From an uncultured Planctomycetota bacterium (GTDB lineage: Bacteria; Planctomycetota; UBA1135; GCA-002686595): 39,825 bases of DNA. Under the pieces are notes generated by a model that made no database searches, had not been told where the DNA came from, and saw nothing but the letters and a program-made list of their open reading frames with translations. Below are positions 1 to 39,825 of the stretch, piece by piece. The position numbers were made by a program, and so were the translations under genes. Numbering within the stretch: position 1 is the first letter of the stretch; every line of letters starts with the position of its first letter. The stretch is from NCBI GenBank assembly GCA_903892045.1, contig CAITGX010000352.1:1-39825 (forward strand). The letters are read 5' to 3'.

Positions 1-966
1 CTCGCGCGCGGTGCGCTGGGCGATGCAGCGGCCGACGGTGGCGAGCAGGCGCACCTCGCGCTCGAGCCCGCGCTGGCTGTAGCTCTGCCGCAGGTTGCCC
101 ACGTGGCGCCCGAAGATGGCGAGGTCCGAGGCGTCGGCGAACCAGCGCGGCTCGAAGGGCAGGCCGTGCTGGGCGAGGTACTGCAGGCAGTCGCGGTCGG
201 TGAGCGCGGCTCCCGAGTGGAACGGGTCGCACAGCACCGCGCGCCCGTCGGCCTCGTAGATGCGCAGGATCACGTGCCCGGGGAGCGCCACGGGAGCGGC
301 GCGGATGCCCGCGCGCCGCGCGACGAACAGGTACAGCGCCGTCAAGGTCAGCGGCAGGCCGCGCTTGCGGACGATCGCGCGGTGCAAGTAGACGTTGTCG
401 GGGTGGTGGTAGTCCTCGGGCTGGCCGCGGTAGCCGAGCTCGCGACCGAGGTAGTCGGCGAGCAGCGCGGCGCGGCTGGGCAGGCCGGGCCGGGCCTCGA
501 GGCGCTTGAGCACCTCGGCGGCCATGGCGTCGAGCGCCAGCACGTAGGGCCGCAGGTCGAGTCCGGGCTCCTCGAAGCGCGAGAGGAGCAGCAGGCCGCG
601 CTCGAGGTCGGCCCCCGGGGCGAGCGCCAGCTTGACCATCCGGCCGGCGACCTGCACCCGGCCATGGCCGAGCAGGATCGCCCGCGCCGCGGTGCGAGCG
701 CGAGCCTCACCCTGCCGGGCGATGGCGCGCAGCAGCGGCAGGGCCGCCTTGCCGCGCCGCTCGAGCTCGCGCCGCACCTCGCGCTGGACGAGCGGGGAGG
801 GATCCGCGAGCAGCGAGCCGAAGGTTGCGAGCTCCCGCTCCCGGCGTTGCCGCTCGATGCTCGCCCCGGCGTTCGGAACGGTCGGCGCGCTCGGAGCGCT
901 GGCGAGGGACTCGGGCGGCAAGGTGGAAGGATTCTGGCGCGCCCGGGCGGCGAGCGAAAGCGCCAT
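1..966 (-). CDS. SirB1-like transglutaminase-fold protein, 3' end beyond the window
   Basis: An open frame runs leftward from ATG at 966 to base 1 with no stop (322 codons), so the C-terminus lies outside the window. Residues 1 to about 115 are an Ala/Arg-rich leader and a helical stretch. The rest shows the SirB1-family pattern: YHHPDNVYLHRAIVRKRG followed by LPLTLTALYL, then LPGHVILRI and LCDPFHSG, with the conserved PGH and DPF elements of this transglutaminase-like fold. SirB1 homologues often carry C-terminal TPR-like repeats, which would be off the edge. Molecular role is poorly known for the family. It diverges from the thiolase operon across 212 bp. The family call is from motif recognition; the start is less certain because the N-terminal 30 residues are low in complexity. 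Confidence 0.8.
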   Translation of the reverse strand, partial: MALSLAARARQNPSTLPPESLASAPSAPTVPNAGASIERQRRERELATFGSLLADPSPLVQREVRRELERRGKAALPLLRAIARQGEARARTAARAILLGHGRVQVAGRMVKLALAPGADLERGLLLLSRFEEPGLDLRPYVLALDAMAAEVLKRLEARPGLPSRAALLADYLGRELGYRGQPEDYHHPDNVYLHRAIVRKRGLPLTLTALYLFVARRAGIRAAPVALPGHVILRIYEADGRAVLCDPFHSGAALTDRDCLQYLAQHGLPFEPRWFADASDLAIFGRHVGNLRQSYSQRGLEREVRLLATVGRCIAQRTARE

Positions 967-1022
967 CAGGACGTAGCTCGAGGCGCACGGGGCGGCGGTC
1001 GTTTCGGCCGGCTCGGGCAGGG

Positions 1023-1051
1023 TTGCGCCCTTGCGGGGGCGTTCCTATTCT
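1023..1051 (+). promoter_or_regulatory. possible sigma70-like promoter for the thiolase operon
   Basis: TTGCGC (1023-1028), a 17-bp spacer and TATTCT (1046-1051) lie in the 212-bp divergent gap upstream of the first thiolase. The matches to consensus are modest (3/6 and 4/6), and the leader would be about 120 nt. No other candidate in the gap looks better. Confidence 0.3.
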
Positions 1052-1178
1052 CGCTGGCTCGAAAATCCACGGAGCACCCACCGAACTCCCGGCGAGCGCC
1101 CCGCGGAACCGAGTTCCGGGACCGTCCCGGGCTCGGGTGAATGCCCTGTCCCCGTCCCCAGTCCCGGAGGCCGCAAGC

Positions 1179-2381
1179 GTGTCCAAGGCGTCCCGCCCCC
1201 AAGGCCCGGCGGTCGTGATCACCCACGCCGTCCGCACGCCGATCGGCAAGTTCATGGGGAGCCTCTCGGAGCTCTCCGCGGCCGATCTCGGGGTGCACGC
1301 GGTCAAGGGACTGCTCGCGCGTTCGGGTCTCGACCCTGCGCGCGTCGGCGAGGTCGTGATGGGCAACGGCCGTCAGGCGGGCGGCGGCCCCAACGTGGCG
1401 CGCCAGATCGCGGTGCGCTCGGGCGTGCCGACCTCGACGCCGGCCTGGACGGTCAACATGGCCTGCGGCTCGGGCCTCAAGGCGCTCGGCCTCGTCGTCG
1501 ACTCGATCCGCCTCGGGCGCACCGACATCGCCATCGCCGGTGGCACCGAGTCCATGAGCCGCCTGCCGTTCCTGCTGCCGGACTTCCGGCGCGGCTACCG
1601 CATGGGCCACCAGCCAGTGGTGGACGGCATGTACAAGGACGGCTTCCAGTGCCCGCTGGCCAACATGCTGATGGGGGAGACGGCGGAGAAGCTCGCGCGG
1701 GAGCTCGGCATCTCGCGGGACGAGCAGGATCGCTTCGCGCTCGAGAGCCAGCAGAAGAGCCAGCGCGCCCGGGAGGCCGCCCGCTTCGCGGACGAGCTCG
1801 TGCCGGTCGAACTCGCGAGCAAGAAGGGCACGACGCTGTTCGGCAACGACGAGCACGCGCGCGACGGCGCGACCCTCGAGGACATGACCAAGCTGCCGCC
1901 GGTGTTCCACAAGCAGGGCAGCGTCACCGCCGGCAACGCCAGCGGCATCACCGACGGCGCGGCCGCGCTGCTCGTCATGACCGCCACGCGCGCGGACGAG
2001 CTCGGGCTCGAGCCGCTGGCGACGGTCGGCCACATGACCGAGGCCGGCGTGGCACCCGAGGTCATGGGCATCGGCCCGGTTCCCGCGGTGCGCGCGCTCG
2101 AGGCGCGCAATGGCCTGAAGGTCGGCGAGTACGACCTGATCGAGCTGAACGAGGCCTTCGCGGCGCAGGTGCTCGCCTGTCACCGCGAGCTGCAGTTCCC
2201 GCTCGAGCGGCTCAACGTCAACGGCGGGGCGATCAGCCTCGGCCATCCCATTGGGTGCACGGGCACACGCATCGTCGTGACGCTCCTGCACGAGATGAAG
2301 CGCCGCAACGCGCGCAACGGGCTCGCCACGCTGTGCATCAGCGGCGGGCTCGGGCTGGCGACGGCCTTCGAGAGACCCTGA
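1179..2381 (+). CDS. acetyl-CoA acetyltransferase (thiolase), first copy
   Basis: Reversible Claisen condensation of two acyl-CoA molecules, or thiolytic cleavage of 3-ketoacyl-CoA, in the cytoplasm. It has 400 residues, normal for the family. The nucleophilic Cys96 lies in NMACGSG, His356 in GHPIGCTG and the second active-site Cys386 in CISGGLG (family usually CxGGG, here Ser at the third place). NEAFA is also present. I chose GTG at 1179 because GGAGG sits at 1166-1170, 8 nt upstream, and the protein then begins just before the first beta strand (VVITHAVRTPIGKF); the frame stays open further upstream but that part is not thiolase-like. It opens a run of same-strand genes; the dehydrogenase follows after 18 bp. 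Chain-length preference cannot be read from the sequence. Confidence 0.93.
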   Translation: MSKASRPQGPAVVITHAVRTPIGKFMGSLSELSAADLGVHAVKGLLARSGLDPARVGEVVMGNGRQAGGGPNVARQIAVRSGVPTSTPAWTVNMACGSGLKALGLVVDSIRLGRTDIAIAGGTESMSRLPFLLPDFRRGYRMGHQPVVDGMYKDGFQCPLANMLMGETAEKLARELGISRDEQDRFALESQQKSQRAREAARFADELVPVELASKKGTTLFGNDEHARDGATLEDMTKLPPVFHKQGSVTAGNASGITDGAAALLVMTATRADELGLEPLATVGHMTEAGVAPEVMGIGPVPAVRALEARNGLKVGEYDLIELNEAFAAQVLACHRELQFPLERLNVNGGAISLGHPIGCTGTRIVVTLLHEMKRRNARNGLATLCISGGLGLATAFERP

Positions 2382-2399
2382 ACAAGGACACAAGACTCC

Positions 2400-3293
2400 A
2401 TGGCGATTCAGAAAGTGGGCGTGGTGGGCTGCGGCCTGATGGGCCACGGCATCGTGCAGGTCGCGGCCCAGGGCGGCTGCACGGTGGTCGTGCTCGAGGC
2501 CGAGCAGAAGTTCCTCGACAGCGGCCTCGGCCGCATCGACAAGAGCCTCGCGAAGCTCGCCGAGAAGGCCGTCAAGGACGGCAAGGCGACCGAGGAGGAG
2601 GCCAAGGCCAAGGCGGCGGCGACGCGCGCGCGCATCAGCGGCACGACGTCCAAGCAGGACCTCGCCGACTGCGACCTCGTGATCGAGGCCATCGTCGAGA
2701 ACCTCGACGCCAAGAAGGCGCTCTTCAAGGAGCTCGGCGCGCTGTGCAAGCCGTCGACGATCTTCGCCTCGAACACCAGCTCGTTCCCGATCGGCGAGAT
2801 GGCGATCGCCTCGGGCCGCCCGGCGCGCTTCGTGGGCCTGCACTTCTTCAACCCCGTGCAGCTGATGAAGCTCGTCGAGGTTGTGCGCACCGACATCACC
2901 GACGCGCAGGTCTTCGAGGATGCCAAGGCCTTCGGCGCCGCCTGCGGCAAGGCCCCGGTGGCCTGCAAGGACACCCCGGGCTTCGTCGTGAACCGGTTGC
3001 TCGTTCCTTACATGACCGAAGCGATGCGCATGCTCGAACGCGGCGACGCCTCGGCCCAGGACATCGATACGGCCATGAAGCTCGGCTGCGGCTACCCCAT
3101 GGGCCCGATCGAGCTCACGGACTACGTCGGACTCGACACCACCCTCTTCATCGTCGAGGGCTGGACGAAGCGATACCCGAACGAGCCGGCTTTCCAGGTG
3201 CCCAAGATCCTGCGCGACCTCGTGGCGCAGAAGAAGCTCGGGCGGAAGACCGGTGAAGGCTTCTACAAGTGGGAAGGCGACAAGCGCGCATGA
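2400..3293 (+). CDS. hbd: 3-hydroxybutyryl-CoA / 3-hydroxyacyl-CoA dehydrogenase
   Basis: NAD(P)-dependent interconversion of acetoacetyl-CoA (3-ketoacyl-CoA) and 3-hydroxyacyl-CoA. The 297-residue length is that of the stand-alone short-chain enzyme, not of the FadB/FadJ fusion. The Rossmann loop GCGLMG covers residues 10-15; the catalytic dyad is His148 (LHFFNPV) and Glu160 (KLVEVV); the C-terminal dimerisation half contains DTPGFVVNRLL and YPMGPIELTDYVGLD. It follows the thiolase closely, and its stop overlaps the next start (ATGA at 3290-3293), so the downstream cyclophilin is probably translationally coupled. Together with the flanking thiolases and the crotonase it makes a complete C4 acyl-CoA module, except for an acyl-CoA dehydrogenase, which is absent here. 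Confidence 0.93.
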   Translation: MAIQKVGVVGCGLMGHGIVQVAAQGGCTVVVLEAEQKFLDSGLGRIDKSLAKLAEKAVKDGKATEEEAKAKAAATRARISGTTSKQDLADCDLVIEAIVENLDAKKALFKELGALCKPSTIFASNTSSFPIGEMAIASGRPARFVGLHFFNPVQLMKLVEVVRTDITDAQVFEDAKAFGAACGKAPVACKDTPGFVVNRLLVPYMTEAMRMLERGDASAQDIDTAMKLGCGYPMGPIELTDYVGLDTTLFIVEGWTKRYPNEPAFQVPKILRDLVAQKKLGRKTGEGFYKWEGDKRA

Positions 3294-4234
3294 TCCTCTC
3301 TCTCCTCGCTCTCGTGCCGACCGCGGTCGGCGGTCCCGAAATCCGCTGGAACGCCCCGTCGATGTTCATCGCGGGCCAGCCCTACAAGGTCCACATCGAG
3401 GTCACCGCGCCCAAGGAGGGCACGGTGGTGTCGAGCTGGCTGATGACGCCGGGCGCCTTCAGCGTCGACGGTGTGCCCCTCGCCAAGCGCGAGGAGTCGG
3501 GCACGCTGACGCTGCCGGGCGGCTTCAAGCTCGAGGGCGACCTCGACCTCGGCCCCTACTTGGGCAGCGCGAGCCAGTTCCAGCTGCGCTTCGCGCCCGA
3601 AGTGGCCGACACCAAGCCGGTCGAGGTCAAGGCGCTCACGGCCGCCCCGGAGGGCCTGAACTTCATGAGCATGCCGCTCGAGGACCTGAACAAGTACCTC
3701 GTGCTGCTGCAGACCAACCGCGGCGACATCCTCGTGCGCATGTGGCCCCACATCGCGCCCGAGCACTCGCGCAACTACCTCGACCTGTCGTACATCAAGT
3801 TCTACGACAACACGACGTTCCACCGCGTGATCCCGCGCTTCATGATCCAGGGCGGCGATCCGACGGGCACCGGCACGGGCAACGGCCCGCGCCAGATCAA
3901 GGCGGAGTTCAACGCCAACGTGAAGCACGTCCGCGGCGTGCTCTCGGCCGCGCGCACCAGCGACCCGAACTCGGCCTCGTGCCAGTTCTTCGTCATGCAC
4001 GACAAGGCCGCGCACTTGGACGGCCAGTACTCGGCCTTCGGCGAGGCCGTGCTCGGCCTCGACATCGTCGACCTGATCGTCAACACGCCGCGCGGTCAGG
4101 GCGACAAGCCGACCACGACCCAGAAGATCGAGCGCGCCACGGTCGTGCTGCGCCCCGAGTGGGTCAAGGCCGAGCCGAGCCAGAGCGCCCAGGGCCCCGC
4201 GCCCGTCCCGGTTCCGGTTGGAGGAGGCAAGTAG
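3290..4234 (+). CDS. exported cyclophilin-type peptidyl-prolyl isomerase with an N-terminal extra domain
   Basis: 314 residues. The first 15 or so (MILSLLALVPTAVGG) are hydrophobic and may be a signal peptide, although there is no basic n-region. Residues about 17-125 form a beta-rich domain I do not recognise. A cyclophilin domain fills about 135-300, with FHRVIPRFMIQGG at 177-189 (catalytic Arg and substrate-contacting Phe/Gln), DPNSASCQFF and the closing strand RATVVL. The tail is Pro/Val-rich (PVPVPVGGGK). The start overlaps the stop of the dehydrogenase gene by ATGA. Predicted activity is cis-trans isomerisation of X-Pro bonds, probably in the periplasm. If the N-terminus is not cleaved it could be anchored or cytoplasmic. 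Confidence 0.88.
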   Translation: MILSLLALVPTAVGGPEIRWNAPSMFIAGQPYKVHIEVTAPKEGTVVSSWLMTPGAFSVDGVPLAKREESGTLTLPGGFKLEGDLDLGPYLGSASQFQLRFAPEVADTKPVEVKALTAAPEGLNFMSMPLEDLNKYLVLLQTNRGDILVRMWPHIAPEHSRNYLDLSYIKFYDNTTFHRVIPRFMIQGGDPTGTGTGNGPRQIKAEFNANVKHVRGVLSAARTSDPNSASCQFFVMHDKAAHLDGQYSAFGEAVLGLDIVDLIVNTPRGQGDKPTTTQKIERATVVLRPEWVKAEPSQSAQGPAPVPVPVGGGK

Positions 4235-4236
4235 CC

Positions 4237-4740
4237 ATGGCACACGCACTCGAGGGCGTCACCGCGACGCTCGAAACTTCCGCGGGCAACATGACGCTCG
4301 AGTTCTTCCCGGCGAAGGCTCCCGGCCACGTCGAGAACTTCGTCAAGCTCGCCGAGAAGGGCTTCTACAACGGGACCGTGTTCCACCGCACGATTCCGGG
4401 CTTCATGATCCAGGGCGGCTGCCCGGATGGCACGGGCATGGGTGGCCCGGGCTACAAGATCAAGGCCGAGTTCAACGACACGCCCCACGTGCGCGGCATC
4501 CTGTCGATGGCGCGCGCGCAGGACCCCAACTCCGCGGGCTCGCAGTTCTTCATCTGCCACGGCGACGCGGGCTTCCTCGACCGCCAGTACACGGCGTTCG
4601 GCAAGCTGGTCTCGGGCGATGACACGCTCGACAAGATCGCCAAGGCGCCGACCGTGCGCGGTGGCGAGAACAGCAAGCCGGTGAAGCCCGTCAAGATCGT
4701 GAAGGTCACGATCACGCGGCCCGCCGCGAAGGGGCAGTGA
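4237..4740 (+). CDS. cytoplasmic cyclophilin-type peptidyl-prolyl isomerase
   Basis: 167-residue single-domain cyclophilin, the usual bacterial PpiB length. It has FHRTIPGFMIQGG, QDPNSAGSQFF, LDRQYTAFGKLVSG and no signal peptide. ATG at 4237 is preceded by GGAGGAG (4221-4227). Only 2 bp separate it from the stop of the other cyclophilin, and 1 bp separates its own stop from the crotonase start, so it sits inside the same message. The two tandem cyclophilins differ enough outside the active-site core that a recent duplication is unlikely; they look like a paralogous pair, one exported and one cytosolic, embedded in an acyl-CoA operon. Confidence 0.93.
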   Translation: MAHALEGVTATLETSAGNMTLEFFPAKAPGHVENFVKLAEKGFYNGTVFHRTIPGFMIQGGCPDGTGMGGPGYKIKAEFNDTPHVRGILSMARAQDPNSAGSQFFICHGDAGFLDRQYTAFGKLVSGDDTLDKIAKAPTVRGGENSKPVKPVKIVKVTITRPAAKGQ

Positions 4741-4741
4741 G

Positions 4742-5524
4742 ATGGAGCTGAAGCTCATCCAGTGCGAGATCGTCGACGGCATCGCGACCGTCACGATCAA
4801 CCGTCCCGACAAGATGAACGCGCTCAACGCCGCGGTGCTCGGGGAGCTCGCGTGCTGCTTTGACGCGCTCAAGTCCGACGCGAGCGCGCGCGGCGTGATC
4901 GTCACCGGCGCGGGCGAGAAGGCCTTCGTCGCCGGCGCCGACATCGCCGAGCTCGCGCAGATGAACCCGCTCGGCGCCAAGGACCTCGCGTTCTACGGCC
5001 AGCAGGTCTTCGCGCGCCTCGAGACCATGGGCAAGCCCTCGATCGCGATGATCAACGGCTTCGCCCTCGGCGGCGGCTGCGAGCTCGCGCTCGCCTGCAC
5101 GCTGCGCACGGCCTCGAAGACCGCGAAGATCGGCCTTCCGGAGGTCTCGCTCGGCATCATTCCGGGCTACGGCGGAACCCAGCGCCTCGCGCGCATCGCG
5201 GGCCCCGGCGTGGCGCGCGAGTGGGTGCTGACCGGCGACATGGTCACGGCCGACGAGGCCTGGCGCGTCGGCGTGGTCAACCGCCTGTTCGAGCCCGCGG
5301 AGCTCAAGGAAGGCACCACGAAGCTGATGAAGACGATCCTCTCGCGCGCTCCGATCGCGCTGCGGCTGGCGATGGAGACCATCCGCCGCGGCACGAACAT
5401 GAGCCAGCAGGAGGGCGAGATCATCGAGACCGACATGTTCGGCCTCGCGGCGGCCACTGCGGACATGAAGGAGGGCATGGCGGCCTTCCTCCAGAAGCGC
5501 AAGGCGGAGTTCAAGAACCAGTAG
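4742..5524 (+). CDS. enoyl-CoA hydratase (crotonase)
   Basis: Hydrates trans-2-enoyl-CoA to 3-hydroxyacyl-CoA in the cytoplasm. The 260-residue length is normal. Both catalytic acids of true hydratases are present: Glu114 in GGGCELAL and Glu134 in GLPEVSLG. The oxyanion-hole elements are AFVAGADI (about 61-68) and GFALGGG (106-112); GYGGTQRL follows. The presence of both Glu residues argues for a hydratase rather than an isomerase or hydrolase of the superfamily. It starts 1 bp after the preceding stop. A 115-bp gap with a strong hairpin follows before the second thiolase. Confidence 0.93.
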   Translation: MELKLIQCEIVDGIATVTINRPDKMNALNAAVLGELACCFDALKSDASARGVIVTGAGEKAFVAGADIAELAQMNPLGAKDLAFYGQQVFARLETMGKPSIAMINGFALGGGCELALACTLRTASKTAKIGLPEVSLGIIPGYGGTQRLARIAGPGVAREWVLTGDMVTADEAWRVGVVNRLFEPAELKEGTTKLMKTILSRAPIALRLAMETIRRGTNMSQQEGEIIETDMFGLAAATADMKEGMAAFLQKRKAEFKNQ

Positions 5525-5560
5525 CGCGCGCTCCTTGCGCGACATCCACGAAACGAAGGC

Positions 5561-5603
5561 CGGGAACGGTCGTGCGGCCATGCAAGGCCGCCGCTCGTTC
5601 CCG
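5561..5603. terminator. two-part stem-loop between the crotonase and second thiolase genes
   Basis: Outer 8-bp stem CGGGAACG (5561-5568) with CGTTCCCG (5596-5603); inner 6-bp stem GCGGCC (5574-5579) with GGCCGC (5586-5591); 6-nt loop; 5/4-nt internal bulge. There is no T-run, so intrinsic termination is doubtful. It could be a partial terminator, a processing site or a stability element that uncouples the second half of the operon. Confidence 0.5.
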
Positions 5604-5639
5604 CGCCGTTGAACAGCGAACGGCATCCGGCAGGCAACG

Positions 5640-6845
5640 ATGAGCAAGAAACTGGTGATCGTCGGCGGCGCGCGCACTCCGATGTGCGAGTACGTCGGAA
5701 CCCCGGGCTACGGCAAGTTCAAGGACTTGAGCGCGATCGAGCTCGCGGCGCACGCGTGCAAGCACGCGCTCGAGCGCTCGCGGGTCGCGGCCAGCTCGAT
5801 CGACCACGTGGTGATCGGCAACGCGCTGCAGACCTCGCCCGACGCGATCTACGGCGCGCGGCACGTCGGCCTGCGTGCGGGCGCGCCGCAGGCGGCGGGC
5901 GGGCTCACCGTGAACCGCCTGTGCGGCTCGGGCATCCAGTCGATCGTGAGCGCCTCGCAGATGCTGCTGCTCGGCGAGTCGCAGATGGCGCTCGCCGGCG
6001 GCATGGAGAACATGTCGCAGGCCCCGTTCTGCATGTACGGCACGCGCTCGGGCATCCCGTTCGGCGTGCAGCCGCAGCTCGTCGACATGCTCTTCGGCAG
6101 CCTCAAGGATCCGCTCGCGGATCTCTTCATGGCGCAGACCGCGGAGAACCTCGCCAAGCGCCTCGGCATCAGCCGCGAGGAGCAGGACCGCTTCGCGCTG
6201 CGCAGCCATCAGCTCGGCGCCGCGGCCGTCAAGGAGCGCCGCTTCGCCGAGGAAATCGCGCCGGTCACGATCAAGGGCCGCAAGGGCGATGAGGTCGTCG
6301 ACACCGACGACCACATCAAGCCCGACACGACCCTCGAGGGCCTCGCCAAGCTGCGCGCGGCCTTCGGCAAGGACGGTACCGTCACCGCCGGCAACGCCAG
6401 CGGCATCGTCGATGGCGCCGCGGCCGTCGTGGTCACCACCGAGGAGCGCGCCAAGGCCGATGGCCTCGACGTGTTCGCCGAGATCGTGGGCTGGGCGGTG
6501 GTGGGCTGCGACCCGCGCGAGATGGGCATCGGCCCCGTTCCCGCGATTCAGGCCTGCCTCGCGCGCACGGGCGTCCAGCTCGCGCAGCTCGACCGCGTCG
6601 AGATCAACGAGGCTTTCTCGGCTCAGTACCTCGCCTGCGAGAAGGAGCTCGGCCTCGACCGCGAGCGCTGCAACGTCAACGGCGGCGCGGTGAGCCTCGG
6701 CCACCCGCTCGGCGCCACGGGCACGCGCCTCGTGCTGACCCTGATGTACGAGCTGCGCCGCGCGAACCTGCGCTACGGCATGGCCTCGGCCTGCATCGGC
6801 GGCGGGCAGGGCATCGCGATCCTCGTCCGCAACCCGAGGGCCTAG
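5640..6845 (+). CDS. acetyl-CoA acetyltransferase (thiolase), second copy
   Basis: 401 residues with the full thiolase active site: Cys95 in VNRLCGSG, His355 in GHPLGATG and Cys385 in ACIGGGQG, plus INEAFSAQ. It is clearly a separate paralogue from the first thiolase: the active-site context is VNRLCGSG versus VNMACGSG, and the middle lid region differs. ATG at 5640 begins directly with the first beta strand (MSKKLVIVGGARTP). No strong Shine-Dalgarno is visible. The isomerase gene begins 4 bp after the stop, so it is transcribed with the two downstream genes. Two thiolases in one operon may have different chain-length preference or serve opposite directions; the sequence does not say which. 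Confidence 0.93.
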   Translation: MSKKLVIVGGARTPMCEYVGTPGYGKFKDLSAIELAAHACKHALERSRVAASSIDHVVIGNALQTSPDAIYGARHVGLRAGAPQAAGGLTVNRLCGSGIQSIVSASQMLLLGESQMALAGGMENMSQAPFCMYGTRSGIPFGVQPQLVDMLFGSLKDPLADLFMAQTAENLAKRLGISREEQDRFALRSHQLGAAAVKERRFAEEIAPVTIKGRKGDEVVDTDDHIKPDTTLEGLAKLRAAFGKDGTVTAGNASGIVDGAAAVVVTTEERAKADGLDVFAEIVGWAVVGCDPREMGIGPVPAIQACLARTGVQLAQLDRVEINEAFSAQYLACEKELGLDRERCNVNGGAVSLGHPLGATGTRLVLTLMYELRRANLRYGMASACIGGGQGIAILVRNPRA

Positions 6846-6849
6846 GGAG

Positions 6850-8859
6850 ATGCCGAACCCGGTGATCCACACGCGGGCCGATGGCCGTCGCGTGGTGCGC
6901 CTCTCCAAGGGCAAACGCGTCCTCTACATGTTCAAGGACGTCGAGAAGATCCGCGCCCAGCTGCGTGGCGAGCTCGTCGTGCGCATGGGTGAAGTCAACC
7001 CCGCCGAGCTGCTCGACGACATCAACACGGACGCGATGACGCCCGCGTGGGTGTGCTTCCGCCACAAGCCGGAGGACATCGCGCTCGACGCCTACGCCGG
7101 GCTCATGGACCCCACGAACCAGCGCGTGTTTGGCACGCGCGCGCTGTTCGACGGCGGCTTCGAGGCCATCGTCAGCGGTCAGCGCAAGGGCACCGGCTCG
7201 TCGCGCGAGACCGCGCCGCAGGCCGAGAAGTGGTCGGGCATCGGGCTCGTGATCGCGCACTCGTTCGCGCCGATCCACGCGCGCAACAACATCAACCTTG
7301 GCCAGCTGATGGGCGACTACGACCAGCTGCGCCGACTCGAGGCGGGGGAGGAGATTCCGCTCGAGGAATTCACCGCCCGCTACGACGCGGTCACGCGCGC
7401 GATCCTCGAGGCCGGCGGCCTGTTCGAGTTCGGCGCCAAGTACAAGGCCGGCGAGGTCAAGGTCGCGCCGCCGCGCCACGCGCCGCGCGCGATGACGATG
7501 GCCGAGAAGATCATCGCCACGCACTTGGTCGGCGGCGACCGCGCGAGCTGCGTGAAGCCCGGCGACGCCTGCCTCGTCAACGTCGACGGCGGCTACAGCC
7601 ACGAGTTCACCACCGCGCAGGTGCACTACTTCCTCCAGCAGGAGTACGGCGCGAACTACAAGGTCACCAACCCCGCGAAGTTCGCGGTGTTCGAGGACCA
7701 CCTCCTGTACGCCACCGGCGTGCCGCGCATGAAGCCCTTCGAGGCGCAGATCGAGACCCTGCGCCGCCTGCAGCGCGAGTTCCAGAAGCACACCGGCGTG
7801 CGCGACTACTCCGCGCGCGACGGCGTGAGCCCGGGCATCTGCCACCAGGTCGCGCGCGAGCACTTCGTCGACCCCGGTGACTTCATCCAGGCGACCGACA
7901 GCCACACCTGCATGGGCGGCGGCAACAACGCGCTCACGTGGGGCGTCGGCGCGACGGAGTACGCGGGCCTCGCCTACTCGGGCTTCACCTTCGTCAAGGT
8001 GCCCGAGTCGATCCGCTTCGAGCTCACGGGCAAGCTCCCGGGCGATTGCACGGCCAAGGACGTGATCCTGCACATCCTCGCCACCTTCGCGGTGCGCGAG
8101 GACACGCTCGATCGCGTGATGGAGTTCGGAGGTCCGGGCCTCGCGTCGCTCTCGATGGACGAGCGCGCGACCTTGTGCAACATGGCCACCGAGTGCTCCG
8201 CTCGCTCCGGCATCTGCGAGGCCGACGCGCACACCCTCGACTGGCTCGCCGCCCGCCGTCTGTCGATGTCCAAGGCCGACATCGAGGCGCGCTTCGTGTC
8301 CGCGGACAAGGGCGCGCATTACGACGGCGGCGTGCACACGATCGACCTCTCGAAGCTGCGCGCGATGGTCGCCAAGCCCTCGGACCCGACCTACGGCGCC
8401 AACGTGGCCGAGCTCGGCGACGTGAAGATCGACATCGCCTACGGCGGCTCCTGCACGGCGGGCAAGGAGCACGACATGGACATGTACGCCACCGTCGTGC
8501 GCGAGGCGCTCGCCGCCGGTCGCCGCGTGGCGCCGGGAGTGAAGATGTACCTGCAGTTCGGCAGCGAGGGCGTGCGCGACTACGCGCGCTCGAAGGGCTA
8601 CATGGAGCTCTTCGCCTCCGCCGGCGTCGAGGTCATCAACCCCGGCTGCGGCGCGTGCATCGGCTGCGGTCCGGGCGTGTCGAGCGGGCCTGAGCAGGTC
8701 ACCGTCAGCGCCATCAACCGCAACTTCACCGGTCGCAGCGGTCCGGGGAAGCTCTACCTCGCCTCGCCGCTGACCGTCGCCGCGAGCGCCATCGAGGGCA
8801 AGATCGCCTCGTTCCGCCCCGGCATGTTCCGTACCCCGGCCGCTTCGTCGGCGCGCTAG
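6850..8859 (+). CDS. aconitase-family hydro-lyase with swivel domain first (LeuD-LeuC-like fusion)
   Basis: 669 residues. The order is reversed relative to aconitase A: residues about 50-160 are a LeuD-like swivel domain (DDINTDAM, then GTGSSRETAP at 114-123, then ARNNINLG), followed from about 215 by the LeuC-like catalytic part (MTMAEKIIATHL, QATDSHTC, GVGATEYA). The 4Fe-4S ligands are expected to be Cys535 in GGSCTAGK (the family's GSCTNSR/S is altered) and Cys600/Cys603 in NPGCGACIGC. AcnB also has the swivel before the catalytic domains, but carries an N-terminal HEAT domain that is missing here. Because an isopropylmalate-type dehydrogenase follows after 32 bp, 3-isopropylmalate dehydratase is the favoured role; homoaconitase or aconitase remain possible. 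Confidence 0.85.
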   Translation: MPNPVIHTRADGRRVVRLSKGKRVLYMFKDVEKIRAQLRGELVVRMGEVNPAELLDDINTDAMTPAWVCFRHKPEDIALDAYAGLMDPTNQRVFGTRALFDGGFEAIVSGQRKGTGSSRETAPQAEKWSGIGLVIAHSFAPIHARNNINLGQLMGDYDQLRRLEAGEEIPLEEFTARYDAVTRAILEAGGLFEFGAKYKAGEVKVAPPRHAPRAMTMAEKIIATHLVGGDRASCVKPGDACLVNVDGGYSHEFTTAQVHYFLQQEYGANYKVTNPAKFAVFEDHLLYATGVPRMKPFEAQIETLRRLQREFQKHTGVRDYSARDGVSPGICHQVAREHFVDPGDFIQATDSHTCMGGGNNALTWGVGATEYAGLAYSGFTFVKVPESIRFELTGKLPGDCTAKDVILHILATFAVREDTLDRVMEFGGPGLASLSMDERATLCNMATECSARSGICEADAHTLDWLAARRLSMSKADIEARFVSADKGAHYDGGVHTIDLSKLRAMVAKPSDPTYGANVAELGDVKIDIAYGGSCTAGKEHDMDMYATVVREALAAGRRVAPGVKMYLQFGSEGVRDYARSKGYMELFASAGVEVINPGCGACIGCGPGVSSGPEQVTVSAINRNFTGRSGPGKLYLASPLTVAASAIEGKIASFRPGMFRTPAASSAR

Positions 8860-8891
8860 TCCCCTTCAACTCCCCCGAATCTCGAGCAGTC

Positions 8892-9962
8892 ATGGCCGAA
8901 CATCAGATCGCAGTCATCGCCGGCGACGGCATCGGTCCCGAAGTCACCCGCGAGGCCCTGAAGGTCGTCGACGCCGCCGCCGAGATCTGGGGCTTCCGCG
9001 TGCGCCGTACGGAGTACCCCTTCGGTACCGAGCACTACCTCGCCACCAAGGAGATCTTCCCGGACGCCGCCTTCAGCGAGGTGAAGCAGAAGGACGCGAT
9101 CTACCTCGGCGCGATCGGCGACCCGCGCGTGCCCGTGGGCCTGATCGAGTACGGCATCATCGCCAAGTGCCGCTTCGACCTCGACCTGTACGTCAACCTG
9201 CGTCCGATCAAGCTGTACGACGAGGCGCTCTGCCCGCTCAAGGACAAGAAGCCCGAGCACGTCGACATGGTGATCGTGCGCGAGAACACCGAGGACGCCT
9301 ACTCGGGCTCGCACGGCTTCACCCACAAGGGACACGACACCGAAGTCGCCGTGCAGACCATGGTCTACACGCGCCACGGCGTCGAGCGCGTGATCCGCTA
9401 CGGCTTCGAGCTGGCGCGCAAGCGCCCGCGCAAGCAGCTCACGCTGATCGACAAGGCCAACGCGGTGCGCGCGCAGGACCTGTGGACGCGCACCTTCGCC
9501 GAGGTCTCCAAGGAGTACCCCGACGTCAAGACCGACCACGCCTACATCGATGCGGCCTGCATGTGGATGGTGAAGAACCCCGAGTGGTTCGACGTCGCGG
9601 TGACGACCAACCTGTTCGGCGACATCATCACCGACCTCGGCGCCATGGTGCAGGGCGGCATGGGCATCGCCGCCTCGGGCAACCTGAACCCGGGCAAGGT
9701 CTCGCTGTTCGAGCCGATCCACGGCTCGGCCCCGAAGTACGCCGGCAAGAACGTGTCGAGCCCGGTCGCGGCGATCCTCGCGGGCGCGATGATGCTCGAC
9801 TACCTCGGCGAGAAGCAGGCCTCGGTGGCGATCGAGAGCATCGTGGCCGACCTGCTGCGCTCGCGGCGCCTCAAGGGCGTGCACACCGGCGCCCACAACA
9901 CCCAGGAAGTGGGCGACATGGTGGTGGCCGAGCTGCGGCAGCGTGCCGCGGCCAAGGTCTGA
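8892..9962 (+). CDS. leuB: 3-isopropylmalate/isocitrate-type decarboxylating dehydrogenase
   Basis: 356-residue beta-decarboxylating dehydrogenase. Visible are the start GDGIGPEV, the substrate-loop region RENTEDAYSG, the Lys in LIDKANA, NLFGDIITDLG with the metal-binding Asp residues, and the cofactor loop EPIHGSAPKYAG. From memory it is closest to the LeuB type seen in Geobacter-like bacteria (DAACMWMVKNPEWFD is characteristic of that group), but RENTED is also shared with NAD-isocitrate and tartrate/malate dehydrogenases. The partner isomerase just upstream makes leucine biosynthesis the best reading: oxidation of 3-isopropylmalate to 2-oxoisocaproate, cytoplasmic. No isopropylmalate synthase is in the window, so the pathway assignment stays open. 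Confidence 0.82.
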   Translation: MAEHQIAVIAGDGIGPEVTREALKVVDAAAEIWGFRVRRTEYPFGTEHYLATKEIFPDAAFSEVKQKDAIYLGAIGDPRVPVGLIEYGIIAKCRFDLDLYVNLRPIKLYDEALCPLKDKKPEHVDMVIVRENTEDAYSGSHGFTHKGHDTEVAVQTMVYTRHGVERVIRYGFELARKRPRKQLTLIDKANAVRAQDLWTRTFAEVSKEYPDVKTDHAYIDAACMWMVKNPEWFDVAVTTNLFGDIITDLGAMVQGGMGIAASGNLNPGKVSLFEPIHGSAPKYAGKNVSSPVAAILAGAMMLDYLGEKQASVAIESIVADLLRSRRLKGVHTGAHNTQEVGDMVVAELRQRAAAKV

Positions 9963-9998
9963 GCCCAACCGGCCGCAGCGCCGCTTTCTTCCGCTTCT

Positions 9999-10028
9999 GG
10001 GGGCCTCCGGCGTCCGCTGGGGGCCCCC
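9999..10028 (+). terminator. possible terminator hairpin after the acyl-CoA/isomerase operon
   Basis: GGGGGCC (9999-10005) pairs with GGCCCCC (10022-10028); the 16-nt loop can form a weaker inner stem. It is 37 nt after the dehydrogenase stop. No clear T-run follows (GGTTCGTTGA), so efficiency is uncertain. The rest of the 180-bp gap holds the promoter described next and nothing else that I can identify. Confidence 0.4.
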
Positions 10029-10092
10029 GGTTCGTTGATCCAGAGCCGCGCCGGGCGACCGCTCAAGGCGTCGCTTCCGGCTGACGAAGGTG

Positions 10093-10121
10093 TTGGAAGC
10101 ACCCTGCCCGGGTCCTACTCT
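10093..10121 (+). promoter_or_regulatory. likely promoter of the beta-propeller lipoprotein gene
   Basis: TTGGAA (10093-10098), 17-bp spacer, TACTCT (10116-10121). The expected transcription start is near 10128, giving a leader of only about 15 nt before ATG at 10143. The -35 has 4/6 matches and the spacing is optimal; the -10 keeps the key A2 and T6. Confidence 0.45.
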
Positions 10122-10142
10122 CTTTCCGTCCAAATCCACGAC

Positions 10143-12728
10143 ATGCGGCTACCCCTCTCTTCGCGCTCGCTGAGTTCGCTCGGCGCACTGGCCCTTGTGG
10201 GGGCCTGCGGCGGGGGAGGTGGGGGTGGCGCGGGCACGCCGCCGCAGTCGCTCTCCTATCCGGCACTCGCGAGCGTCCCGGAGACCTGCCTCGCGCTGGC
10301 CGAGCTCGTGCCCAGCGTCGCGGGTGGTGCTCCGACACGCTTCCGCGTCACCCCCGCGCTGCCCGCGGGGCTCGTGCTCGACTCGGTGACGGGAGTCCTG
10401 CGCGGCACGCCGCAGCAGTCCGCGCCCGAGCGCACCTACACGATCAGCGCCTCGAACTCCGCCGGCGAGACGAGCGCGCAGGTCACCTTCGAGGTGCGCG
10501 ACGTCGCGCTCGCCGGCCTCGACTACGGCGGCGCGACCCTGCCGCTTGCCATTGGTGTTCACGAGCGAATCGCGCCGCAGCTCGCCAGTGGACGGGCCGC
10601 GCACTTCGAGATCGTCGCGGGTGCGCTGCCCACTGGAGTGTCACTCGACCCGACGAGCGGCGCGCTCGCGGGGACGCCGGACTCCAGCGCTCTGGCCCAG
10701 CCATTCGCGGTGACCGTGCGCGCGCGCGATTGCCGCGACGCATGGGTCGACGTCGCGCTCGCCTTCGACGTGGGCCTCCCGCGGGCGCGCGCGGCGATCG
10801 TGCTGAACGACGGCGAGCCGGTCCTGTCGACGTACCTGCCGGTCACGCAGAGCGGTGCTCTCGTCGCGTTCGAGCACGCGCTCGGGGACGACACGGCGGC
10901 CAGCGAGGTGGTCGCGAGCCCCGACGGGCGCGTGCTGTTCCTCGCCGAGGGCGATCGGGCCGCACTGCGCTCGTACCTGCGCAGCGCCGAAGGCCGTTGG
11001 CTCCCGAGCGCGCATGTCGTCGGCACGGGCACTGCGGCCGCCATCGCGCTCGCGGCGGTCGGCACGCGCGTCTACGCGCTCACGGCCGAGCCGCGCCTGC
11101 TCTGCTGGAGCGTCGATCCCTCGAGCGGCGCTCTCTCGCTCGCGGGCGAAGCAACGGACCTGCCCGCGGAGCCGACCGCGCTGGCGCTCGATCCGCAGGG
11201 CCGCTTCGCCTTCGTGTCGGGCGCCTTCGACGCGGAGCTGGCCACGCTCGCGCTGCTCGCCCCTGACGGGGCGCCCAGCGCTTCCACGCGCCTGTCCGGC
11301 GTCGGCGCGCTCGCCTCGCTCGCGGTCGCCCGCGACGGCGACTACCTGATCGGCGCCGACCTCGTCGGTGGCCTGCGCGTGTTCGCGATTCACCCCCAGA
11401 GCGGCGCGCTGTCGCCCGTGTCGGGCTCGCCGCTCGCCACCGGCAGCGGTGCGGGCGCTGTCTGGGCTCACCCCTACGCGGACCTCGTCGTCAGCGCGCG
11501 TTCCTTCGAAGGCCTGCTCGACGTGTGCACGCTCGGTGCGAATGGCAGCCTGCTGCCCGTGCCCTCGTCGCCGTTCGCCTGCGAGCGTGCCGCGAGCCGA
11601 TTGAGCGTCACGCCGGATGGTGCGCGAGTGCACGCGCTGGTCGAGCACTACGGCTGGCTCGCCTACGAACTCGCCGCCGATGGCACGCTCTCGCCCTCCG
11701 CGGCGCCGATCTGCGCCCAGCGCGGTGGGGCGCGCTCGATGGCGTTCGTTCCGGGCTCGCGCGCGGACGTGCGCGTCGCGCAGGAACTGTTCGCGGCCGG
11801 CGGCGCCCAGCCGCTTGTCTGCACCATCGAGCTCGACGGCACGCTCGTGCCGAAGCCCTCTCCGGAGACCGGTGCCGAGCTCATCACTCGCATCGAGCCT
11901 CACCCCTGGATGCCCGTCGCTTATGTCACGCGAGCGGGCCTTCCGAGCGAGGTCGCGGACATCGCCGCGGACGGCACGCTCGTGCCGCGCGCCGCGACGG
12001 TGGCCGGTCCGGGCTCGAGTGGCCTGCACGTCGATCCTTCGGGCCGTTTTGCCTACGAGGTGATCGAGGGCGCGGGGGCGAGGCTTCGGGTCTTTGGCGT
12101 GCAAGTCGACGGCTCCCTCGTGGCCGGTGGCGAGATGCTGCTTCCCGATGGCCCGCTCGCGCTCGCGTTCCATCCCTCGGGCGAGTTCGTGCACGTGGCC
12201 TGCACCGGTGGTTCGTCCCTCGAGACCTATGCGATCGACTGGGCGACGGGAGAGTTGGTGGAGTGGGGGACCACGCTGTTTGGCGCGACCCCGCGCACGC
12301 TGGCGATCGACGCGAACGGGACGCTGCTCGCGGTCCTCGACGACGCCGGTTCGAGCGTGCACGTGTTCGCGCTCGACGCGCCCACGGGGCTGCCGTACCT
12401 GCTGCCCGGTGGATTCCAGCCGGTCGGAAGCGGAGCGACCACGCTGCTCTTCACGGCCGAGGGCGAGCGCCTCATCGTCGGCGGTGCGCACGGCGCGAGC
12501 CTGAGCGCCTTCTCCGTCGATCGCGCCAGCGGCGCTCTCACTGCGGCGGGAGCCATCTCGGGCGCGGTGCCGTTCGCGACCGTGCTCGGCTCCGACGGAC
12601 GCACGCTGTACGCCGCCCTGCCTGGCGGGGTGGTCGCGCGCATCGATTGCGACACGCTCGCGACCTTGGACTCGACGCCCCTCGGGGCGGACGCGACGGC
12701 GCTCTCGCTGCGGCTCAAGCTGCGCTGA
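10143..12728 (+). CDS. secreted lipoprotein: two putative Ig domains plus YVTN-type beta-propeller
   Basis: 861 residues. The N-terminus is a lipoprotein signal with lipobox LVGAC, followed by a run of seven Gly as linker. Two He_PIG-like Ig modules follow (about residues 35-120 and 120-220), each with the LPAGLVLDSVTGVLRGTP / LPTGVSLDPTSGALAGTP signature. The remainder is a series of repeating blades of the kind found in lactonase/YVTN propellers (phrases such as VDPSSGALSLAG, IHPQSGALSPVSGSP, LDPQGRFAFVSG). No catalytic residues are apparent, so a binding or structural cell-surface role is more likely than an enzyme. The start is ATG 10143; the frame is open upstream but only from 10143 does a signal peptide result. 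Its 3' end overlaps that of the convergent glycosyltransferase gene by 14 bp. Confidence 0.85.
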   Translation: MRLPLSSRSLSSLGALALVGACGGGGGGGAGTPPQSLSYPALASVPETCLALAELVPSVAGGAPTRFRVTPALPAGLVLDSVTGVLRGTPQQSAPERTYTISASNSAGETSAQVTFEVRDVALAGLDYGGATLPLAIGVHERIAPQLASGRAAHFEIVAGALPTGVSLDPTSGALAGTPDSSALAQPFAVTVRARDCRDAWVDVALAFDVGLPRARAAIVLNDGEPVLSTYLPVTQSGALVAFEHALGDDTAASEVVASPDGRVLFLAEGDRAALRSYLRSAEGRWLPSAHVVGTGTAAAIALAAVGTRVYALTAEPRLLCWSVDPSSGALSLAGEATDLPAEPTALALDPQGRFAFVSGAFDAELATLALLAPDGAPSASTRLSGVGALASLAVARDGDYLIGADLVGGLRVFAIHPQSGALSPVSGSPLATGSGAGAVWAHPYADLVVSARSFEGLLDVCTLGANGSLLPVPSSPFACERAASRLSVTPDGARVHALVEHYGWLAYELAADGTLSPSAAPICAQRGGARSMAFVPGSRADVRVAQELFAAGGAQPLVCTIELDGTLVPKPSPETGAELITRIEPHPWMPVAYVTRAGLPSEVADIAADGTLVPRAATVAGPGSSGLHVDPSGRFAYEVIEGAGARLRVFGVQVDGSLVAGGEMLLPDGPLALAFHPSGEFVHVACTGGSSLETYAIDWATGELVEWGTTLFGATPRTLAIDANGTLLAVLDDAGSSVHVFALDAPTGLPYLLPGGFQPVGSGATTLLFTAEGERLIVGGAHGASLSAFSVDRASGALTAAGAISGAVPFATVLGSDGRTLYAALPGGVVARIDCDTLATLDSTPLGADATALSLRLKLR

Positions 12729-13980
12729 CGCGCGGGAGCCAGCGCTCCGCGGCGTACGCCAGCGGCGCGACCTGCAGCAGGACGAGCGCCGGCGTCGCGG
12801 TGAGGTAGAAGCGTTCCCAGTCGAGCGGCAGCCACGCGATCGTTCCGCTGACGAAGATCACGGCGAAGGCGAGCGTGGCCTGTGCGTGGGAGCAGCCCTT
12901 CGCGGCCCGCCACGCGAGCAGCGCGAGCCCGCAGGTCGCGAGCATCGCCCCGGCGTAGCCCAGCACGAAGCCGCCGCCGGCGAAGGTCCGCGCGAACAGC
13001 GCGAGACGCTCCGGAAGCGTGCGCGCCACGGCCACGCCCGTGCGCGGCGCGAGCTCGTCCTGAAAGTACGCGAGCAGCTTGTCCCAGCGCGAGAGCATGT
13101 CCTGCACGCCGACGAGCGGCTCGCCCCACAGGCGCGGATTGAGTGCGTAGAAGCACGTGACCGTGAGCAGGGCGGCGAGCCCGAGCGCGAGCGTCGCGCG
13201 CTTCCACTGCGACGGGTCGCGCCGCACGGCGAGCGCGGCCCAAGCCGCCGTGGCCGCGCACAGCAGGCCCCCGTTGAACTTGCTCGACACGGCGAGGCCG
13301 CAGGCGAGCCCGAGCGACGCTCCCCATGCCAGCGTCGCACGCGGTCGACGCAGTGCGACCAGCAGGCCCGCGAGGCAGAAGGGCAGCATGAAGTGGTCGG
13401 TGCGCAGGTAGTTCGAGGTCGCCTGCACGAGCGGCGTCGCGAACCACGCGGCGAGAGCGGCGAGCCCGGCGAGCGCGCCGGCGCGTCCCGGAACGAGCTC
13501 GCGCGCGCAGAAGAAGAGCAGTACGGCGGAGAGCGCGCTCAGCGCGAGGATCACACGGCGTGCGAGCGGCTCAGCGGGCAGCAGCGCCGCCTGCGCGGCC
13601 TTTCCGGCCTGCGGGTCGTCGCGGTGGAAGACTTGGAAGGCGCGCGGCGAGGCCTCCGAGTGGCCGGCGACGACGAGCGCTCCGCCCCAGACGAGCTTGG
13701 GCAGGCAGGGGTTCATGTAGCCGAAGGTCGTGCGCTGCACGCCCTGCTTCCACGGGTTCGCGGAGCGCTCCTCCGGCGCGTCGAGCTCGGCTCCCGCAGG
13801 CGGTGCGCCGCCGACGAGCTGCTGCCAGTGCAGGATCGAGATCGCGATCCACTCCGGCTCGTCGCTGCCGAGCCGCCCCTCGTGGCGTCGCTCGCGCGTC
13901 GCGAAGGCGAGTCCGCAGGCCAGCGCGAGGAGCGCGAGCGCGAGCAGGATCTCGCTGCGGAGCGGGCGTCGTTCGGCCAC
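12715..13980 (-). CDS. GT-C family membrane glycosyltransferase (ArnT/PMT-like)
   Basis: 421 residues from GTG at 13980. The N-terminal transmembrane helix (about 10-28) is followed by a first periplasmic loop with the acidic pair Asp40-Glu41 in GSDEPEW, the position where GT-C enzymes carry the catalytic/metal acidic residues. Roughly eight further hydrophobic helices follow, and SNYLRTDHFMLPF and SSKFNGGLL fit the helix-loop arrangement of family GT39/83. It probably transfers a sugar from a polyprenyl-phosphate donor to a lipid or protein on the periplasmic side; the acceptor is unknown. It diverges from the first sulfatase-like gene over 71 bp and runs tail-to-tail into the propeller lipoprotein gene with a 14-bp overlap. 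Confidence 0.75.
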   Translation of the reverse strand: MAERRPLRSEILLALALLALACGLAFATRERRHEGRLGSDEPEWIAISILHWQQLVGGAPPAGAELDAPEERSANPWKQGVQRTTFGYMNPCLPKLVWGGALVVAGHSEASPRAFQVFHRDDPQAGKAAQAALLPAEPLARRVILALSALSAVLLFFCARELVPGRAGALAGLAALAAWFATPLVQATSNYLRTDHFMLPFCLAGLLVALRRPRATLAWGASLGLACGLAVSSKFNGGLLCAATAAWAALAVRRDPSQWKRATLALGLAALLTVTCFYALNPRLWGEPLVGVQDMLSRWDKLLAYFQDELAPRTGVAVARTLPERLALFARTFAGGGFVLGYAGAMLATCGLALLAWRAAKGCSHAQATLAFAVIFVSGTIAWLPLDWERFYLTATPALVLLQVAPLAYAAERWLPRVSAA

Positions 13981-13991
13981 GGAGATTCGAG

Positions 13992-13997
13992 AGCCTA
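13992..13997 (-). promoter_or_regulatory. -10 hexamer close to the glycosyltransferase start
   Basis: TAGGCT on the minus strand ends 11 nt before the GTG start at 13980, predicting a leader of only about 5 nt. No good -35 is seen at 16-18 bp. Confidence 0.35.
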
Positions 13998-14015
13998 CGT
14001 TCCGGGCGACCCGAG

Positions 14016-14037
14016 GGCCACGCGCGAGCCCGTGGCC
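14016..14037. promoter_or_regulatory. perfect inverted repeat in the divergent promoter region (possible operator)
   Basis: GGCCACG (14016-14022) and CGTGGCC (14031-14037), perfect 7-bp arms, 8-bp centre. It directly abuts the -10 hexamer of the sulfatase-like gene and occupies its -35 region, as a repressor site or an activator site replacing a -35 would. An RNA hairpin is unlikely because it would lie upstream of the predicted transcription start. Confidence 0.4.
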
Positions 14038-14043
14038 TATACT
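14038..14043 (+). promoter_or_regulatory. -10 hexamer of the first sulfatase-like gene (leaderless start)
   Basis: TATACT (5/6 to consensus) ends 8 nt before ATG 14052, placing transcription start at or within 2 nt of the start codon. No -35 is recognisable; the inverted repeat takes its place. Confidence 0.5.
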
Positions 14044-14051
14044 CCGTCGCG

Positions 14052-15419
14052 ATGCTCCGACCTCGACTCCTCGCCCTGGCCCTGGCGCTCTGCGCGGCGG
14101 CCTGCGGCTCGGGGGAACGCCCCAAGAACGTGCTCGTGGTGCTGCTCGACACGACGCGGGCCGATCACCTCTCGTGCTACGGCTACGCGCGCAAGACGAC
14201 GCCCGTGATCGACCGGCTCGCGGCCGAGGGCGCGCGCTTCGAGGACGTGCGCTCGCAGTCGTCGCTCACGCCCGTGTCGGCGAGCACGCTGCTCACGGGA
14301 GCGCTGCCGTACCGCCATGGGGTGCGCAGTCTGTTCGCGGTCGGCGGCGAGACGCTCTCGAAGGACGTCGCCAGCTTGCCGGAGCTGTGGCAGCGCAGTG
14401 GCCGTCGCACGGCGGCCTTCGTCAGCGCCAAGCCGATGGGGGCCCAGTACGGACTCGCGCGCGGCTTCGAGACCTACCACGACGACCTCGCCCCGAGCTT
14501 CGAGCGGCACGGCATCGAGCGCGCCACCGACGCTCCGCAGCGTCCGGCGGACGACACGACCGAGCTGGTGCTCGGCTGGCTCGACGAGCACGGTCGCGAG
14601 CCGTTCGCGCTGCTCGTGCACTACTTCGACGCCCACGACCCGTCGTTCGTGCCGCCGCGCGAGTGGCTCGCGCGCAACGTGTCCTTCCCGCTGCCCGAGA
14701 ACCTGCGTCGCGCGGGTCCGGAGCAGCGCATCCCAGCGCTCACGGTCCCGCAACATCGCGTCGACCTGTACGACGCCGAGCTGCGCTTCATGGACGAGCA
14801 GCTCGGGCGTATCGTCGAGCGGCTGCGCGAACAGGGCACGCTCGACGAGACGCTGGTCGTCGTGCTCGCGGACCATGGCGAGGCCTTTGGCGAGCACGGC
14901 TTCTGGACGCACGGGATCCTCTACGAGGAACAGCTGCACGTGCCGTTCGTGCTGCGCGGGCCGGGTATCGAGCCGGGCACGCTGGTGCGCGAGCGCGGCC
15001 GCGTCGTCGACGTGCTGCCGACGCTCGCCGAGCTGCTCGAGCTGCCGGCTCCGGCGCAGGCTCTCGACGGCCGCTCGCTCGTGCCCGCGCTGCGAGGTCG
15101 GACGAGCGGCGAGCCGCGCGACGTGTACGCGGAGGTGCACCACGCGAGCGAGGACCGACTCAAGCGCGACCGCGAGATGTACGCGCTGCGCAGCGGCGAC
15201 TGGAAGTACATCCACCGGCCCGCGGCCGGACGCCACGAGCTCTACGACCTCGCGAGCGACCCGGGCGAGCTCGCGAACCTGTACACGCCGTCGCATCCGC
15301 GCGCGGTGGGGCTCGCGCTGCGCCTCTCGCGCATGGGCGCGCTGGGCGGCTCGGGCGTCTCGCTCGACGGGCTCTCCGAGGCGCAGCTCGAGGAGCTGCG
15401 CGCGCTCGGCTATCTGTGA
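14052..15419 (+). CDS. sulfatase-fold (alkaline phosphatase superfamily) lipoprotein with Thr nucleophile
   Basis: 455 residues. A signal peptide ends at a lipobox-like LCAAAC (Cys18). The sulfatase fold follows: LLDTTRADHLSCYGY (metal-binding Asp33) and ADHGEAFGEHG with D274/H275. At the nucleophile site, where sulfatases have Cys/Ser-x-Pro-x-Arg, the sequence is TPVSASTLLTG with Thr73. So there is no formylglycine precursor and no Arg, and the enzyme is unlikely to be a classical arylsulfatase. A phosphodiesterase, phosphonate hydrolase or phospho-headgroup transferase activity is plausible for this branch. ATG at 14052 gives a clean lipoprotein signal and is right behind the -10 hexamer. 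The ferritin-like gene follows after 28 bp, with its own promoter element. Confidence 0.85.
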   Translation: MLRPRLLALALALCAAACGSGERPKNVLVVLLDTTRADHLSCYGYARKTTPVIDRLAAEGARFEDVRSQSSLTPVSASTLLTGALPYRHGVRSLFAVGGETLSKDVASLPELWQRSGRRTAAFVSAKPMGAQYGLARGFETYHDDLAPSFERHGIERATDAPQRPADDTTELVLGWLDEHGREPFALLVHYFDAHDPSFVPPREWLARNVSFPLPENLRRAGPEQRIPALTVPQHRVDLYDAELRFMDEQLGRIVERLREQGTLDETLVVVLADHGEAFGEHGFWTHGILYEEQLHVPFVLRGPGIEPGTLVRERGRVVDVLPTLAELLELPAPAQALDGRSLVPALRGRTSGEPRDVYAEVHHASEDRLKRDREMYALRSGDWKYIHRPAAGRHELYDLASDPGELANLYTPSHPRAVGLALRLSRMGALGGSGVSLDGLSEAQLEELRALGYL

Positions 15420-15435
15420 TCCGCGCGGGCGGCGA

Positions 15436-15441
15436 TATGCT
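15436..15441 (+). promoter_or_regulatory. -10 hexamer of the ferritin-like gene (leaderless start)
   Basis: TATGCT ends 6 nt before ATG 15448, so transcription would begin at the A of the start codon. No convincing -35. Confidence 0.4.
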
Positions 15442-15447
15442 CCCAGA

Positions 15448-15969
15448 ATGCCGCTGAAAGACCTCGACACGAAGTCCACGCTCAAGCTCCTCTCGCGCAT
15501 CATGGAGTTCGAGCTCGCCGGGGTGGTGCGCTACACGCACTACTCGCTGATGGTGACCGGGCCCAATCGCATCCCGATCGTGGCCTTCATGAAGGCGCAG
15601 GCTTCGGAATCGCTGCTGCACGCGCAGCAGGCGGGCGAGCTCCTGACTGGCCTTGGCGGGCACCCGACGCTGCAAATCGCGTCGATCGACGAGACCTATC
15701 GCCACGCGGTGAAGGACATCCTCGAGGAGAGTGCGGCCCACGAGGCGCGCGCGCTCAAGCTCTACAAGGAGCTGCTCGAGACCGTCGAACACTCGAGCGT
15801 CTACCTCGAGGAATTCGCGCGCACGCAGATCGCGGCCGAGGAGATGCACTCGCTCGAGCTGCGCAAGATGATGCGCGACATCGGCGTCGGTGCGGAGCAC
15901 GGCCACGGGCACCACGAGCACGAGAAGTCGGGCAAGAAGCGCAAGGGCGCGAAGAAGCGCAAGCGCTAG
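15448..15969 (+). CDS. ferritin-like (bacterioferritin-type) diiron protein with His/Lys-rich tail
   Basis: 173 residues; about 1-145 are a four-helix ferritin-like domain. Probable metal ligands are Glu22 (FELAG), His58, Glu94/95, Glu131/132 and His134 (AAEEMHSLEL). In bacterioferritin the second helix has E-x2-H; here the residue three before His58 is Ser55, and the Glu is one position earlier (Glu54), so the diiron site may be altered. No haem-binding Met is evident. The last 25 residues are unusual: a His-rich patch (EHGHGHHEHE) then a strongly basic end (KKRKGAKKRKR), which could bind metal and nucleic acid. It is convergent with the second sulfatase-like gene across 18 bp. Function is iron storage or oxidative-stress defence by family, with no direct proof. 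Confidence 0.8.
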   Translation: MPLKDLDTKSTLKLLSRIMEFELAGVVRYTHYSLMVTGPNRIPIVAFMKAQASESLLHAQQAGELLTGLGGHPTLQIASIDETYRHAVKDILEESAAHEARALKLYKELLETVEHSSVYLEEFARTQIAAEEMHSLELRKMMRDIGVGAEHGHGHHEHEKSGKKRKGAKKRKR

Positions 15970-15987
15970 GCGGAAGCGCCGCGCGCG

Positions 15988-17544
15988 CTACTGGCCGAGC
16001 TTCGGCGGCGGGAGCGGGCGCGGGTCGCTGGAAGCCGGGCTCGCACCCTCGACGTAGCCGAGCAGGCGCAGCTCGCGTTCCGTGTCCGCATCGAGCTGGT
16101 AGCGCTGCGGCGGGCCGGACGCGCGCTCGCGGAAGGCGAGGTCGACGTCGCGCTGGGCCCGCAGGAGCCCGAGCATGCGCTCCGCGATCCTCGGGTTGTC
16201 GGCCGAGACGTCGGCGAGCTCCTGCGGGTCGCTCTCGAGGTCGAACAGCGCCCCGGCTTGCTTCTCCTCGTCCCAGACGAAGCGCCAGCGACCCTCGCGC
16301 ACGGACCACTGGCGGCCTTCGCGGTCCTTGCGCGAGAGCGAGTGGCTGAAGACGGGCGCGATCGCGAGCTTCTCGCCGCGCAGGGCCGGCACGAGCGTGC
16401 GTCCCTGCAGCAGCAGGGCGTTGCGCGGGATGGCGGCGAGATCGAGCACGGTCGGCATCACGTCGACCGAGTTGACGACGTCGTGGACGCGCCGCGGCGC
16501 AAATCCCGGCGCGCGCAACATGAGCACGACGCGCAGCGCCTCGTCGTGCAGCGCGTTGCCGTGCCCGACGTAGCCGTGCTCGCCGAAGCCCTCGCCGTGA
16601 TCGGACACGATCACCACGATCGTGTTCTCCGCGAGGTCGGCGCGCTCGAGGCGCGCAAGCAGGCGCTGCAGCTCGCGATCCGCGTGGCGGATCTCCGCGT
16701 CGTAGAGGTCGCGCCAGAACTCCATGATGTCGGCATCCGAGGTGCGGATCCCGAACTCGTTGAGCTTGGCGTAGAGCCCTTCCTGCTCGGGACCGTTGCC
16801 CGCGTTGCAGTGCTCCTTGTGCTTGAGGATCAGGCGCACGCCGTCGGCGTCGATCTCGCGCTTCTCCAGCCAGCGGTCGATCACGGCCACGAGCCGGTCG
16901 TGCTCTTCCTGCTCGCGATACTCGGGCCGGTAGGCCTGCAGGTCCGCCTCGGGCGGCCGGTAGGGGCCGTGCACCTCGTAGGTGTGGAAGAACAGGAAGA
17001 AGGGCTCGTCCTTGAACTCCTCGATCCAGCGCAGGGTGCGCTCGAGGTTGGGGGCGAGGCGGCTGGGGTGGGCGACGTTGGAGGCATGCTCGTCCGGCGT
17101 GTCGCCCTCGTTGAGCGGGTAGACGTCGAAGCCTTGGCCGAGGCCGAACTGCTTCTTCGCGTAGCCTCCGTCGGTGAAGGCCGCCGTGGCGTAGCCGCGC
17201 GACTTCAGCACTTCGGCGAGCGTCGTCACGCGCTCGCTCATCGCGCCCGGGTCCGGGAAGGTCGAGACGCCGTGCACGCTCGGATAGAGCGACGTCATCA
17301 CGGAGACGAGCGAGGGCGCAGTCCACGGGGCCGCGGACTGGGCGTTGTCGAACACGACGGACTGCGTGGCCCAGCGATCGAGGTTCGGGCTCGTGCCGCG
17401 CGCATGCCCGTAGCAGCCGAGGTGATCGGGCCGCAGCGTGTCGAGCGCGATCACCACCACGTTGGGCGGTCGCTGCGGCTCTCCGCACTGCGCGAGGGCG
17501 AGCGCGAGAGCGGCGAGCAGGGCGTGGCGTGCGGCGTGAGCCAT
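15988..17544 (-). CDS. second sulfatase-fold protein with Thr nucleophile, probably exported
   Basis: 518 residues from ATG 17544. A hydrophobic N-terminus ends in LALALAQC, a weak lipobox (Gln before Cys20). The fold is marked by IALDTLRPDHLGCYGH (Asp35), HTYEVHGPY and SDHGEGFGEHG. The nucleophile site reads PWTAPSLVSVMTS with Thr75 where sulfatases have Cys or Ser, and Leu where they have Arg, so formylglycine chemistry is excluded. It is not a close copy of the upstream sulfatase-like protein: it has an inserted helical region (about 190-260) and a longer C-terminal part. The -10 hexamer TAGAAT sits 7 nt upstream. Substrate unknown; possibly a phosphate or phosphonate ester in the envelope. 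Confidence 0.83.
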   Translation of the reverse strand: MAHAARHALLAALALALAQCGEPQRPPNVVVIALDTLRPDHLGCYGHARGTSPNLDRWATQSVVFDNAQSAAPWTAPSLVSVMTSLYPSVHGVSTFPDPGAMSERVTTLAEVLKSRGYATAAFTDGGYAKKQFGLGQGFDVYPLNEGDTPDEHASNVAHPSRLAPNLERTLRWIEEFKDEPFFLFFHTYEVHGPYRPPEADLQAYRPEYREQEEHDRLVAVIDRWLEKREIDADGVRLILKHKEHCNAGNGPEQEGLYAKLNEFGIRTSDADIMEFWRDLYDAEIRHADRELQRLLARLERADLAENTIVVIVSDHGEGFGEHGYVGHGNALHDEALRVVLMLRAPGFAPRRVHDVVNSVDVMPTVLDLAAIPRNALLLQGRTLVPALRGEKLAIAPVFSHSLSRKDREGRQWSVREGRWRFVWDEEKQAGALFDLESDPQELADVSADNPRIAERMLGLLRAQRDVDLAFRERASGPPQRYQLDADTERELRLLGYVEGASPASSDPRPLPPPKLGQ

Positions 17545-17551
17545 GGAGCCG

Positions 17552-17557
17552 ATTCTA
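17552..17557 (-). promoter_or_regulatory. -10 hexamer of the second sulfatase-like gene (leaderless start)
   Basis: TAGAAT (5/6) on the minus strand ends 7 nt before the ATG at 17544. The spacing puts the first transcribed base at the start codon. Confidence 0.5.
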
Positions 17558-17615
17558 GAGGCCACCGCGCGCGGTTCCGGCGGTCGTTTCGCATCTCTTT
17601 CATTCCGCGGCGGGG

Positions 17616-17644
17616 TTGACCCGGCAGCGGGGCGGAGTTCCGAT
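17616..17644 (+). promoter_or_regulatory. promoter of the PlsC-type acyltransferase gene (leaderless start)
   Basis: TTGACC (17616-17621, 5/6), exact 17-bp spacer, TCCGAT (17639-17644). The -10 lacks A2 but ends 8 nt before ATG 17653, the same spacing as at the other leaderless candidates. The strong -35 may compensate for the weak -10. Confidence 0.4.
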
Positions 17645-17652
17645 CGCGGACC

Positions 17653-18411
17653 ATGGAACGCCTGCGCCCTTTCCTGCGGCTCTCGCGCGCGCTGGCGGCG
17701 ACGGCGTGGTGGTACGGGACGTGGTGGCTCGGTCACCTCGCGCTGCTCGCCGCGCCGCGCACGAGCAAGCGCTGGCGGCGCTGGATCATGCGGCGCTGGT
17801 GTCGCGCGCTGTGCGCGGCCTTCGCCGTGCGCGTGGAGCTCGTCGGCGCGCCTCCGCCCCCGGCCTCGCTGCTCGTCGCGAACCACCTGAGCTACCTCGA
17901 CATCCTCGTGCTCGGCGCCCATGTCGACGCCGCGTTCGTGTCCAAGGCCGAGATCGCGCGCTGGCCGCTCATCGGGCGGTTGGCCCGCGACTTCGACACG
18001 CTGTTTCTGGTGCGCGAGCGCCGCCGCGACCTGCCGGCCATGAACGCGCAGATCGCGCGCGCGCTAGGACAGGGCATCGGCGTGGTGATCTTCCCCGAGG
18101 GCACGAGCCACCGCGGCGACACGGTGCACGAGTTCCGGCCTTCGCTGCTCGCTCCCGCCGCCGAGGACGGGCTCGAGGTCTGGGCCGCCTGCCTTGGCTA
18201 CCGCACCGCGCAGGGCGATCCTCCGGCCTCGACCCACGTGTGCTGGTGGGGGGACGCGCCGTTTGGGCCCCACGCCCGCGCGCTCGCCCGCCTGCGCCGC
18301 ATCGAGGCGCGCGTCGAGTTCCTGCCGCGGCCCGAGCGGCACTCCGATCGCAAGGAGCTGGCCCAGCGGCTGCGCGCGGCGGTGCTGGAGCGATTCGAGC
18401 CCGTTCCCTGA
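17653..18411 (+). CDS. lysophospholipid (1-acylglycerol-3-phosphate) acyltransferase, PlsC type
   Basis: 252 residues. The N-terminal hydrophobic/aromatic helix (about 12-35, TAWWYGTWWLGHLALL) is a membrane anchor. The acyltransferase motifs are NHLSYLD (His78-x4-Asp83, catalytic) and FPEGTS (147-152, phosphate binding). Predicted role is transfer of an acyl group from acyl-ACP/CoA to a lysophosphatidate or related lysolipid at the inner membrane. The 2-oxoacid dehydrogenase gene begins 42 bp downstream with its own -10 element, and the coupled acyltransferase after that fits a lipid-assembly context. Exact acceptor (glycerolipid, ornithine lipid or other) cannot be told from sequence. Confidence 0.88.
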   Translation: MERLRPFLRLSRALAATAWWYGTWWLGHLALLAAPRTSKRWRRWIMRRWCRALCAAFAVRVELVGAPPPPASLLVANHLSYLDILVLGAHVDAAFVSKAEIARWPLIGRLARDFDTLFLVRERRRDLPAMNAQIARALGQGIGVVIFPEGTSHRGDTVHEFRPSLLAPAAEDGLEVWAACLGYRTAQGDPPASTHVCWWGDAPFGPHARALARLRRIEARVEFLPRPERHSDRKELAQRLRAAVLERFEPVP

Positions 18412-18435
18412 GGGACGCGGGAGCGGCGGGCTCGC

Positions 18436-18441
18436 TATCCT
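18436..18441 (+). promoter_or_regulatory. -10 hexamer of the E1 fusion gene (short leader)
   Basis: TATCCT ends 12 nt before ATG 18454, so the leader would be about 6 nt. No -35 at standard spacing. Confidence 0.35.
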
Positions 18442-18453
18442 CTCTCTCCCGCC

Positions 18454-20678
<2,225 letters not shown>

Positions 20679-20682
<4 letters not shown>

Positions 20683-21671
20683 AGCGCATCGCGATCCTGT
20701 GCCCCGGACGGGGCTCGTACACCGAGAAGACGATGCGCACGCTGCCCGCGGGCCATCCGTGGGTTGCGCGCGCGGACGAGCTGCGTGCCGAGTACGGCCT
20801 GCCGACGCTCTCGGAGCTCGATCGGGCTGAGAAGTTCAGCGGAGCGCTCCACCTGCGGCCGGCGAACGTGTCGCTGCTCATCTGGCTCGTCACCATGCTC
20901 GACGCTGCATCCGCGATGGAGCAGGACGAATGCGTGGCGGTGGCCGGCAACTCGATGGGCTGGTACACGGCGCTCGCGGTCGGCGGCGCGCTGTCCTTCG
21001 ACGATGGCTTCCGGCTCGTGCAGGAAATGGCGCTCTTGCAGGAGCGTCACGCCGGCGGTGGGCAGATCCTGTATCCGCTGATCGACGACGAGTGGCGCCG
21101 TGACGCGGCCCGCGAGCGCGCCGTGCGCGCCGCGCTGGAGTCCTCCCATGGCCATGCGCTGCCCTCGATCGACCTCGGCGGCTTCGCCGTGCTCGCCGGT
21201 ACCGAGGAGGGCATCAAGCACCTGCTCGCGACCCTGCCACAGGTGAAGCTCGGCGCGAACACCTATCCGTTCCGGCTGATGCAGCACGGCGCCTATCACA
21301 CGCCGTTCGTTCAGCCCGTGAGCGACGCCGCGCTCGAGACGCTCGCGCGCCTGCGCTTCTGCGCGCCTCGCACAACCTTGGTCGACGGCCGCGGCGTGCG
21401 CTTCACGCCGTGGAGCACGGACGTGTCCGAGCTCGTGCGCTACACGCTCACCACGCAGGTCACCGATCCCTACGACTTCACGAAGTCGGTGCGCGTCGCG
21501 CTGCGGGAGCACGCGCCGGACGAGCTCGTGCTGCCCGGTCCGGGCAACACGCTCGGCGGCATCTGCGGCCAGATCCTGTGCCACGAGGGCTGGCGCGGCA
21601 TGGCCTGCAAGGCGGACTTCGAGCGCGAGCAGGCGGGCGAGCGCCCGCTCGTGCGCTCGATGCGCCGCTGA
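20679..21671 (+). CDS. FabD-like acyltransferase lacking the malonate-binding Arg
   Basis: 330 residues of the malonyl-CoA:ACP transacylase fold. The nucleophile is Ser92 in GNSMGW and the partner is His207 in AYHTPF. In E. coli FabD Arg117, 25 residues after the Ser, holds the malonyl carboxylate; the corresponding residue here is Met117 (VQEMALL). Loss of this Arg is typical of acyltransferases that take non-carboxylated acyl groups, so I infer an acetyl- or branched-acyl-transferring enzyme rather than a malonyl transferase. The ATG overlaps the E1 stop codon, so the two proteins are co-translated and probably act on the same acyl group. The N-terminal CPGRGSYTEK replaces the usual FPGQGSQ. 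Confidence 0.8.
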
Positions 21672-21691
21672 AAAATCCGGCGCACGGTCCG

Positions 21692-21697
21692 TAACCT
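21692..21697 (+). promoter_or_regulatory. possible -10 hexamer of the DUF2807 lipoprotein gene
   Basis: TAACCT, 31 nt before ATG 21729 (leader about 25 nt). Only a weak candidate: no clear -35. Confidence 0.25.
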
Positions 21698-21728
21698 CGG
21701 CGCCTCGCCGCTTCAGTCACTCCTCACC

Positions 21729-22427
21729 ATGAAGTACCTGCTTTCGCTGTCCTTGGCTCTGCTCGCGCCCGCCTGCGTCATCGTCGTCGGCCCGGCCGAT
21801 TGCAGCGGTTCCCTGTCGGTGGCCGGCGACGGAACTGGCCCGCGCGTGGAGGGTTCCGGCGTGGCCGGTTCCCAGGCGAAGGATGTATCCGAGTTTCGTG
21901 CCGTGCGACTCGAGGGCAGCTTCGACGTGCGCGCGACGGTGGGGGAGGCGCGCTCCGTGGTGGTCGAGGGCGACGACAACTTGCTCGAGCACGTCCGTGC
22001 GCGCGTCGAGGACGGGGTGCTCGTGCTCGACTTCGCACCGGGCCGTTACCGCACGCACCTTCCCATGAAGGTCGCCGTCACCAGCCCGACCCTGACGGCG
22101 TTCGAGATGGATGGCGCCGGGGATGTGGAGCTGGTCGGCATGCGTGGCGAGCGCTTCGGCCTCTCGATTCGCGGGGCCGGCGATGTCACCGCCAGCGGAA
22201 CCGTGGAGGCGCTCGACGTGGCGATCTCGGGAGCGGGAGACGCGAACCTCCTCGCCCTCGATTCGAAGCGCGCCAGCGTCTCGATCTCGGGCGCCGGCGA
22301 CGTCTCGCTCTCGGTGAGCGAGCGCCTCGATGCCTCGGTCAGCGGCGCCGGGGAAGTCCGCTACCGAGGCTCGCCGAAGCTGTCGAAGAGCGTCTCCGGA
22401 GCGGGCTCCGTCCAGCGCGTCGACTGA
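21729..22427 (+). CDS. DUF2807 (GIN-domain) surface lipoprotein
   Basis: 232 residues. The hydrophobic N-terminus ends at LAPAC (Cys16), a likely lipoprotein site. The body is the 'head GIN domain' beta-solenoid: FRAVRLEGSFDVRATVG, then six recurrences of the turn GAGD/GAGE/GAGS at about residues 129, 149, 168, 188, 206 and 224, spaced 18-20 residues. The family is common in Bacteroidota and other Gram-negatives; it is presumed to be an envelope adhesin or scaffold with no known activity. It follows the FabD-like gene by 57 bp and precedes the HD hydrolase gene, which has its own -10 element, so it may be a one-gene unit. Confidence 0.87.
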   Translation: MKYLLSLSLALLAPACVIVVGPADCSGSLSVAGDGTGPRVEGSGVAGSQAKDVSEFRAVRLEGSFDVRATVGEARSVVVEGDDNLLEHVRARVEDGVLVLDFAPGRYRTHLPMKVAVTSPTLTAFEMDGAGDVELVGMRGERFGLSIRGAGDVTASGTVEALDVAISGAGDANLLALDSKRASVSISGAGDVSLSVSERLDASVSGAGEVRYRGSPKLSKSVSGAGSVQRVD

Positions 22428-22452
22428 GCGGCTGCGGGCGGCGGCTTTCGGA

Positions 22453-22458
22453 TAGGAT
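22453..22458 (+). promoter_or_regulatory. -10 hexamer of the HD hydrolase gene, deciding its start
   Basis: TAGGAT ends 7 nt before GTG 22466. It overlaps the alternative ATG at 22457, which therefore could not be in the transcript if this is the real promoter; this favours GTG 22466. Confidence 0.4.
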
Positions 22459-22465
22459 GCCGCCG

Positions 22466-23848
22466 GTGGAAAACCACAAGCGCTTCAGCGTCGTGCGCGA
22501 TCCCGTGCACGGCGACGTCTACCTGACGCACGAGGAACTCGGGCTGCTCGACACGCGCGAGATGCAGCGGCTGCGCGGCATCAAGCAGCTCGGCTCCGCC
22601 GACCTCGTCTACCCCGGCGCGCGCCACAGCCGCTTCGAGCACTCGATCGGCACGGTGCACCTGTCGCAGGCGATCATCGACGCCACGAGCCGCGCCGCCG
22701 CGGACAATCCGCGCGAGCAACTCAAGGTCGGTCCCGAGGAGGCGCGCGTGATCCGCATCGCCGCGCTGGTGCACGACATCACGCACATCCCGTACGGCCA
22801 CCACGTCGAGGATCAGGCGGGACTGATGCACCGCCACGACTCCCCGTACCGCTTCGAGCGCATGCTGGGGGCCCAGACGGAGATCGGGCAGAAGCTCGCG
22901 GCACTCGGGCTCGCGCGCGACGTGCTCGCGGTGCTCTCCCCCGCGGGCCAGGGCGGCGAGCGCGTGCCGGCCTACTGGCGTCAGATCAACTCCGATACGA
23001 TCTGCTCGGACATCCTCGACTACCTGCAGCGCGACGCGTACTTCACGGGCCTCAAGATCGGCATCGATCCGCGCCTCGTGTCGCACTTCAAGGTCGATCG
23101 CGCGAGCGGCAATCTGTTCATCGATCTCGCCAAGCACAACCTGCTGCGCGAGGACATCCTGAGCGAGATCGTGCGCATGCTCGAGGCGCGCTACTACTTC
23201 TCGGAGCGCGTCTACTACCACCACGCGAAGGTGGCCGCGGGTGCGCTGCTCGCGCGCGCGGTCGAGCTGTGCCTGCGCGAGAAGCTGCTCGCGGAAGACG
23301 ACTTCTACATGACGACGGACGACTCGCTGCTCGACCTGCTCGAGCGTGCCGGGGATCGTGCGCGCCCCGCGACCGGGCGTCGCATTCGTTCGCTCGTGCA
23401 GCGCTACCGCGACCGGCGCCTGCCCAAGCGCGCCTGCGTGTTCCCGCGGCAGCAGAACGAGGGCGCACAGGCCGAGCTCGTGTCGAAGTACTTCGCGCTC
23501 GAGGGGCACGCCGCGCGCACGGCCGTCGAAGAGCGCGTGCAGGATCTCGTGCGCTTCGCGACGGGCCGCGACATCGAGATCATGGTCGTGTGCCCCGCGC
23601 GCCGCATGCAGCTCAAGGAAGCCGCCACGCACGTGCGCTGGCCGGGAGACGACGAGCTGCGCCCGCTGTCGGAGCACTCCGCGAAGGTTCCGCGGCTCGC
23701 GGACCTCGAACGCTCGTACCGCGACCTGTGGAAGTTCTACGTGTTCGCGGCCACGGACGAGCCCGAGCTGCTGGCCAAGGTGGGGGAGATCGCGGCGGGT
23801 GAGTTCCCGCAGGCGCGCAACCTCTACACGGCCGGCCGCGGCGGCTGA
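22466..23848 (+). CDS. HD-superfamily phosphohydrolase (SAMHD1/dGTPase-like)
   Basis: 460 residues from GTG 22466 (MENHKRF); an in-frame ATG at 22457 would add three residues. The HD metal site is visible as His59 in HSRFEHSIGT, His103-Asp104 in ALVHDITHIPYGHH, and the later Asp in SDILDYLQRDAYFTG, which is the signature of the dNTPase/SAMHD1-like group, as is the opening RDPVHGDVYLT. The C-terminal 200 residues are helical and unassigned. Expected chemistry is metal-dependent phosphohydrolysis, perhaps of (deoxy)nucleoside triphosphates in the cytoplasm, with possible links to nucleotide-pool control or phage defence. No neighbouring defence genes are present, so a housekeeping role is more likely. 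Confidence 0.87.
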   Translation: MENHKRFSVVRDPVHGDVYLTHEELGLLDTREMQRLRGIKQLGSADLVYPGARHSRFEHSIGTVHLSQAIIDATSRAAADNPREQLKVGPEEARVIRIAALVHDITHIPYGHHVEDQAGLMHRHDSPYRFERMLGAQTEIGQKLAALGLARDVLAVLSPAGQGGERVPAYWRQINSDTICSDILDYLQRDAYFTGLKIGIDPRLVSHFKVDRASGNLFIDLAKHNLLREDILSEIVRMLEARYYFSERVYYHHAKVAAGALLARAVELCLREKLLAEDDFYMTTDDSLLDLLERAGDRARPATGRRIRSLVQRYRDRRLPKRACVFPRQQNEGAQAELVSKYFALEGHAARTAVEERVQDLVRFATGRDIEIMVVCPARRMQLKEAATHVRWPGDDELRPLSEHSAKVPRLADLERSYRDLWKFYVFAATDEPELLAKVGEIAAGEFPQARNLYTAGRGG

Positions 23849-23926
23849 TCGCGGTCGCTCGGAAGAAAGTTGCATTTGCTCAAGGACGCTTCGGTGCGCC
23901 CCCGATGAGACGCTCGGGAGAAGCAC

Positions 23927-24967
23927 ATGAAGAAGTCCACTACCGTGCGCGCCGCACTCGGCGTGCTGTCCTTGGGATCGATCCTCTGCGCCACGAACTC
24001 CGGGCCGTTCGCGCAGCCAGCCCCTGTCGCCCGCGAGCCCTACCGCCTCGACGCCTCGCTGTCGCCCGACGGCCGATGGGTGGCGGTGAGCGGCTCGCGC
24101 GGCTGGTCGGATGAGGCGCGCTGCTGGATCGTGCCGGTCGAGAACGGCGTGCCGCTCGAGATCGAGGACGCGCAGCCCCACGGCGCGCAGACGCTCACCT
24201 GGGACGCGAGCGGCAACGCGCGCGTCGAGGTCGTGAACCGCGAGCTCGGCGTGCCCGAGATGCGCTGGATCAACCCCGCGACCGGCGAGACGGTGCGTCT
24301 CACGCGCGATCGCGACGCGATGCGCGAGGAGCTGCGCGCATCGACGACGGAGTGGGGCACCGTGCACGAGCGCCATGTGCCGGACGGTCGCACCCTGCGC
24401 ATCGTGCGCTGGACGTCGGAAGGCTCGCACGTCGACCTCGAGTCGATCGGCGACTCGCGCATCACGCTCTCGCCGCAGCCCGGCGCCGGCTTCTTCACGT
24501 CCACGCGCGGCGGGGCCACGTACCTGACGCGCTTCGACATGACGAACGGCACCCAGCGCGACATCGTGCAGAGCGGCTCGCTCGACCTCGAGTGGCGCGC
24601 GTCCTCCGACGGTCGCAAGCTGCTCGTCAGCGAGGGCGGTCTCGAGCACCGCGTGCGCATCCTCGACGCGCAGTCGGGCACGCTGCTCGACGGTCCGTGG
24701 GTCACCACCGAGCCGCGCTGGATCGAGGGTTGCGACGGTCGCTACTTCGCGGGCGTTCGGGGCGGGCAGCGCGTGCTGTTCGACCTGCTGCGCGATCGCG
24801 AGGTCTCGATGGGCCGCGACGAGGGGCCTTGGCCCGAGGTCACGGCGACCGAGGACGGCCGCTTCCTCGTCGAGAACGACCGCGAGGTCGCGCTGTACAG
24901 CGCCGACTTCCGGCGCGAGCGCTGCGTGTTCTACGCGCCGGTCGAGCCGGCCGTCGCGGCGCGCTGA
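23927..24967 (+). CDS. exported beta-propeller (TolB/WD40-like) protein
   Basis: 346 residues. Signal peptide at about 1-30 (MKKSTTVRAALGVLSLGSIL), with a possible cut near the Gln-Pro-Ala-Pro segment. The rest is made of propeller-type blades (YRLDASLSPDGRWVAVSG, MRWINPATGETVRLTRD, LEWRASSDGRKLLVSEGG, TATEDGRFLVEN). I see no peptidase domain after the propeller, so it is not a prolyl-oligopeptidase. GGGAG/GAAG-like ribosome site just upstream of ATG 23927 supports the start. It is tail-to-tail with the aminotransferase gene, 3 bp apart, leaving no room for a separate terminator. Function unknown; a periplasmic binding or scaffold role is typical. Confidence 0.78.
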   Translation: MKKSTTVRAALGVLSLGSILCATNSGPFAQPAPVAREPYRLDASLSPDGRWVAVSGSRGWSDEARCWIVPVENGVPLEIEDAQPHGAQTLTWDASGNARVEVVNRELGVPEMRWINPATGETVRLTRDRDAMREELRASTTEWGTVHERHVPDGRTLRIVRWTSEGSHVDLESIGDSRITLSPQPGAGFFTSTRGGATYLTRFDMTNGTQRDIVQSGSLDLEWRASSDGRKLLVSEGGLEHRVRILDAQSGTLLDGPWVTTEPRWIEGCDGRYFAGVRGGQRVLFDLLRDREVSMGRDEGPWPEVTATEDGRFLVENDREVALYSADFRRERCVFYAPVEPAVAAR

Positions 24968-24970
24968 CGA

Positions 24971-26176
24971 CTACGACCGGTGCGCTGCGGCGAGGGCCGC
25001 GGCGCGCCGGGGGTGGCGCTCGAGGAAGCGCTTCAGGCGCTCGGCCGCGAGCTGGATGCGCTCGAGCGAGAGCGCGTAGGACAGGCGCACGTGCGTGTCG
25101 ACGCCGAAGGCGGTGCCCGGAACGAGCGCGAGGTCGACCTGCTCGAGCACGTCCTCGCAGAAGCCGCGCGTGCCGCGCTCGTCGAGGTAGGCGCGCACGT
25201 CGGGGAAGGCGTAGAACGCTCCGCGCGGCCACGGCACCGAGAGGCCCATGGCGCGCAGCGCTTCGATCAGCCAGCGTCGGCGGCGATCGAACTCGCCGCA
25301 CATGTGCGCGATCTCCGTCGGCTCGGGACCCGAGAGCGCGGCCAAGTAGCCTTCCTGGCTGATCGTGTTCGGCGCGCCCGTGAGGTGCGAGTGCAGCCGC
25401 TCGATGCCGGAGATCACCTCGCGCGGCCCCGCGGCGAAGCCGATGCGGTAGCCGGTCATGGCAAGCGACTTGGAGGCGCCGTCGAGCACGATCGTGCGCG
25501 CGCGCAGGGCGGGGCTCAAGGTCGCCGGGCTCAGGTTCGGCTCGCCCTCGTACACGAGGCGGCGGTAGATCTCGTCCGAGAGGATCCACAGGCCGCGGCG
25601 CTCGCAGAGCTCGGCCAGACGCCGGACCTCGTCGTGGGTCCAGACGTAGCCGGTCGGGTTGCTCGGGCTGTTGAAGAGCACGGCCTTCGTGCGCGGCGTG
25701 ATCGCGCGCTCGATGGCCTCGAAGTCGGGCCCGCAGTCGGCGCGCGACGGCACGTTGACCGGCACGCCGCCGGCGATGCGCACGATCTCGACGTAGCTGA
25801 CCCACGCGGGCAGGAACAGCAGCACTTCGTCGCCCGGATCGACGAGCGCGAGCACGGCGCCCGAGAGCGCGTGCTTCGTGCTGTGGCAGACCGTGACTTC
25901 CTCGACGGCGTAGGGCGCGATGCCGCGCACCGTGGCCGCGTTCTCGCCGATCGCCTTGCGCAGCGCGCGCGTGCCGGCCGCCGGGGTGTACTTCACGTCG
26001 CCCGACAGCACCTTGCGCGAGGCCGCCTGCTGGACCACGGCCGGGGCGGGGAAGTCCGGCTCGCCGACGGACATGTTGACGATGTCGCGGCCCGACTCCG
26101 CGAGCGCCTTGGCGCGGGCATCGAGGGCCAGCGTCACCGAGAGCGAGATCGACTGGGCGCGGCGGGAGAGGGACAT
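24971..26176 (-). CDS. class I PLP aminotransferase (aspartate/prephenate type I-beta)
   Basis: 401 residues from ATG 26176. PLP ligands are Asn173 in SPSNPTG, Asp201 and Tyr204 in SDEIYRRL, the Schiff-base Lys236 in DGASKSLAMTGYRIGF, and the C-terminal carboxylate-binding Arg in HVRLSYA. The N-terminal region (ISLSVTLALDARAKAL, NMSVGEPDF) matches the I-beta subgroup that uses aspartate and, in some species, prephenate or 2-oxoacids. The frame is open for 75 codons upstream of the chosen ATG, but that part is Arg/Pro-rich and unlike the family. The gene is probably monocistronic: divergent from the unknown membrane protein gene (223-bp gap), convergent with the propeller gene. Confidence 0.9.
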   Translation of the reverse strand: MSLSRRAQSISLSVTLALDARAKALAESGRDIVNMSVGEPDFPAPAVVQQAASRKVLSGDVKYTPAAGTRALRKAIGENAATVRGIAPYAVEEVTVCHSTKHALSGAVLALVDPGDEVLLFLPAWVSYVEIVRIAGGVPVNVPSRADCGPDFEAIERAITPRTKAVLFNSPSNPTGYVWTHDEVRRLAELCERRGLWILSDEIYRRLVYEGEPNLSPATLSPALRARTIVLDGASKSLAMTGYRIGFAAGPREVISGIERLHSHLTGAPNTISQEGYLAALSGPEPTEIAHMCGEFDRRRRWLIEALRAMGLSVPWPRGAFYAFPDVRAYLDERGTRGFCEDVLEQVDLALVPGTAFGVDTHVRLSYALSLERIQLAAERLKRFLERHPRRAAALAAAHRS

Positions 26177-26216
26177 TGGCGTGCGGGGGACGCGGCCAGC
26201 TGGGGCCGATCGAGCT

Positions 26217-26245
26217 AGCGTCGGGCATCGTCCCGCCGAGGTCAA
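26217..26245 (-). promoter_or_regulatory. possible promoter of the aminotransferase gene
   Basis: On the minus strand: TTGACC (26245-26240), 17-bp spacer, GACGCT (26222-26217). The -35 is 5/6; the -10 retains only A2 and T6. The rest of the 223-bp divergent gap has no other feature I can name. Confidence 0.3.
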
Positions 26246-26399
26246 GGCGGGGCCATCGTCGCAGGCGGGAAGGCGCGGCCGCTTGGGGCGTCGAAACTGG
26301 AGGGCGCAGGCGCGGCGTGTCGAGACAAGTGCGCCCACGGACCCGGACCAAGCTGGACTCTCGCGCGCACCCCCGTCACGCTCTGACCGCACATTCGCC

Positions 26400-28424
26400 A
26401 TGACCCGCCGCCTCCTGCGCTACGCCGTCGTCTTCCTGCTCGTGCTCCTGTTCGCGGGCTATTTCGCCTTCTCGACCTTCGTGTTCAGTCCGACCGAGTC
26501 GGACTACGACGCGGACGTCTCGACCCTCGTGCCGCGCGGGATCGACTTCTTCGCCGCCAAGTCGAACCTCGCCGAGGACTTCGAGCGCGTGCCGCGGCTC
26601 GCGGTGCAGGCCGAGCTCGAGCGCACCGCCGGCTGGCGCGCGTGGCTCGAGTCGCCCGAGCGCGCCGAGCTCGAGGCCCGGCACCAGATCGAGGCGCAGC
26701 TCGACCGGCTCAAGGCCGAGATCGACGCACTCGGGGTCGATCCGCTCGACGTGCTCGGCGGAGAGGAACTCGCGATCGCGGGCTACTTCAAGGGCCTGAC
26801 GCTCGAGCAGGCCGACTGGGCCGTCTACGGCCGCGCTTCGTGGATGGGCAAGCTGGCCGTGGCGGCGCTCGAGCATCCGAGTCTCGTGGGCCTCGACCAG
26901 CGCGGGCTGGTGGTGAAACCCGAAGAGGGCTTCGTGACGCTCTCGGGCGCTGGTTTGGCTCGCCCGCTGCACGTGGGGCGCATCCAGGATGTGGTGATCG
27001 TCGGCACGTCGCGCGAGCTCGTCGAGAAGGCGAGCGACCTGCGTGCGCGCGGCGGTCAGGAGAGCTTCGGACTGAGCGCCACCTACAACGACGAGATCGC
27101 GCAGGCCCGGCGCACGAGCGGTGGCCACGACCTCGAGCTCTACGTCGACTGGCGCACCGCCATCGAGAAGCTGCAGCTCTCGCTGCGCCGCCCGGACCCG
27201 GGCTCGGACCAGCCTTGGGAGGCGCTGCTCGGGCGCATGTTCCAGCTCGCCAGCGTGCGCACGATCGCAGGCACGGTCGGCTTCGACCAGGGTCTGGTCG
27301 TCGACCTGCACGGCGAGCTCTCGAGCGAGACCATGACGCCCTTCCAGAAGGCGCTGTATCGCCAGCGCGGGCGCGAGTCGAAGACCATCGTGGACGAGCT
27401 GGCGCGCATCGCCCGCCCCGACACGCAGCTGCTCGCGCACCTCGAGGTCGAGCTCGGCGAGTTCCTGACCGAGCTGTACACCTCGCTCGAGCCGGCCCAG
27501 CGCCAGCTGATCGACGAGACCCTGCGCAGCACGGGCCAGTACAACAGCGCCGCGGCTGCCATCAAGGAGTTCAACACGCTCTTCAAGGGCCGCCTCGGCC
27601 TGATCGTGCGGCCGAACGACTTCCCGGTGAACGCCGAGAAGGACCCGCCGCACAACGACGTGCCCGTGCCGGCCTTCGCGCTGGTCCTGTGGACCGAGGG
27701 CTCCGAGCGCGCGCACAAGCGGCTGCTCGAGCTGCAGAAGCTCGTCAACGACAACCAAGGCCGCTTCGGGCTGCAGGGCCGCAACGGTGGCCGCGGCGTG
27801 TTCATCAACAACCTGTCCGGCGGCTTCGAGGCCTGGGAGTTCTGGTCGCCGTTCATCGATGGCACCGGCCACATCGCCGTGGCGCGCAACGCCGAGCTGT
27901 ACTTCATCTCCAACTCGTTCCAGCTCGTCAGCGACCTGCTCAACCGCTCGAACCCGCTGCTCGACGTCGAGCGGCTCTCCGATCGCCCCGAGTTCAACCA
28001 GCTGGTCAGCGAGGCCCTGCCGGCCTCCAACCTGTTCCTGTGGCTGAACCCGCGCACGTTCTCCAAGACCCTGCGCGCCTTCGCCGAACGCAGCGCCCTC
28101 GACGAGGCCAAGGCCCGCATCGACTGGGACCTCGAGCGCGCCCGCGAGGAAGACCGCGTGCTGCGCGAGCAGTTCCCGGGCAAGCGCCGCAACCAGCTCG
28201 ATTCCGAGACCCAGCGCCAGCTGAACGAGATCGTGGGCCCCTTGCTCGCCCTGCGCGAGCGCGAGCTCTTGCGCGAGCAGGTCCCGGCCCTCAAGGCGAG
28301 CTTCGACCGCCAGATCACCTACTTCGAGACCTGCTCGGTCGCGCTGCTGACCCTCGCGCTCGACCCCAAGTCCTTCGACTTGACCCTGACCGCCGTCACG
28401 CCCCTCGACCCCGCCTCCGACTGA
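26400..28424 (+). CDS. large membrane-anchored protein of unknown function
   Basis: 674 residues from ATG 26400. One N-terminal transmembrane helix (about 6-28, RYAVVFLLVLLFAGYFAF) leaves the rest outside the cytoplasm. The exported part alternates alpha/beta: an acidic helical stretch (about 60-110), a segment with VLGGEELAIAGYF, a VIVGTSRELVEKAS element, and a long charged coiled-coil-like stretch near the end (about 555-650, rich in Arg/Glu/Gln). The phrases resemble DUF3352-type exported proteins, but only loosely, and I do not assign a family. No catalytic motif is evident. It stands alone between the aminotransferase gene and the non-coding tRNA region. Frame and length are well supported: the reading frame is uninterrupted and the membrane start is clean. 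Confidence 0.75.
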   Translation: MTRRLLRYAVVFLLVLLFAGYFAFSTFVFSPTESDYDADVSTLVPRGIDFFAAKSNLAEDFERVPRLAVQAELERTAGWRAWLESPERAELEARHQIEAQLDRLKAEIDALGVDPLDVLGGEELAIAGYFKGLTLEQADWAVYGRASWMGKLAVAALEHPSLVGLDQRGLVVKPEEGFVTLSGAGLARPLHVGRIQDVVIVGTSRELVEKASDLRARGGQESFGLSATYNDEIAQARRTSGGHDLELYVDWRTAIEKLQLSLRRPDPGSDQPWEALLGRMFQLASVRTIAGTVGFDQGLVVDLHGELSSETMTPFQKALYRQRGRESKTIVDELARIARPDTQLLAHLEVELGEFLTELYTSLEPAQRQLIDETLRSTGQYNSAAAAIKEFNTLFKGRLGLIVRPNDFPVNAEKDPPHNDVPVPAFALVLWTEGSERAHKRLLELQKLVNDNQGRFGLQGRNGGRGVFINNLSGGFEAWEFWSPFIDGTGHIAVARNAELYFISNSFQLVSDLLNRSNPLLDVERLSDRPEFNQLVSEALPASNLFLWLNPRTFSKTLRAFAERSALDEAKARIDWDLERAREEDRVLREQFPGKRRNQLDSETQRQLNEIVGPLLALRERELLREQVPALKASFDRQITYFETCSVALLTLALDPKSFDLTLTAVTPLDPASD

Positions 28425-28459
28425 GCCCCGTTCGCCCGCCGGGGCTCCGGCCCCGCCCC

Positions 28460-28562
28460 GCGGAGGTCCACGCGTGGTGGTTCGCGGCAAGGCAGCCAGC
28501 GGCGACGCTTCGTAGGCCGTCCCGCGCGTAGGGGAGGTGGTGCCCTCGAGTGGATTCGAACC
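28460..28562. repeat. direct repeat, copy A, containing a 25-nt copy of the tRNA-Leu 3' end
   Basis: 103 bp, identical to 28653-28755 except G28519/A28712. Its right end (28538-28562) duplicates the last 25 nt of the tRNA-Leu gene on the minus strand (second half of the T arm, acceptor strand, CCA). The sequence beyond is unrelated to tRNA, so this copy cannot fold as a tRNA. The layout is like attachment-site duplication at a tRNA 3' end. Confidence 0.85.
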
Positions 28563-28575
28563 GGTAAGCCCCGTG

Positions 28576-28599
28576 CGACGGCCGCGGGAGCGGCCGTCG
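28576..28599. repeat. perfect inverted repeat, 10-bp stem with 4-nt loop
   Basis: CGACGGCCGC (28576-28585), loop GGGA, GCGGCCGTCG (28590-28599). Read on the plus strand the loop fits a GNRA tetraloop. Part of the 90-bp spacer between the two direct-repeat copies. Confidence 0.75.
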
Positions 28600-28600
28600 A

Positions 28601-28626
28601 TGCAACGACGCCTTGGCGTCGTTGCA
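28601..28626. repeat. perfect 12-bp palindromic hairpin
   Basis: TGCAACGACGCC (28601-28612), TT, GGCGTCGTTGCA (28615-28626). It lies about 105 nt downstream of the tRNA-Leu 3' end on the minus strand, so it may terminate the tRNA transcript, although no T-run follows on that strand. Confidence 0.7.
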
Positions 28627-28652
28627 AGGGGACCCCCGAGCAGGCTCCGCCT

Positions 28653-28755
28653 GCGGAGGTCCACGCGTGGTGGTTCGCGGCAAGGCAGCCAGCGGCGACG
28701 CTTCGTAGGCCATCCCGCGCGTAGGGGAGGTGGTGCCCTCGAGTGGATTCGAACC
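28653..28755. repeat. direct repeat, copy B, overlapping the 3' end of tRNA-Leu
   Basis: Second copy of the 103-bp repeat, 193 bp to the right of copy A, 102/103 identical. Its right 25 bp are the real tRNA-Leu 3' end; the left 78 bp are tRNA flank. Confidence 0.85.
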
Positions 28756-28815
28756 ACCACGGTGTTACCCGCCAGCACCTCAAGCTGGTGCGTCTGCCAA
28801 TTCCGCCACGAGGGC
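28731..28815 (-). tRNA. tRNA-Leu, anticodon GAG
   Basis: 85 nt including encoded CCA. Acceptor stem GCCCTCG pairs with CGAGGGC, discriminator A, then CCA. The D arm contains GGCGGAATTGGCAGACGC; the anticodon stem CCAGC/GCTGG encloses TTGAGGT, giving anticodon GAG (reads CUC/CUU). The long variable arm (CGGGTAACACCG) is the class II hallmark of tRNA-Leu, and the T arm is GTGG-TTCGAAT-CCAC. It is the only RNA gene in the window, read leftward, with no partner gene. Confidence 0.95.
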
Positions 28816-28884
28816 ACCTTGGATCGCGTCAGTCGGGGCGGCGCAGGGCTCTGGGCAGTTGCGGGTCCTGTCCCTGCGCGCCGT

Positions 28885-28901
28885 CTCGGGCGAAACCCGA
28901 G
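28885..28901. repeat. small hairpin at the predicted tRNA-Leu transcription start
   Basis: CTCGGG (28885-28890), loop CGAAA, CCCGAG (28896-28901). It would lie at the 5' end of the tRNA-Leu precursor, in the roughly 88-nt leader. Confidence 0.4.
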
Positions 28902-28909
28902 GGGCGGGG

Positions 28910-28937
28910 AGCATAGCAGCGCGCGCAGGCGGATCAA
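28910..28937 (-). promoter_or_regulatory. promoter of tRNA-Leu
   Basis: On the minus strand TTGATC (28937-28932), 16-bp spacer, TATGCT (28915-28910). Both hexamers are 4/6 with good spacing; the start would be near 28903, about 88 nt before the mature tRNA. Confidence 0.5.
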
Positions 28938-29072
28938 GAGGTCGTCGCTACGTCTCTCGACGGCTTGGATGGGGGCGCCGTGGGAGCTAGGGTCTGCGGT
29001 TCGCGTCGGGGCGCGCTCGCGCGTGCTCCTCCTACCCCTGTCCCGCCTCCCCCAAGGAACCTCGAACGTCCC

Positions 29073-30278
29073 GTGAGCGCACCCAAGGGCAATGTCCTGA
29101 TCGGCCAGTCGGGTGGTCCCACCCATGTCATCAACCAGAGCCTCGTCGGGGTCGTGGAAGCGGCTCGGGCGAGTGGGTCGGTCCACAACGTCTGGGGCAC
29201 CCTGCACGGCTTCAAGGGGGTGCTCGATGAGCAGTTCGTCGACCTAGGGGCCGAGCGGCCCGACGTGCTCGAGGCCGTGGCCCAGACCCCGGGTGCGGCG
29301 CTGCGCTCGGTGCGCAAGAAGCCGACCCGCGAGGAGTGCGAGCGCGCCCTGTCGGTGCTGCGCCGCTACGACGTGCGCTACTTCTTCTACATCGGCGGCA
29401 ACGACTCCGCCGAGACCGCGCACATCCTCTCCACGATCGCCCAGGACGTCGGCTACGAGCTGTTCGTCTACCACGTGCCGAAGACGATCGACAACGACCT
29501 GCGCGGCACGGACCACTGCCCCGGCTACGCTTCGGCCGCGCGCTACGTGGCCTCCTGCTTCCTCGGCGACAACGTCGACGTGCGCAGCCTGCCGGGCATC
29601 AAGATCAACGTGGTGATGGGCCGCAACGCCGGCTGGCTGACGGCGGCCAGCGTGCTCGCGCGCACCCACCTCGACGACGGTCCGCACCTCGTCTACGTGC
29701 CCGAAACCGCCTTCGATCCGCAGGAATTCGTGGCCGCGGTGGACTCGGTGTACAAGCGCCTCGGTCGCTGCATCGTGGCGGTCTCCGAGGGCATCCACGA
29801 CGCCCAGGGCCGCCTGTTCGCGGACTCCAAGGAGGTCGACTCCCACGGCAACGTGCAGCTGTCGGGCTCGGGCGCGCTCGGCGACAAGCTCGCGGCCCTG
29901 CTCAAGAGCCAGCTGGGCGAGAAGCTGCGCGTGCGGGCCGACACGTTCGGCTACGCGCAGCGCTCGTACTTCGGCGCGGCCTCGCCGGTCGACGCCGCGG
30001 AGGCGCGCGAGGTCGGCCGGGTCGCGGCCCGGGTGGCGCTCGCGGGCGATGCCCCGAGCGGCACGATCTCGATCGTGCGCGAGTCGGATGCGCCGTATCG
30101 CGCCGGCTTCCGCCGCAGCGAGCTCTCCCTCGTGGCGCGCGAGACCCGGCCGATGGAAGCGGCCTTCCTCGCCGGTCCCCACGACGTGGCCCTGCCGTTC
30201 CTCGACTACCTGCGGCCGCTGGTGGGGGATCTGCCCCGGGCGGCGCGCCTCTCGGACCTGCCTGTCGCGCGGCGTTGA
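29073..30278 (+). CDS. pfp: 6-phosphofructokinase, pyrophosphate-dependent type
   Basis: 401 residues from GTG 29073 (VSAPKGNVLIGQSGG). The frame is open upstream but that part is Arg/Pro-rich and not PFK-like. Donor choice is readable: GGNDS at 108-112 has Asp111 where ATP enzymes have Gly, and PKTIDND at 136-142 has Lys137 where ATP enzymes have Gly; both mark the PPi-dependent class. Asn110 replaces the Asp usual in GGDDS. MGR at 182-184 and the substrate Arg/His regions are intact. The reaction is reversible phosphorylation of fructose 6-phosphate with PPi, in the cytoplasm. The gap to the HEAT-protein gene is 60 bp; co-transcription is possible but the functions differ. Confidence 0.88.
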   Translation: MSAPKGNVLIGQSGGPTHVINQSLVGVVEAARASGSVHNVWGTLHGFKGVLDEQFVDLGAERPDVLEAVAQTPGAALRSVRKKPTREECERALSVLRRYDVRYFFYIGGNDSAETAHILSTIAQDVGYELFVYHVPKTIDNDLRGTDHCPGYASAARYVASCFLGDNVDVRSLPGIKINVVMGRNAGWLTAASVLARTHLDDGPHLVYVPETAFDPQEFVAAVDSVYKRLGRCIVAVSEGIHDAQGRLFADSKEVDSHGNVQLSGSGALGDKLAALLKSQLGEKLRVRADTFGYAQRSYFGAASPVDAAEAREVGRVAARVALAGDAPSGTISIVRESDAPYRAGFRRSELSLVARETRPMEAAFLAGPHDVALPFLDYLRPLVGDLPRAARLSDLPVARR

Positions 30279-30338
30279 ATCCGGCGCGGCGCTCCACGCC
30301 GAACCCTCCTTCGAAGCCCCCTCTACCTGAGCCTCCCC

Positions 30339-31292
30339 TTGAGCGACCGCACCATCGAAGTTCCGGACCCCGATCCGGCCCAGCCCGCGCCCGAGGCGCC
30401 CCAGTCGCCCTACAAGAACCTGCTCGTCCCGCTGGTGGTCGTGCCGTTCATGGTGGTGGGCGTCCTGGTGCTCGTGTTCGTGTTCTTCGGCGCCGTGGCG
30501 GGGGAGGAGACCTCGATCGAGGAGAACCTGCGCCGCGTCGTCGACGGCGGGCTCAACGAGCGCAAGCAGGCGGCCATGAGCCTCGTCTCGCAGGCCCTCG
30601 AGAACCAGCGCGCGCGCGCCGCGGGCACGCCGGAACCGTGGCCGGTGGGGCCGGAGTTCGTCGACCGCCTCGGCCGGGCGTGGGAGGATGTCTCCAAGGA
30701 CGCCGAGCCGACCGCCCGGCGCCTCGCGATCGCCCAGCTCTCGGCGCTCTATGGGGATCCATCTGCTCTGGATCGACTGTCGATCTTCCTTGAAGCGACC
30801 AACGAGCAGGATCCCGATGGCCAGCTGCGCGTGTCGGCCCTGATGGGCCTCTCGTGGCTCGCGGATGAGCGCGCGGCCGCCAAGATCATTCCGCTGCTCG
30901 ACTCCCAGGAGTCCTTCCTGCGGCAGACGGCGGCGGCGGTGCTGCAGAACATCCCCGGTGAGCCCACCAAGGAGGCTCTCGCCCGGCTGCTCGTGGATCC
31001 GGCCCTCGAGCTGCGCGGACAGGCCGCGATCTCGCTCTCGCACTTGGGCGACCCGCGCGGCGCGGCCGTGCTGCGCGAGCTCGTCGATCCGGCGAGCTAC
31101 AGCGTGGTCCAGAGCGCGGAGCCCGCCAAGTTCGCCTCGCCGCGGCTGGTGGAGTCGACCCGGCTGCACGCGGTGGCCGCCCTCGGGCGGTTGAATCGGT
31201 CGGAAGACCGGTCGCTGCTCGAGGCCGTGGCCAAGGACGATTCGAGCCCGCAGGTGCGCGAAGCGGCGATGCGGGCGTTGCAGTCGCCCTGA
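30339..31292 (+). CDS. membrane-anchored HEAT-repeat protein of the respiratory cluster
   Basis: 317 residues from TTG 30339; no better start is in frame. A Pro/Ala-rich cytoplasmic head (1-27) is followed by one transmembrane helix (about 28-52, LLVPLVVVPFMVVGVLVLVFVFFG) and then an exported alpha-helical solenoid of HEAT/PBS-lyase-like repeats (for example RLAIAQLSALYGDPSALDRL, LRVSALMGLSWLADERAAAK, LRGQAAISLSHLGDPRGAAVL, TRLHAVAALGRLNRSEDRSL). No catalytic residues. A terminator-like hairpin and 211 bp separate it from the Rieske gene. I infer a scaffold or assembly role for the b6f-type complex, from position only. Confidence 0.82.
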   Translation: MSDRTIEVPDPDPAQPAPEAPQSPYKNLLVPLVVVPFMVVGVLVLVFVFFGAVAGEETSIEENLRRVVDGGLNERKQAAMSLVSQALENQRARAAGTPEPWPVGPEFVDRLGRAWEDVSKDAEPTARRLAIAQLSALYGDPSALDRLSIFLEATNEQDPDGQLRVSALMGLSWLADERAAAKIIPLLDSQESFLRQTAAAVLQNIPGEPTKEALARLLVDPALELRGQAAISLSHLGDPRGAAVLRELVDPASYSVVQSAEPAKFASPRLVESTRLHAVAALGRLNRSEDRSLLEAVAKDDSSPQVREAAMRALQSP

Positions 31293-31343
31293 GCCTTTTT
31301 CGGGGCCCCGGAAGGCGTCTTGCGGGCGCGAATCCGGGGCCCG

Positions 31344-31365
31344 CGGGGCTTGCGCGGAGGCCCCG
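31344..31365 (+). terminator. stem-loop after the HEAT-protein gene
   Basis: CGGGGCTT (31344-31351), loop GCGCGG, AGGCCCCG (31358-31365), then ATTT. An 8-bp stem with one G-T pair, 51 nt past the stop codon. The short T-run makes it a moderate intrinsic terminator, which would separate the HEAT gene from the Rieske operon. Confidence 0.5.
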
Positions 31366-31435
31366 ATTTCCCCATTCTCTCGGTCCCTCCGTCCGCAGCG
31401 ATTCTGGTCCGGACCGACGCTCCCTCCCGGGACCC

Positions 31436-31471
31436 CGGTCACCCCTCCGAGTCGACGCGGTCACCCCCGAG
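31436..31471. repeat. 22-bp-period direct repeat before the Rieske gene
   Basis: CGGTCACCCCTCCGAG (31436-31451) and CGGTCACCCCCGAG (31458-31471), spaced 22 bp, two helical turns, 32 nt before the Rieske start. It could be a pair of regulator sites. A 10-bp palindrome GGTCCGGACC lies at 31406-31415. Both may be chance in GC-rich DNA. Confidence 0.35.
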
Positions 31472-31503
31472 CCCTCGCGCAACCTCGATCCCCTCCGATC
31501 CCC

Positions 31504-32070
31504 GTGGCCGACGAGAAGCCCCAGACTCCCGCTGACCCTTCCCTCCAGCCGCCGCCCCTGCGCACCGCTCCGCTGCGCGGCGACGTGTCCCGCCGCGGCC
31601 TGTTCTCGGCCCTCGGGCTGGGCTGGGCCGCGTTCGCTGCCGCCGGCGCCGCCGGTGGTGGCGCAATGCTGCGCTTCCTGATGCCGAACGTGCTCTACGA
31701 GCCGCCGCAGGAGTTCAAGGCCGGCTACCCGACCGAGTTCGCGGTGGGCGCCGTCGACGAGCGCTTCAAGGCCGCCTACGGCGTGTGGATCGTGCGCGAG
31801 CCCACGGGCTTCTACGCGCTCTCCACCGTCTGCACGCACCTTGGCTGCACGCCGAACTGGCTGCAGGCCGACGAGAAGTTCAAGTGCCCGTGCCACGGCT
31901 CGGGCTTCGTGCGCACCGGCGTCAACGTCGAGGGCCCGGCCCCGCGTCCGCTCGAGCGCTACAAGATCGCGCTGGCCGAGGACGGCCAGATCCTGATCGA
32001 CAAGAACACCAAGTTCCAGGAAGAGAAGGGCCAGTGGTCGCTCGACGGCGCCTACCTGCCCTACGCCTGA
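31504..32070 (+). CDS. qcrA: Rieske 2Fe-2S subunit of a b6f/bc-type quinol oxidoreductase
   Basis: 188 residues from GTG 31504. The N-terminus has SRRGLF (twin-Arg, residues 29-34) followed by a hydrophobic segment to about 56, fitting a Tat-exported, membrane-anchored Rieske protein. Cluster ligands: Cys110 and His112 in CTHLGC, Cys128 and His131 in CPCHGS; Cys115 and Cys130 would form the disulfide. It takes one electron from quinol at the positive side and passes it on to a c-type cytochrome. It heads the operon with cytochrome b6 47 bp downstream. The cluster-binding fold is complete; the C-terminal tail (after about 165) is short. Confidence 0.95.
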   Translation: MADEKPQTPADPSLQPPPLRTAPLRGDVSRRGLFSALGLGWAAFAAAGAAGGGAMLRFLMPNVLYEPPQEFKAGYPTEFAVGAVDERFKAAYGVWIVREPTGFYALSTVCTHLGCTPNWLQADEKFKCPCHGSGFVRTGVNVEGPAPRPLERYKIALAEDGQILIDKNTKFQEEKGQWSLDGAYLPYA

Positions 32071-32117
32071 TGGGCTGACCCCCGCCCCGTCCCGCACCGG
32101 CCTTTCGCTCCTCCTCC

Positions 32118-32894
32118 ATGACCAAGCTCTTCAACTACATCCGCGAGTCGCAGATCTGGAAGTCGGTCTTCCGGCACGGCTATCCGGACACGCCGCGCAA
32201 CCGCACGCTCGCGGTGCTCTCGAACGTCTTCCTGCACCTGCACCCGGTCAAGGTGCGGCGCAGCGGCATCCGCCTCAGCTACACGTGGTGCATGGGAGGA
32301 CTGACGTTCTTCCTGTTCCTGATCCTGACGCTGACCGGCCTGCTCTTGATGTTCTACTACCGCCCGACGGCGGATAAGGCCTACGAGGACATCTTCGCCC
32401 TGCGCGAGCACGTGCCGATCGGCGTGATGCGCGAGATGCACCGCTGGGGCGCGCACCTGATGGTGATCAGCGTGTGGCTGCACATGTACCGCGTCTTCTT
32501 GACCGGCTCCTACAAGCCGCCGCGCGAGTTCAACTGGAACGTCGGCGTGATCCTGCTCGTGCTGACGCTGCTCCTGTCGTTCACCGGCTACCTGCTCCCG
32601 TGGGACCAGCTCGCCGTGTGGGCCATCACCGTCGGCACGAACATGGCCCGCGCCACGCCGTTCCTCGGCCACGAAGGCCCGGGTGCCGCGCTGGTCAGCT
32701 TCGGCGGCATCGACTTCATCCACGCGGGTGACGACGTGCGCTTCGGCCTGCTCGCCGGCCGCTTCGTCGGCGAAGGCGCGCTGCTGCGCTTCTACGTGCT
32801 GCACTGCGTGGGCTTCCCGCTGATCGCGGCCACGCTGATGGCGGTGCACTTCTGGCGCGTCCGCAAGGACGGCGGCATCTCGGGTCCCCTCTAA
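32118..32894 (+). CDS. petB: cytochrome b6-type subunit with Cys for a covalent c_i haem
   Basis: 258 residues, four transmembrane helices, the short 'split' b of b6f-type complexes. Haem b ligands: His108 and His122 (14 apart) in helix B, His229 and His244 in helix D. The 15-residue spacing of the second pair is the b6f-type spacing (14 in bc1). Cys58 in TWCMGG aligns with the Cys of the plastid b6 motif FYCLGG that binds haem c_i by a single thioether bond. YYRPT follows, as in b6. It oxidises quinol and recycles an electron across the membrane. The subunit IV gene follows after 12 bp, with AAGGA near its start. Confidence 0.93.
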
Positions 32895-32906
32895 GGAAGC
32901 CAAGCG

Positions 32907-34049
32907 ATGCACCTCGCTCTTGCGACTCTGCTGGGTGGCGGCGGCGCGCCCGTCAACGACGGGCCGATCGCGGCCGGCATCAAGAACTTCTCGAACTGGC
33001 TCACCGAGCCGACGCGCTACAGCGTGGCGAGCATCCTGGCCGTGGTCGGGATCCTCTACTTCCGCAAGTTCTTCTCGCAGGTGTGGGTGGTCACGGCGTT
33101 CTTCGCGCTGTCGACCGCCTACTTCGTGTTCGCGTTCCAGGACCCGAACTTCAACGCGATCATCACGAAGCCGGACAACGTGCCGATCGTGATCCTGTTC
33201 GTGACGGTGATCTTCTTCTCATGGCTCTCGCTGCGCCGCGCCGTCATCAACGACGAACGCACCAAGCGCGGCGAGCCGACGCTCGAAGGCGAGCTCGCCA
33301 AGCAGAAGGTCTTCACGTGGCCGGACCTCGTCTACTCGGAGCTCATCTGCCTGATCCTGTTCACGGCGGGCATGCTCGTGTGGTCGATCCTGATCACGGC
33401 CCCGATCGAAGAGCCGGCGGCGACGGCCCGCACGCCCAACCCGTCCAAGGCGCCGTGGTACTTCCTCGGCCTGCAAGAGCTGCTGGTCTACTTTGACCCC
33501 TGGCTCGCCGGCGTGGTCCTGCCGAGCTTCATCGTGGTCGGCCTGTGCGCCATCCCGTACCTCGACCTCAACCCCAAGGGCAACGGCTACTACACCTTCG
33601 AGGAGCGCCCGTTCGCGATCGCGTTCTTCTGGGTGGGCTTCCTGCTCTTCTGGGTGTCGTTCGTGATCCTCGGAACCTTCCTCCGCGGGCCGAACTGGTC
33701 GTTCTTCGGGCCCTTCGAGTTCTGGGACCTCCACAAACTCGAGCCGATGGTCAACGTCGACCTCTCGACTTACTTCTGGGTTGAGCTACTCGACAAGCCG
33801 AGGCCGGACAACCCGTTCGTGCGCGAGGCCCCGGGCATCGTGGCACTGATCGGCTACTTCCTGGTCCTGCCTCCGCTGCTCGGCAAGACCGTGATGAAGA
33901 AGATGGTCGAGGAAATGGGCATGGTGCGCTTCAACGTCTTCATGCACCTGTTCCTGTGGTTCGCGCTGATCCCCGTGAAGATGGGCCTGCGCTGGACCGT
34001 GAACCTGAAGTACTTCATCGGCATGCCCGAGTACTTCTTCAACGTCTGA
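32907..34049 (+). CDS. petD: subunit IV-like C-terminal half of cytochrome b, with an N-terminal extension
   Basis: 380 residues; plant subunit IV is about 160. The core (about 138-265) shows WPDLVYSEL and SKAPWYFLGLQELLVYFDPW. The quinol-site motif PEWY of other complexes is APWY at 182-185; the Glu is lost. About eight hydrophobic helices are predicted, three of them in the added N-terminal 110 residues (about 39-53, 58-77, 92-110), plus two at the C-terminus. The extra helices resemble the longer C-terminal cytochrome b subunits of some deltaproteobacteria and planctomycetes rather than cyanobacterial PetD. It pairs with the b6 subunit to complete the quinol-oxidising core, in the cytoplasmic membrane. 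Confidence 0.88.
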   Translation: MHLALATLLGGGGAPVNDGPIAAGIKNFSNWLTEPTRYSVASILAVVGILYFRKFFSQVWVVTAFFALSTAYFVFAFQDPNFNAIITKPDNVPIVILFVTVIFFSWLSLRRAVINDERTKRGEPTLEGELAKQKVFTWPDLVYSELICLILFTAGMLVWSILITAPIEEPAATARTPNPSKAPWYFLGLQELLVYFDPWLAGVVLPSFIVVGLCAIPYLDLNPKGNGYYTFEERPFAIAFFWVGFLLFWVSFVILGTFLRGPNWSFFGPFEFWDLHKLEPMVNVDLSTYFWVELLDKPRPDNPFVREAPGIVALIGYFLVLPPLLGKTVMKKMVEEMGMVRFNVFMHLFLWFALIPVKMGLRWTVNLKYFIGMPEYFFNV

Positions 34050-34107
34050 ACCGACAGCGCGCCGTTCCGAACCTCACGCACCTCCCCGCACCTCTCGGAC
34101 TACCCCC

Positions 34108-37100
34108 ATGGCGGATCGTGGCGATACCCACTACAGCGTCTCTTCGCTGAACAAGTGGTTCCTCCTCTCCAGCGTGGCCATCCTGCTCTCGCTCGTGTGG
34201 ATGATGGTCGACGACTGGGAACGGCCGTGGAAGCACTACCAGCGTGACTTCCGCGAGATCGAGATCAGCAAGGCGCGCGCCAAGGAGCAGGAGCTCACGG
34301 CGGCCGGCGCGGCGGCGCGCGAGGCGGAGCTCGCGATCAAGGTCAAGGAGGCCGAGCAGCGCGTCGTGGCCAACGAGGCCAAGATCGCCGAGGTCACCGA
34401 GCGCCTGCGGCTCGCGAGGGGCGAGCTGTGGAACGCGATCGAGATCGCGAAGAAGAAGAAGAGCGCCTACAACTGGGACCGCTACATCCTCGAGGAGAAG
34501 CGCCTGGACGAGGGCAACCCGGCCCTCGATCAGGAGAAGCTCGACGAAGTCGAGCTCGCCATGAACGAGGCGATGGGCGTCCAGCAGCAGCTCGAGGCCA
34601 AGAAGCTCGCGATCGACATCGAGCTCTCGGACCTCACCCGCGAGCGTGACAGCGCCCAGAAGGCCCTCTCCGTGGGCTCGCGCGACCTCGAGCAGGTGCG
34701 CAAGCGCCTCGTGCAGCTCGACCGCACGGCCATGAGCGCGCCCGAGAAGGTCGCCGACGTGATCCGCGACGCCCCGGGCCTCGACTTCGTGAAGCCGAAC
34801 CTGAAGGTGAACAAGGTCGTGCTCGACAAGCTCACCTTCGAGCTCAACTTCACCAAGAAGAAGCGCATCGACATGTGCCACACCTGCCACCTCGGCGCGG
34901 ATCGCGCCGGGTTCGAGGGTGAGGCCCAGCCCTACACGACGCACCCGCGCCTCGACCTCTACGTGAGCTCGAAGTCGCCGCACCCGCTCAACGAGTTCGG
35001 CTGCACCATCTGCCACCGCGGCTCGGGCGAGGCGCTCGACTTCGTGCGCGCCGACCACCGCCCGACGGACACGGGCGAGCAGGCGGCCTGGGCCGACGAG
35101 TACCACTGGCACAAGCAGCACCACTGGGACTACCCGATGCTCGCCAGCGAGTACACGGAAGCCTCCTGCGTGCAGTGCCACAAGAGCTCCATGGAGCTGA
35201 TCTCCAAGGACGCGCCGACGGTCTCGAAGGGCTACCAGCTCGTCGAGCGCTACGGCTGCTACAGCTGCCACAAGATCGACTGGTTCCCGACCAAGCGCCG
35301 TCCGGGCCCGAACCTGCGCAACCTGCAGGCCAAGCTCACGCCGGAGTTCGTCACGGGCTGGATCACGGATCCCAAGGCCTTCCGTCCCACCACGTGGATG
35401 CCGCAGTTCTTCCACATCGAGGGCGGCAACTACTCGCCCGGCGACACGATCGTGAAGTCGGAGTACGGCCAGGGCCGCAACATCGAAGGTCGCGAGTGGG
35501 ACAGCGCCGCGATCGCCGCGATCACGGCCTACCTCGTCGACCGCGCGCCGCTCGAGCCGCTCCCGGCGATGCCCGTCGAGGGCGATGCCCACCGCGGTCG
35601 CGAGACGATGCGCCTCTCGGGCTGCTTCGCCTGCCACAACCTCGCCCCCTACGGTGAGGAGCCCACGGCAGCGGACCTCGCCCTCGCCAACACCGGCGAG
35701 AACGAGCACGGTCCGAACCTGCGCGGCGTCGCCACGAAGGTCACCAAGGACTGGCTCTACAACTGGCTCAAGGACCCGACCAAGTACTGGGAAGACACGC
35801 GCATGCCGAACCTGCGCCTGTCGGACCAGGAAGCGGCCGACATCACCGCGTACATCATGGAGGACCCCGATGGGTACTTCCGCGACGTGCCGGAGGGCTG
35901 GAACCCCAAGCTCGTCGACATGGCCGAGTCGACGATGCGCGAGGTGCTCGCCGAGCAGGCGCGCTGGTTCTTCGCTCGCGACGGTCGCGCGGCGGTCGAG
36001 GAGCGCCTGAAGCAGGGCGAGTGGGCCGATCTGTCGAAGCTCAAGGTCGCCGTGGGCGAGAAGCTCGTCGGCAACTACGGCTGCTTCAGCTGCCACGAGA
36101 TCTCGGGCACGCTGGACTGGATGCCGATCGGCGCCGAGCTCTCCAACTGGGGCTCGAAGACCGTCGACAAGCTCGACTTCGGCTTCGTCAAGCTCGACCC
36201 GAACTACCGCGAGGGCTGGCTGATGCAGAAGCTGCACGCCCCGCGCTCGTTCGACCAGCAGAAGATCAAGAACCCCAGCGAGAAGCTGCGCATGCCCTAC
36301 TTCGGCTTCACCGCCGAGGAAGAGCAAGCGATCACGACCTTCATCATCGGCCTCGTCGACGATGAAGTGCAGCTCGCCAAGATGGTCCCCACGCCGGCCC
36401 AGCACTCGATGGACGCCGGCATGCGCGCGGTGCGCCAGAACAACTGTGCCGCGTGCCACATGATCGATCCGGGCACGATCACGTTCACCGACGAGAACGG
36501 CCTCGCCCAGACGATCGCGGCTGAGATCCTGCCGATGTCGGAGGACCAGAAGGTCCCGTCGACCCATGACCTCGCCGCCATCAAGGCGGACGCCGAGAAG
36601 TACGAGAGCGACGAGCTGACGTTCCGCGTGCTGCGGCCCGAGCCGGGCGTGCAGAAGGGCGTCGGCGACAAGGTATTCGTTGCGCCCGACAAGCTCGTGG
36701 CGACCACGGCCCCGCACGGCGGCGACTTCATCCGCGTCGTGACCGACTACTACATGAACGGCATCGAGCTCTTCGATCCGTCCAAGGAAGGCGACGAGGC
36801 CTACAGCTACGTCAGCGGCGGCACCGGCGACGAGTGGGGTACCTACGACGTCGATGGCAAGCTCCGCGACCACTCCTCGGAGCCCTACGACAAGGTCCGC
36901 TGGACGTTCGCTCCGCCGGTCCTGTGGGACGAGGGTGGCAAGCTGCAGCGCGACTGGTTCTTCAGCTTCCTGCACGACGTCGTGTCGCTGCGTCCGCAGG
37001 TGCGCGTGCGCATGCCCTCCTTCCGCTACGACCCCGGCGAGGCCGAGGCGATCGCGGACTACTTCGCCCAGAAGTCGAACAAGGAGTGGCCGGCCAATTT

Positions 37101-37680
37101 CACCCGCGCGGCGCGCCTTGCAACCAAGCAGGACGGCACCGACTTCGCCAGGGCCGCCCGCATGGACGTGACGACGCTCTCGGAAATCGAGAACGGCGTC
37201 GCCATGGCGACCGAGGCCAACTTCCCGAAGGTGCTCGCGTACGCCCAGTCGAAGGGCTTCGCGACCCGTCCGGCCGTGAACCCGGCCTACGAGGCCTCCG
37301 TGCTGCGTTCCAAGGGCCACCTCGACGCCCGCAAGGCGCTGCTCGCCAACCACCTCGAGCTGGGCGAGGCCATCGCCGTGAAGGGCGTCAACTGCTTCCA
37401 GTGCCACTTCCGCCTCGGCACCCCGCCGCCGGCGGACCCGATCGCCTGGGCCCCTGACCTCGAGCGCGTGCGCGAGCGCCTGCGCGAGGACTGGGTGCGC
37501 GACTGGCTCATCAACCCTGCGGTGATCTATCCGGGCACGGCCATGCCGGCCAACTTCGCCTCGACGCCGCCGCAGTATCAGGACCGCTACCCGAACTCGA
37601 CCAACGCGGATCAGGTTCAGGTCGTCCTTGAATGGCTCTACAACTTCGACCGTATGTACATGGGCTCCCCGGGCCAATGA
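34108..37680 (+). CDS. giant octahaem c-type cytochrome with transmembrane anchor and coiled coil
   Basis: 1190 residues. N-terminal helix at about 16-34 (LLSSVAILLSLVWMMV) anchors it; residues about 42-215 are a long charged coiled coil. Eight CxxCH sites begin at Cys257, 299, 354, 384, 506, 659, 780 and 1096. Several sit in cytochrome-c-like modules that end with a Met in contexts such as TWMPQF, TRMPNL, RMPYFG, RMPSFR and TAMPANF (possible sixth ligands). It is the fourth gene of the b6f-like operon and would take electrons from the Rieske protein and carry them outward. It is far larger than the cytochrome f or c1 subunits. Start ATG 34108, 58 bp after subunit IV. Function is inferred from haems and position. 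Confidence 0.88.
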   Translation: MADRGDTHYSVSSLNKWFLLSSVAILLSLVWMMVDDWERPWKHYQRDFREIEISKARAKEQELTAAGAAAREAELAIKVKEAEQRVVANEAKIAEVTERLRLARGELWNAIEIAKKKKSAYNWDRYILEEKRLDEGNPALDQEKLDEVELAMNEAMGVQQQLEAKKLAIDIELSDLTRERDSAQKALSVGSRDLEQVRKRLVQLDRTAMSAPEKVADVIRDAPGLDFVKPNLKVNKVVLDKLTFELNFTKKKRIDMCHTCHLGADRAGFEGEAQPYTTHPRLDLYVSSKSPHPLNEFGCTICHRGSGEALDFVRADHRPTDTGEQAAWADEYHWHKQHHWDYPMLASEYTEASCVQCHKSSMELISKDAPTVSKGYQLVERYGCYSCHKIDWFPTKRRPGPNLRNLQAKLTPEFVTGWITDPKAFRPTTWMPQFFHIEGGNYSPGDTIVKSEYGQGRNIEGREWDSAAIAAITAYLVDRAPLEPLPAMPVEGDAHRGRETMRLSGCFACHNLAPYGEEPTAADLALANTGENEHGPNLRGVATKVTKDWLYNWLKDPTKYWEDTRMPNLRLSDQEAADITAYIMEDPDGYFRDVPEGWNPKLVDMAESTMREVLAEQARWFFARDGRAAVEERLKQGEWADLSKLKVAVGEKLVGNYGCFSCHEISGTLDWMPIGAELSNWGSKTVDKLDFGFVKLDPNYREGWLMQKLHAPRSFDQQKIKNPSEKLRMPYFGFTAEEEQAITTFIIGLVDDEVQLAKMVPTPAQHSMDAGMRAVRQNNCAACHMIDPGTITFTDENGLAQTIAAEILPMSEDQKVPSTHDLAAIKADAEKYESDELTFRVLRPEPGVQKGVGDKVFVAPDKLVATTAPHGGDFIRVVTDYYMNGIELFDPSKEGDEAYSYVSGGTGDEWGTYDVDGKLRDHSSEPYDKVRWTFAPPVLWDEGGKLQRDWFFSFLHDVVSLRPQVRVRMPSFRYDPGEAEAIADYFAQKSNKEWPANFTRAARLATKQDGTDFARAARMDVTTLSEIENGVAMATEANFPKVLAYAQSKGFATRPAVNPAYEASVLRSKGHLDARKALLANHLELGEAIAVKGVNCFQCHFRLGTPPPADPIAWAPDLERVRERLREDWVRDWLINPAVIYPGTAMPANFASTPPQYQDRYPNSTNADQVQVVLEWLYNFDRMYMGSPGQ

Positions 37681-37748
37681 ACTAGGGAACCCCGCAGGCC
37701 GGCGGCGCAAGCTGTGACGGCCGAACGTCCCGACTCCTACATCCCTCC

Positions 37749-38501
37749 ATGAAGAACATCACCCTCGCCTCGATCGTGGCCGGTGCCGCTCTGGCCACCG
37801 CCTTCACCCTCCCCGCCGAGCCCGTGCGCGGCACCCTGACCGGCTCGGTCCTCCTCGCGGAGACCGGCAAGGTTCTGTTCGACGGCGAGAAGCCGGAGGT
37901 CAAGCCGCTCGCGATCGACGCCGCCAAGTCGGAAGGCTGCGGCACGGTCGACACCCAGGACCAGAGCCTGATCATCGGCGCCAACGGCGGCATCGCCAAC
38001 GTCGTCGTGACCGTCGAGGTCGCCGGTGCGACTGTCAAGGCCCCGGAGAAGCCGGTTGTCCTCGACCAGAAGACCTGCCGCTTCGACCCGCACGTCGCGA
38101 TCGTCCCGGTCGGCACCACGATCGAATACAAGAACTCGGACGCCATCTCCCACAACGTGCACACCTACCCCTCGAAGAACGAGGGCCTGAACAAGATGGT
38201 GGGCGCGGGTGCGATGGAGACCCAGAAGCTCGAGAAGGAAGACCGCATCGAGATCAAGTGCGACATCCACCCGTGGATGAACTCGTGGCTGATCGTGGCG
38301 AACACGAACCACTACGCGGTCTCGGGCGCCGACGGCACCTTCACGATCGAAGGCCTGCCGGCGGGTGAGCACAAGGCCAAGTTCTGGCACGAGAAGCTCG
38401 GCAAGGCCGAGGCCACCATCAAGGTCGACGCCGAGGGCAAGGTCGCCCCGGTCGAGGTCAAGATGAGCGCCGAGAAGAAGGGCGGCGGTCGCAAGCGCTA
38501 G
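37749..38501 (+). CDS. exported cupredoxin-like copper protein at the end of the respiratory operon
   Basis: 250 residues. Sec signal at 1-23 (MKNITLASIVAGAALATAFT). The central region has a cupredoxin-type copper site: His135 or His138 in SHNVHTY, then Cys171, His174 and Met177 in CDIHPWM, the spacing of plastocyanin/azurin loops. A short peptidase-regulatory-like beta domain follows (about 190-240, GTFTIEGLPAGEHKA). The tail is basic. It may be the soluble electron carrier for the upstream complex; the copper site is read from motifs only. Starts 68 bp after the cytochrome gene; a strong hairpin follows the stop. Confidence 0.8.
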   Translation: MKNITLASIVAGAALATAFTLPAEPVRGTLTGSVLLAETGKVLFDGEKPEVKPLAIDAAKSEGCGTVDTQDQSLIIGANGGIANVVVTVEVAGATVKAPEKPVVLDQKTCRFDPHVAIVPVGTTIEYKNSDAISHNVHTYPSKNEGLNKMVGAGAMETQKLEKEDRIEIKCDIHPWMNSWLIVANTNHYAVSGADGTFTIEGLPAGEHKAKFWHEKLGKAEATIKVDAEGKVAPVEVKMSAEKKGGGRKR

Positions 38502-38528
38502 TTCGCTCCCGACCCGCAGGATTCCACG

Positions 38529-38561
38529 GGGCGCGTCCGCTCTTCGCGAGCGGGTGCGCCC
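38529..38561. terminator. strong stem-loop closing the respiratory operon
   Basis: GGGCGC-GT-CCGCTC (38529-38542), loop TTCGC, GAGCGG-GT-GCGCCC (38548-38561): 14 bp with two G-T pairs. It ends 14 bp before the stop of the convergent small gene, so it may serve both directions. The T-rich tail is short (TGTGCCTTT). Confidence 0.65.
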
Positions 38562-38575
38562 TGTGCCTTTGGCCC

Positions 38576-38857
38576 CTAGGGAGCGTCGGGGCGGGCGTCC
38601 CGCGGTCGCCAGTTTTCCAGCAGCGGCGCGAGCGCTCGCAGCGCGCGCTCCTCGCGCTCCTCGCGCTCCTCGGCCTCCAGCCTGAGCACGACGAGGTCCG
38701 CCTTGAGGGTCGATTCCACGATGGATTCGATGTCACGCCGCAGCCCTTCCGAGGCGCCCACGGCCCGCGCCATCAGGGGCAACAGCCTCCGCGCACGCTC
38801 CCAAGGCACGCCATGGCGGCGGGCGAGCGCTTGCAGGGCGGCTTGGGCAGGGTTCAT
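38576..38857 (-). CDS. small charged helical protein of unknown function
   Basis: 93 residues from ATG 38857. Predicted almost all helical, with an acidic/basic repeat EEREEREER near residues 62-70 encoded by three perfect 9-bp units. No known family recognised. It lies 74 bp downstream of the HDOD gene on the same strand and could be in the same transcript. Coding is plausible but not proven; it is the shortest gene called here. Confidence 0.5.
   Translation of the reverse strand: MNPAQAALQALARRHGVPWERARRLLPLMARAVGASEGLRRDIESIVESTLKADLVVLRLEAEEREEREERALRALAPLLENWRPRDARPDAP
38644..38670. repeat. three tandem 9-bp units inside the small gene
   Basis: CGCGCTCCT repeated three times without a change. 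It encodes the EER repeats and could vary in copy number by replication slippage without shifting the frame. Confidence 0.7.
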
Positions 38858-38931
38858 GGGAGCACCGCCGAAGAGTAGCCCGAGACGCCGGGCTGGGTCG
38901 GCGGCGGTCGCGAATCCGGACGCCGAGAGGC

Positions 38932-39777
38932 CTAGACCGTGATCTGCGGGCGCATGGCGTCGGTGCGGCTGACCACCTCGGCCACGTCTTCCGGACGCAG
39001 GCAGAGCAGCCCGCGGGCCTCAGGGCTGAAGACGCCCTCCGCGCCGAGGCGATCGCCCTGCTCGATCCTGTGCACCATCTGGTTTCCCAGGGCCACCAGC
39101 GCGAGGGTGGGGGAAGCGAGCAGGCGCTCGCTCGGGCCATGGTGGAAGCGGCAGCACTCGGCCACGAGCCGCGGCAAGCCCCACGACTGTGCGATCAGGG
39201 CGCCGACCTCGCCGTGGTGGAAGCCGAAGCGGGCCTCCTCGGCGCGGAACTCGGCCACTCCGCGCTCCCGGGCCTCGCGCATGCAGGCGAGGTACGCCTC
39301 GGCGCTGCTCTCGAGCAAGAGCACCTTGCCGATGTCGTGCAGCAGGCCAACGACCTGGAACTCCTCGGGCGAGAGCTCGATCCGCGCGCGGGAGCGTGTC
39401 GCGAGCAGGCTGCAGGCGAAGCCATCGAGGATGGAGTGACGCCACAGCGCCTCGAGGTTGAAGTCGGACTGCCCGCGCAGGTGGTCGTAGCGGCTCACGA
39501 CCGAAGCCTGCATCGCGATCGTGCGCAGCATGCGCACGCCGAGCACGGCCGTGGCGTGCTCCGTCGACAGGACCTTCTCGCGCAGGCCGTAGCGCGCGGA
39601 GTTCGCGAGTCGCAGCACCGAAGCGGCGATGGGCGCGTCCTCAGCCACCGCGGCGCCGATCTCGCGTACCCCGACGTCCGGATCGTCGACGAGCGCGTTG
39701 ATGCGAGCCACGACCTGAGGAAGCGTCGGGATCGCGACGTTCGCTCGGATCAGCTCTTCGGCGGTGATCGTCGACAT
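38932..39777 (-). CDS. HDOD-domain signalling protein with intact HD motif
   Basis: 281 residues from ATG 39777 (MSTITAEELIRANVAIP); a TTG nine codons upstream is a less likely start. HDOD domain: LPTLPQVVARINAL, ASVLRLANSARYG, LGVRMLRTIA. It also keeps His114 and His147-Asp148 in GLLHDIGKVLLL and FHHGEVG, i.e. the HD-type metal residues. HDOD proteins act in regulatory networks (c-di-GMP, stress, cell cycle) mostly as non-enzymatic binders, but this one could bind metal. No receiver or GGDEF domain is attached. Neighbours give no target. Cytoplasmic. Confidence 0.88.
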   Translation of the reverse strand: MSTITAEELIRANVAIPTLPQVVARINALVDDPDVGVREIGAAVAEDAPIAASVLRLANSARYGLREKVLSTEHATAVLGVRMLRTIAMQASVVSRYDHLRGQSDFNLEALWRHSILDGFACSLLATRSRARIELSPEEFQVVGLLHDIGKVLLLESSAEAYLACMREARERGVAEFRAEEARFGFHHGEVGALIAQSWGLPRLVAECCRFHHGPSERLLASPTLALVALGNQMVHRIEQGDRLGAEGVFSPEARGLLCLRPEDVAEVVSRTDAMRPQITV

Positions 39778-39825
39778 GCGGAGGAGGGCCGGGGCACACG
39801 GCAACGACGACTGCGCACCTCGCGC

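Follow-up and report, generated by a model that had tools for sequence, protein, structure and literature searches.

What does a cytochrome of 1190 residues with eight haem sites do beside the core of a b6f-like quinol oxidase, and where would its electrons go? The question is raised by the window, the whole stretch of 39,825 nucleotides from an uncultured Planctomycetota bacterium (contig CAITGX010000352.1) that was analysed here. Based on gene content, cofactor ligands, homology, synteny and gene fusions, all of which are read directly from sequence, we assign a probability of about 0.8 to the locus encoding a planctomycete respiratory complex III, that is, a b6f-type complex with an octahaem subunit in place of cytochrome f, which would act as a quinol:cupredoxin oxidoreductase feeding an aa3-type oxidase. 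Most likely, a copper protein would take its electrons on to an oxidase of the ordinary, oxygen-reducing kind, and they would not leave the cell.

A gene of this size should first be verified as a gene. The octahaem cytochrome c subunit (34108..37680, + strand) is an intact ORF of 1190 codons with an ATG start, and the length, the single transmembrane helix and the eight CxxCH motifs given in the initial annotation were all reproduced from the sequence. There are exactly eight such motifs (Cys257, 299, 354, 384, 506, 659, 780, and 1096), they account for all 16 cysteines of the protein, and none of 2000 residue shuffles yielded more than one. The only hydrophobic segment, in which the best 19-residue windows begin at residues 16–18, corresponds to a transmembrane helix at residues 12–37 (34141..34218, +) by hydropathy and in the AlphaFold2 (AF2) model. 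GC3 stays between 0.88 and 0.98 across the gene with no break. A frameshift or assembly join was considered and ruled out, since uninterrupted orthologues of about equal length, 71–91% identical, are present in all six same-genus genomes sampled; orthologues of about equal length also occur in most of the family, and the gene is therefore not an artefact.

The genes upstream, identified with Pfam and NCBIfam, support the proposal that the cytochrome is encoded as part of a b6f-like complex. The Rieske [2Fe-2S] subunit (31504..32070, +; 188 aa; Pfam Rieske 4.5e-10) carries a twin-arginine anchor, and its cluster motifs CTHLGC and CPCHGS are near-invariant or invariant among 55 sequences. It is followed by a cytochrome b6-like subunit of 258 aa (32118..32894, +; Pfam Cytochrome_B 7.8e-41), whose nearest solved chains are those of cytochrome b6 (1e-51). 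The His pairs for its two b haems, H108/H122 and H229/H244, are kept in 58/58 sequences, and Cys58, for haem cN, in 56 of the 57 sequences that have a residue aligned there; the sole exception (L026, genome G056) has Gly at this position (TWGMGG). As in b6f complexes, cytochrome b is split, and a separate gene encodes a subunit IV-like protein of 380 aa with extra transmembrane helices (32907..34049, +; Pfam Cytochrom_B_C 1.5e-4; NCBIfam ExtQ 2e-15). In place of the PEWY quinol-site motif it has APWY, as do all 58 sequences with letters at this site. The conservation of this motif and of the ligands of both b haems, haem cN and the Rieske cluster counts for the complex III reading, and the order Rieske-b6-IV-octahaem is conserved across related loci. 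A membrane-anchored HEAT-repeat protein of 317 aa (30339..31292, +; Pfam HEAT_2 2.1e-19) is encoded upstream of the Rieske gene here and in most related loci; it may be an assembly factor or accessory subunit.

The cytochrome c subunit encoded beside this core is multihaem and far larger than cytochrome c1 or cytochrome f, in agreement with the initial annotation. Pfam recognises class I cytochrome c modules in it and no cytochrome f, and a search for solved relatives found matches to single modules and none to the whole protein. Relatives were aligned in steps, 25 at first, then 43 and finally 68; the last 25 came from distant planctomycetes, among them genomes that match the hydrazine synthase model. 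The first three haems (Cys257, 299, and 354) lie in a trihaem region, residues 223–372 (34774..35223, +), with His279, His292, and His317 as candidate distal ligands. Module 4 (Cys384, candidate distal Met431; 35224..35574, +) is SoxX-like: TIGR04485 matches the whole protein with an E-value of 1.1e-24, and its best stretch is residues 384–477. Module 5 (Cys506, candidate distal Met566; 35575..35907, +) is a class I cytochrome c, with the best stretch of Pfam Cytochrom_C at residues 496–584. The remaining modules, all on the same strand, are module 6 (Cys659, candidate distal Met729; 35908..36381), module 7 with a long insert (Cys780, candidate distal Met969; 36382..37077), and module 8 (Cys1096, candidate distal Met1146; 37363..37677). 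Since all eight candidate sixth ligands, three His and five Met, are invariant in 68/68 aligned relatives, haems 1–3 are probably bis-His and haems 4–8 probably His/Met. We also considered His333, His335, and His338 as ligands, and rejected them because their conservation stops at close relatives.

The AF2 model, built with 43 sequences, has a mean pLDDT of 81. The haem modules are well predicted, except for the trihaem region, which is mostly below 50; this may reflect the absence of haems from the model. Between the membrane anchor and the first haem lies a long helical arm, residues 40–204 (34225..34719, +; pLDDT about 64–91), predicted as helices 40–65, 68–88, 90–135, 142–190, and 192–204. 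The initial annotation had called a coiled coil of about 170 residues here: the long helical region is borne out by the model, but the heptad signal is weak, with a best period of 3.5 and z = −0.4 against shuffles for the window protein (family median 1.6). The arm is among the least conserved regions of the protein (mean identity 35%). In the model, helices 90–135 and 142–190 are joined by a short turn (136–141) and look like an antiparallel hairpin, which speaks against the suggested role as a stalk or oligomer clamp. A fold search with the model gave no match at E ≤ 0.001, and the top matches were unrelated helical proteins.

Eight haems and a large size invite the idea of a wire, which the initial annotation saw as possibly extending as far as the outer membrane or an acceptor outside the cell; the octahaem chain would then take electrons from quinol through the periplasm. 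Residues 287–391 are also weakly similar to MtrC/MtrF and c3/c7 models, at scores below the model cut-offs. However, five of the eight haems sit in putative His/Met modules, several of which resemble SoxX, CcoO or ordinary cytochrome c, and the conserved cluster shows no recognisable porin or outer-membrane cytochrome of the kind expected for an extracellular conduit. The MtrC-like system of the window genome is a separate one, encoded on a different contig. What does lie beside the octahaem gene is a cupredoxin gene, and the distant loci add genes of an oxidase that reduces oxygen. We consider an extracellular wire very unlikely.

The cupredoxin gene (37749..38501, +) directly follows and encodes 250 aa, with a CarboxypepD_reg-like beta domain after the cupredoxin part. 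The protein combines the His-Cys-His-Met site and the fold of a type-1 copper cupredoxin: the ligands His135, Cys171, His174, and Met177 are present in 53–55 of 55 sequences, its AF2 model matches the cupredoxin folds of NirK and amicyanin (5e-7 to 3e-6), and a profile search matches amicyanin (1.4e-6). We propose it as the electron acceptor of the complex. A downstream cupredoxin is found in about 40 of the 46 named loci of the window type with enough flank, and no cupredoxin was detectable in L048, L065, L073, L076, L080, and L082, which also have enough flank. In four MAGs (L058, L059, L066, and L081) a gene fusion joins the two proteins, with a long acidic and proline-rich linker between the octahaem C terminus and the cupredoxin. 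Six distant loci (L085, L127–L131) go further, with one same-strand cluster of Rieske, b6, subunit IV, octahaem, cupredoxin, dihaem cytochrome c, COX2, and COX1. The oxidase genes of the window lineage sit on a separate contig, which counts against the link; the first gene of the window genome's oxidase operon, ahead of COX2 and COX1, is a homologue of the dihaem protein of that cluster (40% identity, 2e-60). That the cupredoxin is conserved, is fused in some genomes and shares a cluster with the oxidase in others suggests a chain whose end is a copper carrier serving the oxidase. In two other loci (L110 in G396 and L113 in G416) the genes after the cupredoxin encode cytochrome c proteins and an oxidase subunit of cytochrome bd-like type.

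One could also imagine that the complex passes quinol electrons to a soluble cytochrome c and that the cupredoxin is a copper chaperone or assembly protein only. Its extra CarboxypepD_reg-like domain, the loci that lack it, and the dihaem cytochrome c between cupredoxin and COX2 in the distant loci would fit such a role, but the full type-1 site is conserved, and in four MAGs the cupredoxin forms one chain with the octahaem protein. We regard this alternative as unlikely and keep the cupredoxin as the proposed acceptor.

The content of the window genome, which is 91% complete, was searched family by family. It has one COX1, one Rieske-linked b6 and, in a different multihaem cluster, a shorter cytochrome b; no other core of the b6/subunit IV type was found, nor any match to ActD (PF11821) of alternative complex III (ACIII). 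The shorter cytochrome b, of 212 aa, belongs to a second multihaem system (G000:C322, L125:2243-7911), whose other members are a cytochrome with nine haems and an MtrC-like protein with five (PF22113 6.5e-21). Among 61 relatives, and with kinship ignored, octahaem/b6 tracks the window type of COX1 (29/32 versus 5/29, Fisher 4e-9); for the family alone p is 0.02, again ignoring kinship. ACIII tracks another COX1 type (33/42 genomes with ActD versus 1/19 without, 5e-8, kinship ignored). ACIII and the octahaem complex appear complementary over the 61 relatives (p about 0.001, kinship ignored), and this is gone within the family (p = 0.26), where the exclusion of ACIII is a weak argument.

All 68 aligned relatives have exactly eight haems at lengths of 802–1865 aa and, by their sequences, form one family conserved over Planctomycetota. 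The longest (L136:3963-9560), at 1865 aa, retains its eight haems. A phylum scan at E ≤ 1e-40 sampled 392 planctomycete genomes and detected the family in 141 of them; its named members come from MAGs only (Planctomycetota or unnamed bacteria). This phylum is large and environmentally important, and the complex may be a main complex III for much of it. In the literature that we searched, the octahaem subunit is described only for anammox bacteria (PMC12954380). The same search found no description of the cupredoxin link, the phylum-wide spread or the invariant ligand set. Planctomycete forms may be covered in reviews that deal with multiple Rieske/cytochrome b complexes.

How might the complex work? 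We infer the order of electron transfer, the Q cycle, the packing, and the direct reduction of the cupredoxin as follows. Quinol would give up its electrons at the b6/subunit IV site on the positive side; one of them would go to a quinone through haems bP, bN, and cN in a Q cycle, and the other would reach the octahaem subunit by way of the Rieske cluster. Entry into this subunit would probably be close to the membrane, with the three putative bis-His haems as a possible site, and from there the electron would move through the five class I modules with His/Met haems to the cupredoxin of the adjoining gene. Next in line would be a dihaem cytochrome c, the CuA site of the aa3-type oxidase, or both. 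As a brace, the helical hairpin would pack along the complex.

The closest known system is that of Kuenenia stuttgartiensis, where Kustd1480–1485 form a Rieske/cytochrome b complex with the octahaem subunit Kustd1485, modelled with long helices that wrap the complex (PMC12954380). We made the comparison via relatives in putative anammox genomes with the published gene layout. The hydrazine synthase domain PF18582 was rejected as sole marker, with many matches in other planctomycetes; because it is non-specific alone, we call a genome putative anammox on PF18582 and gene layout together. These genomes have the order Rieske-b6-flavoprotein-IV-octahaem, equal to that of Kustd1480–1485, and the octahaem profile matches there, in the published gene context, reach down to an E-value of about 1e-70. 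Both complexes have a Rieske protein, a b6-like cytochrome b, a subunit IV-like protein, and a large octahaem cytochrome c with one transmembrane helix and long helices; the putative anammox relatives share the eight haems and ligands of the window protein, and their b subunits are 65–66% identical to the window b6. By homology to the anammox model and by synteny, the octahaem subunit would contact the b6/subunit IV core.

The anammox complex has been proposed to reduce NAD(P), with Kustd1481 His62, Arg266, and Lys267 holding an extra haem at the dimer interface (PMC12954380). The putative anammox b rows of 275 aa have His, Arg, and Lys at these positions, and the corresponding residues of the window b6 are His40, Arg249, and Lys250. 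Given this match and the shared gene family, one might suspect an NAD(P)H-generating bifurcating complex in the window too, with a low-potential electron going to a cytoplasmic flavoprotein. However, the anammox-type flavoprotein, a Pyr_redox_2/Fer4 protein (FAD/4Fe-4S NAD(P) oxidoreductase), has no homologue in any window-type locus, whereas it is present in 8 of the 12 loci taken from genomes that match the hydrazine synthase model, which makes bifurcation here very unlikely. Clusters with the flavoprotein have octahaem proteins of 802–946 aa and no cupredoxin after them, while those of the window type have the cupredoxin and no flavoprotein. A quick, unrooted tree of b6+IV places the window among 27 rows that all lack the flavoprotein and form a clade set apart by a long branch (99 SH-aLRT). 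The interface-haem residues proposed for NAD(P) reduction are conserved in complexes without a flavoprotein, and one locus (L115, G387) has two facing Rieske/b6/subunit IV sets, one with the flavoprotein and the other with the octahaem protein.

For the anammox complexes it had stayed open why there are so many c haems on the positive side (PMC12954380), and the complex III reading provides a testable answer. A bolder version, which we offer tentatively as possible rather than probable, is a wired planctomycete chain, in which the eight haems and the copper form a relay held via the cupredoxin, with or without the dihaem cytochrome, to the aa3 oxidase with no need for a diffusing cytochrome c; the extra interface haem would then be a general family feature unrelated to NAD(P) reduction.

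Other known systems resemble the window complex in part. Alternative complex III shares oxidase-coupled quinol oxidation and multihaem subunits, but its NrfD-based core is unrelated and its ActD was not found in the window genome. The bc1 and actinobacterial bcc complexes also oxidise quinol with a Rieske protein and cytochrome b, although theirs is a single long cytochrome b with a mono- or dihaem c subunit. The Geobacter-type ExtP and ExtQ models of NCBIfam score 265 bits on b6 (cut-off 290) and 57 bits on subunit IV (cut-off 150), all below the curated cut-offs, and those systems have a different cytochrome c. The b6f complex of plants and cyanobacteria has the same split b6/IV, haem cN Cys, four b-haem His, and Rieske protein; it differs in having a monohaem cytochrome f in place of a 1190-aa octahaem cytochrome c, and a smaller subunit IV, and the cupredoxin partner of the window complex would be analogous to its plastocyanin.
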